NCBI GenBank assembly: GCA_902601785.1
Contig: CACKOH010000007.1
Location: forward strand, 1 to 51,267
Source: an uncultured Pelagibacteraceae bacterium
GTDB taxonomy: Bacteria; Pseudomonadota; Alphaproteobacteria; Pelagibacterales; Pelagibacteraceae
Direction: 5' to 3'
Length of the DNA stretch: 51,267 nt
Part shown: piece by piece, positions 1-51,267 of the stretch
How positions within the stretch are numbered: position 1 is the first letter of the stretch
How the letters are laid out: each line of letters opens with the position of its first letter
The notes under the pieces: generated by a model
Database searches by the model: none
The model's input: the letters and a program-made list of their open reading frames with translations, nothing else
What the model was told of the DNA's origin: nothing
Translations under genes and position numbers: made by a program

Positions 1-506
1 TGAGACCGGTTTACACTCATAACCTGCCATCTGTTGAAAATAAGTGAATTGAGTAATCTCCATTCCATCACACCAAACTTCCCAACCCAAACCAGCTGCA
101 CCTAATGTAGGACTTTCCCAGTCATCTTCTACAAATCTGATATCATGATCTTTGTGATGAATTCCAATTGTAGTAAGACTATTTAGATATAGTTTTTTAT
201 ATTTTCAGGAGAAGGTTTAATCAAAACTTGAAACTGATAATAATGTTGAAGCCTATTAGGATTTTCACCATATCTACCATCGGTTGGTCTTCTTGATGGT
301 TGAACATAAGCAACTTTCCAAGGTTGCGTGCCCAATGATCTAAGAGTTGTAGCAGGATGGAACGTACCAGCTCCAACTTCCATGTCATAAGGCTGAAGAA
401 TAATACACCCTTGTTTACTCCAAAATTTTTGAAGATTTAAAATAGTTTCTTGAAAAGTTTGAAATTTTGGTTTTTGTTTTTTTTTATTTTTATATTTAGA
501 AACCAT
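1..506 (-). CDS. glyQ: Glycyl-tRNA synthetase alpha subunit, 3' end outside window, frameshifted
   Basis: Charges tRNA-Gly with glycine in the cytoplasm as the alpha chain of the bacterial alpha2beta2 enzyme. The first 107 residues carry typical GlyQ blocks: [27 protein letters not shown] and [20 protein letters not shown]. The frame then hits a TAA at 183-185. Translating 192 down to 1 in the -1 frame gives clear GlyQ continuation ([46 protein letters not shown]), so the gene is one GlyQ split by a single missing base in an A run at 193-198 (coding-strand sense). The start at 506 fits the family and overlaps the end of sppA by 11 bp. The beta-subunit gene glyS would be expected just outside the window. 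Identity is very secure; whether the frameshift is real is not. Confidence 0.93.
192..198 (-). other. Slippery heptamer A_AAA_AAC at the glyQ frame break
   Basis: On the coding strand, zero-frame codons ATA AAA AAC contain A_AAA_AAC exactly where glyQ changes frame. A -1 slip here continues directly into the conserved GlyQ sequence beginning CTA TAT CTA; without slipping, translation ends three codons later at TAA. No obvious strong downstream hairpin is visible. A homopolymer indel error is the simplest explanation. Confidence 0.4.
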
Positions 507-1299
507 ATCTTTGCCAGATTGACCTCTCGTCTAAAATATTTGCAAATTGATCTATTTGATTAGAGGAAGAAAGTTTTTGACTTAACCATCCTTTGGTCTT
601 TTCAAATTTTTTAATTATCACATCATCTCCATATTTTTCTTTCAAAATTTCATGAGCATTTCCTATTCCATCTATTAATCCTAAAGTTTTTGATTTACTA
701 CCTGACCAAAATTCACCTGAAAAAAGTTCAATGTCAGTTTTTTGTAACTTGGTACCTCTACTTTTTTCAACAACATCAATAAAATCTTTATGTAGGTCTA
801 GCTGAATATTTTTAAGTCTTTCTATATCTTCATTTTTTTCTTCAAGAAAAGGATCGAGAGTACTTTTATTTTTACCTGCAGTATGAACTCTTCTCTCAAC
901 ACCAATTTTTTTTATTAATTCTGTAAAACCAAATGACGAATAAATAACTCCAATTGATCCTATAATAGAACTTGAGTTTGCATAAATTTCATCCCCAGCA
1001 CATGCAATGAGATAGCCTCCTGATGCGGCTACGTCCTCTGCAAATACTATTACTTGTTTGTTATTTTTTTTTGCTTGCTGTCTGATAAAACTATAAATTA
1101 GATGGGATTGAACAGGAGATCCGCCTGGTGAATTTATAGTAATTGCAACACATTTGGCTTTTTTCAGTGAAAAAGCTTTTCTAATTATCTCTTCTTGGCC
1201 AGCAAAATCTATCCCTTGTTTAAATTTTCCTGCATTTCCTATCACACCGCTGAGCTTTAGGTGAGCTACTATTTTTTTCTTTTTAAAAAAAGAGAACAT
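496..1299 (-). CDS. sppA: Signal peptide peptidase SppA-like, S49 serine protease
   Basis: Membrane-associated peptidase family that clears cleaved signal peptides and misfolded membrane proteins. It is a short (267 aa) single-domain S49 form, about the size of Bacillus-type SppA rather than the duplicated E. coli protein. The catalytic serine is S93 in [13 protein letters not shown], preceded by the oxyanion block INSPGGSP (56-62). The general-base lysine is K143 or K145 in [13 protein letters not shown]; the S93-K145 spacing matches the Ser-Lys dyad of the family. No clear transmembrane segment or signal peptide is visible at the N-terminus (MFSFFKKKK), which is somewhat unusual. It is divergent from ispB and overlaps the start of glyQ by 11 bp, so the two are probably co-transcribed. 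Confidence 0.9.
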
Positions 1300-1367
1300 A
1301 GATATTTCTTATAGAATTATTAGTTGAATATAAAGTCTACTTATAATTGAAGAATAAGGTGCGTCAA

Positions 1368-1399
1368 TTGATAAGTAATAAATAAAAGTTAATTATACT
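1368..1399 (+). promoter_or_regulatory. Possible sigma-70-like promoter of ispB
   Basis: The 114-bp gap between the divergent sppA and ispB genes holds TTGATA at 1368-1373 and TATACT at 1394-1399, about 15 bp before the ispB start. The 20-bp spacer is longer than optimal and such AT-rich sequence gives chance matches, so this is tentative. Confidence 0.3.
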
Positions 1400-1413
1400 A
1401 GTTTAAATTTAAT

Positions 1414-2427
1414 ATGGGATCGGTCGTACAGCTCAGAAATCAAATAAATAATTCTTATTTTCAATTAAAGGATTCTCTTGAAGATAAGCTTATTTTAACT
1501 GAGGAAAAAATTAAAAATAAATTAATTAGCGATGTTGAGCTAGTTCAAAAGATGACTGACTATCATTTGAAAACTGGTGGTAAAAGATTGAGAGCTCTAC
1601 TAACTTTAGGAACTGCAAAATTATGCGGTTATTCAAAAGGTTCAAGAGATGTAAATTTAGCTGCATGTGTAGAATTAATTCATAGTGCAACATTAATGCA
1701 TGATGACGTTATAGATGAGGGTGTGGTCAGGAGAGGAAAAGAAACTTTAAATAAAGTTTGGAATAATCATTCGTCAGTTTTAGTAGGTGACTATTTGTTA
1801 AGCAGATGTTTTGAGATGATGGTTGAAGATGGCAATATAGAAGTTTTGAAATTATTATCATCTACTTCATCAAAAATAGCTCAAGGAGAAGTTTTGCAGC
1901 TTCAACACAAAGGTGAAGTCGATATGTTAGAAGAGACTTACCTAAATATTATTTCAGCAAAAACTGCTGAGCTGTTTGCAGCAGCTACGAAGGTTGGTGC
2001 AATTATATCTGATAGTAATAAAAAAGAAAAAGATGCACTTGAATTTTATGGTAGGAATCTTGGACTTACTTTCCAAATTGCTGATGATACACTTGATTAC
2101 AACGCTGAACTTAAATTATTTGGAAAAAAAATAGGACAAGATTTTTTCGAAGGAAAAATTACACTTCCAATAATTTTACTTTATCAGAAGCTAGAGGCAG
2201 AGGAAAAAAATAACTTAATTAATGTGTTTAGTAAAGTTTCTAGAGATAAAGATGATTTAGATATAATAATTGCTTTAATAAATAAGCACAAAATTATAAA
2301 TGATTGCTACCAAAAAGCACAACATTATATTAATCTTGCCTCAAATTCATTGAGTGTTTTTAAAGATACTAAAGAAAAAGAAATTTTAAAAAAACTGACA
2401 ACATTTAGCTTATCAAGAAGTTTTTAA
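1414..2427 (+). CDS. ispB: Polyprenyl (octaprenyl-type) diphosphate synthase
   Basis: Long-chain trans-prenyl diphosphate synthase that builds the side chain of ubiquinone by adding isopentenyl units to farnesyl diphosphate. The first aspartate-rich motif is DDVID (97-101) in HSATLMHDDVIDEG and the second is DDTLD (224-228) in FQIADDTLDYN; GGKRLR (55-60) and GDYLLS are also typical. At 337 aa it has the normal IspB length. The bulky residues before the first motif fit a long-chain enzyme rather than a farnesyl synthase; chain length itself cannot be read from the sequence. Its 3' end overlaps the convergent pdxH gene by 4 bp. A second, shorter prenyl synthase (ispA, 6086-6958) would supply its primer. 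Confidence 0.92.
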   Translation: MGSVVQLRNQINNSYFQLKDSLEDKLILTEEKIKNKLISDVELVQKMTDYHLKTGGKRLRALLTLGTAKLCGYSKGSRDVNLAACVELIHSATLMHDDVIDEGVVRRGKETLNKVWNNHSSVLVGDYLLSRCFEMMVEDGNIEVLKLLSSTSSKIAQGEVLQLQHKGEVDMLEETYLNIISAKTAELFAAATKVGAIISDSNKKEKDALEFYGRNLGLTFQIADDTLDYNAELKLFGKKIGQDFFEGKITLPIILLYQKLEAEEKNNLINVFSKVSRDKDDLDIIIALINKHKIINDCYQKAQHYINLASNSLSVFKDTKEKEILKKLTTFSLSRSF

Positions 2428-3050
2428 GGACTCAAAAGAGATTTGGTCCATTGTCCTTTAAAGTTTTTCGTATATTTTAATCTTTCATGAATCCTATTTT
2501 CTCCATCAAGCCAGAATTCAATACTTGAGGGAGATAAGTTCCATCCTGACCAATATTTTGGTCGTGGAACCTTATCCTTATCTGTATATTTTTTTTTATA
2601 TTCTTCGATAGAATTATCCAACTGATATCTATTTTTAAGTTCTTTACTCTGTTTAGATGCCCATGCCCCTATTCTACTTTCATAGCTTCTTGAATTATAG
2701 TAATCGTCTGCAACCTCATTCGGCACCAATGAAACTGTGCCATTAACTCTAATTTGTCTTAGTAAACTTTTCCAATGAAAGCACATTCCTACATTTGGGT
2801 TTTGTTCTAGTTCTTGTCCTTTTTGACTATCTAAATTTGTATAAAATACAAATCCATTTTGATTGAAATCTTTTAATAAGACCATTCTTACAGAGGGGAT
2901 GTTATTTTTACTTGATGTTGCTAATGCTACTGCGTTTGGGTCGTTGGGCTCAGTCTTTTTTGCCTCTTCCATCCAAGTATCGAATAATTGAATTGGATCA
3001 TCTAAATCCATAAAACAACTATTAAGCCCAAGTGAGTTTTTTTGATTCAT
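2424..3050 (-). CDS. pdxH: Pyridoxamine 5'-phosphate oxidase
   Basis: FMN-dependent enzyme oxidising pyridoxine/pyridoxamine 5'-phosphate to pyridoxal 5'-phosphate, the last step of B6 biosynthesis and salvage. Family signatures are PSVRMVLLKDF near 53-63, GFVFYTNLDSQKG (FMN binding), FHWKSLLRQIRVNG, the block SRIGAWASKQS and the C-terminal dimerisation region SIEFWLDGENRIHERLKY. The length of 208 aa is standard. The final residues (KSLLSP) resemble the usual RLSP ending of the family. It is transcribed away from aroC, only 33 bp apart, so the promoters of the two genes must share or overlap that small gap. Confidence 0.95.
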   Translation of the reverse strand: MNQKNSLGLNSCFMDLDDPIQLFDTWMEEAKKTEPNDPNAVALATSSKNNIPSVRMVLLKDFNQNGFVFYTNLDSQKGQELEQNPNVGMCFHWKSLLRQIRVNGTVSLVPNEVADDYYNSRSYESRIGAWASKQSKELKNRYQLDNSIEEYKKKYTDKDKVPRPKYWSGWNLSPSSIEFWLDGENRIHERLKYTKNFKGQWTKSLLSP

Positions 3051-3083
3051 AATTTTAACAAAATAATCTATATAATATAAATA

Positions 3084-4166
3084 ATGTCATTTAATACATT
3101 TGGAAAGCTATTTCGTTTCTCTACTTGGGGTGAATCTCATGGTCCTGCTATTGGCTGTATCGTTGATGGATGTCCACCAAACATTAATTTAAGTGAAAAA
3201 GATATACAAAAAGAACTGGATAAGAGAAAACCAGGACAATCAAAATTTACAACACAAAGAAAAGAAGACGATAAAGTTCAAATATTATCTGGAGTTTTTG
3301 AAGGTAGAACCACTGGCACACCAATATCCTTAATTATTTACAATAAAGATATGAGATCTAAGGATTATGGAAATATTAAAGATAAATTTAGACCTGGACA
3401 CGCTGACTTTACGTACTTCAAAAAATATGGAATTAGAGACTATAGAGGTGGTGGAAGATCATCTGCAAGAGAAACTGCATCAAGAGTTGCAGCTGGCGCA
3501 ATTGCAAAGTTGGTCTTACAAAAAAAATTAGGTAAAAAATTTAAAATTGTTGGTGCTGTTACTCAATTAGGTATATTGGGGTGCGATACTAACAAATGGA
3601 ATGACAAAATAATTTCAAAAAATCCATTTTTCTGTCCCGACAAATCGATGATTAAACTTTGGGAAAAATATCTGTTAGGGATAAGAAAATCTGGATCATC
3701 TTGTGGTGCAGTGATTGAAATAAGAGCGAGAGGAATTCCGGTAGGATTAGGCGCACCTATTTACTCAAAACTAGACTCTGATATAGCATCTAGCTTCATG
3801 AGTATTAATGCTGTTAAAGGAGTAAATATTGGTAGAGGAATGAACTCTGCACAACTAAGTGGTGAACAAAACTCAGATGAAATTTCACAAAAAGGTAAAA
3901 AATTAAAGTTTAATTCAAATAATGCCGGTGGAATATTGGGTGGTATTTCAACTGGACAAGAAATTATTGCTTCTTTTGCAGTAAAACCAACATCTTCAAT
4001 CCTAACAACAAGAAAAACTGTAGATAAATTTGGAAAAAATACAACAATATCTGTTACGGGAAGGCATGATCCATGTGTTGGAATAAGAGCTGTGCCTGTT
4101 GGTGAGGCAATGATGAATTGTGTTTTATTAGATCACTATCTAATGAACAAAGCTCAGTGTCATTAA
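3084..4166 (+). CDS. aroC: Chorismate synthase
   Basis: Converts 5-enolpyruvylshikimate-3-phosphate to chorismate using reduced FMN, the final step of the shikimate pathway. All three family signatures are visible: [16 protein letters not shown] near 17-32, the central [21 protein letters not shown] (118-138) and the late [19 protein letters not shown]. The length of 360 aa is typical. The start at 3084 is followed directly by the conserved [20 protein letters not shown] type N-terminus, so it is secure. The 3' end faces dxs with only 6 bp between the stop codons and no recognisable terminator, so the two transcripts probably overlap. Confidence 0.97.
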
Positions 4167-4172
4167 AATAAT

Positions 4173-6089
4173 TTAATTTTTCACAACTTTAATAGAATCT
4201 TTGTTAAATAAAATATCTAATATTTTCTTTGAAATTTGAGAAGCATTTAATCCAGCAATCTCATACATCTTATTAGGAGTATCTTGTTCAATAAACTTGT
4301 CTGGTAAATACATTGATCTAAATTTTAGACCTTCGTCAAATATCCCTTTCTCAGCAAGTAAGTTTTTAACATGCGAGCCGAAACCTCCTATTGAACCCTC
4401 TTCAATAGAAACTAAAATTTCATGCTCTCTAGCACTTTTAATAATTAATTCTTCATCCAAGGGTTTGGCAAACCTTGCATCAATAATAGTAGTTGAAACT
4501 CCTTTTTGTTTTAAATGTTCCGCCGCTAGTTTACATTCTTCAAGTCTTGTACCCAAGCTCAAAAGGCATACTTGACTACCATTTTGAATTATTCTTCCTT
4601 TTCCAATTTCAATTTTTTCTTCTATTGATGGAAGTTCAACTCCAACACCTACACCTCTTGGATATCTAATTGCACTTGGTCTGTCGTCAATATTTACGGA
4701 AGTATTTATCATTTTGACCAGTTCAGCTTCATCACTTGCAGCCATTACAATAAAGTTTGGTAAAGTTGATAAATAAGTAATGTCAAATGAACCAGCGTGT
4801 GTTGATCCATCAGCCCCTACTAATCCAGCTCTATCAATTGCAAATCTTACAGGTAAGCTTTGTATGGCAACATCATGAACAACTTGATCGTAGGCTCTTT
4901 GTAAAAATGTTGAATAAATCGCAGCATACGGCTTGTATCCCTCTGTTGCCATCCCAGCAGCAAATGTTACTGCATGTTGCTCAGCTATACCAACATCAAA
5001 CATTCTTTTTGGGAACTCTTTGCCAAAAACGTCCATTCCTGTTCCACCAGGCATTGCCGCTGTTATTCCAACAATTTTACTATCTTTTTTTGCGTGCTTT
5101 ACAAGAGTATTAGCAAATACTTTTGTATATGAAGGTAAATTAGATCCACTTTTATTCTGTTCACCAGTGTCTACATTAAATTTTGAAACTCCATGATAAT
5201 GATCTTTGGCTTCTTCTGCATAACTATAGCCTTTACCTTTTTGAGTTTTGACATGAATCATAATTGGACCCTCATGACTTGTGTCCCTTGCATTTTTTAA
5301 AATTGGGATAAGAGTTGATAAATCATGTCCATCAATTGGTCCAACATAATAAAAACCTAATGAATTAAACATGGTACCACCAGTGAATGCAGATCTTAAG
5401 AAATCCTCTGCTTTACCTGCCTTTGCACTAAACCTTTTTGAAAATGCAGAAGTAATTAATTTAATAGTTTCTCTAAAACTAAAATATATTTTTCCAGTCA
5501 ATAATTTTGCAAGATATGTTCTCATTGCTCCAACCGGTTTTGCAATTGACATATCATTGTCATTTAAAATAACAATCATTTTGGTTTTTGAAGCACCTGC
5601 ATTATTCATTGCCTCATAAGCCATACCTGCACTCATCGCACCATCACCTATTACTGCAATTACGTTTGAGGATTTATTTTCTAATTTATTTGCCTCGGCT
5701 ATACCTAATGCAGAAGAAATTGATGTTGAACTATGAGCTGCACCGAAAGGATCGTATTCACTTTCAGTTCTTTTTGTAAAGCCTGATAATCCATTACCTT
5801 GTCTTAATGTTCTAATTTTATCTTTTCTTCCTGTTAAAATTTTGTGTGGGTAGGATTGATGTCCTACATCCCAAACTAATTTATCATTTGGTGTATCAAA
5901 TACGTAATGAAGTGCCACGGTTAGTTCTACAACACCTAAACCTGCACCTAAATGACCACCTGTTTGAGATACAGCATCTATCATTTCATTTCTAACTTCT
6001 TTTGCAACTTCTGGTAAATCCCTTTCAGAAATTTTCCTTAAATCAGAAGGGAAATTTATATCTTTTAAAAATGAACTTTTGTTTATCAT
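4173..6089 (-). CDS. dxs: 1-deoxy-D-xylulose-5-phosphate synthase
   Basis: Thiamine-diphosphate enzyme joining pyruvate and glyceraldehyde 3-phosphate in the first step of the MEP isoprenoid pathway; the product also feeds thiamine and B6 synthesis. The ThDP-binding motif runs from GDG (148-150) to NDN (176-178). The catalytic glutamate lies in [17 protein letters not shown], and the block [18 protein letters not shown] is specific to DXS over transketolase. The length of 638 aa is normal. The start codon overlaps the ispA stop as ATGA, so ispA and dxs are translationally coupled in an xseB-ispA-dxs operon, a common proteobacterial arrangement. Confidence 0.97.
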
Positions 6090-6958
6090 CTATCTCTATT
6101 TAAAATGTATTCCAAAGTCTGTATTATTTTTTTTGAATTAGAACCGTATTTTTGTATTTTTTTGTTAATATTTATAATTAAATTATTACAATATTTAAAC
6201 GCATTATTATAACCAATCAAACTAATAAGTGTTGCTTTACCTTTTTTTTTATCTTTTCCTGTTTTTTTACCTGCTTTTTTTGAATTTCCTTTATGGTCAA
6301 TAAAGTCATCAGAAATTTGAAATAATAAGCCAATATCTGATCCAATATTTTCAAAAAACCTAACCTCTAAATTTTTTTTATTTTTAATTATTGCTGGGGC
6401 CACACAACAAAAACTAAATAACATTCCGGTTTTTTTTATTTCCATTTCAATAATTTTATTTCTTGAAACTTTTTTTTTCTCATAATTTAAGTCTAGGTAT
6501 TGCCCACCAGCAATACCTAGATGTCCTGAGCATTCAGATAATTTTTTTATTAAATTAACTTTAGTTTTTTCAGGTAAGTCTAAATTTTTGTTTGATAAAA
6601 TTTCAAATGCCATCGTCAACAGTGAATTACCAGCTAGCACAGCTGTAGACTCTCCATATTTTATATGTGTAGATGCTTTGCCCCGCCTAATTTTATCATT
6701 ATCCATACATGGTAAATCGTCATGAATAAGGGAGTAGGCGTGTATACATTCTACTGCTGCACCAATTTGTATTAAAGTTTTGTATTTAATTGAAAATAAA
6801 GCACCAAAGTCTATTAGTATTTTAGATCTAATTTTCTTTCCTCCAGGAAATAAACCATATTTCATTGCATTGATAAGATTAGAACTATTCTGATTTTTAA
6901 TAAATTTTTTTAAAAAATAATTTGTATCCTTTGCAATTTTATTTACTTCATTTTTCAT
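6086..6958 (-). CDS. ispA: Short-chain prenyl diphosphate synthase (farnesyl/geranyl type)
   Basis: Condenses dimethylallyl and isopentenyl diphosphate to geranyl/farnesyl diphosphate in the cytoplasm. The first aspartate-rich motif is DDLPCMD in [17 protein letters not shown], with the two-residue insertion typical of bacterial farnesyl synthases, and the second is DDFID in [18 protein letters not shown] and GGQYLDL also match. The length of 290 aa is normal for IspA. It overlaps xseB upstream by 11 bp and dxs downstream by 4 bp, forming the classical xseB-ispA-dxs unit. Codon use is extremely AA/AT-rich, with many lysine and isoleucine codons. Confidence 0.93.
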
Positions 6959-7190
6959 TTTTTTTTACAATTTCCTTGATTTTATTATTTGTAGTCTCAC
7001 TTATAGATTTAAGACTTTTCTGAAATTTTTTTTCAATAAGATGATTTAATTTTAATAACTCTTGATAACTATCAAAGGAATTATTTAAATTTTTTTCATT
7101 CTCTAACGACTCAATTATGCTATTTGCTTTTTTAGTGAGTTCCTCCAAAGAGCTGTGTTGATAATCAAGTGGTAAATTTTTTTCTTTCAT
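6948..7190 (-). CDS. xseB: Exodeoxyribonuclease VII small subunit
   Basis: Small helical subunit of the single-strand-specific exonuclease VII; several copies bind one XseA. The 80-aa protein is all-helical and carries the family pattern: SSLEELTKKANSIIESLEN (13-31) corresponds to the usual FEEAL..LE.IV..LE, followed by a helix with LLKLNHLIEKKFQKSL. It is first in the xseB-ispA-dxs operon, which supports the assignment. No xseA is in the window. Only 17 bp separate it from the divergent sua5 start, so its promoter must lie partly inside that gene. Confidence 0.85.
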   Translation of the reverse strand: MKEKNLPLDYQHSSLEELTKKANSIIESLENEKNLNNSFDSYQELLKLNHLIEKKFQKSLKSISETTNNKIKEIVKKNEK

Positions 7191-7207
7191 ATACTAATAA
7201 TTATTAC

Positions 7208-8140
7208 ATGAAATCTAATCAATCAAATATCAAAAAAGCAAAGAAATATTTAGACAGCAAAGAATGTATAGCAGTACCAACAGAAACGGTTTATGGACTA
7301 GCAGGGAATGCTTATTCTGATTCCTCGGTAAAAAAAATATTCAAATTAAAGAAAAGACCTTCTAATAACCCTTTAATTGTTCACTATTATAATCTTAAGG
7401 CTCTCGAACACGATTGTATAATTAATGAGGATTTCAAAAAACTATATAATAAATTTTCACCTGGTCCAATTACATATGTTTTAAAATTAAAAAAAAATTC
7501 AAATATATCTAAATTTGTAACCAATAATAAAAATACAGTTGCTATTAGATTTCCCAAACATCCACTGTTACGAAGATTGCTTAAAGTTTTAAGTTATCCC
7601 TTGGCTGCACCAAGTGCAAATATTTCCTCTAAACTGAGCTCAGTACAGCCGTCAGATGTAAAAGAAGAATTTGGAAGGAAATTAAAATATATACTTAAAG
7701 GGGGAAGATGTTCAATTGGGGTTGAGTCTACAATTATTAACCTTACTGATAATCCATCAATATTAAGACTTGGAGGTTTAAATGTTTCAGAAATTAAAAA
7801 AGTAATAAAAAAACAAATATTAATTAAAAATAAATCTAAAAACAAGATTTCACCAGGTTTGTTTTCTCTTCATTATTCTCCTGGAATACCTTTAAGGATG
7901 AATGTAAAAAAACCAAATAAAGGAGAAGCATTTGTGTTAATAAAAAAAAGAAAAATAAATTCTAAAAATTATTTCTTCCTAAGTAAAAATAATAATTTGA
8001 TAAAAGCTGCAAGAAATTTATATCCTCTCATAAGAAAAATTAAAAATAAAGGTTTCAAAAAAATTGCTGTTGAAAAAATTCCTAACATTGGCATAGGACA
8101 AACAATTAACGATCGGCTAGAAAGAGCGTCAAAATATTAA
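7208..8140 (+). CDS. tsaC: Threonylcarbamoyl-AMP synthase (Sua5/YrdC/YwlC family)
   Basis: Makes threonylcarbamoyl-AMP from threonine, bicarbonate and ATP, the first step of the universal t6A modification at tRNA position 37. The YrdC domain shows AVPTETVYGLAGNA (22-35), KRPSNNPLIVH (49-59), SFGP-like FSPGPITYVL, AIRFPKHP, APSANISS and GGRCSIGVESTIINL followed by ILRLGG. At 310 aa it is the longer Sua5 type with an extra C-terminal domain beginning near SPGLFSLHYSP. An upstream in-frame ATG at 7169 would overlap xseB and add 13 residues outside the family; the ATG at 7208 is preferred. The stop is directly followed by the ABC ATPase start. Confidence 0.93.
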   Translation: MKSNQSNIKKAKKYLDSKECIAVPTETVYGLAGNAYSDSSVKKIFKLKKRPSNNPLIVHYYNLKALEHDCIINEDFKKLYNKFSPGPITYVLKLKKNSNISKFVTNNKNTVAIRFPKHPLLRRLLKVLSYPLAAPSANISSKLSSVQPSDVKEEFGRKLKYILKGGRCSIGVESTIINLTDNPSILRLGGLNVSEIKKVIKKQILIKNKSKNKISPGLFSLHYSPGIPLRMNVKKPNKGEAFVLIKKRKINSKNYFFLSKNNNLIKAARNLYPLIRKIKNKGFKKIAVEKIPNIGIGQTINDRLERASKY

Positions 8141-8869
8141 ATGGTAAATTCAATTGAAGTAATAAATCTTTCTAAAAAATATAAATCAAAGAATGCTGTC
8201 AATAATATAAATTTCAAAATTGGTGAAAATGAAATTGTTGGCTTATTGGGTCCTAATGGATGTGGAAAGACAACTACCATTGGAATGATATTAGGGTTAT
8301 TAAAACCTTCTAAAGGTGAAGTTTTAATTAATGGAAAAAATATTGAAACAAATAAAATATCTCTTCTTCACAGAATGAATTTTATATCCCCTTATATAGA
8401 GCTTCCTAAAAAATTGAAAGTTAAACAAAATTTAATTGTTTATGGAAAATTATATAATGTTGACGATTTAGAAAATAGAATTAATCATCTTTCAGATAAA
8501 CTTAGACTATCTGATCTTTTAGATAAAATAACGGGAGAACTTTCATCAGGGCAAAAAAATAGAGTCAGTTTGGCAAAAGCTTTAATAAATGACCCTACAG
8601 TCCTGCTACTAGATGAGCCAACAGCTTCGTTGGATCCTGAAACAGGAGATTTTGTAAGAACATTTTTAGAAAATTATAAAAAAGAAAAAAAAATTTCAGT
8701 TTTACTTGCTTCGCATAATATGGATGAAGTTAAAAGATTGTGTGGTTCTGTTTTAATGATGAAAGATGGAATTATTGTAGATAGAGGAACGCCTAATGAT
8801 TTAATATTGAAACATGGGAGAAAAAATTTAGAAGAGGTGTTTTTGGAAATAGCGAGAAATAAAAGATGA
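8141..8869 (+). CDS. ABC transporter ATP-binding protein, exporter type
   Basis: ATPase subunit that would power the permease encoded next. It has Walker A GPNGCGKT (37-44), signature LSSGQ (134-138), Walker B LLLDEP (155-160) and the H-loop in LLASHNMDEV. The order and the short helical domain match the CcmA/DrrA class of ABC-2 exporters. The ATG abuts the tsaC stop with no gap and the 3' end overlaps the permease gene by 4 bp (ATGA), so the pair is translationally coupled. The substrate cannot be inferred; drugs, lipids or glycans are all possible for this class. Confidence 0.9.
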   Translation: MVNSIEVINLSKKYKSKNAVNNINFKIGENEIVGLLGPNGCGKTTTIGMILGLLKPSKGEVLINGKNIETNKISLLHRMNFISPYIELPKKLKVKQNLIVYGKLYNVDDLENRINHLSDKLRLSDLLDKITGELSSGQKNRVSLAKALINDPTVLLLDEPTASLDPETGDFVRTFLENYKKEKKISVLLASHNMDEVKRLCGSVLMMKDGIIVDRGTPNDLILKHGRKNLEEVFLEIARNKR

Positions 8870-9657
8870 ATTTTACAAGAATTTATGGACTTTTTTTGAG
8901 ACATTTTTACTTAATCACTAGATCATTTCCAAGAATCCTTGACTTAATATATTGGCCTTCAATTCAAATAACTTTATGGGGTTTCATTTCAAATTTTTTT
9001 GCAGAGCACAGCACTTATTATAGTGGTGCTGTGGGTGTAATTCTATCGTGTGCAATTCTCTATGATTTTTTGTTTAGAACAAGTATTGGTTTCAATATGT
9101 TATTTTTAGAGGAAATATGGAGTAGAAATTTCACTAACCTTTTCATTGCTCCTATGAAAATTAGTGAAATTATTATTTCTTTAGTTGTCACTGCTTTAAT
9201 AAGAGCTTTGATAGGACTGGTCCCAGCTATATTGCTCACCTCTCCTTTGTTTGGAATTTCTTTATTGGAATTAGGAATCCCTTTGGCTTTTCTTTTTTTA
9301 AGCTTATATATATTTGGGATTACTCTTGGATTATTTGTATCTGCTGGATTACTTAGATTTGGACCTTCATTTGAAAACATAGCATGGTCTACAATGTTTT
9401 TGTTAGCCCCGTTTGGTTGCATTTATTACCCAGTAGAAATTTTGCCAGGAGTCTTTCAATCTATTGCTTATGCACTACCACTTGTTTACATATTTGAAGA
9501 GACAAGAAATATTTTAGTAAACGGTCAAGTAAATTATGAAAATATCTTTAATGCCCTTTATCTTAATATTTTTTATATTATTCTTGCAATATCAATCTTT
9601 TATTACTCATTTGATAAAGCTCGTGACAAAGGAACTTTGATAAATATAGGAGAGTAG
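8866..9657 (+). CDS. ABC-2 type transporter permease
   Basis: Integral inner-membrane subunit partnering the preceding ATPase. The 263-aa protein has about six hydrophobic segments (starting near residues 20, 55, 97, 130, 170 and 225) and an ABC-2 layout with the late block LAPFGCIYYPVEILPGVFQSI and LPLVYIFEETRN, which resembles the conserved P-x-E-x-LP region of NodJ/DrrB-type permeases. No periplasmic binding protein is nearby, which fits export. The stop codon sits one base before the 3' end of the opposite-strand tRNA-Arg gene, so transcripts of the two face each other. Confidence 0.88.
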   Translation: MNFTRIYGLFLRHFYLITRSFPRILDLIYWPSIQITLWGFISNFFAEHSTYYSGAVGVILSCAILYDFLFRTSIGFNMLFLEEIWSRNFTNLFIAPMKISEIIISLVVTALIRALIGLVPAILLTSPLFGISLLELGIPLAFLFLSLYIFGITLGLFVSAGLLRFGPSFENIAWSTMFLLAPFGCIYYPVEILPGVFQSIAYALPLVYIFEETRNILVNGQVNYENIFNALYLNIFYIILAISIFYYSFDKARDKGTLINIGE

Positions 9658-9658
9658 T

Positions 9659-9735
9659 TGGTGCGCCTGCTAGGAGTCGAACCCAGAACCTCCTGATCCG
9701 AAGTCAGGCGCTCTATCCAGTTGAGCTACAAGCGC
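9659..9735 (-). tRNA. tRNA-Arg (anticodon TCG)
   Basis: A 77-nt cloverleaf with encoded CCA. The acceptor stem is GCGCTTG/CAGGCGC, the D-arm GCTC/GAGC and the anticodon stem CCTGA/TCAGG with loop CTTCGGA (anticodon TCG, reading CGA-type arginine codons). The T-arm is CTGGG TTCGACT CCTAG. All stems pair, with a G-T wobble in the acceptor and in the T stem. It lies on the minus strand between the ABC permease and rluD, both plus. Confidence 0.97.
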
Positions 9736-9758
9736 ATATAGTATTAATATTATATTTT

Positions 9759-10739
9759 ATGGAAAAAAACATTAATTTTATTGTTCAACAGGATGAAAAT
9801 AATTCAAGAGTTGATATTCTCATCAACCAAAGGGAAAGGTTAATTAGTAGAACTAGAATCAAAAACTTAATATTAAAAGATAAACTCAAATTAAACAATA
9901 TCATCATAAATAATCCCTCTAAAAAAGTTAATACTGGAGATCAGGTTGTTCTAGAAATCCCAAAACCAAAGTCAGCATCATTAAAACCATTCGATTACAA
10001 ATTAGATATTATACACGAGGATGATGACTTAATGGTTATCAACAAGCCAGCTGGTATAATTATGCACCCTGGAGCAGGTAACTATGATCAAACAATAGTT
10101 AATGCTTTAATGCATTATAATAAAGACTCCTTATCTAATATTGGTAACGAATTAAGACCAGGAATTGTTCATCGAATTGACAAGAATACCTCAGGATTAA
10201 TAGTAATTGCTAAAAACAATCATGCCCATGAAAATCTATCAAAACAATTTAGCGAACATACTATTTTAAGAGAGTACCAGCTATTAACTTGGGGGAAATT
10301 AAGACCATCAAAAGGACAAATAGTTACATTCCTAACGCGTAGTTCAAGAAATAGGCAGCTAATGGAAGTTAGTCGATCAAAGGGAAAGAAAGCAATTACC
10401 AATTATAAAACTCTTGAAATTTTTGAAAATGAAAAGACACCCACATTAAGTTTAGTAGAGTGCAAATTAGAAACAGGTCGTACCCATCAAATTAGGGTCC
10501 ATATGAATTATAAGGGAAACAGTATAGTTGGTGATGATAAATATAAAAAAAAATATAAAAACCTAAAAAATATAGATTTAAAAATTCAAAATTTAATATC
10601 TAATTTGCCTAGACAATTTTTACATGCTAAGACAATTGGTTTCATACATCCGAAAAATAATAAAAAAATGCATTTTTCCTCAAATCTGCCACATGAGCTA
10701 AATATTATTTTAGAAATGCTTAGAAACACTAATAAATAA
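9759..10739 (+). CDS. rluD: Large-subunit rRNA pseudouridine synthase, RluA family (RluD-like)
   Basis: Isomerises specific uridines of 23S rRNA to pseudouridine (helix 69 in the case of RluD). An N-terminal S4 RNA-binding domain covers about residues 14-70, including SRTRIKNLI and VNTGDQVVLEIP. The catalytic domain carries NKPAGIIMHPG and the aspartate D141 in GIVHRIDKNTSGLIVIAK; ETGRTHQIRVHM is the other conserved block. The length of 326 aa fits RluD/RluC. Its position directly upstream of rpoH is common in Alphaproteobacteria and favours RluD. RluC cannot be strictly excluded from motifs alone. Confidence 0.88.
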   Translation: MEKNINFIVQQDENNSRVDILINQRERLISRTRIKNLILKDKLKLNNIIINNPSKKVNTGDQVVLEIPKPKSASLKPFDYKLDIIHEDDDLMVINKPAGIIMHPGAGNYDQTIVNALMHYNKDSLSNIGNELRPGIVHRIDKNTSGLIVIAKNNHAHENLSKQFSEHTILREYQLLTWGKLRPSKGQIVTFLTRSSRNRQLMEVSRSKGKKAITNYKTLEIFENEKTPTLSLVECKLETGRTHQIRVHMNYKGNSIVGDDKYKKKYKNLKNIDLKIQNLISNLPRQFLHAKTIGFIHPKNNKKMHFSSNLPHELNIILEMLRNTNK

Positions 10740-10780
10740 AACATTGAAAATTATTTTAAATTAACTAAATAAAATCTCCT

Positions 10781-11674
10781 ATGAGTACTACAGTTAATAA
10801 TAATTTGCCCTCCCTATCTAATGAAGGAGGGTTATCAGCATACTTAGATCAAATTAAAAAATTTCCAATGCTCGCTGCTGAGGAAGAATATATGCTAGCG
10901 AAAAACTGGAAAACTACAGGCAACATTAAGTCTGCTGAAAAATTAGTTACGAGCCATCTTAGATTAGTTGCTAAAATTGCAATGGGATATAAAGGCTATG
11001 GTTTACCAGTAAACGAAATGATTTCTGAAGGTAATGTGGGTTTGATGCAAGCTGTAAAAAAATTTGAACCTGAAAAAGGTTTTAGGTTAGCAACATATGC
11101 TATGTGGTGGATCAAAGCTTCAATCCAAGAGTATATTTTAAGATCTTGGAGCCTAGTAAAAATTGGAACAACAACTGCTCAAAAAAAATTATTTTTTAAT
11201 TTGAAAAAAATTAAAAATCAAATTGCACCTCAACAAGAGGGAGATTTGAGAGATGAACATGTCGATCATATTGCTAACAAGCTTGATGTAAGTAAAGAAG
11301 AAGTTGTTTCAATGAATAGAAGATTGTCAGGTAAAGAATTTTCTCTAAATGCTCAAATTGGTGAAGATGGAGATGAGTGGCAAGACTGGTTGGTTGATAA
11401 AGAATTAGACCATGACCTAAAGTTTGCTCAACATGAGGAGATGGAGCAGAGAAAAGATTTATTAAAAGATTCTATTAAGGTCCTAAATGATAGAGAAAGA
11501 GAAATTTTATATTCGAGAAGATTGAATGACAATCCAACAACATTAGAAGATTTAAGTCAGAAATATAAAATTAGCCGAGAAAGAGTAAGGCAAATTGAAA
11601 ATAAAGCTTTCGAAAAACTCCAAAAACATATGCTTCTTTTAGCAAAATCTAAAAATTTATTGCCGGCTAATTAA
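10781..11674 (+). CDS. rpoH: RNA polymerase sigma-32 heat-shock factor
   Basis: Alternative sigma factor that directs RNA polymerase to heat-shock promoters. Region 2 is well conserved ([55 protein letters not shown]). The RpoH box is QKKLFFNLK (134-142), which separates it from RpoD and FliA, and the region 4 helix-turn-helix carries [17 protein letters not shown]. The length of 297 aa is standard. The start ATG at 10781 follows 41 bp after rluD. Its 3' end overlaps the convergent purA by 4 bp. No obvious RNA thermometer can be made out in the very short leader. Confidence 0.96.
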
Positions 11675-12963
11675 ATATCAAAAGGGTTTTCGACTAATAT
11701 TGTATCTTCTCTCTCTGGACTAGTAGATATACTTGAAATTTTTGCACCTATAAAATCCTCAATTGCAAAAATATATTTTTTTGCATTTTCTGGTAAAGCA
11801 TCAATATTTTTTATTCCACTTGTTGAAGATTTCCATCCTGGGAAAGTTTTGAATATCGGTTTTATTTTTAGTTGGTCCTCAACAGCTGCTGGTAAATAAT
11901 CAATTTTTTTTCCATCTAACTCGTAATGTATACACATTTTAATTTCATCCAATTCATCTAATACATCCAATTTAGTAAGTGCAATTCCATCAATACCAGA
12001 AATTTTAATAGTTTGTCTTACCAGAACACCGTCAAACCAACCACATCTTCTTTTTCTACTAGTAACAGTTCCAAATTCTTTTCCCCTCGTACCCAATAAT
12101 TCTCCAATATCATCTTTTAACTCAGTTGGAAATGGTCCTTCTCCAACACGGGTAGTATATGCTTTAGTTATTCCTAGCACATAATTAATTGAATTTGGTC
12201 CACAACCAGTCCCTGTTGCAGCACTTGAGGCAACAGTGTTAGAAGAAGTGACATAGGGATATGTGCCATGATCTACATCTAATAAAACTCCTTGAGCTCC
12301 TTCAAATAAAATTTTCTTTTTTTGTTTTTTAAATTGATCAATTTTAAGCCATACAGGTTGAGAAAATTGTAGTATTTTTGGGGCAATTTTCAATAGTTCT
12401 TCTTTTAATTGTTCTTTTTCAAAAATTTTTTTTCCTAAACCTTTTCTGATAGCATTGTGGTGTATCAAAACTGACTCTAACCTATGATCTAAATTTTGTT
12501 CAGATCTTAAATCCATTACTCTTATAGATCTTCTACCAACTTTATCCTCATAAGCTGGTCCAATTCCTCGTCTCGTAGTCCCAATTTTTCCTTTTCCAGC
12601 TGCGTCTTCTCTTATTTCATCCATTTCTCTATGAAATGGTAAAATTAAATTTGCAGACTCTGAGATAATAAAATTATCAACATCAACATTTACTCCTTTT
12701 AATTTTATTTCTTCTACTTCGTCTATTAGTGCCCAGGGATCAATTACTACTCCATTACCAATAATTGAAATCTTATTTTTTCTTACTATTCCTGAGGGTA
12801 GTAATCTTAATTTATAAGTTACACCGTCAATAACTAGTGTATGTCCAGCATTGTGCCCTCCTTGGAATCTTATCACAACGTCAGCCTGTTCAGATAACCA
12901 ATCAACTATCTTGCCCTTTCCTTCGTCTCCCCATTGCGATCCAACTACTACAATATTTTTCAT
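11671..12963 (-). CDS. purA: Adenylosuccinate synthetase
   Basis: GTP-dependent ligation of IMP and aspartate to adenylosuccinate, the first committed step to AMP. The N-terminal GTP loop and active-site aspartate are in [16 protein letters not shown] (8-23); the catalytic histidine lies in [12 protein letters not shown]. The blocks [35 protein letters not shown] and [14 protein letters not shown] are also diagnostic. The length of 430 aa is normal. It shares its last base with the start region of thiD (the purA ATG touches the thiD stop), so it is likely co-transcribed with thiD, glmM and folP. Confidence 0.98.
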
Positions 12964-13775
12964 TATTTAAATTTTTTATTTATACTCATAGAGTTAAGAT
13001 GATTTATAGGACCATGCCCCTTACCATAATTAGGATTAGATTTAATTGCTAAATTTACATACTTAATTCCGAGCTCACAAGATTTCTTTACTGGTTTTCC
13101 ACATGATAAAAATGTTGCTACAGCACTGGATAATGTGCAGCCAGTTCCATGTGTATTTTTTGTTTTAAACCTTGTGTTATTAAAAATTTTGATATCTTTA
13201 TTGTTTACGTAAATATCATGAACAAATTCTCCCTTTAAATGACCACCTTTAATAAGAACATTTTTTACCCCTAGTTCAATTAACTTTTGCGCAACAACAA
13301 TCATGTCCTGTTGTGTTTTTATTTTGGTATTAGTTAAAATTTCTGCCTCAGGAATATTTGGAGTTATCATTAATACTTTCTTTATCAAGTTAGATTTAAT
13401 TAAATTTATTGCCTTATTGTCAATTAATTTTGCTCCCCCCTTTGCAACCATGACTGGATCTAAAACTACATTTCTAACTTTAATTTTATCTAACGATTTA
13501 ATAACTGATCTAATTACTTTTGTTGAATGCAACATTCCTATCTTTACAGCATTTGGTCTAATATCACTTGAAGAAAATATAACTTGGTTATAAATTTCCT
13601 TTGGATTAATTGGAATAATTGATTTGACACCAGTGGTATTTTGAATTGTTACAGCTGTAATTGCTGTCATCGCATATGAGCCTAATGCAGTAACAGTTTT
13701 TATATCTGCTTGTATTCCTGCACCACCGGAAGAATCAGATCCGGCAATAATTAGTATTTTTGATTTTATCTTCAA
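12963..13775 (-). CDS. thiD: Hydroxymethylpyrimidine / phosphomethylpyrimidine kinase
   Basis: Phosphorylates HMP and HMP-phosphate to HMP-diphosphate, the pyrimidine half of thiamine. It has the ribokinase-fold N-terminal block [18 protein letters not shown] (10-27), [16 protein letters not shown]-like [12 protein letters not shown], and the C-terminal anion hole [17 protein letters not shown]. The length of 270 aa is usual. It sits between glmM and purA with 1-bp spacing. No thiC is in the window and no TPP riboswitch is visible upstream, so the gene gives no sign of local thiamine control. thiE lies elsewhere in the window (32711-33325). Confidence 0.95.
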
Positions 13776-13776
13776 A

Positions 13777-15108
13777 TTATTTAATTTTTTTTATAATTAT
13801 GTTTATACATTTTTCTAAGAGTTCTAAATTGTCACTTTCACCCATCACTCTTATCTTTGACTCTGTTCCTGACTTCCTAACTAAAATTCTTCCATATCCT
13901 TTGATTAGTTTTTCTGCCATTTTAATAGATTTTTTTATATCCGATTTATTTATTATATTTTTATCTTTTACATTTACATTTTTTAATATTTGTGGAATTT
14001 TTTTAAATTTCGAAAAAAATAAACTAGCTTTTTTTCCTTTTCTCAACGCGAACAAAGCCTCTAAGGCAACTAACAAACCATCTCCAGTAGTTGCAAATTT
14101 TCCAAGAATAATATGTCCTGACTGTTCACCTCCTAAATTAAATTTATGTTTTTGCATTTTTTCTTTCACATACCTATCTCCAACATTTGCTCGAATAAAT
14201 TTGATATTAAGAGTTTTAAAGTATTGCTCCAAACCATAGTTAGACATTAATGTGCCAACCACACCACCTTTTAACATTTTTTTATTTTTCCATCTTGAAG
14301 CTAAGGCAGCAACAATTTGATCTCCATCAATTATGTTACTTTTTTCATCGCACATTATGACTCGATCAGCATCACCATCTAATGAAATACCAATATGAGC
14401 TTTATATTTTTTTACAGCTCTTTTAATATTGTTTGGATAGACTGATCCACACTTTTTATTAATATTCATGCCATTTGGCTCAACTCCAATAGCTATTACT
14501 TTCGCTCCTAACGATTTTAATAATTCAGGACCAGCTTTATAACCTGCTCCATTTGCGCAGTCTATAACAATCCTAAGTCCTCTTAAATTAAACTCCTCAG
14601 AAAAGTTTTTTTTTAAAATTTTAATATAATCTTTAGTCCCTGTTTCTAATCTTTTTACTCTTCCCAATTTTTCTGGTTCAGATAAATTTTTTTCAATATT
14701 TTGATCTATTAAATGTTCAATTTTCTTTTCTATTTTGTCAGATAACTTCATTCCATCTGGGCCAAATAACTTTAATCCATTATCATAATATGGATTGTGT
14801 GATGCGGTTATCATAATCCCCATATTAGCTTTCATGGTTTTAGTCAGCATCGCTAAACCATTTGTTGGCAGAGGTCCCAAAGTGTAGACGTGCATACCAG
14901 CTGAGGTTAATCCTGATACCAAAGCTGGTTCGAGCATGTAACCTGATAATCTTGTATCTTTAGCAATTATAGCAACTTGTTTGTTTTTTTTTTGTGATCT
15001 AAAAAAGGTTCCTGATGCTAGACCAAACTTAAAAAACATATCTCCATTTATATTTTTACTATTTATTTCACCTCTAATTCCGTCAGTTCCAAAGTATTTT
15101 TTTGGCAT
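13777..15108 (-). CDS. glmM: Phosphoglucosamine mutase
   Basis: Interconverts glucosamine 6- and 1-phosphate on the path to UDP-GlcNAc, for peptidoglycan and LPS. The phosphoserine S103 lies in MITASHNPYYDNGLKLFGPDG (99-119). The metal-binding loop is DGDADR in ISLDGDADRVIM, the sugar-binding loop is GGEQSGHI and the phosphate-binding end is VRKSGTESKIRVM. The length of 443 aa is standard, and the N-terminus KKYFGTDGIRGEIN is the family signature. It overlaps folP by 1 bp (TAATG) and lies 1 bp from thiD. The ftsH-folP-glmM order is classical in proteobacteria. Confidence 0.98.
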   Translation of the reverse strand: MPKKYFGTDGIRGEINSKNINGDMFFKFGLASGTFFRSQKKNKQVAIIAKDTRLSGYMLEPALVSGLTSAGMHVYTLGPLPTNGLAMLTKTMKANMGIMITASHNPYYDNGLKLFGPDGMKLSDKIEKKIEHLIDQNIEKNLSEPEKLGRVKRLETGTKDYIKILKKNFSEEFNLRGLRIVIDCANGAGYKAGPELLKSLGAKVIAIGVEPNGMNINKKCGSVYPNNIKRAVKKYKAHIGISLDGDADRVIMCDEKSNIIDGDQIVAALASRWKNKKMLKGGVVGTLMSNYGLEQYFKTLNIKFIRANVGDRYVKEKMQKHKFNLGGEQSGHIILGKFATTGDGLLVALEALFALRKGKKASLFFSKFKKIPQILKNVNVKDKNIINKSDIKKSIKMAEKLIKGYGRILVRKSGTESKIRVMGESDNLELLEKCINIIIKKIK

Positions 15109-16160
15109 TAATTTTTAATTATCTCTTTATAAACTTTTATACCCTGCATAATTTCATTAACATCATGAACTCTTAAAATTTGAACACCTTGGGTCATCAT
15201 ATAAATTGTGGAAGCCACTGTACCCCCAATCCTTAATTTACTGTCATTATTTTTAGATATATCTTTAATAAACCTTTTTCTTGAGTTTCCAACAAGTATA
15301 GGAAAACCGAGTGAATGAAAAATGGAAATGTTCTTTATTAAACTCATATTATGTTTCAAATTTTTTCCAAAACCTATTCCGGGATCAAGGATTATTTTAT
15401 TATGATTTATTCCAATTGATCTTAAAAATTTTAATTTTTTCTCAAAAAAATCATAAATATCCAACAATTCATTTTTGTAAAAAGGATTATTTTGCATATT
15501 CTCAGGACGGCCTTTGGAATGCTGTAATACAAACGGAGTATTATTAAGCTTTAATACATTTATAGTTTCTGGGTCATATTCCAAACCTGATACATCATTG
15601 ATCAACTTTACTCCAAGTTGAATTCCTTTTTTCATTATATTTGATTTTCTTGTATCTAGAGAAATTGGTATTTTTTTGCTCAATATTTTTAAAATTTTGT
15701 TTATTCTACTCCATTCTAACTTTTCATTTATAGGTTTAGATCCTGGTCTAGTAGACTCTCCTCCAATATCAACTAAGTTTGCACCTGAGCTAAATAAATT
15801 TATAGCTTGTTTAATAGCTTTATCTTTTTTATTAAATTTTCCTCCATCTGAAAAACTGTCAGGTGTCAAATTTAACACTCCTAACAAATTTGGAATTAAG
15901 TTAAATTTTAAATTACAAAAACCTTTTTTTTTTGAAGTAATTTTCTTTAAATCAGAATTAATTTTTTTTTTTAATAAATGTGATAATTTATTAGTTTGAT
16001 TAACAAATACTATTTTTTTTGATTTTCTTGTAATTATCTCAATTTGATTAAAAGAAATTTCTTTAATACCATGAAGTGGTAATGATTTATTCTTTTCGAC
16101 AAGATTTTTAGACTTAGCACCATAATAGAAATTACACACTCTTGTGTAATATCTTGTCAT
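15108..16160 (-). CDS. folP: Dihydropteroate synthase with N-terminal extension
   Basis: Condenses dihydropterin diphosphate with p-aminobenzoate in folate biosynthesis. The catalytic TIM barrel begins near residue 90 with LLGVLNLTPDSFSDGGKF and continues with VDIGGESTRPGSKPI, ISLDTRKSNI, INDVSGLEYD, FVLQHSKGRPENM, ILDPGIGFGKN and PILVGNSRKRFI. The first ~88 residues are a lysine-rich extension outside the core; similar extensions occur in alphaproteobacterial FolP and their role is not known to me. The start at 16160 lies 8 bp from the ftsH stop, placing it in the ftsH-folP-glmM operon. Total length of 350 aa is longer than E. coli FolP because of that extension. Confidence 0.94.
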   Translation of the reverse strand: MTRYYTRVCNFYYGAKSKNLVEKNKSLPLHGIKEISFNQIEIITRKSKKIVFVNQTNKLSHLLKKKINSDLKKITSKKKGFCNLKFNLIPNLLGVLNLTPDSFSDGGKFNKKDKAIKQAINLFSSGANLVDIGGESTRPGSKPINEKLEWSRINKILKILSKKIPISLDTRKSNIMKKGIQLGVKLINDVSGLEYDPETINVLKLNNTPFVLQHSKGRPENMQNNPFYKNELLDIYDFFEKKLKFLRSIGINHNKIILDPGIGFGKNLKHNMSLIKNISIFHSLGFPILVGNSRKRFIKDISKNNDSKLRIGGTVASTIYMMTQGVQILRVHDVNEIMQGIKVYKEIIKN

Positions 16161-16168
16161 CTATAAGT

Positions 16169-18061
16169 TTAGTGAACTATCTTTGGTTTAAGTCCTAATG
16201 AACTTAGTGCAGAACCCTTGTCGTTATCCTCAACCTTAATGTCTTCTTTATCTTTTGGATAAACATTTTTATTTATCAAATTTTCTATTTCCTCTCCTGA
16301 TAGAGTTTCATAAGTTAAAAGCGCTTTAGCCAATTTGTGCAAATCGTCAATTTTTTCAGTTAGTACTTTTCTTGCTCTTTCATAACCTTTATCAACTATT
16401 TTTCTTATTTCAGAATCAACTTTTTGTGCTGTTTCCTCTGACATATTTTGTTGTCTTGCAACTGATCTACCTAAAAAAACTTCTTCCTCGTTCTCTCCAT
16501 ATGCAACTGGTCCAAGTTCTTTGCTTAATCCTGCTCTCATGACCATTGCTCTAGCTCTTTTAGTTGCTTGTTCGATGTCACTCGATGCTCCAGTAGTAAC
16601 TTTATCTTCACCAAATATTATTTCTTCAGCAACCCTTCCACCCATTGCAATAGCAAGTTGGGCATGTAATTGCTCTCGTGTTTGTGATAATTCATCTCTT
16701 TCAGGTAATTGCATAACCATACCAAGAGCTCTTCCCCTTGGAATAATAGTAGCTTTATGAATTGGATAGGCTGCACTCTCATTAATAGTTACAATTGCAT
16801 GTCCAGCCTCATGATAAGCTGTCAAAGTTTTCTCCTCTTCGGTCATTACCATTGATCTTCTTTCAGAACCCATCATTACTTTATCTTTTGCTTCTTCAAA
16901 TTCTGCTAAAGTAACAATTCGTTTATTTTTTCTAGCAGCTAACAAAGCAGCTTCGTTTACAAGATTAGCTAAATCTGCGCCTGAAAAACCTGGTGTCCCT
17001 CTTGCAACTGTTCTTAAATTAACATCTGGCGCCATCTTAATTTTCTTAACATGAACTTTGAGAATTTTTTCTCTTCCAATTATGTCCGGATTAGAGACAA
17101 CTACTTGTCTATCAAATCTACCTGGTCTTAATAATGCAGGATCCAAAACATCAGGTCTATTAGTTGCAGCAATTATAATAACTCCTTCGTTAGTATCGAA
17201 ACCATCCATTTCAACTAATAATTGGTTTAATGTTTGTTCTCTCTCATCATTGCCTCCTCCTAAGCCAGCACCACGACTTCTTCCAACAGCATCAATCTCG
17301 TCAATAAAGATTATACATGGAGAATTTTTCTTTCCCTGTTCAAACATATCTCTTACTCTTGATGCACCAACACCAACAAACATCTCAACAAAATCTGAAC
17401 CTGAAATAGTAAAAAAAGGAACTGCTGCTTCACCTGCAATCGCTCTTGCTAAAAGAGTTTTTCCCGTACCAGGAGGTCCAACTAATAATGCACCTCTTGG
17501 TATTTTACCTCCAAGTCTACTGAATTTTTTTGGATCTTTTAAAAACTCTACAATCTCCTCAACTTCCTCTTTAGCTTCCTCTACCCCTGCAACATCATTA
17601 AATGTAACTTTCCCTTTAAGCTCATTCATCATTTTTGCTTTTGATTTTCCAAACCCCATTGCTCCGCCTCTTCCACCTTGCATTTGTCTCATAAAGAAAA
17701 TCCAAACTGCAATTAATAGCAGCATAGGGAACCACGAAAGTAATACACCAAATAAAGATGGCATTTTTTCTTCTAAAGGAGCAGCTGAAATACTCACTCC
17801 TTTTTCAGATAATTTTTCAATTAGGTTTGGGTCGTTAGGAGAATAAGTAGAGAATGAATTACCGTTAGAGTAAACACCCTTAATATTTTTACCTTGAATC
17901 TCAACCTTTACAACTTCTCCATTCTCAACAGATTTTAAAAAATCAGAAAAAATTATTTGATTGCCTCCTCTGGGATTTGATTGAGGGCTTTTGAACATAT
18001 TGTATAGACCAATAGTTAAAAAAACTATTATTCCCCACATTGCAAGATTTTTTAAATTCAT
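16169..18061 (-). CDS. ftsH: ATP-dependent zinc metalloprotease FtsH
   Basis: Hexameric inner-membrane AAA+ protease that degrades membrane proteins and short-lived regulators, including sigma-32 in other proteobacteria (rpoH is in this window). There are transmembrane segments at about 7-22 and 104-124 with a periplasmic domain between. Walker A is GPPGTGKT (195-202), Walker B FIDEID (252-257), the second region of homology falls around 298-320 and the zinc site is HEAGH (417-421). The length of 630 aa is standard. It follows tilS by 63 bp, a common alphaproteobacterial neighbour. A 262-codon open frame on the opposite strand is a composition artefact. Confidence 0.98.
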
Positions 18062-18124
18062 AGTTATAAAATAAGAATTATTATGAATTAAACAAGTGAC
18101 AAAATATCAATTAAAATATTATAT

Positions 18125-19162
18125 TTAGTGCTCTTTTAGAACTATGATTGACTTGTTCACCTTATAGATTATACAATTTCCGAGTGTAAGTCTAAGAGAA
18201 ATTCTAGTCTCTCCTTTTAATTTATGTATAATGTTGTCAACTTTCTTTCCTCTAACAGAATAATATTTGTTACCAACTAATTTGATTACTTCTGATAACG
18301 ATCTAAAAGTTACTTCATGAGGTTGATTAAAAAAATCCTCATTTAAAATAACTTTAGTTCTATCTTTATCAATATATGAATTATCTTGTAAATTTTTTGC
18401 AACATAAAATTTTATAGTTTCATTAGAATCTTTTAAATTTTTAATTGTTATCAGAAATTTATTCTTATCTAGACCATCGTTCTGAAGATGTTTTATTAAC
18501 TTTCTTATCCTTACTCTTTTAAATTTATTATCCTCATTAGAGGGATCCTCGATATAAGATTTAAAAACATTAGTAGTAACATAATTTAAATGTTTTTTTT
18601 CAAAACTTAAAAGTGGTCTAACTATATTTACTTCATCTCTGAGAGTTTTTTTTTTACTAAAAGAAACTAAACCGTTAAGTCCACTTCCTCGAGAAAGTCT
18701 AATAAAAAAATTTTCATACAGGTCATCTACATGATGGCCTGTTAAAATATTTTTAATATTTAATTTTTTTGCTTGATCAATTAAGAGGTTGTATCTTTTA
18801 TTTCTAGCTAGTGACTGGATATTGCTAATTGGTTTTTTTCCATACCACTTTAAAATAATTGAATTTATGCCATACTTTTTTAATAGTTTTTTTACTGATT
18901 GCGCTTCAAATGAAGAATTTTTTCTTAATCTATGATCAATGATAAAATAATAAACATTTAGTGATTTTTTAATTGAATAAATTTTAGTTAAAAAGGATAA
19001 GGCAAGGCTGTCGGAACCACCAGAAACTCCAACAACAAAATCTTGATTTAAACCAATAATATTCTCAAATTTCTTATAAACTTGAAGTATTCTTTTATCT
19101 CTTAAATTGTTTATTAAATTTTTATGAGTCTTGTTTGATACATTCAAATTTTTTGGACTCAT
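18125..19162 (-). CDS. tilS: tRNA(Ile)-lysidine synthase
   Basis: Attaches lysine to C34 of the CAU-anticodon tRNA-Ile so that it reads AUA, a frequent codon in such AT-rich genomes. The N-type ATP pyrophosphatase P-loop is SGGSDS (47-52) in FVVGVSGGSDSLALSFL; HRLRKNSSFEA, LTGHHVDDLYENFFIRLSRG and the typical arginine-rich stretch follow. The length of 345 aa fits. The start at 19162 overlaps the end of cpoB by 41 bp; no ATG closer to the P-loop is available, so a shorter start would need TTG/GTG/ATT. The tol-pal-cpoB-tilS-ftsH order is conserved in Alphaproteobacteria. Confidence 0.94.
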   Translation of the reverse strand: MSPKNLNVSNKTHKNLINNLRDKRILQVYKKFENIIGLNQDFVVGVSGGSDSLALSFLTKIYSIKKSLNVYYFIIDHRLRKNSSFEAQSVKKLLKKYGINSIILKWYGKKPISNIQSLARNKRYNLLIDQAKKLNIKNILTGHHVDDLYENFFIRLSRGSGLNGLVSFSKKKTLRDEVNIVRPLLSFEKKHLNYVTTNVFKSYIEDPSNEDNKFKRVRIRKLIKHLQNDGLDKNKFLITIKNLKDSNETIKFYVAKNLQDNSYIDKDRTKVILNEDFFNQPHEVTFRSLSEVIKLVGNKYYSVRGKKVDNIIHKLKGETRISLRLTLGNCIIYKVNKSIIVLKEH

Positions 19163-20135
19163 ATATTGCTTTTTTAATTACAGATTGATTTGCATTAGGA
19201 TATTGAATTTGCACACCAGTTATCATTTTACAACCTTGATCTTTCTCACCTATTTGCACCATGGAGACACCTAATTTTAATAAATTTATTGGTGCCTTTT
19301 TACCTTTTGGATATTTTTGATATCCCTCTAAATACGCAGTTGCAGCATCAGTATATAATTGCCTTATTCGAAATGTTTCTGCATACCAATACTGTGCACT
19401 TCCTGCTAATTCATGATCAGCATTAGATAAAACAAATTCTCTAAGGGCTATCTCAGCTGTACTGTAGTCACCAACTTTTAAAAAACTAGTTGCAAATTCA
19501 TATTGTTTTTCTGGTGAAACATCCTGAGGTAATATTTTCTCATCTGATTGAAATGTTTCTGTTACAATTGACGCAGTAGTTTCTACAGATTGAATTTGCT
19601 GGGAAGTATCTGAGGTCTCGGTATCTTTATATGAAATCGATCCAAGATCTTGTGGCTGAGAACTTCCGGGAAGAACTTTATTTTCATCAGTTTTAGGCTT
19701 TGAGCTTAATTTAGGTGAACTATCACCTACTATATCTGAAGTAAGTGATGACTCTATGTCTTGAAATCTTACTTGATTGTCAGCTTGAATTTTTGACAAT
19801 CGATTAGAAAGTTTATCCAATTTAAAATTTATTTCTTCAAATTTATTTGTTAATTCTCTAAACTGACCCTCGATTTCAGACAACTTAAGTAAATGTCTTG
19901 TAAGAACATCCTCTGAATTTGGATCTATATCTAATTCTGAGCTATTAGTTGATGTATTTTCTATCTCAATTGATCCAGAGTAAACTGCTCTCTCAAGAGT
20001 TTTTAGGTCATTTTTTATAATTTCTAAAGTTTCATAGATATTATGATTATCTGCAAAGGAGTTACTAATTATGACAAGATTAAAAACAAAAATAATCTTT
20101 AATACGATTAATTTAAAAAACAATCTCATTAACAT
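19122..20135 (-). CDS. cpoB: Tol-Pal cell division coordinator CpoB/YbgF
   Basis: Periplasmic partner of TolA and the PBP1B/LpoB machine that coordinates peptidoglycan synthesis with outer-membrane constriction. It has a hydrophobic signal peptide at about residues 8-28 ending ISNSFADN, a coiled coil around 85-120 (EGQFRELTNKFEEINFKLDK), a low-complexity Ser/Thr/Gln linker to about 205, and C-terminal TPR repeats from about 210 (PEKQYEFATSFLKVGDYSTA, YWYAETFRIRQLYTDAATAY). The length of 337 aa is within the family range. A second ATG two codons in (20129) is also possible. It lies behind a strong terminator downstream of pal, so it may be expressed at a lower level than pal. Confidence 0.9.
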   Translation of the reverse strand: MLMRLFFKLIVLKIIFVFNLVIISNSFADNHNIYETLEIIKNDLKTLERAVYSGSIEIENTSTNSSELDIDPNSEDVLTRHLLKLSEIEGQFRELTNKFEEINFKLDKLSNRLSKIQADNQVRFQDIESSLTSDIVGDSSPKLSSKPKTDENKVLPGSSQPQDLGSISYKDTETSDTSQQIQSVETTASIVTETFQSDEKILPQDVSPEKQYEFATSFLKVGDYSTAEIALREFVLSNADHELAGSAQYWYAETFRIRQLYTDAATAYLEGYQKYPKGKKAPINLLKLGVSMVQIGEKDQGCKMITGVQIQYPNANQSVIKKAIYESKKFECIKQDS

Positions 20136-20160
20136 AACACTTTATGATTATAAAAATGGC

Positions 20161-20200
20161 AAAAAAAAGACCCCAAAACCACTAATGTAGTTGGGGTCTT
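20161..20200 (-). terminator. Rho-independent terminator after pal
   Basis: On the minus strand a perfect 10-bp stem AAGACCCCAA/TTGGGGTCTT (20191-20200 with 20167-20176) closes a 14-nt loop and runs into eight U residues (20161-20168, partly shared with the stem). It begins 14 bp after the pal stop and ends before cpoB. It is by far the clearest terminator in the window. Confidence 0.92.
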
Positions 20201-20213
20201 TAAAATAAAGTTT

Positions 20214-20705
20214 TTAATTTGCTTTAACAGTAACTGATCTTCTATTTTTTGACCAAGACAATGGATTTGAACCAGAGTCAACTGGTCTTTCTTTTCCATA
20301 ACTTAATACTGTAATTCTGTCAGAAGATATTCCGTAAGTCATTAGATAATCTTTAGCTGCATTTGCTCTTCTCTCTCCAAGCGCTAAGTTATATTCTCTA
20401 GTTCCTCTTTCATCTGCATGACCTTCAAGTACTACATTAATACCTGAATTCTTTCTTAACCATGCAGCTTGTGCTCTTAAAGTTTCCCTAGAAGCAGTAG
20501 TTAAAATTGACTCATTTGTTGCAAAGAAAACTCTGTCTGGAACTCCCTCAGCTAGATATTTAACTGTATCAGTTCCCGTATAAACATCACCTTGCATTGA
20601 ACCCTTAATATCAGTTGCAATTTCTTTTTTGGTTGCACATGCTGATAAAACTAAACATGCTGTTAATACTAGAAGTGTGTTTTTAAAAATTTTGCTCAAT
20701 ATCAT
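20214..20705 (-). CDS. pal: Peptidoglycan-associated lipoprotein Pal
   Basis: Outer-membrane lipoprotein of the Tol-Pal system that grips peptidoglycan through its OmpA-like domain. The start at 20705 is chosen because a strong AAGGAG site (20713-20718) lies 7 nt before it; an in-frame ATG 27 bp further upstream (20732) has no such site. The signal peptide ends in lipobox LSAC, with the lipidated cysteine at residue 23 (ACATKKE follows). The OmpA domain carries FFATNESILTTASRETLR and VVLEGHADERGTREYNLALG, then RANAAKDYL and SYGKERP. The length of 163 aa is usual. It is last before the strong terminator of the tol operon. Confidence 0.97.
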   Translation of the reverse strand: MILSKIFKNTLLVLTACLVLSACATKKEIATDIKGSMQGDVYTGTDTVKYLAEGVPDRVFFATNESILTTASRETLRAQAAWLRKNSGINVVLEGHADERGTREYNLALGERRANAAKDYLMTYGISSDRITVLSYGKERPVDSGSNPLSWSKNRRSVTVKAN

Positions 20706-20812
20706 TAAATTGCTCCTTGCTGCTAATTTCAAAGTGTTACTTTTTCACAACTAATTAGAGGTTTCAAGTCTAAAAATCAAGTAATTTCAATAATTCTTTA
20801 GTTAAATATATA

Positions 20813-22153
20813 TTAATTGCTTAATAAAGATGACCATGATGGGTCAGATGCATCAGTGGGTGTCTTTATTTTGCGCTCATTATAACCAGTTAAATCAATA
20901 GACCACAACTTTGCAGTAAACCCTTCCCCTTTATCGTTGGTTTTTGTTTCTCTATAAAAAATTAAAACTCTTCCATTTGGTGACCATGAGGGGGCCTCTT
21001 GATAGTAATTTTCAGTTAACAGTCTCTCACCTTTTCCATCTGTTCTCATGACACCAATATAAAACTTACCCTTATGTAATTTGGTAAATGCAATTAAATC
21101 TCCCCTTGGGGACCAAACTGGAGTTCCATATAGCCCATTTCCAAATGAAATTCTTTTTACATCACTGCCGTCACTTTTCATTATATAAATCTGTTGATAG
21201 CCACTTCTGTCAGAGTTGAATGTTATATATTTTCCATCAGGCGAATAAGATGGTGAGGTATCGATAGACGGATGATTTGTAATTCTCTCTACAATTCTAT
21301 TCTCTAAGTCCATAGTGTAAATATCAGATTTACCGTCTTTTGCAAAACTCATGATAATTTTCTTTCCGTCTGGAGAAAATCTTGGTGCAAATGTCATACC
21401 AGGAAAATCTCCCACGACCTCCTGTGTTCCTGTCTCAATATCTAATAGGTAAACTCTTGGAAGATTTTTAAAGTAGGATAAATATGTAACCATTTGGCTA
21501 GTTGGATTAAATCTTGGAGTGAGTACTAATTCATTTCCTAAGGTTAAAAATTTATTATTGAAGCCGTCTTGGTCCATAATCGCTAATTTTTTTAATCTTT
21601 GTGTCTTTGGACCTTCTTCAGCAACATAAATAATTCTGGTGTCAAAGTATCCTTTTTCTCCAGTCAATCTCTCATAAACTTTATCAGAAATGATATGACC
21701 TACTCTTCGCCAATTAGTTGGAACTGTAGTGAATGCTAAAGCCATCATCTCTTTAGCGGCAAGTACATCCCATAATCTAAACTCAACTCTTAATTTGTCA
21801 TCCATAAAATTTACTTTACCTGTTATAAGTGCTTGTGCTTTTATTAAATTCCAATCTTCAAATCTTGGTTTTAGATTGGCAATGTCAGGAGCTTGTAAAA
21901 ATGCTTCTTTACTTAAAGGATTAAATAATCCTGATGTACTCAAATTATTTTCTACGATAGTTGAGATTTCTTCTCCAATATTTTCTTTTTTTAAAACTTT
22001 TTGAAAACTTTTTCTTGATTCTTCATCAATAGATAAAGGTGAGACTGCTAATGGAAGAGGATCAAGATTACCTCGAGTAATATCAACCTCAATTAACGCG
22101 TGTGAGTTGATCGGGATTAAAATTAAAAATAAAGTAATAATTTTTTTAATCAT
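20813..22153 (-). CDS. tolB: Tol-Pal system protein TolB
   Basis: Periplasmic beta-propeller that shuttles between TolA and Pal during envelope constriction. It has an N-terminal signal peptide (about residues 1-19, ending NSHALIEV), an alpha/beta domain to about 165, then WD40-like PD40 repeats with the recurring pattern [41 protein letters not shown] and [12 protein letters not shown]. The length of 446 aa is standard. It lies 13 bp after tolA and 107 bp before the preferred pal start, with the operon order QRAB-pal intact. Confidence 0.97.
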
Positions 22154-22166
22154 ATTAATATTTATA

Positions 22167-23027
22167 CTAACCTTCTAGCATCTCTCTTGCATCAAAATTT
22201 AATTGTAATTCCTTCCATCTCTCGTAACCTGTTGTTGGAACTCTTAAAGGCTGACATAACCTTACAGCCCTTAAAGCACTTTCTGCTAAAACTTTGTAAA
22301 AACCTTGTCCTGGTTTATTCATCCTTGCATGATCTAAGATTTCAGTTTTTGTTACTGATCCGTCAGGTTTTAATTTTAATTTAATTCTTACTAGCAAGTT
22401 TTCGTTATAAGGTAAGCCTAATGGAATACTCCAACATCCAAAAATTTGTGCTTTAAGTGCATCTTCTTCACTTAATGTAAGTCCAGTGTTTTCAATATTT
22501 CTCTCCTGGTCTTGAGTAATATCATTATTTTTTTTAATTACTTCAGCAGTTTCTTCTTTAGATTTATCAATTAATGCAGCAATATTATTTGGATCAAATA
22601 AATCTTTTTTTTCAAATTCTGAAACCTGTTTCACTTCTTTATCAACTTTTTCTGGATTTTGCTTATTTTCTTCTATTGTTTTAATTTTTTTTACAGTTTT
22701 ATCTGGAAGAGGAATTGCCTCAGGTGTTTGATTTTCAATTTTTTTATTTTTTTGATCTGGAGAAACTACAGTTTTAGTTTTTGTTTTTTTTACTTTTTTT
22801 GGTGGAGCCTGTTCAGAAACCAGTTTTTCTTTTTCCTTAACTTTCTCTATAATTTTTTTTGCTTTTGGGGCAAAAGGAACATTTGTTTTTTCAGATATCT
22901 GAATTAATTCAACTGAAACAATAGGAGGGATATCTAAAGGTTTTTTTGTTAAAAAAGGGAGGCTCATAGCTGTAACAACAATTAATAGTACATGGAAAAC
23001 AGAAGAGATAATTATACTTCTATTCAA
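22167..23027 (-). CDS. tolA: TolA-like envelope-spanning protein
   Basis: Links the inner-membrane TolQR motor to TolB/Pal. One N-terminal transmembrane helix (about residues 5-26, [19 protein letters not shown]) is followed by a long Lys/Glu/Pro-rich periplasmic region (about 50-190) and a C-terminal TonB/TolA-like domain starting near [16 protein letters not shown] and including [19 protein letters not shown] and [11 protein letters not shown]. At 286 aa it is shorter than E. coli TolA but typical for Alphaproteobacteria. The identity rests on the architecture and on its place between tolR and tolB; sequence similarity in the middle region is just composition. Confidence 0.92.
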
Positions 23028-23032
23028 TTTAT

Positions 23033-23449
23033 CTACCTCTGTTTGTAAGGTTCTGATATTAACGCTACCTTTGTAAAACCAGATCCAGAAAGTAGTCCCA
23101 TTATTTCAAGCACTCTTCCATAATTTATAGTTTTGTCGCCTCTTACATAAATTCTCGTATCAGTTCTATTTTTTGAAACTGCCAAGACCTTTGCGATAAT
23201 ATTGTTATACTCAACTTTAGACTCTTGGATGAATATCTCCCCTTTTGCATTTATAGATAATGTTAATGGTTCAGTTTCTTCAGGAAGAGAGTCTGCAGAG
23301 CTTTCTGGTAAATCTACTTGAACACCGACAGTTAATAAAGGTGCAGTTACCATAAAAATAATCAATAATACTAACATTACATCCACAAATGGAGTAACAT
23401 TGATTTCACTCATGGGTTCTTTTGAAGAACGATTTAATCTAAACGCCAT
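23033..23449 (-). CDS. tolR: TolR/ExbD-family biopolymer transport protein
   Basis: Inner-membrane subunit that converts proton flux into force together with TolQ. The single transmembrane helix (about 18-40) contains the essential proton-binding aspartate D23 in INVTPFVDVMLVLLIIFMV. The periplasmic ExbD domain follows, with LSINAKGEIFI, RIYVRGDKTINYGRVLEIM and a short C-terminal tail. The length of 138 aa is normal. Its start abuts the tolQ stop with no gap, so the two are translationally coupled. Assignment as TolR rather than ExbD comes from the full tol cluster. Confidence 0.96.
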   Translation of the reverse strand: MAFRLNRSSKEPMSEINVTPFVDVMLVLLIIFMVTAPLLTVGVQVDLPESSADSLPEETEPLTLSINAKGEIFIQESKVEYNNIIAKVLAVSKNRTDTRIYVRGDKTINYGRVLEIMGLLSGSGFTKVALISEPYKQR

Positions 23450-24124
23450 TTAAATTATAGTTAAAAACCTTTTTGAAAAATTTTCTAATTTTTCAGAATA
23501 TTTTTTGGAGTCGTTATTAAATTTATTGTAAGCTACAACTGCAGGTATTGCTGCTAATAAACCTAATGCAGTTGCAAATAATGCTTCGGCTATTCCTGGT
23601 GCTACTATTGCAAGACTAGTATTTCTTGAAATTGCAATTGATTGAAAAGAATTCATAATTCCCCAGACTGTTCCAAATAAACCTATAAAAGGTGCAGTTG
23701 AACCAACTGTAGCTAAAAAAGTAAATCCTTTATCAATTTTTGCCATTTGTTTCTCAATTCCACTTTCTAAAAGCGCACTCGTCCTTTCACTTAAATTATT
23801 TCTTGTTTTTTTCTTCAACAAACCCTCCATAGCATTTTGAAAAACTAACGCCATAGGATCTTCAAGTTTAGATGGTAAACTATTGTATAAATTTTCGGCA
23901 GACTTAGAATTCCAAAATTTTTCTTCAAATTCTTCAGAAGATTTATTTATTTTTTTAAATAATCTAAATTTATCTATAATTACTGCCCAAGAGTATACTG
24001 AGCATAATATCAAAATAATCATTACTGATTTTACAATTATGTCAGCTCTTAAAAATAAGCTAAATAAAGAAAAATCTGTGTTGGTGCCTAGTTCTACAGC
24101 TTTTGCTGTTATGTCTGCTTCCAT
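23450..24124 (-). CDS. tolQ: TolQ/ExbB-family proton channel protein
   Basis: Pentameric inner-membrane proton channel of the Tol-Pal motor. It has three hydrophobic segments: about residues 30-50 (VKSVMIILILCSVYSWAVII), 138-160 (FLATVGSTAPFIGLFGTVWG) and 180-205 (IAEALFATALGLLAAIPAVV). GLFGTVWGIMNSFQ and the threonine/alanine-rich third helix are the MotA/TolQ/ExbB signature. The length of 224 aa is normal. It is the first gene of the tolQRAB-pal operon. No ybgC lies before it; the preceding gene on the same strand is the ruvC-like gene, 56 bp away. Confidence 0.96.
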   Translation of the reverse strand: MEADITAKAVELGTNTDFSLFSLFLRADIIVKSVMIILILCSVYSWAVIIDKFRLFKKINKSSEEFEEKFWNSKSAENLYNSLPSKLEDPMALVFQNAMEGLLKKKTRNNLSERTSALLESGIEKQMAKIDKGFTFLATVGSTAPFIGLFGTVWGIMNSFQSIAISRNTSLAIVAPGIAEALFATALGLLAAIPAVVAYNKFNNDSKKYSEKLENFSKRFLTII

Positions 24125-24134
24125 AATTACTCTT

Positions 24135-24148
24135 CACACTTAAATGTG
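24135..24148. repeat. Short inverted repeat just before tolQ
   Basis: CACACTTAAATGTG is a near-perfect 14-bp palindrome (six of seven pairs) located 10 bp upstream of the tolQ start in the only non-coding gap of this operon. It could be an operator, a leader hairpin or chance in AT-rich DNA. No T run follows, so it is not a terminator. Confidence 0.3.
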
Positions 24149-24180
24149 TCATGAATTTGACTTGAATTACACTGTTATTA

Positions 24181-24672
24181 CTATTCTTTCTTATATGTCT
24201 CAAAGAAATAACTAGCTATTAGAATAGCATCTGCCTTATTAGAATCCTTTTTTCTTGATAGATGAGATGAATAATATGGAAAAATTTCAATTGCCCTTGT
24301 TCTACTTGCGTCTTTTTCAGAATTAATCAAATTAAAATATTTCTTCCATTTTGCAGGTCGAACAAAGTAAACAGAAAGTTGCATAGCGCTACAAATTCCT
24401 TTGAGAATTCCAAAAGATTGACCAAAATTGAACATGCTAGTAACTCCTTGACCTGGCATTGCTGTAACATGCTCTATAACTACTTTTATATTTTTTTTAT
24501 CTATATTTTTTATTTTCTCTGAAATTTCGTTAAAAATCTGAGATCCATTTACTTGCTTTTTATTCTTTTTACCTTCAATCATGGTTGGCATCTCTACCAC
24601 ATCTTTTATTGCTCCATCTTTAAAGAAACAAATTGACCCTGATATTCCTGGATCAATTCCTATTATAAGCAT
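24181..24672 (-). CDS. ruvC: RuvC-like Holliday junction resolvase, divergent type
   Basis: Predicted RNase H-fold endonuclease that would cut Holliday junctions. Numbered from the ATG at 24672 (a TTG one codon earlier is less likely), acidic residues D7 (IIGIDPG), E67 (VIEHV), D143 and D148 (KKDSNKADAI) match the D-E-D-D plan of RuvC, with the last two spaced 5 rather than 3 residues. The blocks MPTMIEGKKN, TAMPGQGVTSMFNFGQSFGI and RPAKWKKYF resemble resolvases of phage or mobile-element type more than chromosomal RuvC. Location directly after yebC (TGATG overlap) is the normal ruvC position. No ruvA or ruvB follows. 163 aa. Confidence 0.75.
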   Translation of the reverse strand: MLIIGIDPGISGSICFFKDGAIKDVVEMPTMIEGKKNKKQVNGSQIFNEISEKIKNIDKKNIKVVIEHVTAMPGQGVTSMFNFGQSFGILKGICSAMQLSVYFVRPAKWKKYFNLINSEKDASRTRAIEIFPYYSSHLSRKKDSNKADAILIASYFFETYKKE

Positions 24673-25397
24673 CAATTAACCTCTAAATTTACATTTGAAA
24701 AAACATTTTGTACATCCTCATCATCTTCTAAAGTTTCTAGAAATTCTGTTACTTCATCTTTTTTCTCATTATTAATATCTACACTGTTTAGAGGAATCCA
24801 TTCGATCTCTGTTGAAATAAAATTTGCTATTGTTTTTTCTAAATTTTTTTTAACATTATAAATTTCACTAACAGGACAATGAATTTCATGAAAATCACTA
24901 TGAGATATGCACTCATCAGCTCCAGCATCAATTGCTAATTCCAAAATATTGTCCTCAGAGATTTCTTTTTTATCAATCTTAATGATTCCCAATTGTTTAA
25001 AATTATGAGAGGCAGATCCCTGTGTTCCTAAACTCCCTCCATTTTTTTGAAAAATTGTTCTTATGTTAGATGCTGTTCTATTTTTATTATCTGTCAAAGT
25101 CTCCACTATAACAGCAATTTTATCGGGTCCAAATCCCTCATATCTTAAATTCTCAAAATTGGATCCATTTGTTGCAGAAGATTTATCAATTGCTCTCTCA
25201 ATATTGTCCTTTGGCATATTGGCAGATCTTGCGGCTTGAATAGCAGATCTCAATCTAGGATTCATTGCAGGGTCTTTATCACCAAGTTTTGCAGCAACTG
25301 TAATTTCTTTTGATAATTTTGAAAAAATTTTTGAACGCTGTTTATCTGCTTTACCTTTTTTATGCTTTATTCCAGCCCAGTGAGAGTGTCCTGCCAT
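24672..25397 (-). CDS. yebC: YebC/PmpR-family (TACO1-like) protein
   Basis: Conserved cytoplasmic protein; homologues act as transcription regulators (PmpR) or as translation helpers at polyproline stretches (TACO1/YebC). The invariant N-terminus MAGHSHWAGIKHKKGKAD is present, followed by RLRSAIQAARSANMPKDNIERAI and the block NLRYEGFGPDKIAVIVETLTDNKNR. The length of 241 aa is standard. It is directly upstream of the ruvC-like gene, overlapping by 1 bp, a near-universal pairing in proteobacteria. Ten bp separate it from the ymdB-like gene on the same strand. Confidence 0.95.
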   Translation of the reverse strand: MAGHSHWAGIKHKKGKADKQRSKIFSKLSKEITVAAKLGDKDPAMNPRLRSAIQAARSANMPKDNIERAIDKSSATNGSNFENLRYEGFGPDKIAVIVETLTDNKNRTASNIRTIFQKNGGSLGTQGSASHNFKQLGIIKIDKKEISEDNILELAIDAGADECISHSDFHEIHCPVSEIYNVKKNLEKTIANFISTEIEWIPLNSVDINNEKKDEVTEFLETLEDDEDVQNVFSNVNLEVN

Positions 25398-25407
25398 AAA
25401 TTTTTAT

Positions 25408-26208
25408 TTAATTTTTGAAAAAATTTCCATAAATATAGCTCTGAATATTATTTGCTAAGCCAGTTTCTATATTACATTCAACCATAACACCACTCAAAGT
25501 AGCATCACCAATAGCTGGAAAATGTTTAGTGGAGTTTTTTTTTAAAAATCTATTTAATGAATTTTCTTTATTCATGCCAATGACTGAATCATAGTCGCCA
25601 CACATACCAGCATCTGTTTGATATCCTGTGCCATTATTTAAAATTCTTGCATCATTAGTTGGAATATGGGTGTGAGTTCCTACTACAAGCGTAGCTTTGC
25701 CATCAAAAAAATGGCCAATCGCATTTTTTTCACTTGTAATCTCACCATGAAAATCAACAACAAGTATGTCGTAATCTTCTGTTAATGTATTCTCATTTAA
25801 GAATTTCTTTGAAGCTTGAAAAACATCTTCGCACTTTTTCATAAATATATTTCCCATCAAATTCAAAACACCAATTTTTATATTGTCATTTGTTTTATAA
25901 ATATTAAATCCTTTTCCTGGCGCAGGTTCAAAAAGATTTTTAGGACGTAATAATCTTTCTTCTTTCTCAATATACTCCATAATTTCTTTTTGGTCCCAAA
26001 CATGATTTCCTGTTGTGATAACATTTACTCCACAATTAAAAAAATCTTTACATATTTCCTTTGTTAGACCCACCCCTTGTGAGGCAGCATTTTCAGCATT
26101 AACAATTACAAAATCGATATTTTTTGATTTAATTTCGCTTAAGAGATTGTTAGTCAACTTTGAACAACCAGCAATACCTACTACATCGCCCAAAAATAAT
26201 ATTTTCAT
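25408..26208 (-). CDS. YmdB-family metallophosphoesterase
   Basis: Member of the TIGR00282/YmdB calcineurin-like phosphoesterases; the Bacillus homologue hydrolyses 2',3'- and 3',5'-cyclic nucleotides. Metal-binding residues are visible in KILFLGDVVG (D8), VNAENAA (N/E pair), TTGNHVWDQKEI (N and H) and the C-terminal histidines in LVVDFHGEITSEK and VVGTHTHIPTNDARIL. The block GTGYQTDAGMCGDYDSVIGM is family-specific. The length of 266 aa is usual. It lies between ygfA (1-bp overlap) and yebC. The physiological substrate in this organism is unknown. Confidence 0.88.
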   Translation of the reverse strand: MKILFLGDVVGIAGCSKLTNNLLSEIKSKNIDFVIVNAENAASQGVGLTKEICKDFFNCGVNVITTGNHVWDQKEIMEYIEKEERLLRPKNLFEPAPGKGFNIYKTNDNIKIGVLNLMGNIFMKKCEDVFQASKKFLNENTLTEDYDILVVDFHGEITSEKNAIGHFFDGKATLVVGTHTHIPTNDARILNNGTGYQTDAGMCGDYDSVIGMNKENSLNRFLKKNSTKHFPAIGDATLSGVMVECNIETGLANNIQSYIYGNFFKN

Positions 26209-26750
26209 TAAATAATCTCTTTCTCAGTTATAATTATATCTAATTTCTTATCATGTTTGTTAACAGGTATGGTTTTTAATTTTTGAAAAGAAAAAGCAAG
26301 ACCAACTTTTACTACTTTTTTAATCTTTGATATCTTTTGAATGTAACGGTCATAAAAACCGCCTCCATAACCTAATCTATTTAATTTTTTATCAAATGCC
26401 ACCAAAGGAACAAATAAGATATCAGGGTAAACTCTATTTTTGGTCTCTGGTTCTGGGATACCATATTTATTTATTAACAAAGGATCATTTTTATACCATT
26501 TATAAAATTCCATTTGACTTTTTTTTTTAATTTTTGGGAGCGAAATTTTAGAACCTCTTTTAGAAAAATAATTTAAAATTTCTAAATCGTTAATCTCATA
26601 GTTTGATGGATAGTATCCACCTATAATTTTCAAATTATAATTTTTTTTTTTAAGATATAAATAAATATTGCTTGGATTTATATGAATTGATTTTTTTGAC
26701 TTACTTTTTCTTAATTTTAATACTTTATCTCTTAACTTTAATTTAATCAC
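26208..26750 (-). CDS. ygfA: 5-formyltetrahydrofolate cyclo-ligase
   Basis: Converts 5-formyl-THF to 5,10-methenyl-THF using ATP, returning the storage folate to the one-carbon pool. The hallmark motif GYGGGFYDRYI is present near 128-138, after LFVPLVAFDKKLNRLG, and YYPSNYEI and KISLPKI match the substrate side. The length of 180 aa is typical. It is paired with zapA (4 bp apart), as in many proteobacteria; the 6S RNA gene often found beside this pair is not in the 4-bp gap. N-terminal residues are very lysine-rich. Confidence 0.9.
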   Translation of the reverse strand: MIKLKLRDKVLKLRKSKSKKSIHINPSNIYLYLKKKNYNLKIIGGYYPSNYEINDLEILNYFSKRGSKISLPKIKKKSQMEFYKWYKNDPLLINKYGIPEPETKNRVYPDILFVPLVAFDKKLNRLGYGGGFYDRYIQKISKIKKVVKVGLAFSFQKLKTIPVNKHDKKLDIIITEKEII

Positions 26751-26754
26751 AAAT

Positions 26755-27201
26755 TTATTTGGATAGATTATCTATTTTTGTCTTTTTTACAAAATTTGAT
26801 ATTTGATCGGCTGCTTCGTCAATTAACTGCTCATATTTTTTTTGATTATTTTCAATCTCAATTTTAAAATCTTCATGATTTAAATTAAGTTTTTTTATCT
26901 CGTCCTCTTTATTATCTCGATATTCATAAATTAAAGATTTAAGTTCTTTAAATTTATTTGACAAATCTTTGAATTCATTTTTTCTTTGCTCGACCTTCTT
27001 TTTAGTCTCATAATATTCGTCCATTATTTTCACTGCTGTAATTAATAGAAGTTTATTTTCACCTAGATTGCCTAAATCATTTTTTAAATTATTAAACTTT
27101 TGACTAATTTGGATTAGTAATTCCTCTAAGTGTTCTTCTTGTCCATCATCACAGGACAATATAAATTCTTTATTATTAAATTTAATAGTTACATTTGCCA
27201 T
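26755..27201 (-). CDS. zapA: Cell division protein ZapA
   Basis: Small FtsZ-ring stabiliser. The N-terminal ZapA domain starts with MANVTIKFNNKEFILSCDDGQEEH (residues 1-23), followed by LLIQISQKFNNLK and the helix KLLLITAVKIMDEYYETKKK, which corresponds to the conserved AALNIADEL region. A long coiled coil fills the rest (about 60-140). At 148 aa it is longer than E. coli ZapA but similar to alphaproteobacterial ones. The ygfA neighbour supports the call. It overlaps the upstream coiled-coil gene by 13 bp. Confidence 0.85.
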   Translation of the reverse strand: MANVTIKFNNKEFILSCDDGQEEHLEELLIQISQKFNNLKNDLGNLGENKLLLITAVKIMDEYYETKKKVEQRKNEFKDLSNKFKELKSLIYEYRDNKEDEIKKLNLNHEDFKIEIENNQKKYEQLIDEAADQISNFVKKTKIDNLSK

Positions 27202-27512
27202 TTATCAATTTCTTCCAATAAAGTATCTGTTTCTTGATTTAATTCATCAATTTTTTCAGAAAATTCGATTTGTTTTCTTTCTTCTTGTTTTTCTTTATTT
27301 TTAATTTCCTCTAATTTCTTCGAAAGCGAGCCATGCTCCTCTAGAAGTTCTTTATATTTAATTTCTAACTCATTTTTTTCAATTTCTAATTGATTTTTTT
27401 GCTTACTTAAATTTTCAATATTATTTTGTAATTTTGGATTGGTTAGGTCTAAATTTTTTAATTCATCTAAAACTGAAATTAATTTTTTTTCTTTTTCGTT
27501 TATAGAATTCAT
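27189..27512 (-). CDS. Small coiled-coil protein upstream of zapA (DUF4164-like)
   Basis: A 107-residue soluble protein that is almost entirely coiled coil (LSKQKNQLEIEKNELEIKYK and flanks), with no membrane segment or catalytic motif. In Alphaproteobacteria a short coiled-coil protein (DUF4164 type) often sits just upstream of zapA, and this gene has that place and size, so a role near the division ring is a reasonable inference from context only. It overlaps zapA by 13 bp. The assignment to a named family is uncertain because coiled-coil composition dominates the sequence. Confidence 0.65.
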   Translation of the reverse strand: MNSINEKEKKLISVLDELKNLDLTNPKLQNNIENLSKQKNQLEIEKNELEIKYKELLEEHGSLSKKLEEIKNKEKQEERKQIEFSEKIDELNQETDTLLEEIDKWQM

Positions 27513-27563
27513 ATATATAGATATAGTATAAAATAGAATCTTCTTAGTCTAGTCAGGATAAAT

Positions 27564-29522
27564 TTGAACAAACAACATAATGATTTAGCAAATTGCATCA
27601 GATTTTTATCAATAGATGCGGTTCAAAAAGCTAATTCTGGACACCCAGGCATGCCAATGGGTATGGCGGATGTTGTAACTGTACTTTTTAAGAATTTTTT
27701 AAGATTTAATCCAAAAAATCCAAATTGGATGAATAGAGATAGATTCGTTTTGTCTGCAGGTCATGGATCGATGCTTTTATACTCTTTGCTGTTTTTAACT
27801 GGATATAAGAGTATTTCATTAAATAGTATAAAAAATTTCAGGCAGCTAAACTCAATATGTGCTGGTCATCCTGAATACCATCCAAATTCAGGTATTGAAA
27901 CAACAACAGGACCTCTTGGACAAGGAATAGCAAACGCAGTGGGATTTGCAATCGCAGAAGAAATTTTAAAAAAAAAATTAGGAAATCATTTAATTAATCA
28001 CAAAACTTATGTTTTGGCTGGAGATGGGTGTTTAATGGAAGGAATAAGTCATGAGGCAATGAGTTTAGCAGGACATTTGAAGCTTAAAAATTTAGTAATG
28101 CTTTTTGATAACAATTCAATTTCAATTGACGGTCCAACTGATCTTGCTGTTTCAGATAATTTTAAAAAAAGATTTGAGGGTTATGGTTGGGATTATATTT
28201 TAATAAATGGACATAATGAAAAAGAAATATTTAAAGCATTAAAAAATGTTCAAAAAGCAAAAAAACCAACTGTTATTTCTTGTAAAACAAAAATTGGATA
28301 TGGTTCCCCAAATAAATCAGGTAAAGCTTCCTCCCATGGGAGTCCTTTGGGTTTAGAGGAGATTGAACTTGTTAAAAAAGCCCTAAATTGGAACAATAAA
28401 CCTTTTAATATTCCGAATAAAATTTTGAAAGAGTGGAGAAAAATTGGTCAAAGATGTGTAACTCAAGAAAAAAAATGGATTAAGATATTTAACAAAAACA
28501 AAACAAAATTTAAAAATTTAAAAAAAAATAATTTTATAAGTATTTTAAAAAGAGAAAAAAGAAATGCGATTTTGGAGCCTAAAAGTTTGGCTACAAGAAA
28601 ATGTTCTGAGATGACACTTAATGCATTAACAAACCAAAATCATAACTTAATTGGTGGCTCTGCTGATTTAGCAGGATCTAACAATACAAAAACAAAACAT
28701 CAAAAAATAATTAAGCCTGGAGATTTTAGCGGAGATTATATTCACTACGGAGTAAGAGAACATGGAATGAGTGGAATAATGAATGGTATTGCACTCTATG
28801 GAAATTTAATTCCATATGGTGGAACTTTTTTAATTTTTTCCGATTATTGTAAACCTTCAATTAGGTTATCTGCGTTGATGCAAAAAAGAGTGATATATGT
28901 AATGACACATGACTCTATAGGACTTGGAGAGGATGGGCCAACCCACCAGCCAATTGAGCAGCTCTCAGGTTTACGATCAATTCCAAATTTAAATGTTTTT
29001 AGGCCAGCAGATAGAGTTGAAACAATTGAATGTTGGGAACATGCTTTAAAAAGTTCTAAAACACCAAGTATTATATCTTTAACAAGACAAAGCCTAAATC
29101 CTATAAGAAAATCATTTACAAATATAAATAAATGTTCCCTAGGAGCCTATGAGGTTTTGAGAACTAATAAAAAAATTAATTTAACAATATTTGCAAGCGG
29201 TTCAGAGGTTAATTTGGCGATCGAAACTAGTCATAAATTAGCCAAAGATAAAATATACTGTAAAGTTATATCAATGCCATCTATGGAGCTTTTTGATCAA
29301 CAATCAAAATTATATAAAAATAAAATTTTGAACGAAACTAAATTTAAAATTTCTATAGAAGCTGGATCAAGCGATTGTTGGAAAAAATATGTAGGAAGTT
29401 CAGGTCTAACATTTGGAATTAATGAATTTGGCAAGAGTGCACCCTACAAAGATATTTTTAAACACTTTGGACTAACATTTTCAAATATTGCCAGTAAAAC
29501 CAAAAAAATGATAGGAGATTAA
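27564..29522 (+). CDS. tkt: Transketolase
   Basis: ThDP enzyme of the non-oxidative pentose phosphate pathway, moving two-carbon units between sugar phosphates. The start is TTG at 27564, with AGGA a few bases upstream (27554-27557); it is followed by the normal N-terminus NDLANCIRFLSIDAVQKANS and GHPGMPMGMADV. The ThDP motif is GDGCLMEG ... FDNNSIS, and the catalytic and binding histidines lie in AGHPEYHP, GPLGQG and VREHGMSGI. DSIGLGEDGPTHQPIEQL is the transketolase signature. The length of 652 aa is standard. It leads a tkt-gap-pgk-fba operon, with gap starting 2 bp after its stop. Confidence 0.97.
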   Translation: MNKQHNDLANCIRFLSIDAVQKANSGHPGMPMGMADVVTVLFKNFLRFNPKNPNWMNRDRFVLSAGHGSMLLYSLLFLTGYKSISLNSIKNFRQLNSICAGHPEYHPNSGIETTTGPLGQGIANAVGFAIAEEILKKKLGNHLINHKTYVLAGDGCLMEGISHEAMSLAGHLKLKNLVMLFDNNSISIDGPTDLAVSDNFKKRFEGYGWDYILINGHNEKEIFKALKNVQKAKKPTVISCKTKIGYGSPNKSGKASSHGSPLGLEEIELVKKALNWNNKPFNIPNKILKEWRKIGQRCVTQEKKWIKIFNKNKTKFKNLKKNNFISILKREKRNAILEPKSLATRKCSEMTLNALTNQNHNLIGGSADLAGSNNTKTKHQKIIKPGDFSGDYIHYGVREHGMSGIMNGIALYGNLIPYGGTFLIFSDYCKPSIRLSALMQKRVIYVMTHDSIGLGEDGPTHQPIEQLSGLRSIPNLNVFRPADRVETIECWEHALKSSKTPSIISLTRQSLNPIRKSFTNINKCSLGAYEVLRTNKKINLTIFASGSEVNLAIETSHKLAKDKIYCKVISMPSMELFDQQSKLYKNKILNETKFKISIEAGSSDCWKKYVGSSGLTFGINEFGKSAPYKDIFKHFGLTFSNIASKTKKMIGD

Positions 29523-29524
29523 GT

Positions 29525-30532
29525 ATGGCAATTAAAATTGGAATTAACGGAATGGGTAGAATTGGTCGAATGATTGTCAGATCAATTTTTGAAAATCAAA
29601 ATAAAAATTTAAAGATTCAGCATATCAATAACAGATCAAATTCAGAAGCTACAGGTAAATTAATTAGATACGATTCTATCCATGGAAAATTTGATTCTGA
29701 TATTAAATTTGATGAAAATAATTTGATTATAAATAAACAAAAAATTTCATTTTCTCAAGAGCCTAAGATCGAAAAAATAAATTGGAAAAAGTATGATGTT
29801 GAATATGTTTTAGAATGTACAGGTAAGTTTAACTCGAGAGAAAAACTTGAAACTCATATTAAAAATGGTGCAAAAAAAGTGATTGTATCTGCTCCATGCA
29901 AAAATGCAGATAAAACAATAGTTTTTGGTGTTAACGAAAACACCTTAACTAAAAAAGATAAAATAATCTCAGCTGCCTCATGTACTACGAATTGTTTGGC
30001 ACCAGTTGTAGATGTCATTCACAAAAAATTTGAAATTGAAAAAGGTTTTATGACCACGATTCATTCATTTACTAGTGACCAAAGAATTTTGGACAATTCT
30101 CATAAAGATCCAAGAAGAGCGCGATCTGCAAGCCAGTCAATTGTTCCTACATCAACTGGGGCATCAAAAGCAATTGGTGAAATAATTCCAAGTTTGAAAG
30201 GAAAATTAGAAGGTATAGCGATGAGAGTGCCTACACCAAATGTTTCTCTAGTAGAATTAGTTTTTTGTACAAAAAAAGAAATTAACATAAAAAATATAAA
30301 TAGTGAATTTGAATTAGCTTCAAAAAGAGAATTAAAAAAAATTTTAGAAGTTACGTATGAAAAATTAGTTTCTGTTGATTTCAATCATCATTCAGCCTCT
30401 GCAATCGTTGATGCAACTTTAACAAGTGTGGTTGGAGCAAATATGGGTAAAATTTCAGCTTGGTATGACAACGAATGGGGTTTTTCTAACAGAATGTGTG
30501 ATATTGCTGAAAATTTGCATAAAATCTCTTAA
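29525..30532 (+). CDS. gap: Glyceraldehyde-3-phosphate dehydrogenase, possibly NADP-preferring
   Basis: Phosphorylating GAPDH, interconverting glyceraldehyde 3-phosphate and 1,3-bisphosphoglycerate. The nucleotide-binding GINGMGRIGRM (6-16) and the catalytic C153 in SAASCTTNCLAPVV are clear, as are HSFTSDQRILDNSHKDPRRARSA (slightly variant) and RVPTPNVSLVEL. The residue after the second beta strand, aspartate in NAD-type enzymes (INDL in E. coli), is asparagine here (N36 in HINNRSNSE), followed by R37. That pair removes the charge that excludes NADP and adds a potential 2'-phosphate ligand, so NADP use is inferred. The length of 335 aa is normal. It sits between tkt and pgk, overlapping pgk by 1 bp. 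Confidence 0.96.
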   Translation: MAIKIGINGMGRIGRMIVRSIFENQNKNLKIQHINNRSNSEATGKLIRYDSIHGKFDSDIKFDENNLIINKQKISFSQEPKIEKINWKKYDVEYVLECTGKFNSREKLETHIKNGAKKVIVSAPCKNADKTIVFGVNENTLTKKDKIISAASCTTNCLAPVVDVIHKKFEIEKGFMTTIHSFTSDQRILDNSHKDPRRARSASQSIVPTSTGASKAIGEIIPSLKGKLEGIAMRVPTPNVSLVELVFCTKKEINIKNINSEFELASKRELKKILEVTYEKLVSVDFNHHSASAIVDATLTSVVGANMGKISAWYDNEWGFSNRMCDIAENLHKIS

Positions 30533-31713
30533 TGAGAAGTATTAAAAACGAAAAAAATCTTTATGGTAAAAAAATATTACTAAGATTAGATTTAAATGTT
30601 CCTATAGTAAATGGGAAAATAAGTGACACAACTAGAATAGATAAAATTCTACCTACTTTAAATTTTCTTAATAAACAAAAAGCTAAAATTATTATTTTAT
30701 CACATGTGGGTAGGCCAAAAGGTAAGGCTATAAAAGAACTTTCATTAAAACCAATTTGTGAAAATTTAGAGGAACAATTAGGTTTAAATGTGAAATTAAT
30801 TACACAAAATATAAATGAAATTAAAAATAAGGATTTCTTTAATAATTTTGATGAGGAAATCTTAATGTTAGAAAACATTAGATTTTACGCAGAAGAAGAA
30901 AAAAATGATAATAAGTTTGCAGAGCACCTAGCAAGTTTTGGTGATATTTATGTTAATGATGCTTTCTCTTGCTCTCATCGTTCACATGCCTCAATTGTTG
31001 AAATATCAAAATTCTTACCTTCATTTTCTGGATTACAAATAGATCTAGAAATTGATGCCCTTACTAAAATTACCTCTGAAATTACAAAACCAATATCCTG
31101 TATAATTGGAGGATCCAAAATTTCTACCAAAATTGATATTATAAAAAATTTAATACCTAAATTTGATAATATTATTATTGTTGGAGCTATGGCTAATAAT
31201 TTTATTGAGCACTTTGGTCACAATATTGGAAAATCTATTAAAGAAAAAAACTGCGACCCAATCATTGAAGAAATTATTTCACTTTCGAAAAAAGAAAAAT
31301 GTGAAATAAGTTATCCAGAAGATGTGCTTGTATCTAAAGACCTAAATGGATCATACAAAAAAAGAAAATTAAATGAAATTTTGAATGATGAAATGATTTT
31401 AGACATTGGACCAAAAACTATTAATAAAATAACAGATATTATTAATTCTAGTAAGACCATATTATGGAATGGACCTGCTGGATATTTTGAAAACCCTAAC
31501 TTTGCAAACGGCAGCATTGAAATAGCAAAAACAATAATTAAAAATAATAAATCAGACAAAATTTTTTCAGTTGTTGGTGGAGGAGATACGGTCTCATTAT
31601 TGAACAGTATAAAAGCAGTTGATGGTTTCAACTTTGTTTCAACTGCAGGTGGAGCTTTTTTAGAATATCTTGAAGGTAAAAAGCTTCCTGGTATAACTGC
31701 GTTAAATCAATAA
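30532..31713 (+). CDS. pgk: Phosphoglycerate kinase
   Basis: Transfers phosphate between 1,3-bisphosphoglycerate and ADP. Family blocks are GKKILLRLDLNVPIVNGKI near 12-30, ILSHVGRPKGK, MLENIRFYAEEEKND, FSCSHRSHASIVEISKFLPS, CIIGGSKISTKI, TILWNGPAGYFE and the ATP-side SVVGGGDTVSLL and STAGGAFLEYLEGKKLPG. The length of 393 aa is typical. The ATG overlaps the gap stop (TAATG), and fba begins right after its TAA, so gap, pgk and fba are a tightly coupled unit. Confidence 0.98.
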   Translation: MRSIKNEKNLYGKKILLRLDLNVPIVNGKISDTTRIDKILPTLNFLNKQKAKIIILSHVGRPKGKAIKELSLKPICENLEEQLGLNVKLITQNINEIKNKDFFNNFDEEILMLENIRFYAEEEKNDNKFAEHLASFGDIYVNDAFSCSHRSHASIVEISKFLPSFSGLQIDLEIDALTKITSEITKPISCIIGGSKISTKIDIIKNLIPKFDNIIIVGAMANNFIEHFGHNIGKSIKEKNCDPIIEEIISLSKKEKCEISYPEDVLVSKDLNGSYKKRKLNEILNDEMILDIGPKTINKITDIINSSKTILWNGPAGYFENPNFANGSIEIAKTIIKNNKSDKIFSVVGGGDTVSLLNSIKAVDGFNFVSTAGGAFLEYLEGKKLPGITALNQ

Positions 31714-32724
31714 ATGTCAGAACTAAATAAAATTGCACTAAAAATAATTTCTAACGGGAAAGGTATACTTGCTGCAGATGAAAGCAATGGTACTATGACC
31801 AAAAGGCTTACATCAGTAAATGTAAAGTCAACTCCTGAAAATAGACTATTGTTCAGGGAAATTCTTTTCTCATCTGAATGCATGAAAGAATGTGTTGGAG
31901 GAGTCATTCTTTATGATGAAACAATAAACCAAACTACGAGTTTTGGAAAATCAATCCCTGACCTAATTTCAGCTTCGGGCGCTGTGCCAGGAATTAAAGT
32001 TGATACAGGTGCTAAAGAATTAGCAAACTCTCCTCTTGAAAAAATTACTGAGGGTTTAGACGGCCTCAGAGAAAGATTAAAAAAATATTATGAACTTGGA
32101 GCAAGATTTACAAAATGGAGGGGAGTTTATTCTATTAGTAATACACACCCAACCAAGCTAGCAATAAATAGTAATGCTCATGCACTAGCGAGATACTCCG
32201 CCCTAGTTCAAGAAAGTGGTATGGTTCCAATAGTAGAGCCTGAATTATTAATGGATGGAGAACATACTGCAGATGTCTGTTTAAGTAAAACATCGGAGGT
32301 TATAAAAAAATGTTTTGAAGAACTAATCTTACATAAAGTTGATCTATCAGGAATTATTTTAAAACCAAATATGATATTGCCTGGCACTCAATCAAAAGAA
32401 AAAATATCTAGTGAAGAGGTTTCAAACAAAACACTTGAGTGTCTTAAAAATTCAGTACCTAATGATGTGCCTGGAATAGCCTTTTTATCAGGAGGTCAGT
32501 CTGAGTTAAAAGCTACAGAAAATTTAAATTTAATAAATAAAAAAAACAATACTAATTTTATTATGACATACTCATACGGAAGAGCTCTTCAGCAAAGTGC
32601 TCTTAAAGTATGGTCTAAAAATATAAAAGAAATTGAGGAAACTCAAAAAATTTTTAATCACAGAGCTAAAATGTGTACATTGGCTGCTCAAGGTAAATGG
32701 GTTAGCGAACTTGAGAGCAAATAA
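31714..32724 (+). CDS. fba: Class I fructose-bisphosphate aldolase
   Basis: Schiff-base aldolase cleaving or forming fructose 1,6-bisphosphate. Motifs are GKGILAADESNGTMTKRL (16-33), EPELLMDGEH and the Schiff-base lysine K217 in LSGIILKPNMILPGTQS; FLSGGQSELKATENLN and YSYGRALQQSALKVW complete the class I pattern. The length of 336 aa is close to the bacterial/plastid type, slightly shorter than animal enzymes. It is the class I (metal-free) form rather than the class II enzyme common in bacteria. It directly follows pgk; its last bases overlap the thiE coding region. Confidence 0.96.
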   Translation: MSELNKIALKIISNGKGILAADESNGTMTKRLTSVNVKSTPENRLLFREILFSSECMKECVGGVILYDETINQTTSFGKSIPDLISASGAVPGIKVDTGAKELANSPLEKITEGLDGLRERLKKYYELGARFTKWRGVYSISNTHPTKLAINSNAHALARYSALVQESGMVPIVEPELLMDGEHTADVCLSKTSEVIKKCFEELILHKVDLSGIILKPNMILPGTQSKEKISSEEVSNKTLECLKNSVPNDVPGIAFLSGGQSELKATENLNLINKKNNTNFIMTYSYGRALQQSALKVWSKNIKEIEETQKIFNHRAKMCTLAAQGKWVSELESK

Positions 32725-33325
32725 AAAGAAATTTATTTATCTTATTTCCCCAAACAAAATATATAAAAAATTCTTCAAGGATCTTCAAAAAGTACTGGAA
32801 TCAGGAAAAGTATACTTTTTTCAATTGAGACTCAAAAAATATTCCTTCAAAAATAAAATCTCTATTGGACAAAAAGTTAAAAATATCTGTAAAAAAAATA
32901 ATGTAAAATTTTTAATAAATGATGATCCAATACTTGCAATAAAATTGGGTGCCGATGGTTGTCATTTAGGTCAAAAAGATATGAATATAATAGAAGCTAG
33001 GAGGATAATTGGCAAAAAAATTATAGGTATTACCTGCCATAATTCTATAATCTTAGCAAAAAAAGCTATTAAAGCTAAAGCAAGTTATTTAGCTTTTGGA
33101 GCTTTTTATTCCTCACAAACTAAAAAAACTAATCATGTAGCAAAATTCAAAATTTTAAATAAGATAAAAAAAATTTCCAAAACTCCAATTGTAGCTATTG
33201 GAGGTATTAATTCTGAAAACTATAAAAATCTGTTATTGAACAATGCAAATTTTTTAGCTATCTCAGGCTACGTATGGAATAATAAAAAATATAAACCCAT
33301 AGAGGCAATAGAAAGATTAAAATGA
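32711..33325 (+). CDS. thiE: Thiamine-phosphate synthase (ThiE/TenI family)
   Basis: Couples HMP-diphosphate with thiazole phosphate to thiamine phosphate. The barrel shows FIYLISP, VYFFQLRLK, INDDPILAIKLGADGCHLGQ followed by KDM, IIGITCHN, YLAFGAFYSSQTKK and TPIVAIGGINSEN, all typical. The frame is open from 32633, but the first 26 codons lie inside fba in another frame and do not look like ThiE; the TTG at 32711 (giving MRANKKKFIYLIS) is the better start. About 204 aa, the normal size. TenI, a close relative, is less likely but not excluded. efp overlaps its 3' end by 4 bp. Confidence 0.85.
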   Translation: MRANKKKFIYLISPNKIYKKFFKDLQKVLESGKVYFFQLRLKKYSFKNKISIGQKVKNICKKNNVKFLINDDPILAIKLGADGCHLGQKDMNIIEARRIIGKKIIGITCHNSIILAKKAIKAKASYLAFGAFYSSQTKKTNHVAKFKILNKIKKISKTPIVAIGGINSENYKNLLLNNANFLAISGYVWNNKKYKPIEAIERLK

Positions 33326-33882
33326 AAATTAATGCTGGTGAGATTAGAGTTGGAATGCTTTTAGAGTATAAGAATGATTTATGGCAAGTTTTAAAAACTC
33401 AACATGTTAAACCAGGTAAAGGTGGTGCCTTTGTACAAGTTGAAATGAAAAGTGTAGGAAAAAATACAAAGTTAAATGAAAGATTTAGATCAAATGAAAC
33501 TGTTGACAAGGCTTCTTTAGAGGAAACAAAATTTAATTATCTTTATGAGGATGAAAGTTATTATTTTTTTATGGACCCTAAAAGCTTTGAACAAATAGAA
33601 ATTAAAAAAAACTTGGTTGGAAATCAAGGGAAACTTTTATCTGAAAATCTTGAAGTTTCTGTTAATTTTTATAATGAAAATCCAATTTCGGTTGAATTAC
33701 CTAACCAAGTAAAGTGTAAAATAGATACAACCGATGCAGCTTTAAAGGGACAAACAGTTTCGTCATCATACAAACCTGCAACTCTTGATAATGGATTAAA
33801 TATTCAAGTACCTCCATTTATCGAGTCAGGTGATGAGATAATAGTTGATACAAGAAATTTAGAATACATAAAAAAAATTTAA
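33322..33882 (+). CDS. efp: Translation elongation factor P
   Basis: Binds stalled ribosomes between the P and E sites and promotes peptide bond formation at proline runs. The three-domain EF-P is complete: the KOW-like N-terminus has GEIRVGMLLEYKNDLWQVLK and HVKPGKGGAFVQVEMKS, where K33 at the tip corresponds to the lysine modified in E. coli (K34). The C-terminal signature is KGQTVSSSYKPATLDNGLNI, then VPPFIESGDEIIVDTR. The length of 186 aa is standard. No modification enzyme gene (epmA/epmB) is in the window. The 4-bp overlap with thiE (ATGA) suggests coupling. Confidence 0.97.
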   Translation: MKINAGEIRVGMLLEYKNDLWQVLKTQHVKPGKGGAFVQVEMKSVGKNTKLNERFRSNETVDKASLEETKFNYLYEDESYYFFMDPKSFEQIEIKKNLVGNQGKLLSENLEVSVNFYNENPISVELPNQVKCKIDTTDAALKGQTVSSSYKPATLDNGLNIQVPPFIESGDEIIVDTRNLEYIKKI

Positions 33883-33885
33883 AAT

Positions 33886-34626
33886 ATGATTTCAATATCC
33901 TCTAACCTTAATATTATGATAAAGACTGCAGAGAAAGCATCTAAGACTGTTATAAGAGATTTTGGGGAAATTGAAAAATTGCAAGCTTCCAAGAAAGGTC
34001 CTAGGGATTTTGTCACTAAAACAGATAAACGTGTTGAAAATATTATTATTGAAGAACTTAGTAAAACAAAAAAAAATTACTCTTTCCTTTCGGAAGAAAT
34101 CGGAAAAATTAAAAATAAAGATGAAGATAATATATGGATTATCGACCCAATTGATGGCACAACAAACTTTCTACATGGTATCCCTCATTTTGCAATTTGT
34201 ATTGCATTACAGTCTAAAAAAGAAATAGTCAGTAGTCTAATTTTTGATCCTATCAAAGATGAAATGTTTTTTGCTGAGAAAAATAAAGGTTCCTATCTTA
34301 ATAATCAAAGATTAAGAGTCTCAAAAAAAAATATTATAGATGATTGCTTATTTTCAAGTAACCAAGAAGGAGTGAAATTTAGTAATTTTAATATGCGTTA
34401 CACTGGTTCTGCAGCTTTAGATCTGGCATATGTGGCTGCTGGTAGATTTGATGGTTACTTTCATAATGATATTAATCTTTGGGATGTGGCAGCTGGGTCA
34501 CTTATGGTGCAGGAAGCTGGTGGGTTTGTAAATGATCTAAATAAATTCAGCAATAATGCAATAAATATTAGAGCCTCAAATGATGGTATAAAAGATAAAA
34601 TGCTCAGAGAATTAGAGAACTTTTAA
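33886..34626 (+). CDS. suhB: Inositol monophosphatase family protein (SuhB-like)
   Basis: Mg-dependent phosphatase of the IMPase family; SuhB also assists rRNA antitermination in E. coli. Metal-binding motifs are SFLSEEIG (glutamate), WIIDPIDGTTNFLHGIPHFA (DPIDGT) and the C-terminal INLWDVAAGSLMVQEAGG. The N-terminal region has RDFVTKTDKRVENIIIEEL. The length of 246 aa is slightly short but complete. It directly follows efp (3 bp). The natural substrate may be inositol phosphate or another sugar phosphate; the family alone does not settle this. Confidence 0.9.
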   Translation: MISISSNLNIMIKTAEKASKTVIRDFGEIEKLQASKKGPRDFVTKTDKRVENIIIEELSKTKKNYSFLSEEIGKIKNKDEDNIWIIDPIDGTTNFLHGIPHFAICIALQSKKEIVSSLIFDPIKDEMFFAEKNKGSYLNNQRLRVSKKNIIDDCLFSSNQEGVKFSNFNMRYTGSAALDLAYVAAGRFDGYFHNDINLWDVAAGSLMVQEAGGFVNDLNKFSNNAINIRASNDGIKDKMLRELENF

Positions 34627-34661
34627 TTGTGTTCTGAATTTCCTTTGTTATAAATCTCGTT

Positions 34662-34892
34662 ATGAAAAAAGATATTCACCCAAAGTACCACACTATTAAA
34701 GTAGAAATGACAGATGGTAGTCAATTTGAAACTAAGTCCACGTGGGGCGCTGAGGGAGACTTGTTGAAGTTAGAAATTGATCCTAGATCCCATTCTGCAT
34801 GGACAGGTGGTAAACAAAAACTAATGGATAAAGGTAGAATAAGTAAGTTTAATAAAAAATTCCAAAATTTCAAGTCAGAAAAGAAAAATTAA
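34662..34892 (+). CDS. rpmE: 50S ribosomal protein L31
   Basis: Large-subunit protein bridging to the small subunit head. The 76-aa sequence begins [20 protein letters not shown] and contains [20 protein letters not shown] followed by [20 protein letters not shown], the standard L31 pattern. The zinc-binding cysteines of the C+ form are absent, as in other C- alphaproteobacterial L31 proteins. It lies 35 bp downstream of suhB and 1 bp before trcR, so the pair rpmE-trcR is co-transcribed. Confidence 0.96.
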
Positions 34893-34893
34893 A

Positions 34894-35475
34894 ATGTCTA
34901 ATGCACCTTTAATGCCAATGGCCACTGCTGTTTGGCTAGTTGAAAATACAACATTAACATTCAAACAAATTGCAGATTTTTGTCAGTTGCACGAAGTGGA
35001 AATTCAAGGAATAGCAGATGGTGAAGTAGCAAAAGCTATTAAAGCTTATAACCCCATAATATCAGGTCAGTTATCAAGAGAAGAAATTGAACTATCCTCT
35101 AAAGACGAAAACAGACCATTGCAAATTAAAAGTAGCGACATTCAAATATCAAATTCAGAAAAAAAAATTAAAAGATATGTACCACTTTCAAAAAGACAAG
35201 ATAAACCAGATTCTGCATTGTGGCTTATTAGGCAACATAATTTACTCAAGGACTCTCAAATTGCAAAACTCGTTGGCATAACAAAAAATTCAGTCACATC
35301 AATTAGAAACAAAAGTTATTGGAATTATAACAATCTAAATCCAAAGGATCCTGTTGCATTGAATTTATTTACTCAAAAAGATTTATTAGATGCTGTGGAA
35401 AAAGCTGAAAGAAGAATAAAAAGAGAAAAGAAACAAAAGGAAAAAGAAAAACTTAGTAACCTAGCATCTGCATAA
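34894..35475 (+). CDS. trcR: Cell cycle transcriptional regulator TrcR (DUF1013)
   Basis: Alphaproteobacterial DNA-binding protein of the DUF1013 family, tied to cell-cycle transcription (CtrA/GcrA network) in Caulobacter-like species. The conserved N-terminus is MSNAPLMPMATAVWLVENTT, then LTFKQIADFCQLHEVEIQGI with a helix-turn-helix, IADGEVA, GQLSREEIE and a second HTH-like part with RQDKPDSALWLIRQHNLLKD and QIAKLVGITKNSVTSIRNKSY. The C-terminal tail is Lys/Glu-rich. The length of 193 aa is usual. Position after rpmE is shared with many relatives. It is good evidence that the genome is alphaproteobacterial. Confidence 0.9.
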   Translation: MSNAPLMPMATAVWLVENTTLTFKQIADFCQLHEVEIQGIADGEVAKAIKAYNPIISGQLSREEIELSSKDENRPLQIKSSDIQISNSEKKIKRYVPLSKRQDKPDSALWLIRQHNLLKDSQIAKLVGITKNSVTSIRNKSYWNYNNLNPKDPVALNLFTQKDLLDAVEKAERRIKREKKQKEKEKLSNLASA

Positions 35476-35503
35476 TGAATGAAATTTATAGACATAAAAT
35501 AAT

Positions 35504-35528
35504 AAAAGTGATAGTTAACCACTTTTTT
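35504..35528 (+). promoter_or_regulatory. Hairpin directly before the rpsU ribosome binding site
   Basis: AAAAGTG (35504-35510) pairs with CACTTTT (35520-35526) over seven base pairs, with a 9-nt loop, and two more T follow before GGAGG at 35529. It may be a weak terminator for trcR or a structure that controls access to the rpsU start. The stem is AT-rich apart from two G-C pairs, so it is only moderately stable. Confidence 0.5.
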
Positions 35529-35533
35529 GGAGG
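35529..35533 (+). promoter_or_regulatory. Strong Shine-Dalgarno GGAGG deciding the rpsU start
   Basis: The exact GGAGG core lies 5 nt upstream of ATT 35539, whereas it overlaps the alternative TTG at 35527. Such perfect sites are uncommon in this window, which supports ATT as the initiating codon. Confidence 0.65.
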
Positions 35534-35538
35534 TAGTT

Positions 35539-35733
35539 ATTAAAATAGAAGTTAAAGATAATAATATTGAACAAGCCTTAAGAGTTTTAAAAAGAAAACT
35601 TCAGAGGGATGGTTTTTTTAAAGTAATTAAATTAAAGAATACTTATGAAAAGCCTTCAGAAAAGAAAAAAAGAATTCTTCAAGAAAATATTAAAAGAGTA
35701 AAAAAACTAAATAAACTTAAAAACAGAATTTAA
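35539..35733 (+). CDS. rpsU: 30S ribosomal protein S21, probable ATT start
   Basis: Small-subunit protein near the anti-Shine-Dalgarno region of 16S rRNA. DNNIEQALRVLKRKLQRDG, FFKVIKL and YEKPSEKKKRI are S21 family blocks. The frame can be opened with TTG at 35527, but that codon runs into the GGAGG site (35529-35533) and the tail of the hairpin. Aligning with usual S21 N-termini (MQVIVRDNN) puts the start on ATT at 35539, 5 nt after GGAGG; no ATG or GTG is available. The product would be 64 aa. ATT starts are rare and often self-regulated, as in infC. S21 identity is firm; the start is inferred. Confidence 0.9.
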   Translation: MKIEVKDNNIEQALRVLKRKLQRDGFFKVIKLKNTYEKPSEKKKRILQENIKRVKKLNKLKNRI

Positions 35734-35739
35734 GTATAT

Positions 35740-35816
<77 letters not shown>

Positions 35817-35824
35817 ATTCCAGA

Positions 35825-36523
35825 CTAGATTTTAAAATTAGATTTTTTACTATCAACTAAAAAGGTCTCAACTGTTTCTTTTGTGAGTTGATCAAACGAC
35901 TTTCCAAAATTTTCTATTTTTTGAATGATTGATGGTGGAACTGTAATGATATGGCATCCCAATTGTTTTGCTTGTAAGTAATTATAAGGCTCTCTAACAC
36001 TTGCCCATAGTATCTCAACATTTTTAAATCTTTTAGCTAATTTAATACTTTTTACAAACTCTGGTATTGGATCTTTTCCTACATCCCCTGCTCTTCCAGC
36101 AAAAATAGAAATAATTACCTTTGTTTTTTTATTAATTAACTTTAAGATCTTTTCAGCTTGTTTTGCCTTATAAACAGCAGTTATATTAAGTTTAATATTT
36201 TGGTCATTTAATTCTTTTATAATTCGACCCATAAATCTGCCTTTTGAATTAGCAACTGGTACTTTTACATAAACATTTTTACCCCAAGTATTTATTTTAA
36301 TTGCTTGAATTTTCATCTCACTATATTCATCAGCAAATACTTCAAGAGACACTGGTTTATTTTTGCAAATTTTTAAAATTTTTTTTGAATATGATTTATA
36401 ATTTTTTGCTCCAGCTTTTCTCATTAAGCTTGGATTGGTGGTAAATCCTTTTACAATTTTTTTTTTGTTAAATCTTTTAATTTGATCTAATTCTGCAATA
36501 TCACAAAATATTTTTGTACGCAT
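35825..36523 (-). CDS. tal: Transaldolase-like protein (short, TalC/FSA-type)
   Basis: Single-domain Schiff-base aldolase of the transaldolase family, moving dihydroxyacetone units between sugar phosphates or acting as a fructose-6-phosphate aldolase. Markers are VKGFTTNPSLMRKAG near 24-38, SLEVFAD, the Schiff-base lysine in KNVYVKVPVANS, LNITAVYKAKQAEKI and WASVREPYNYLQAKQLGCHI. The block that usually reads SPFVGR is SIFAGRAGDVGKDP here, a known variant group. At 232 aa it is the short type. It lies alone, convergent to the tRNA-fMet gene. Whether it complements tkt as transaldolase or acts as an FSA cannot be read from the motifs. Confidence 0.85.
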   Translation of the reverse strand: MRTKIFCDIAELDQIKRFNKKKIVKGFTTNPSLMRKAGAKNYKSYSKKILKICKNKPVSLEVFADEYSEMKIQAIKINTWGKNVYVKVPVANSKGRFMGRIIKELNDQNIKLNITAVYKAKQAEKILKLINKKTKVIISIFAGRAGDVGKDPIPEFVKSIKLAKRFKNVEILWASVREPYNYLQAKQLGCHIITVPPSIIQKIENFGKSFDQLTKETVETFLVDSKKSNFKI

Positions 36524-36529
36524 TTATAC

Positions 36530-37927
36530 CTAAAGATTTTTAGTAATGTCTTCTGTCATTTTTTTAGCATCTGCAAATAACATTAAAGTATTTTCTTTAT
36601 AAAATAGATCATTATCAATTCCAGCATATCCTGGAGATAAACTTCTTTTAACAAATAACACTGATTTACATTTTTCAACATCAAGAACAGGCATTCCATA
36701 AATCGGGCTTTGTGGATCTGTTTTTGCAACCGGGTTTGTTACATCATTAGCTCCTATTACAAACGCTACGTCCGCATTTGCAAAATCATTATTTATTTCC
36801 TCTAATTCAAATACTTCGTCATATGGAACATTTGCTTCAGCTAACAATACATTCATGTGTCCTGGCATTCGTCCTGCTACAGGGTGTATTGCATAAGAAA
36901 CTTTAATGTCATTTTTTTTTAAAGTATCAACCATCTCTCTTAAAGCGTGTTGTGCTTGTGCAACAGCCATTCCATATCCTGGGACTATTATTACTGATGA
37001 AGCATTTTTCATTAAAAATGCAGCATCATCAGCGTTTCCACTTTTAACTGGTCTTTGCTCTTTATTTTGTGATGAAGCTGATTGTTCAGTTGCACCAAAT
37101 CCTCCTAAAATCACATTAAAGAATGATCTATTCATTCCTTTGCACATTATATATGATAAAATTGCACCAGAGGATCCAACTAGTGCACCTGTAATTATTA
37201 ATGCAGTATTTTCTAAAGTAAATCCAATACCAGCTGCAGCCCAACCTGAGTAAGAATTTAACATTGAAATCACCACAGGCATATCTGCACCACCAATTGG
37301 AATTATTAACAAAAAACCAATTAAAAATGATACTGCTAGTAATATCCAAAATAAATTCGAAGACTGAGTTGAACAAAGCAGATAAGTAATAATAATTATT
37401 GAAATTAGAATTAAAGCATTTAGTGGATGCTGACCTTTAAACGTTATAGGTGAACCTGACATTATTCCTTGAAGTTTTAAAAAAGCAATTATTGAGCCTG
37501 AAAAAGTTATTGCACCAACTGCTGCACCAATTGACATTTCAATTAAACTACCAAGTTTAATATTGCCAGGTGATCCTAAATTAAAGGCTTCTGGATTTAA
37601 AAAAGCAGCAATAGCTACAAATACAGCTGCAAGACCTACTAAACTATGGAAACCAGCAACTAATTCAGGCATTGCTGTCATTGGAATTTTATAAGCAATA
37701 AAAGCGCCAATTAATCCTCCTATTAAAATAAAGATTAAAACAACTACAAATCCAGTTGAAAAATTACCAATTGATAAAAATGTGACTGTAATTGCAATAG
37801 CCATTCCTAAAATTCCAAAGAAATTTCCTTGTCTTGACGTTTCTGGAGAAGAAAGCCCTCTCAAAGCAAGAATAAATAATACACCTGAAATTAAATAAAA
37901 TATGGCTGATAAATTTGCTGATAACAT
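36530..37927 (-). CDS. pntB: NAD(P) transhydrogenase subunit beta
   Basis: Membrane subunit carrying the NADP(H)-binding domain III of the proton-translocating transhydrogenase. About eight or nine hydrophobic helices fill residues 1-270 (e.g. VTFLSIGNFSTGFVVVLIFI, MSIGAAVGAITFSGSIIAFL). The soluble domain follows, with VIIVPGYGMAVAQAQHALRE (NADP fingerprint GxGxxxAQ), YAIHPVAGRMPGHMNVLLAE, DVAFVIGANDVTNP and the late VLFVKRSLSPGYAGIDN. The length of 465 aa is standard. Start overlaps the pntAB stop by 1 bp. Together the three pnt genes make NADPH at the cost of the proton motive force. Confidence 0.97.
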   Translation of the reverse strand: MLSANLSAIFYLISGVLFILALRGLSSPETSRQGNFFGILGMAIAITVTFLSIGNFSTGFVVVLIFILIGGLIGAFIAYKIPMTAMPELVAGFHSLVGLAAVFVAIAAFLNPEAFNLGSPGNIKLGSLIEMSIGAAVGAITFSGSIIAFLKLQGIMSGSPITFKGQHPLNALILISIIIITYLLCSTQSSNLFWILLAVSFLIGFLLIIPIGGADMPVVISMLNSYSGWAAAGIGFTLENTALIITGALVGSSGAILSYIMCKGMNRSFFNVILGGFGATEQSASSQNKEQRPVKSGNADDAAFLMKNASSVIIVPGYGMAVAQAQHALREMVDTLKKNDIKVSYAIHPVAGRMPGHMNVLLAEANVPYDEVFELEEINNDFANADVAFVIGANDVTNPVAKTDPQSPIYGMPVLDVEKCKSVLFVKRSLSPGYAGIDNDLFYKENTLMLFADAKKMTEDITKNL

Positions 37928-38235
37928 TATTTACTTTTTTTCTTTTTTTTGTACATTGCGAGCATTCTTTGTGTTACTAGAAAGCCTCCAAAAATGTTAA
38001 TTGCTGCTAATGATATTGCTAAGAACCCAAAAATACTTGAGGTATTAAATATATTGTTTGGATTTCCAGCCAAACCAGCAATAATTGCTCCAACAATTAT
38101 TACTGAGGAGATTGCATTTGTAACAGACATTAAAGGAGTGTGTAAAGACGGGGTTACACTCCAAACAACATAATATCCTATAAAAATTGAAAGAATAAAT
38201 ATACTTAATCTAAATATAAAAGGGTCTATTTCCAT
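37927..38235 (-). CDS. pntAB: NAD(P) transhydrogenase subunit alpha part 2
   Basis: Small membrane subunit (102 aa) that in E. coli is the C-terminal part of PntA; splitting into PntAA and PntAB is typical of Alphaproteobacteria. There are three to four hydrophobic helices: residues 6-25 (FRLSIFILSIFIGYYVVWSV), 38-58 (AISSVIIVGAIIAGLAG) and 68-90 (SIFGFLAISLAAINIFGGFL). The block TPSLHTPLMSVTNAISSVII is diagnostic, as is GGFLVTQRMLAMYKKK at the end. It lies 4 bp after pntAA and is coupled to pntB. Confidence 0.95.
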   Translation of the reverse strand: MEIDPFIFRLSIFILSIFIGYYVVWSVTPSLHTPLMSVTNAISSVIIVGAIIAGLAGNPNNIFNTSSIFGFLAISLAAINIFGGFLVTQRMLAMYKKKKKSK

Positions 38236-38239
38236 AATT

Positions 38240-39328
38240 TTATTTTATTAAAGTTTTCTCTATTATCTCATCTTCTAAATTTATATTTATTTTTTTATTT
38301 TCTTTATCATATAAATTTGAGACAAAATTAAACACATTTTTTGCGTATAAATTAGATGCAGAAGTTGGAAGTTTATTTAAAATATTACTTTCACCCATTA
38401 TTCTAACTCCATTTTTATCGACAATTTCATCTACTTTAGTATGTGCTGTATTTCCACCCTGGATCGCAGCTAAGTCATAAATTATAGATCCAGCTTTCAT
38501 ATTATTAATCATTTCCTCTTTAATAATTACTGGTGCTTTTTTTCCAGGTATTAAAGCAGTACAAACAACAATATCAATCTTTTTTAATGTTTCAGACAAC
38601 AATTCTTCTTGTTTCTTTTTAAAATCCTCAGATGCCTCTTTAGCATATCCGCCTTCAGTCTCAAGATTTTCTGAACCTTCAACAGTTAAAAATTTTCCTC
38701 CTAAACTTTCAACTTGTTCTTTTGAAGCCATTCTAACATCTGTTGCAAATACGATTGCTCCCATTCGTTTTGCAGTTGCAATTGCTTGAAGTCCTGCAAC
38801 TCCTGCACCAACGACTAATACTTTTGCCGCAGGAATAGTGCCTGCAGCTGTCATCATCATTGGAATTGCTTTTTCAAAATTAGAAAATGATTCAACTACC
38901 GCCTTATAACCAGCAAGGTTTGCTTGAGAAGATAATATATCCATAGATTGAGCTCTTGTTATCCTTGGAAGTAAATCAAGTGAAAAAATATTAATTTTTT
39001 TTTCAACTAAATTATCTATCTTAACTTTATTATCATACGGATTTAAAGCTCCTATAAATATTTGGTTTTCTCTCAACAAAGAATTTTTATCATCATTTAA
39101 CAAACCTAATTGAACGACAATATCTGAATCAATAATAATTTTTTTTTCATCATTTGAAGTTAATACTCCTAATTCTTTATACTCTTCGTCATTAATTCCA
39201 AGATGATTTCCATAATTTTCACTCAATGAAATTTCAAAACCAAGAGATATATATTTTTTTGCAATCTCAGGTGTAATTGCTATTCTTTTTTCAATTTTTT
39301 GATTTTCTAAAATAGAAGCAATTTTCAT
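38240..39328 (-). CDS. pntAA: NAD(P) transhydrogenase subunit alpha part 1
   Basis: Soluble NAD(H)-binding domain I of transhydrogenase, related to alanine dehydrogenase. The start at 39328 (MKIASILENQKIEKRIAITP) is chosen: the frame is open 22 codons further, but that part overlaps the small oxidase gene in another frame and is unlike the family. Motifs are RIAITPEIAKKYISLGFEI, QLGLLNDD-type region, LVVGAGVAGLQAIATAKRMG with IVFATDVR after it, GYAKEASEDFKKKQEELL, CTALIPGKKAPVII and IIYDLAAIQGGN. The length of 362 aa is normal for split PntAA. It begins 8 bp after the oxidase subunit IV stop. Confidence 0.95.
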   Translation of the reverse strand: MKIASILENQKIEKRIAITPEIAKKYISLGFEISLSENYGNHLGINDEEYKELGVLTSNDEKKIIIDSDIVVQLGLLNDDKNSLLRENQIFIGALNPYDNKVKIDNLVEKKINIFSLDLLPRITRAQSMDILSSQANLAGYKAVVESFSNFEKAIPMMMTAAGTIPAAKVLVVGAGVAGLQAIATAKRMGAIVFATDVRMASKEQVESLGGKFLTVEGSENLETEGGYAKEASEDFKKKQEELLSETLKKIDIVVCTALIPGKKAPVIIKEEMINNMKAGSIIYDLAAIQGGNTAHTKVDEIVDKNGVRIMGESNILNKLPTSASNLYAKNVFNFVSNLYDKENKKININLEDEIIEKTLIK

Positions 39329-39336
39329 GACTTTTT

Positions 39337-39447
39337 TTATAATAAGAATATTGCCATTAAAACTAAGATACCAATAACTGCAATTGTGCCCCACAAAACA
39401 AATTTTGTAAAATTGTTCCAGGTATTTTTATGGTTTTCGTTATCCAT
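39337..39447 (-). CDS. aa3-type cytochrome c oxidase subunit IV (36 aa)
   Basis: Tiny single-span membrane protein. Reading the minus strand from the ATG at 39447 gives MDNENHKNTWNNFTKFVLWG then a hydrophobic helix TIAVIGILVLMAIFLL and stop. The pattern of His-Lys-x-Thr-Trp-x-x-Phe-x-Lys-Phe followed by one helix is that of the small alphaproteobacterial oxidase subunit (COX4_pro_2 type), and the gene is usually found just upstream of pntAA, as here. At 36 aa it is below most gene-calling cutoffs. The other oxidase subunits are not in the window. The frame overlaps the discarded 5' extension of pntAA. Confidence 0.82.
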   Translation of the reverse strand: MDNENHKNTWNNFTKFVLWGTIAVIGILVLMAIFLL

Positions 39448-39452
39448 AAAAA

Positions 39453-39578
39453 TTACTTTTGTCTTGCTTTAAACTTTGGGTTAGTTTTATTTATTACGTA
39501 GACTCTTCCTCTTCTTCTTACCAATTTGGAATTTAAATCTCTTTTTTTTACCGATTTAAGTGAACTTTTAATTTTCAT
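39453..39578 (-). CDS. rpmJ: 50S ribosomal protein L36
   Basis: A 41-aa basic protein read from the ATG at 39578: [20 protein letters not shown] then [40 protein letters not shown] is the L36 signature. The zinc-ligand cysteines and histidine of the C+ form are missing, as in the alphaproteobacterial C- type. It ends 5 bp before the oxidase subunit IV start and so probably shares its transcript with pntAA-AB-B. The 109-bp gap upstream (39579-39687) holds its likely promoter but no motif I would name. Confidence 0.93.
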
Positions 39579-39687
39579 GGAAATCTTTATAACGAACTTT
39601 ACTAATCTTTCAAATGTATTTTTTATAAAGAATAAATATCCTCATAAAAATTTCTGTTTAAAATGTCACTTAATTAATATTTTAAAT

Positions 39688-40965
39688 TTAAACTTTTGTT
39701 TGTTGATGATTTTTTAGATTTACCTGCCACAAAAGTATACCTATCGGGAAAAAATAAATTATCGACATCCAATTATTGAAAAAACTACCACTAGGAGAAA
39801 ATGGCCATAGACTAATTATTATTGCACTAATAACGCAAAGTTCAAAATCATTAAAATATTCAACTTTTGATTTAAAAAATTTAGAAATAAATTGTCTTAA
39901 GGTCAAATAAATAATGATTATAAAAATACCAAAAACTATCATAAAACCAAATATTCCTGTTTCAGATAATAATTCAATATATGTATTGTGTGGATGAGAA
40001 GAGCAAGAATATTCTGAAACAGGATAATTCTGACATTCATTTCTGAATTGTCGAACTCCAACTCCAAAAAATTTATGGTCTAGAAACATTCTATAACCTG
40101 CAATATACATATCGTTGTGTGGTTTTGAAAAAATGTATAATTTATTAGTATTTCGAGTTAAATCATTAATAGTTTGATCGATTAATCTTTCTTTAGAATT
40201 TGGAAATAAATTTAATAATATAAAAATCAAAAATAATGAAATTATATAAGTCCAAAATCTATATTTTCTGTAATTTTTAATCATCAAAATAATAAATATT
40301 GCAGATAGATTCATAAAAAAAAGAGCTAATCTTTCCCCACTCAAAAAAATTAAACCCTCAGATAAAATAAATATTAAAGTAACTAGGAACAAAAGTTTTT
40401 TTGATTTTTTTTTTTGGTCTAAATAAATAAACAGCCCAAATAAAATAGGAAAAAATCTACAAAGATAACTACCTAATATCAGTTCAGAACCAAAAAAACT
40501 ACTTACTCTAAATTTATTGTATAATTCCCAGCCAAAAATATTTTGACCAAAAATGTATTGAATATAACCATCAATAATTAAAATTGAGAAACAAAATAAT
40601 ATTGAAAAAAATAAATAGTCTAAAATTTTTTTATTTTTTTCAATTAAATACCAAAAACATAATGTAAAAATTCCAAAGCGAAAGTAAAAAAAAGAGTTTT
40701 TTAAGGATATAAAAATATTTTCTGATAATAATGAGCTAATTATTAGAATAATCCAAAATAAAATAAACAATTTAAAATAGATATTATTATAAAATTTTTT
40801 TAAGTTGTTAAAATAACTGTTGATTAAAAATATTAATGCAACAACAGACACCGCTAAATCAGATAAAAATGGTCCAGTTATTAAAAAAAAGGGAATAAAA
40901 ATTATTAGATATTTTGGTATATCTTCAAAATAAATTTTTTGATTAATCATACTATAAAAATACAA
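39688..40965 (-). CDS. O-antigen ligase/polymerase-like membrane protein (Wzy_C family)
   Basis: Integral membrane protein with about ten to twelve hydrophobic segments and one larger periplasmic loop near 285-335. The loop has the features of WaaL/Wzy_C proteins: GYRMFLDHKFFGVGVRQFRN and SSHPHNTYIELLSETGIFGF, where the HPHN-type histidine is the conserved ligase element. 425 aa; an ATG five codons in (40950) is an alternative start. It would join O-polysaccharide to lipid A-core or polymerise units. It is the first gene of the surface-glycan island after the pnt/rpmJ block. Ligase and polymerase cannot be separated by sequence reading alone. Confidence 0.8.
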   Translation of the reverse strand: MYFYSMINQKIYFEDIPKYLIIFIPFFLITGPFLSDLAVSVVALIFLINSYFNNLKKFYNNIYFKLFILFWIILIISSLLSENIFISLKNSFFYFRFGIFTLCFWYLIEKNKKILDYLFFSILFCFSILIIDGYIQYIFGQNIFGWELYNKFRVSSFFGSELILGSYLCRFFPILFGLFIYLDQKKKSKKLLFLVTLIFILSEGLIFLSGERLALFFMNLSAIFIILMIKNYRKYRFWTYIISLFLIFILLNLFPNSKERLIDQTINDLTRNTNKLYIFSKPHNDMYIAGYRMFLDHKFFGVGVRQFRNECQNYPVSEYSCSSHPHNTYIELLSETGIFGFMIVFGIFIIIIYLTLRQFISKFFKSKVEYFNDFELCVISAIIISLWPFSPSGSFFNNWMSIIYFFPIGILLWQVNLKNHQQTKV

Positions 40966-40982
40966 AGGCTTCTAAAATACAA

Positions 40983-41882
40983 CTATTTTCTCTTTTTATA
41001 ATTGTGTTTCTTAATAAAATTATCAACATAAAGTTTTAAACTTATTTTACCATATCTTTTATAGATTTTGTTGTTGAGATTCATAGTATTTAATGCTGAA
41101 GCATATCTTTCACCTAAACGTGATGGCAAAAACTTATAATCTTTTTTAAACATCTTTGCTAAGTCAATTATTGAGAAGCTATTTTTATGACTTATAGAGT
41201 AGTGTCGATTTTTATTATTTTTCCAAGCTTCAATGCATACTTTTACAGTGTCATATATGTGAGTAAATCGTCTTGTTTGATTTCCTGGTCTAACAACAGG
41301 TAATTTTTTATTATTAATATAATGATCTTCAAATATACCAACAACGGTTGCCATATCACCTTTGCAAATTTGTCTGGGCCCATAGACATTGTAAAAATAT
41401 ATAATTTCATATTTAAAGTTAAACCATTTTTTAAGATTCTCTAATAATTCTAAATTTTCAGATTTTGTAAAAGCATATGGTGATAAGTTTTTGTCATTTC
41501 CTTTATTACCCAGACTTGCAGAGGTAGCTGAATAAATTAGTTTTATTTTGTTTACTAAACAAAAATTGAATACCGCTTTTGATCCTATTGAATTTGAATT
41601 AAAACACAAATTAAAATTTAAGAAACTTTGATAAATTCTAGAGAATTCTCCAAAATGAAACAATACTAAGATTTTTTTTTTATACTTATTAAGGATTTTT
41701 TCTATTTTAGATGTTTCTGAATTTATATATTTAATTCGGTTGCTTATTATATGGTTTTTTTTATTTCCACTAGAATAATTATCAACACTTATAATGAGGT
41801 GATCAGTTTTATTTATTAAATATTCAATTAAATTCGACCCTACAAACCCTGCTCCACCTGTAACTACAATAAATTTTTTCAT
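40983..41882 (-). CDS. NAD-dependent sugar epimerase/dehydratase (extended SDR)
   Basis: Predicted nucleotide-sugar 4-epimerase or dehydratase. The Rossmann motif is VVTGGAGFVGSNLIEYL (5-21); catalytic serine region IYSATSASLGN and the YxxxK pair in SPYAFTKSENLEL are present, followed by YFYNVYGPRQICKGDMATVV. The sugar-binding half has PVVRPGNQTRRFTHIYDTVK. The length of 299 aa is slightly short for GalE. It ends the left part of the island and its start is 25 bp from the 5S rRNA 3' end, on the same strand. The exact sugar is unknown. Confidence 0.85.
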   Translation of the reverse strand: MKKFIVVTGGAGFVGSNLIEYLINKTDHLIISVDNYSSGNKKNHIISNRIKYINSETSKIEKILNKYKKKILVLFHFGEFSRIYQSFLNFNLCFNSNSIGSKAVFNFCLVNKIKLIYSATSASLGNKGNDKNLSPYAFTKSENLELLENLKKWFNFKYEIIYFYNVYGPRQICKGDMATVVGIFEDHYINNKKLPVVRPGNQTRRFTHIYDTVKVCIEAWKNNKNRHYSISHKNSFSIIDLAKMFKKDYKFLPSRLGERYASALNTMNLNNKIYKRYGKISLKLYVDNFIKKHNYKKRK

Positions 41883-41906
41883 GAAACAGTTATAGAATAT
41901 TTATAA

Positions 41907-42024
41907 TGCCTGGCAATGACCTACTCTTCCATATCTTAAGATAAAGTACCATCGGCGCTGAAAAGCTTGACTTCCGAGTTCGGAATGGGATCGGGTATGA
42001 CCTTTTCGCAATAATCACCAGGCA
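41907..42024 (-). rRNA. rrf: 5S ribosomal RNA, isolated from any 23S gene
   Basis: The minus strand reads TGCCTGGTGATTATTGCGAA at the 5' end, then GGTCATACCCGATCCCATTC, CCGAACTCGGAAGTCAAGCT and ends GTAGGTCATTGCCAGGCA. These are the universal 5S landmarks: terminal stem TGCCTGG/CCAGGCA, loop B/C CCGATCCCATTCCGAACTCG and loop E region. About 118 nt. No 16S or 23S sequence is in the window on either side; polysaccharide genes flank it. An isolated 5S beside a variable island is the arrangement known from SAR11 genomes. Confidence 0.97.
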
Positions 42025-42047
42025 GATGACTTATATAACTTTTTTTT

Positions 42048-42075
42048 ATTATGTAAAGTTTATTAACACTCACAA
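42048..42075 (-). promoter_or_regulatory. Possible own promoter of the 5S rRNA gene
   Basis: On the minus strand TTGTGA (42070-42075) and CATAAT (42048-42053) are 16 bp apart, and the 5S gene begins about 24 bp after the -10 element. A lone 5S gene needs a promoter, and this is the best match in the 104-bp gap, but the region is so AT-rich that chance matches are likely. Confidence 0.35.
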
Positions 42076-42128
42076 AATACATATAAAATTAATATTATAA
42101 GGGTATCATATTAAACTTTTTAAGCTCT

Positions 42129-43094
42129 TTATTTTTTTTTGTTAAATTTTTTGTAAAATTTATAATGATTAATAATACTAGTTCGAATATTGATAAATCT
42201 GTTCTTATAATATTTTTTTAATCTACTGTTATCACATACTAATTGAGGAACATCGCCTTTCCTCTTTATCCCTAATTTATAATTTATTTTTATTTTTAAG
42301 ATTTTTTGAAATTTGTTTATTATTTCCAATACAGAGTATCCTTTATTTATTCCAATATTAAATATATTCTTATTAATATTATTATTATTTATAAAAAAAT
42401 ATATAATTTTTGACAAATCTAGAACATCTATAAAATCTCTAATACATGTTCCATCAGGTGTATCGTAATCCATTCCATAGATTTTAAACTGTTTAGAATA
42501 TAAGATGGAATAACAAATGTTATTGAATAAGTGTTTTGATTTTTTCGATGTATTTCCAATTTTGATGCTTTTGTCACAACCTATTACATTAAAAAATCTT
42601 AAAATTTTTATATTAAGTTTATTTTTTTTTTTCATAGCTAAAAGATAATTTTCGATGAAAAGTTTTGTCTTTCCATAATAATTTTCTGGTAACATTTTGC
42701 TAGTTTCTCTAATAATTTTTTTATCATATTTATAAACAGCTGCTGTTGATGCAAAAATAATATTCTTTAAACCTTTGGAAATAAAAAAATTTAAAAATTT
42801 TTTTGAATAAATTACATTGTTTATAAAATACTTTTTTTTGTTAATCTCTGACTCATTAACATCAATACTTGCAGCTAGGTGAATTATGTGAGTTGGATTA
42901 AATTCATAATAAATTTTCTTTAAAATTTTTATATTCTCAATACCTCCCAAGTAAAATTTTGTATTTAATGGTAGGAACTTTTTTGAAGAATTTGATAAAT
43001 TATCTATTACTGCAAAATTAATATTTTTTTTTAATAATAGTTTGCAAAGAATACTACCTATATAGCCGCAACCTCCTGTAACCAAAACTCTCAT
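42129..43094 (-). CDS. galE: UDP-glucose 4-epimerase-like (GalE family)
   Basis: Extended SDR predicted to interconvert UDP-hexoses. The NAD motif is LVTGGCGYIGSILCKLLLKK (4-23), then VIDNLSNSS, IIHLAASIDVNES, the catalytic FASTAAVYKYD and YYGKTKLFIENYL (YxxxK), FFNVIGCDKS and GTCIRDFIDVLDL, which is the most GalE-like block. The late VFNIGINKGYSVLEI also fits. The length of 321 aa is normal. It is the second epimerase beside the 5S gene. GalE function is likely, but related activities on GlcNAc or other sugars are possible. Confidence 0.85.
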   Translation of the reverse strand: MRVLVTGGCGYIGSILCKLLLKKNINFAVIDNLSNSSKKFLPLNTKFYLGGIENIKILKKIYYEFNPTHIIHLAASIDVNESEINKKKYFINNVIYSKKFLNFFISKGLKNIIFASTAAVYKYDKKIIRETSKMLPENYYGKTKLFIENYLLAMKKKNKLNIKILRFFNVIGCDKSIKIGNTSKKSKHLFNNICYSILYSKQFKIYGMDYDTPDGTCIRDFIDVLDLSKIIYFFINNNNINKNIFNIGINKGYSVLEIINKFQKILKIKINYKLGIKRKGDVPQLVCDNSRLKKYYKNRFINIRTSIINHYKFYKKFNKKK

Positions 43095-43096
43095 AA

Positions 43097-43885
43097 TTAA
43101 TCTTTAAAAAAATAGGGATTTTTTAAAATATTTATATTGTATTTAAATTTTTTAATACTTTTAAAATTTTTATTAAAAACTTTAATTACGTTATTATTAA
43201 AATCTATTTTTTTTGAATATCTTATTTGCACTTTTTTATCTTGTATAATTGAGTTCATCTTAAACAAATTTTTTTTTTTAATACGCTCACATATTGAATA
43301 TTGGGATGAAATCACTGATGACATTGTCAGCATAAATGGGTTTGAATAAAATTTGGGCATTGCATGATATAGAATATCACCATTATCAAGACCATCTGTT
43401 AAGTAATGAATTGTTGCTCCAACCATATGTGGATTTCCATCATGCAATGCCCAAAAATTACAATCAGTTCCCCTATAAAATGGAGAAAGACCTAGGTGAA
43501 TATTAATTGCTTTTCTTTTTACTAAAAATTTAACTAAGGGACCTTTTATATAACTGCTTCCATAAACTATATAAATATCACTTTTTAAAAAATTTGAAAT
43601 ATTTTTTAAGTTTAATTTATTTAAATCACCAAATTTAATAGGAAGTAAACTTATATTTTTTGAATTTATAAAATAATTTTTTTTTCCAAAAATTTTTTCT
43701 TGCGCTTTAAAAACATTCCTAAAATAATTTTTAATTATATTATTTGAATTATAAATTCCATCTAACACACCTGGAAAAATAGTGTCATTTTCTTGAATTA
43801 CATATAATTTGTCACAATAATTAGATAAAAGATTTACAAAATGATTATGTCTTTTTTGGTTTGAAGTAATAAGGGTAATTTTCAT
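43097..43885 (-). CDS. Formyltransferase-family protein, possible sugar N-formyltransferase
   Basis: Has the folate-dependent formyltransferase core of methionyl-tRNA formyltransferase and sugar N-formyltransferases: N128 and H130 in AINIHLGLSPFYRGTDCNFW and D167 in YLTDGLDNGDILYH form the catalytic Asn-His-Asp triad. No C-terminal OB domain of Fmt is present and the 262-aa length, together with position in a surface-glycan cluster 2 bp from galE, favours a sugar N-formyltransferase that caps an amino sugar. The N-terminal part (LITSNQKRHNHFVNLL) resembles other glycan-cluster formyltransferases. Substrate inferred, not shown. Confidence 0.75.
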   Translation of the reverse strand: MKITLITSNQKRHNHFVNLLSNYCDKLYVIQENDTIFPGVLDGIYNSNNIIKNYFRNVFKAQEKIFGKKNYFINSKNISLLPIKFGDLNKLNLKNISNFLKSDIYIVYGSSYIKGPLVKFLVKRKAINIHLGLSPFYRGTDCNFWALHDGNPHMVGATIHYLTDGLDNGDILYHAMPKFYSNPFMLTMSSVISSQYSICERIKKKNLFKMNSIIQDKKVQIRYSKKIDFNNNVIKVFNKNFKSIKKFKYNINILKNPYFFKD

Positions 43886-43943
43886 ATTTATTTAATTATG
43901 ATCTTAAATTATATAAATTGTAATGTATAAATAGATATTTTAA

Positions 43944-44615
43944 ATGAAAAAAAAAATCATTATCTTTGGTTCAGGTTATCATGCAATTGTTATTTATTTT
44001 GAGATTTTAAAGCAAAAAAAATATAGTTTTTTAGGATTTTATGATGAAAAAAATAATAATAAGATAATTTTAAAATACAAAAATAAACGTGAAAATAACT
44101 TATATAAAGATAAAAAATTTAAAATTAATAATTATAAAGGACTTGGGATAATCGGTGTAGGCCATAATCATATACGTAGAGATCTGTACAACTACATACT
44201 AAAAAAAAATAAAAAAATTTTATGGGAAACGATTATCTCTCAAAATTCGAAAATATCACTCAATGTAAAAATTGGTGAGGGTTGTTTTATTATGTCAGGA
44301 TGTATAATAAACAATAATACTATAATTGAAAATCATTGCTGTGTAAATACCAGGGCAAGTTTGGATCATGACAATTATTTGGAAAAATTTGCAAGTGTTG
44401 GACCTGGTGTTATAACAGGTGGAAATGTAAAAATACAGTCCGAAAGTTATATTGGAATAGGTTCTGTGATTAAAAATAATATACTCATTGGAAAAAACAC
44501 TGTTGTTGGCGGTGGCTCATTTGTTTTAAAAAATTGTCTTAGTAATTCTTTATATTTTGGAAGCCCAGCACGAAAAATAAAAAAAATAAATAAGAAATTT
44601 AATTATTTAAAATAA
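43944..44615 (+). CDS. NeuD/PglD-like sugar O- or N-acyltransferase
   Basis: Two-domain acyltransferase. The N-terminal half is a nucleotide-binding fold starting KKKIIIFGSGYHAIVIYFEI (2-21), as in PglD and NeuD, with FLGFYDEKN and GLGIIGVGHNHIRRDL. The C-terminal half is a left-handed beta helix of hexapeptide repeats: NSKISLNVKIGEGCFIMSG, CVNTRASLDHDN (the catalytic histidine is probably in DHDN), VGPGVITGGNVKIQSESYIG, IGKNTVVGGGS and GSPARKIKK. 223 aa. It probably acetylates an amino sugar of the surface glycan. The gene switches to the plus strand, divergent from the formyltransferase. Confidence 0.85.
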   Translation: MKKKIIIFGSGYHAIVIYFEILKQKKYSFLGFYDEKNNNKIILKYKNKRENNLYKDKKFKINNYKGLGIIGVGHNHIRRDLYNYILKKNKKILWETIISQNSKISLNVKIGEGCFIMSGCIINNNTIIENHCCVNTRASLDHDNYLEKFASVGPGVITGGNVKIQSESYIGIGSVIKNNILIGKNTVVGGGSFVLKNCLSNSLYFGSPARKIKKINKKFNYLK

Positions 44616-44618
44616 ATT

Positions 44619-45587
44619 TTATTTCATTCTTTTTATTATCTCAGAATGATCAACTCTTGCTATTTCAAGGTTTGAGTTATTTATTCTTTTCATTCCTTTA
44701 TTTTTTTCTACAATCATAGTTTCTTTAAATCCAATTTTTATCCCCAGCTGATTTAAAATTTCCAAAGTTTGTAAATCATAATTTCCACATGGATGTGACA
44801 TATAGCTAATTAATTCCTTATCCTTTTTAAGTATATTAGAAATAATATCTAAACATTTTTTATATTCATGTTTTTGCTTCATAGGTGTTAAATTTTCAAA
44901 TTTAGTTGGGTGATTATGCGAATGTAAGCCGACTAAATGCCCAAGGGAGTCGAGTTTTACTAAATCTTTTTTAGAAAAAAATAATTTAGAATACAGCTGA
45001 GATATATCTAATTTTTTTTTTTTAATCATTTTTAACATTATCGAGTCGTATTTTTTTTTAGAAAGAAAATTATCTCTAATTAATCTAAATTTAAGATCTT
45101 CAACTGAAAAAACTGGAAATTTTTTTATTTGAAATTTTAATATTTTACTATTTTTTTTAAAAAAATATTTTAAATCTACATCTAAATTTAAATAAAAATC
45201 ATTATAAAATAAGTTTATGTTTTCATAAAAATTTGTTCTAAAATATCGAAAAATCTCTAAGTTATCTGGTTTTCCGACAAAAATTGAAGTATAAACAAAA
45301 AAAAAACTTTTAATTTTTAATTCTTCTAAAACAGGTAAAGCTACATCAAATTGACATTTTATCCCATCATCAAACGTAAGACAAGTTTCATTATCTTTAA
45401 GTTTATTGGCAATTAATTTTTCATAAAAAACATTAGCGTTAAGTATATTTTTCCTTCCAATAAACTTTATTATTTTTAAAAGTTGATCTCTTGAAATAGA
45501 TCCCTGTCCTTTTGAATGTATTTTATTATCATGAAAATGATGGAACATAATCCCATGATAAAATCTGTTTGATCGATTAAAATACAT
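44619..45587 (-). CDS. Polysaccharide deacetylase-like protein (NodB fold)
   Basis: Carbohydrate esterase 4-like protein predicted to remove acetyl groups or to act on another N-substituent. Metal-binding motif 1 is CLTFDDGIKCQFD (D73/D74), motif 2 GLHSHNHPTKFENL (HSxxH type), and a late SYMSHPCGNYDLQTLEIL matches motif 3. VLEELKIKSFFFVYTSIF follows motif 1 as usual. 322 aa, with an insertion between motifs 1 and 2 (about 100-190) that is very Lys/Phe-rich. Convergent with the acyltransferase, 3 bp apart. No signal peptide is seen, so a cytoplasmic action on lipid-linked or nucleotide sugar is possible. Confidence 0.8.
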   Translation of the reverse strand: MYFNRSNRFYHGIMFHHFHDNKIHSKGQGSISRDQLLKIIKFIGRKNILNANVFYEKLIANKLKDNETCLTFDDGIKCQFDVALPVLEELKIKSFFFVYTSIFVGKPDNLEIFRYFRTNFYENINLFYNDFYLNLDVDLKYFFKKNSKILKFQIKKFPVFSVEDLKFRLIRDNFLSKKKYDSIMLKMIKKKKLDISQLYSKLFFSKKDLVKLDSLGHLVGLHSHNHPTKFENLTPMKQKHEYKKCLDIISNILKKDKELISYMSHPCGNYDLQTLEILNQLGIKIGFKETMIVEKNKGMKRINNSNLEIARVDHSEIIKRMK

Positions 45588-45674
45588 TATAATTTATAGA
45601 ATAATTAAATTTGAGTATTTACTTATGAACGTTATTAACTAAGTTAAATTTATAATCAACATTATAAATTATTC

Positions 45675-46547
45675 ATGAAAAAGAAAATTGCTCTAATTAT
45701 TTGTTATTTTTTATTCTTAATAGATAAAATTTTTTATATTTTTGGAGGAAAAAATTTCTCATTGTATTTAAAAGATCACTTAGATTTTAGATCGTACAAA
45801 AAAATCAAATTTGGGAAGCATGAATTAAAGTTTTTTATTCCCTCCAAAATATCTGAATGGAGGGTAAATACATTATTTGAAAAAGAACCCGATACAATTC
45901 AATGGATAAATAATTTCAAATGTTATAATAACGAAATAATTTTTTGGGATATTGGATCTAATATTGGAATTTTTTCTTTATATGCTGCTAAGATTCATCG
46001 GAAATGTAAAATTTACTCATTTGAACCTTCAACTAGTAACTTAAGAATATTAAGTAGAAACATTGATATTAATAATTTGAGTAAAAAAATTAAAATTATG
46101 AATTTACCATTAGGAAATATTAATAATAAATTTTTAAACTTTAAAGAAACTCATTTCCAAGAAGGAGCAGCATTAAATACATTTGGAACAGATTATAATT
46201 TTGAAGGAAAAAAATTTTTACCAGAAATAAATTATGAATTAATGGGTATAACGATTGACTATCTTCTGGAAAAAAAGATTATAGAAAAACCAAATTATAT
46301 TAAAATAGATGTAGATGGTACTGAACATTTAATTTTAGATGGTGCAAAAAAAACCCTAAAATATTCGTCACTTAAAAGCATATTAATAGAAGTAAATAAA
46401 AATTTTAAAAGTCAACACCTATCAATATTAAAAACAATGAAAAAAAATAATTTTAAAATTTCTTTGAACGAAAAATCAACAAGTTATTCATCAAATGATC
46501 AATTTTTTTATACGAATAACTATATCTTTAATAAGAAAAAAATTTAG
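45675..46547 (+). CDS. FkbM-family methyltransferase
   Basis: SAM-dependent methyltransferase of the FkbM type, often found in polysaccharide clusters where it O-methylates sugars. The SAM motif is IIFWDIGSNIGIFSLYAAKI near 94-113, followed by KIYSFEPSTSNLRILSRNI and the late YIKIDVDGTEHLILDGAKKT and SLKSILIEVNKNF, which are the FkbM pattern. The N-terminus has a hydrophobic stretch (KIALIICYFLFLIDKIFYIF) that may be a membrane anchor. 290 aa. It begins a plus-strand run of four genes up to 49155; its stop is 2 bp from the sulfotransferase start. Confidence 0.85.
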   Translation: MKKKIALIICYFLFLIDKIFYIFGGKNFSLYLKDHLDFRSYKKIKFGKHELKFFIPSKISEWRVNTLFEKEPDTIQWINNFKCYNNEIIFWDIGSNIGIFSLYAAKIHRKCKIYSFEPSTSNLRILSRNIDINNLSKKIKIMNLPLGNINNKFLNFKETHFQEGAALNTFGTDYNFEGKKFLPEINYELMGITIDYLLEKKIIEKPNYIKIDVDGTEHLILDGAKKTLKYSSLKSILIEVNKNFKSQHLSILKTMKKNNFKISLNEKSTSYSSNDQFFYTNNYIFNKKKI

Positions 46548-46549
46548 AT

Positions 46550-47605
46550 ATGAAAAATTATATTAAAAATTTTTTAAAAAAAAATTTAAGTAAAGATAAT
46601 TACAATAAAATTTTGATTGTAGTTAGCTATTTTAATAATTTTATATTTTATATTAATTTTTTATTTAAAAAGTTTAAATATAAAAATATAAAATTTAAAA
46701 AAATAAAAAGTAATTTAATAATTATTTCGCAAGTACAAAGGTCTGGGGGAACATTGTTAAGTCAATTATTTGACTCACACCCTCAAATTCATTCGTATCC
46801 AAGCGAGCTGAAATTAACAAAACCTAAATTTGATTGGACAAAAAAAATGAACTTTGTGACTTTCTACAATGATCCATTGTTAGTAAGTTCAGCAAAATAC
46901 AACAATTATAAAAAAGATGGATCAGGAATTAAAGCCCATTTAAAAAATACAAATGAATTTAAATTCGACTTTTTTCTCCAGAATTTAATCTTTAATAAAT
47001 TAAAAATTAAAAATAATCTTAAAGAAAATTTAAGTGCCTATTTCACAAGCTTTTTTAATTCATTTAAAAATTACAAAAATTTGATTGGACATAAAAAATA
47101 TATTGTCACTTTTTTACCAAGATTTGTATTGATGGACGAAAATATTAATTTATTCTTCAAATCATACACTAATGGCAAAATAATATGTATAATTCGATCT
47201 CCCACGAGTTGGTTAGCTAGTTGTATTAATCACTCGGATGAATACAAAAAAAATCCTATTAATACTTTAATGCTATGGAAAATGAATGCATTAATGACTC
47301 TTAAGGCAAAAAAAAAATTCAAAAAAAATGTTATTATTATTGATTTTAAAGATCTTATTTATCAAACAGAAAATACAATAAGAAAAATATGTAAAGAAAT
47401 TAAAATCAATTATCATGAAAATATGCGTCGACCAAGTTTTAATGGTGAACGAATTAGAAGTAACTCAAGTTTTAAAACTAGCTTTGGAAAAATTGATAAA
47501 ACAACTTTAAAGAGAGAAATAAATAAAAAGTATTATAAACAATGTGATGCCATGCTTTATGAATGTAACTATATTCGAAATGATATACTTAAATTTAAAA
47601 TCTGA
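46550..47605 (+). CDS. Sulfotransferase-like protein
   Basis: Predicted PAPS-dependent sulfotransferase. The 5'-phosphosulfate loop reads IIISQVQRSGGTLLSQLFDS (57-76) and HPQIHSYPSELK follows. The 3'-phosphate motif is GKIICIIRSPTSWLASCINH, about residues 208-227, with the conserved Arg-x-Pro and Ser. A hydrophobic stretch at about 21-40 may anchor the N-terminus, as in Golgi-type enzymes. 351 aa. It sits between an FkbM methyltransferase and two unknown proteins, so the target is probably a surface glycan or one of those proteins. PAPS supply genes are not in the window. Confidence 0.78.
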   Translation: MKNYIKNFLKKNLSKDNYNKILIVVSYFNNFIFYINFLFKKFKYKNIKFKKIKSNLIIISQVQRSGGTLLSQLFDSHPQIHSYPSELKLTKPKFDWTKKMNFVTFYNDPLLVSSAKYNNYKKDGSGIKAHLKNTNEFKFDFFLQNLIFNKLKIKNNLKENLSAYFTSFFNSFKNYKNLIGHKKYIVTFLPRFVLMDENINLFFKSYTNGKIICIIRSPTSWLASCINHSDEYKKNPINTLMLWKMNALMTLKAKKKFKKNVIIIDFKDLIYQTENTIRKICKEIKINYHENMRRPSFNGERIRSNSSFKTSFGKIDKTTLKREINKKYYKQCDAMLYECNYIRNDILKFKI

Positions 47606-47642
47606 TAAAATTTGCCAATTCCTAATTTATTTAATTTGAAAT

Positions 47643-48404
47643 ATGAATTTCTTTTTTGGATTTAAAAATAACGATTATGAAACTGAGTTGCAAATACCTA
47701 AATTTCAAAATAAAAATTCTATTAATAAGGAAATCAATTTATATAGTGCAAAAATATCAGGTAAACTCTGGGAAATAAATAAAATTAAAAATTCAGATGA
47801 AGATGATTATTTTTATTTTATAAAAGATAAATTAATTGATAACAAAATAATTTATTTTTTAGCTAAAGACTCAGAAATTAAAAAATCTAAAGAAGAAAAA
47901 TTAATTAAATATAATAAATTTACAGAAACATCACCTGCCTTTAGAGCAAATTTTATAATTAAAAAAAGAAATGGAGGGTTCTCCTCTTACCAATCTGAAT
48001 ATCCTTTCAATATGACGACAAAAAACGGTTCCATTACAAGTGGTACAGCATCGTTAACTAGTAAAAGTGCAAACAAGAATTACATTATTTTTAGAAATAT
48101 ATTTATTGAACCAATAGAAAGACCATTTAATATTTATTTTATAAACTTAAAAACTAACAAAATATTAAAGAAAGATCAGTTTTTTACCAACAGAACCAAT
48201 ATTATAGAGATAGATAATGAATTATTAAAACCTGAAATTTATTTTGTATCAAGTAATTATTTAGGTGTGCCTGTATATTTATCAGAAAAAAATGGTCATT
48301 TATCCTTCGAACATACTCATCCACCTCATGAATATTTTATGAGTCAAAATAAATTTAAAATAATTAAAAAATTTAAAAGTGAAATCAATAAAATCATTAA
48401 TTAA
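47643..48404 (+). CDS. Unknown beta-rich protein A, related to the next gene
   Basis: I do not recognise a named family. The 253-aa protein has no signal peptide and no membrane helix; the sequence alternates short hydrophobic strands, suggesting beta sandwiches. Residues 163-195 (FNIYFINLKTNKILKK, then IIEIDNELL) resemble two parts of the next protein (75-107 and 193 onward). Residues 101-123 (RANFIIKKRNGGFSSYQSEY) align with its 134-154, and the ending YLSEKNGHLSFEHTHPPHEY (212-231) has clustered histidines, possibly a metal site. It is 38 bp downstream of the sulfotransferase and overlaps the next gene by 26 bp. Confidence 0.7.
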   Translation: MNFFFGFKNNDYETELQIPKFQNKNSINKEINLYSAKISGKLWEINKIKNSDEDDYFYFIKDKLIDNKIIYFLAKDSEIKKSKEEKLIKYNKFTETSPAFRANFIIKKRNGGFSSYQSEYPFNMTTKNGSITSGTASLTSKSANKNYIIFRNIFIEPIERPFNIYFINLKTNKILKKDQFFTNRTNIIEIDNELLKPEIYFVSSNYLGVPVYLSEKNGHLSFEHTHPPHEYFMSQNKFKIIKKFKSEINKIIN

Positions 48405-49155
48405 AAAATTTACAAGAAGTGATATATCAATTATTCTTAGAAATAATTTTCGGTTTAAAGAAATCAATTTTAATTTCAAAGATTTTGAATGTCTAACAGT
48501 TAGTGATTGTTTCTTATGGAGGACAGACAATAATTTTAAAACTATTTTTAAATTTTCTGATATATTAAAAATATTCCATAATATTAATAATTCTAAAGTT
48601 GAAATTTATTTTTATACAAAAGATAACAAATTCTTAAAAAAAATACCAATCCAGAATTTAGGATTATCAAATGAAATCATTATAGATGAGAATCTGTTAG
48701 ATATAAAAGATTATGGAAGTTTTTATATTTACCACTTTACCAATGATCAAAAGATAAACGATAATATCATTGCAAACAGATGTTATATTGGCTTTTCTCA
48801 AAATAATAATTTAAGCTCCTTTGTCCATGGGAATGCATTTGCCAAATCTAAAAATATAAATTCAATGAAAAATTTCAAAAAAGATTTTGTCAATACAACT
48901 TTTTTTAAAACTAATCTTTACAGAATACAAAAATCTTTTAAGAATTACGATAAAGTAGAACTTATTTTTTCTAACCCAACTTCGAAAAAATTAAATATTT
49001 CATTTTCAGATATTAATTTTAGCCTCCAAAAAAGTGAATGTAGAAAAATAGAATTAAATAATCAAAATTTAATCGAAATCAAATCGAATTGTTTATTTTT
49101 ACGTCCAACTATTTTTTGTTATAAAAATAATTATCTAGATATTCACCATAGTTAG
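48379..49155 (+). CDS. Unknown beta-rich protein B, related to the previous gene
   Basis: Unrecognised 258-aa protein starting with GTG at 48379, inside the end of protein A. It seems to hold two copies of one beta-rich unit: residues 75-107 (EIYFYTKDNKFLKK ... EIIIDENLL) and 193-250 (ELIFSNPTSKKLNISF ... SNCLFLRPTIFCYKNNYL). A middle block RCYIGFSQNNNLSSFVHGNA (134-153) matches protein A 101-121, and it ends YLDIHHS where protein A has LSFEHTHP. No signal peptide or catalytic motif is clear. It is the last gene of the FkbM-sulfotransferase-A-B run; a convergent PIG-L gene follows after 97 bp. Confidence 0.7.
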   Translation: MKSIKSLIKKFTRSDISIILRNNFRFKEINFNFKDFECLTVSDCFLWRTDNNFKTIFKFSDILKIFHNINNSKVEIYFYTKDNKFLKKIPIQNLGLSNEIIIDENLLDIKDYGSFYIYHFTNDQKINDNIIANRCYIGFSQNNNLSSFVHGNAFAKSKNINSMKNFKKDFVNTTFFKTNLYRIQKSFKNYDKVELIFSNPTSKKLNISFSDINFSLQKSECRKIELNNQNLIEIKSNCLFLRPTIFCYKNNYLDIHHS

Positions 49156-49252
49156 TTTGAATATTGAGATATTAGTCTCTAAAGATTTTTTTTGTTAAAT
49201 AAAAAACTTATAAGAGTACATATTAGTATAAGTAAAATAATTTAACGTATCT

Positions 49253-49924
49253 TTATTTTGATATCAATCTGATAATCTTAAATGCTTCAGCATTTTCTTG
49301 AGAAATATTATTACCTCTATATTTAGCAAGATTTTTTATTCCTTTTTCAGATCTAGGGTGAAAATTATTTTTGATTTGGCTCTTATACTCCCTAAAAGCT
49401 GAAATTTTATTTTTTAAATCTTCATTAGTTAAAATTTCGTAATAATTTGGATGAAAACCTACTAGACCCCACTCAGTTTCTGATAATGTTTCATAACAGA
49501 AAATATTCCTTACTAAATTATCATCTATAGGTCTACATGCTACAAGGGATGCTTCATAAATACACTGATGATCTTTGTGGATATCATTTCCATAGGGTAA
49601 GAAAACTGTTTCACATTTTATTTTCTTTATAAGATTGTTAATTTTTTCTGAAATTTTATAAATAGGATATTGATCTAATTTTGGTGCTGGAAAATTAAAA
49701 AAGAAAACTTTTTTAACTCCTATTCTTTTATTAGCTTTTAAACACTCGTTTCTTATGACCTTAATTTTTGATTTGCTAAATAACTTACTGTCACCTTTTG
49801 ATGCATTAGTCATAACTGCAACATGAATATTTACTTTTAATTTTGAAAATTTACTTATTAATCCACCACACCCAAGTATCTCATCATCTGCATGGGGTGC
49901 TATAATTAAAATATTCTTAAACAT
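49253..49924 (-). CDS. PIG-L/LmbE-family deacetylase
   Basis: Zinc-dependent N-acetylglucosaminyl deacetylase-like enzyme. The metal motif is LIIAPHADDEILGCGGLISK (6-25), a PHADDE version of the common AHPDDE, and the third ligand lies in LPYGNDIHKDHQCIYEASLV (HxDH). The C-terminal part has SQIKNNFHPRSEKGIKNLA. 223 aa. It abuts the GNAT-like gene with 1 bp, both on the minus strand with the glycosyltransferase, so the three probably form one operon that deacetylates and re-acylates a sugar. The actual substrate is unknown. Confidence 0.87.
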   Translation of the reverse strand: MFKNILIIAPHADDEILGCGGLISKFSKLKVNIHVAVMTNASKGDSKLFSKSKIKVIRNECLKANKRIGVKKVFFFNFPAPKLDQYPIYKISEKINNLIKKIKCETVFLPYGNDIHKDHQCIYEASLVACRPIDDNLVRNIFCYETLSETEWGLVGFHPNYYEILTNEDLKNKISAFREYKSQIKNNFHPRSEKGIKNLAKYRGNNISQENAEAFKIIRLISK

Positions 49925-49925
49925 A

Positions 49926-50825
49926 TTAAATTTTTTGAATAAACGTATCTGTATCTCCCATGGAAAAATTTAACGATCTATATTTTGGGATATGATTTAT
50001 TTTATTAATTGGCATTAGATAAGAATTAAACAGTTTGGTGGAGTATTTTTTCAATCTAAGCTTTTTAAACTTTTTTGTTTTTTCTTCATTGATATTAATC
50101 CAAAATATAAATTTCATTTTGTTATTAATTAATCTAATATGATCAAAAAATACATCCTTTTTTCCCAAATGGTCTAATAAGTTATAAATTTTATCTTTTT
50201 TATTGTAATTAAATATTAATAAACTTTTTTTTTCTTCAAATATATGAAAATAATAATTCTCTTTTGGTTTTTTTTTTATATACCTCCAAAAAAAATAATC
50301 AGCATTTTTGTTAATTAAGTTATTTTTTTTATAAATTAGATATTTTTTTAATTGAACGATTTTTGTAAATTTAATTAATTTTATCTTAGTATTTTTATCA
50401 TTGTTATTTGAAACATATATTTTATTTGTGGGGAGTTTTATTAAATTTTGAAATTTTTTATTTGTATGAATATTAGAGTCATTAGGCCAAGTTTGAACAA
50501 ATAATATTTTTCTTTTTTTTAATTTTTTTAAACTGTATTTTAAAAGTGAGCTATAAATATTTTTTCTTCTATATTTTTTATCTACAAAACTTGAGTGTCT
50601 ACTAGCAAAAAAATTTTTGTCATGAGTTTTATATCTTACAAATCCAACATGACCTATTACTTCGTTATTTTTTAATGCCAAAAAACAATAATTTTTATTA
50701 CCAAAATTATAACGCCAAGAATAATACTTATTTGATAATTTTTTCTTAAAATTTTTAAAAAACTTATATTTAATTTGATTAAAATCTTTATTTAAAGATA
50801 CTTCTCTATAATTTACATTAATCAT
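49926..50825 (-). CDS. GNAT-like acyltransferase in glycan cluster
   Basis: Probable N-acyltransferase of the GNAT fold. Residues about 49-110 show the GNAT core: LALKNNEVIGHVGFVRYK, then SSFVDKKYRRKNIYSSLLKY (the acetyl-CoA loop, R-R-K-x-I) and ILFVQTWPNDSNIH. The C-terminal half is a lysine-rich second domain ending FSMGDTDTFIQKI, an ending seen in GNAT-like proteins of glycan clusters. 299 aa. It overlaps the upstream glycosyltransferase by 8 bp and lies 1 bp from PIG-L, so a deacetylase-acyltransferase pair is likely. The second half is not recognised. Confidence 0.7.
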   Translation of the reverse strand: MINVNYREVSLNKDFNQIKYKFFKNFKKKLSNKYYSWRYNFGNKNYCFLALKNNEVIGHVGFVRYKTHDKNFFASRHSSFVDKKYRRKNIYSSLLKYSLKKLKKRKILFVQTWPNDSNIHTNKKFQNLIKLPTNKIYVSNNNDKNTKIKLIKFTKIVQLKKYLIYKKNNLINKNADYFFWRYIKKKPKENYYFHIFEEKKSLLIFNYNKKDKIYNLLDHLGKKDVFFDHIRLINNKMKFIFWININEEKTKKFKKLRLKKYSTKLFNSYLMPINKINHIPKYRSLNFSMGDTDTFIQKI

Positions 50826-51267
50826 TTTTTACAAATTTATAAATTTTTTGATTTATTAAATGTTTAGTGTAATTAATATCAATAGATTTTTGAGCATTAA
50901 TTGTCATAGATTTATATTTTTTTTTATCTAATAAAATTTTTTTTAATTTTAAATAGACCTCATCAATATCATCAAACAGTATTCCATTATAATTATTAAT
51001 TACTAAATCAATATTACCCCTAATTTTTCGACAAATTACCGGAACACTACATGACAATGCTTGTATCAAAGAAACTGGAAGTCCTTCTCTGTAACTAGCA
51101 TGTAACAATAAATCAAATTTTTTTATTTCACTTATTATATCTGTTTTAAAATTATTTAACGAAATATTTTTTAAATTTTTATCTTTCAATATTTTTTGAA
51201 AATAAGTTTTATTGCCACTCCCAAAAGCTCTAAATTCAATTTTATCATTTTTATTACTACAAATCTG
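50818..51267 (-). CDS. Glycosyltransferase, GT4-like, 5' end outside window
   Basis: C-terminal part of a retaining glycosyltransferase; the frame is open to the window edge, reading QICSNKNDKIEFRAFGSGNK before the first possible internal start, so the true start lies beyond 51267. The donor-binding region KKFDLLLHASYREGLPVSLI followed by QALSCSVPVICRKIRGN and YNGILFDDIDEVYLKLKKIL is the GT4 pattern; the EX7E motif has Q in place of the second E (EGLPVSLIQ), a known variant. It adds a sugar to the surface polysaccharide. It overlaps the GNAT-like gene by 8 bp on the same strand. Confidence 0.88.
   Translation of the reverse strand, partial: QICSNKNDKIEFRAFGSGNKTYFQKILKDKNLKNISLNNFKTDIISEIKKFDLLLHASYREGLPVSLIQALSCSVPVICRKIRGNIDLVINNYNGILFDDIDEVYLKLKKILLDKKKYKSMTINAQKSIDINYTKHLINQKIYKFVKND

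Follow-up and report, generated by a model that had tools for sequence, protein, structure and literature searches.

What does a pair of overlapping genes, here called A and B, do in a low-G+C gene island of a SAR11-type bacterium? The pair lies in a window of 51,267 nt, the whole stretch of DNA that was analysed, behind an FkbM methyltransferase gene and a sulfotransferase gene. Other loci are cited below by L numbers. The genes involved are:

38240-39394, reverse strand: pntA-like core gene (named by eye) at the island border, a site common to some other A-B and FkbM loci
45675-46547, forward strand: FkbM O-methyltransferase, second gene upstream of A; its subfamily is found repeatedly near A-B
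46550-47605, forward strand: sulfotransferase, 37 bp upstream of A; its cluster is found there in one other locus, L031
47643-48404, forward strand: gene A, 253 aa, two predicted β-sandwich units and a C-terminal helix; homologues found
48379-49155, forward strand: gene B, 258 aa, GTG start, N-terminal helices and two predicted β-sandwich units; homologues found
48379-48404, forward strand: A/B overlap of 26 nt; the A and B frames overlap in 37 of 38 loci

The two tandem, overlapping frames of the preliminary description (253 and 258 aa) are both intact at these coordinates. Its view that they belong to no recognised family is borne out by Pfam and NCBIfam, where neither protein reaches a cut-off (nothing better than E 0.03 in NCBIfam; four divergent A-B pairs behave the same way in Pfam), and by PADLOC, which returns no match to A or B and on which a defence system is rejected. 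A PHROGs search gives two matches for B at E 0.03-0.07 and none for A, while profile searches of PDB sequences give nothing, or at best E 0.58 for the B profile with Period circadian protein. No printed description of A-B was found, a weak negative since the pair is nameless in searches. The nearest relative, in L031, has 63% identity in A and likewise a 26-nt A/B overlap. The claimed lack of a signal peptide agrees with the hydrophobicity profiles: no hydrophobic segment (Kyte-Doolittle, 19 residues, <1.6) is seen in 36 of 36 A and 35 of 36 B proteins, the lone exception being the B of L040, whose ORF-caller start lies far upstream. A cytoplasmic location of A and B is supported from sequence.

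The two genes are inherited together. Of 297 genomes in the family, 10 give a match to A, and a separate search finds B in those same 10. Further afield, 8 of 147 genomes from the order match B, and 3 of 53 from a sister family match A; a class-wide search with B finds 1 of 385, the window's own genome. A pattern-plus-tblastn scan of species genomes with A gives 35 loci, which as recorded and unchecked carry 27 labels of Pelagibacteraceae or Ca. Pelagibacter and 8 other names. The scan and the family-search loci, minus 7 duplicates, make up 38 distinct loci including the window. In all 38, B adjoins A downstream on the same strand; the single locus with no overlap of the frames is L046, which has a short B frame. 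The distance matrices of A and B correlate with r 0.88 (34 loci; 0 of 2000 Mantel shuffles as high) and with r 0.76 when four divergent loci are removed. SAR11 bacteria are among the commonest marine cell types, and A-B is a real, undescribed and tightly paired protein family in this abundant bacterial group.

Some members of this set stand apart. The A-B pair at L057:388-1912 is on a contig of 6.5 kb that has a G+C of 0.43 and is recorded (host unchecked) as Nitrospiraceae; a hexapeptide acyltransferase gene follows about 1 kb downstream. A is split at L061:1465-2236, and B at L022:10506-10990 is split and then runs into N, from sequencing error or decay. A phage link was considered and rejected, as viral contigs hold no relative of A or B and phage records no relative of A; spread by plasmid was set aside likewise, with no plasmid match for the B of L065.

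The preliminary description also proposed that A and B are built from one shared β-rich unit, present twice in B. The motifs quoted for this unit are present in both proteins at the residues given for them. Single-sequence BLASTP aligns A145-209 with B188-255 (E 0.004), and hhalign of full-length A against B gives E about 0.01 with a probability of just 3-4%. The halves A 1-124 (A-N), A 125-253 (A-C), B 36-160 (B-N) and B 161-258 (B-C) were compared as 36-row profiles against a column-shuffle null of 60 shuffles; the profiles omit two A sequences that are cut off or split (L060, L061) and two B sequences that are split or short (L022, L046). A-C matches B-N with a score of 25.9 (null 11.8 ± 2.2, maximum 18.1; 0 of 60 shuffles as high), which by hhalign's own measure corresponds to a probability of 24% and E 0.0008. 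The scores of A-C/B-C (16.7; 3 of 60 shuffles), A-N/A-C (16.8; 2 of 60) and A-N/B-N (16.4; 3 of 60) are marginal. There is no support for A-N/B-C (9.8; 47 of 60 shuffles), and the two B halves show no sequence match to each other (12.5; 16 of 60). When 105,723 pairs of 18-column windows are scanned without gaps, the best pair is A183 and B95, which is the I-I-x-I-D motif of the preliminary description. The hairpin register of A-C/B-C ranks 210th and that of A-N/B-N 10,044th in the same scan; the hairpin anchors of the four-unit register were picked by eye after alignment, and A-C/B-C alone among the registers ranks high in the unbiased scan. The A-B alignment thus has statistical support, through the score of A-C with B-N above the shuffle null. 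For a unit repeated within B the support is indirect: A-C resembles B-N well and B-C weakly, but B-N and B-C do not match each other. That A likewise holds the unit twice is suggested mainly by the predicted strand pattern.

The AlphaFold models have a pLDDT of 82.8 for A and 73.2 for B (57-61 for the four other models of B); the model of B is weak. Each protein is predicted to form two β-sandwiches, flanked by the helices listed above. DSSP assigns eight strands to the models of A-N, A-C and B-C and ten segments to B-N, or eight if two interrupted strands are joined. The four units and their endings are:

47643-48005, forward strand: unit A-N, residues 1-121, ends FRAN..FSSYQSEYP; R101, N103, S115 and Q117 in 36/36 rows
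48021-48338, forward strand: unit A-C, residues 127-232, ends GVPVY..S-x-EHTHPPH; P210, S221, E223, H224, T225 and P227 in 36/36
48493-48843, forward strand: unit B-N, residues 39-155, ends CY-x-G..VHGN; S42, D43, Y136, H150, G151 and N152 in 36/36
48871-49152, forward strand: unit B-C, residues 165-258, ends RP..D-x-x-H; Q184, N199, R242, P243 and H257 in 36/36

Residues N2, F21, N152 and N183 of A and R21, N22, F45, T55, G113, F115 and G138 of B are also invariant in 36 of 36 rows. More than 20 polar positions of the pair are identical in every row at identities to the window as low as 26%, and many of the invariant positions fall in the final two strands of each unit. D254 of B is kept in 35 of 36 rows and H226 of A in 34, being missing in L024 and L053. 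The distance from N103, P210, Y136 and P243 to the Ser or Asp of the last strand is 11 in 32, 32, 34 and 36 of 36 rows, respectively, with anchors chosen by eye.

Comparison with known folds gives faint likenesses. Foldseek finds no match at E ≤ 0.001 in the PDB (A and B models) or BFVD (A only), and no row among the best 50 listed exceeds a TM score of 0.26 when scaled to query length; one row for B is PNGase F, with a probability of 0.47 and a TM score of 0.24. In VIA-align, A-C has TM1070 in the first row (Z 7.2, 100 residues, rmsd 3.8), and B-C has the Anabaena transducer there (Z 6.2, 68 residues, rmsd 2.8); the two belong to one family (ASRT/ASRAH, PF07100), and both Z scores are below 8, less than 1 from the next rows, and may reflect just a common arrangement. 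The second rows are the Ruminococcus flavefaciens glycan-recognition chains 5aot (Z 6.7) and 5fu3 (Z 5.3), tied with others. Sections of the paper on the ASRT family (PMC2739507) propose sugar binding, describe dyads or tetrads as usual, list an Asn that ends strand 2 among the ASRAH features and give SHEshChhN as the ASRT-like signature. A-B may resemble this family in its predicted paired or fourfold β-sandwich units, in the first VIA-align rows, in an Asn directly after the second strand of A-C and B-C (A N152 and B N199, each 36/36) and in its context, as sugar binding by ASRT/ASRAH is proposed in sugar operons. In A-N the corresponding residue N23 (33/36) lies four residues past strand 2, and B-N of the window has an Asp at that place (by eye). 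The differences are that hhalign of the four units against 9 ASRT (PF07100) rows stays inside the null (87, 76, 57 and 42 of 100 shuffles as high), that SHEshChhN is absent from the A and B alignments (by eye), that strand 1 of A-C and B-C has no Trp, a residue that opens this strand in the family (W47 of B, 34/36, is in the first strands of B-N) and that A-B has two different subunits. A and B are kept out of the ASRT family because there is no profile signal and a Z score under 8 may mean a common arrangement.

Two further comparisons were made. The C-terminal domain of Wzt is a cytoplasmic β-sandwich thought to read the decorated glycan end in polysaccharide exporters. A-B, compared with it through the Pfam scan alone, would likewise be a cytoplasmic β-sandwich; unlike Wzt it has no ATPase domain and no transporter was noticed adjoining, and neither A, B nor the four divergent pairs have a Pfam match to this domain or to a carbohydrate-binding module. 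A comparison of B with the His motifs of copper monooxygenases, suggested by the PNGase F row, was dropped because residue 256 is His in just 19 of 36 rows.

The island starts beside the pntA-like gene and continues to the contig end, with G+C of 0.20-0.24 from 39 kb onward against 0.25-0.37 earlier in the window. Sections of Wilhelm 2007 (PMC2217521) describe a SAR11 island of such kind as holding mainly cell-surface genes. A pntA-like gene lies within the stretch of DNA retrieved for 8 of the 38 A-B loci, window included. FkbM and the sulfotransferase are separated by 2 bp, and the sulfotransferase and A by 37 bp; because of these gaps the four genes FkbM, sulfotransferase, A and B may form one operon. 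The preliminary description tied A-B to the sulfotransferase and, as one possible role, to glycan export. Neither tie is supported: the sulfotransferase cluster is directly upstream of A in 2 of 38 loci (the window and L031), and no transporter was noticed by eye among the 25 largest neighbour clusters. Sulfotransferase-like genes in L025 and L037 lie elsewhere than upstream of A (by eye), and membership of A-B in a general sulfotransferase system is rejected on the 2 of 38 loci. The broader proposal, a joint role in glycan biology, keeps its ground and is likely, as the proteins are paired and β-rich and the island is of the surface-glycan type. On the opposite strand, facing the end of B, the window has a PIG-L deacetylase gene (49253-49924), and genes of the same cluster are near A-B in L046 and L062.

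O-methyltransferase genes are the neighbours that recur. The count covers 497 proteins of the 38 loci, with ORFs <90 aa or >20% X omitted, families assigned from cluster representatives, and adjacent meaning same strand and within 100 bp. Of 45 adjacent same-strand slots, 18 are taken by FkbM (11) or Methyltransf_24 (7), as against 10 of 452 other positions (Fisher 3e-14, which overstates the significance because the loci share descent yet are counted as independent). In 17 of 38 loci one or the other stands next to the pair on the same strand, and in 21 neither does; 8 of the 18 cases have a stop-to-start gap of 2-6 bp. Epimerase and nucleotidyltransferase clusters, though common, are not enriched in adjacent slots. 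A tree of 21 FkbM proteins, which took in FkbM genes near A-B only, assigns 13 to a single subfamily, with a support of 87/94 that is below the starred level; each of these 13 is at most two genes away from A-B, on either strand, and a second group of 7 lies at one to five genes. FkbM distances follow neither those of A (r 0.07, n 15) nor those of B (r 0.13, n 14), with the two FkbM subfamilies mixed in this comparison, and the partner is therefore freely exchanged. The modular nature is seen in three layouts with second-group FkbM: FkbM-Mt24-A-B (L025), FkbM-A-B-Mt24 (L032) and A-B-Mt24-FkbM (L034). A-B-FkbM also occurs with no further glycan gene recognised by eye close by in L086 and L023 (L086 and L087 are records of L038 and L060 again). 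Methyltransf_24 has matches in 5 of 157 genomes, and in one of the five it adjoins A-B. A divergent A-B pair (L085:8970-10551), in no count, follows a NeuB gene in a nonulosonic-acid-like cluster with CMP-sugar, HisH/HisF and amidotransferase-like genes (by eye); the NeuB and 2-hydroxyacid dehydrogenase of L085 were scanned, and most L085 and L086 genes were named by eye.

The same FkbM subfamily has an alternative partner. Its search in 297 genomes gives matches in 35, and 30 of these loci were examined. In 3 of the 30, A-B is at most two genes away from FkbM; a 2OG-Fe(II) oxygenase-like protein of 208-221 aa adjoins FkbM in 11, all in genomes where A-B was not found (frames L088:853-1491, L089:854-1495, L093:2415-3065, L105:2352-2978 and seven other FkbM loci). 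The usual length is 208-217 aa; the L101 frame has 221 aa by the ORF caller. PF13640 matches 3 of the 5 such proteins scanned at E 1e-4 to 0.01, below the cut-off, the other two have no Pfam match, and an HDD...WH pattern is seen by eye. At two further FkbM loci the neighbour resembles phytanoyl-CoA dioxygenases, in L104 with a PhyH match at E 2.5e-12 and in L106 as judged by eye only. The oxygenase-like protein is absent from the 497 A-B neighbour proteins; its occurrence of 0 of 13 against 11 of 27 gives Fisher 0.007, tested after the pattern was seen. The A-B pairs and the FkbM-oxygenase-like pairs of SAR11-type genomes have the same FkbM subfamily and some chromosomal sites in common, but the oxygenase-like protein is unrelated to A and B: their profiles do not match its SAR11 profile (E 0.54 and 0.22), on which a sequence relation is rejected, and neither A nor B has an invariant HxD of the HxD...H triad of 2OG-Fe(II) oxygenases or a Pfam match.

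Some sites recur beside core genes; pntA, mazG, fumC, lepA and a dehydrogenase gene were all named by eye. Lone methyltransferase genes lie beside mazG/fumC-like genes in L088, L090, L093, L120 and L122, and L088 and L093 also carry the oxygenase-like gene. The lone methyltransferase gene of L118 adjoins the dehydrogenase gene that also flanks A-B-FkbM in L023. Near pntA there are lone methyltransferase genes in L096, L097, L098 and L112, in addition to the 8 A-B loci. This looks like small decoration cassettes exchanged at fixed chromosomal sites.

Our tentative choice among the readings of these data is that A-B is an undescribed two-subunit soluble cytoplasmic module, which would recognise a constant feature of the surface glycan for a capping transferase. 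Because the genes overlap, the subunits are probably made in matched amounts. We infer that A and B assemble into one complex with four β-sandwich units, which would bind its ligand rather than act as a catalyst. A putative binding site would be lined by the strictly conserved residues (His, Arg, Asn, Gln, Ser and Glu/Asp), many of which sit on the hairpin that closes each unit. This polar site is constant while the chemistry of the partner varies, which suggests a constant ligand; it may be a feature of the nascent glycan, its end or its carrier. The complex would present this ligand to the capping transferase. That role would most often fall to an O-methyltransferase, FkbM or Methyltransf_24, and in the window perhaps to FkbM plus the sulfotransferase. 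Glycan decoration cassettes are a process of known kind; the mechanism of A-B within it is what we infer. Most members of both methyltransferase groups live without A-B, and this counts against a capping partnership.

A polar site that is strictly constant would suit an enzyme no less than a binding module. That A-B is itself an enzyme is almost as probable as the recognition reading; it would have perhaps a metal or acid-base site at the A/B interface and add or expose a sugar group that is later capped by FkbM, Methyltransf_24 or the sulfotransferase. The exchange of A-B with the oxygenase-like gene leans this way, since the FkbM subfamily has the oxygenase-like neighbour in 11 of 30 loci, all in genomes where A-B was not found. 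The constancy of E223 and H224 of A and of H150 and H257 of B (36 of 36 rows), with D254 in 35 and H226 in 34, also speaks for an enzyme. Exchangeable neighbours need not share a chemistry, however, and the A and B profiles are without a match to that of the oxygenase-like protein. No catalytic motif or enzyme fold is recognised in Pfam, NCBIfam or the structure searches, and a His-x-His metal site is not strict, since H226 is lost in two loci. It is unlikely that A-B is a new class of two-subunit β-sandwich enzyme replacing a 2OG-Fe(II) oxygenase as the FkbM partner, with unrelated chemistries swapped before one capping enzyme. The varied neighbours, the disagreeing partner distances and the free mixing of genes in glycan islands would also suit an independent passenger of these hypervariable islands, with a function unrelated to its neighbours; with two methyltransferase groups enriched at gaps that are often 2-6 bp, and A-B-FkbM cassettes away from recognisable glycan genes, we consider this improbable. 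Least convincing of all, and very improbable, is that A-B senses sugars in the cytoplasm and controls glycan genes or enzymes through protein contact, as proposed for the Anabaena transducer family. The weak structural likeness of A-C and B-C to that family and its usual dyads or tetrads speak for it; the lack of profile similarity and of SHEshChhN speaks against it, as does an inspection by eye of the adjacent slots, which showed no regulatory gene.

Sections of Wilhelm 2007 (PMC2217521) present the SAR11 surface-glycan island as thought to evolve under phage pressure. Accompanied by capping enzymes that can be exchanged, a strictly paired and undescribed protein couple would add a new element to how this coat is varied. 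One FkbM subfamily that occurs with either A-B or the oxygenase-like protein asks whether A-B reads the decoration or makes it. If A-B is an enzyme that replaces the oxygenase as FkbM partner, SAR11 cells would vary their surface glycan by swapping chemistries ahead of FkbM.
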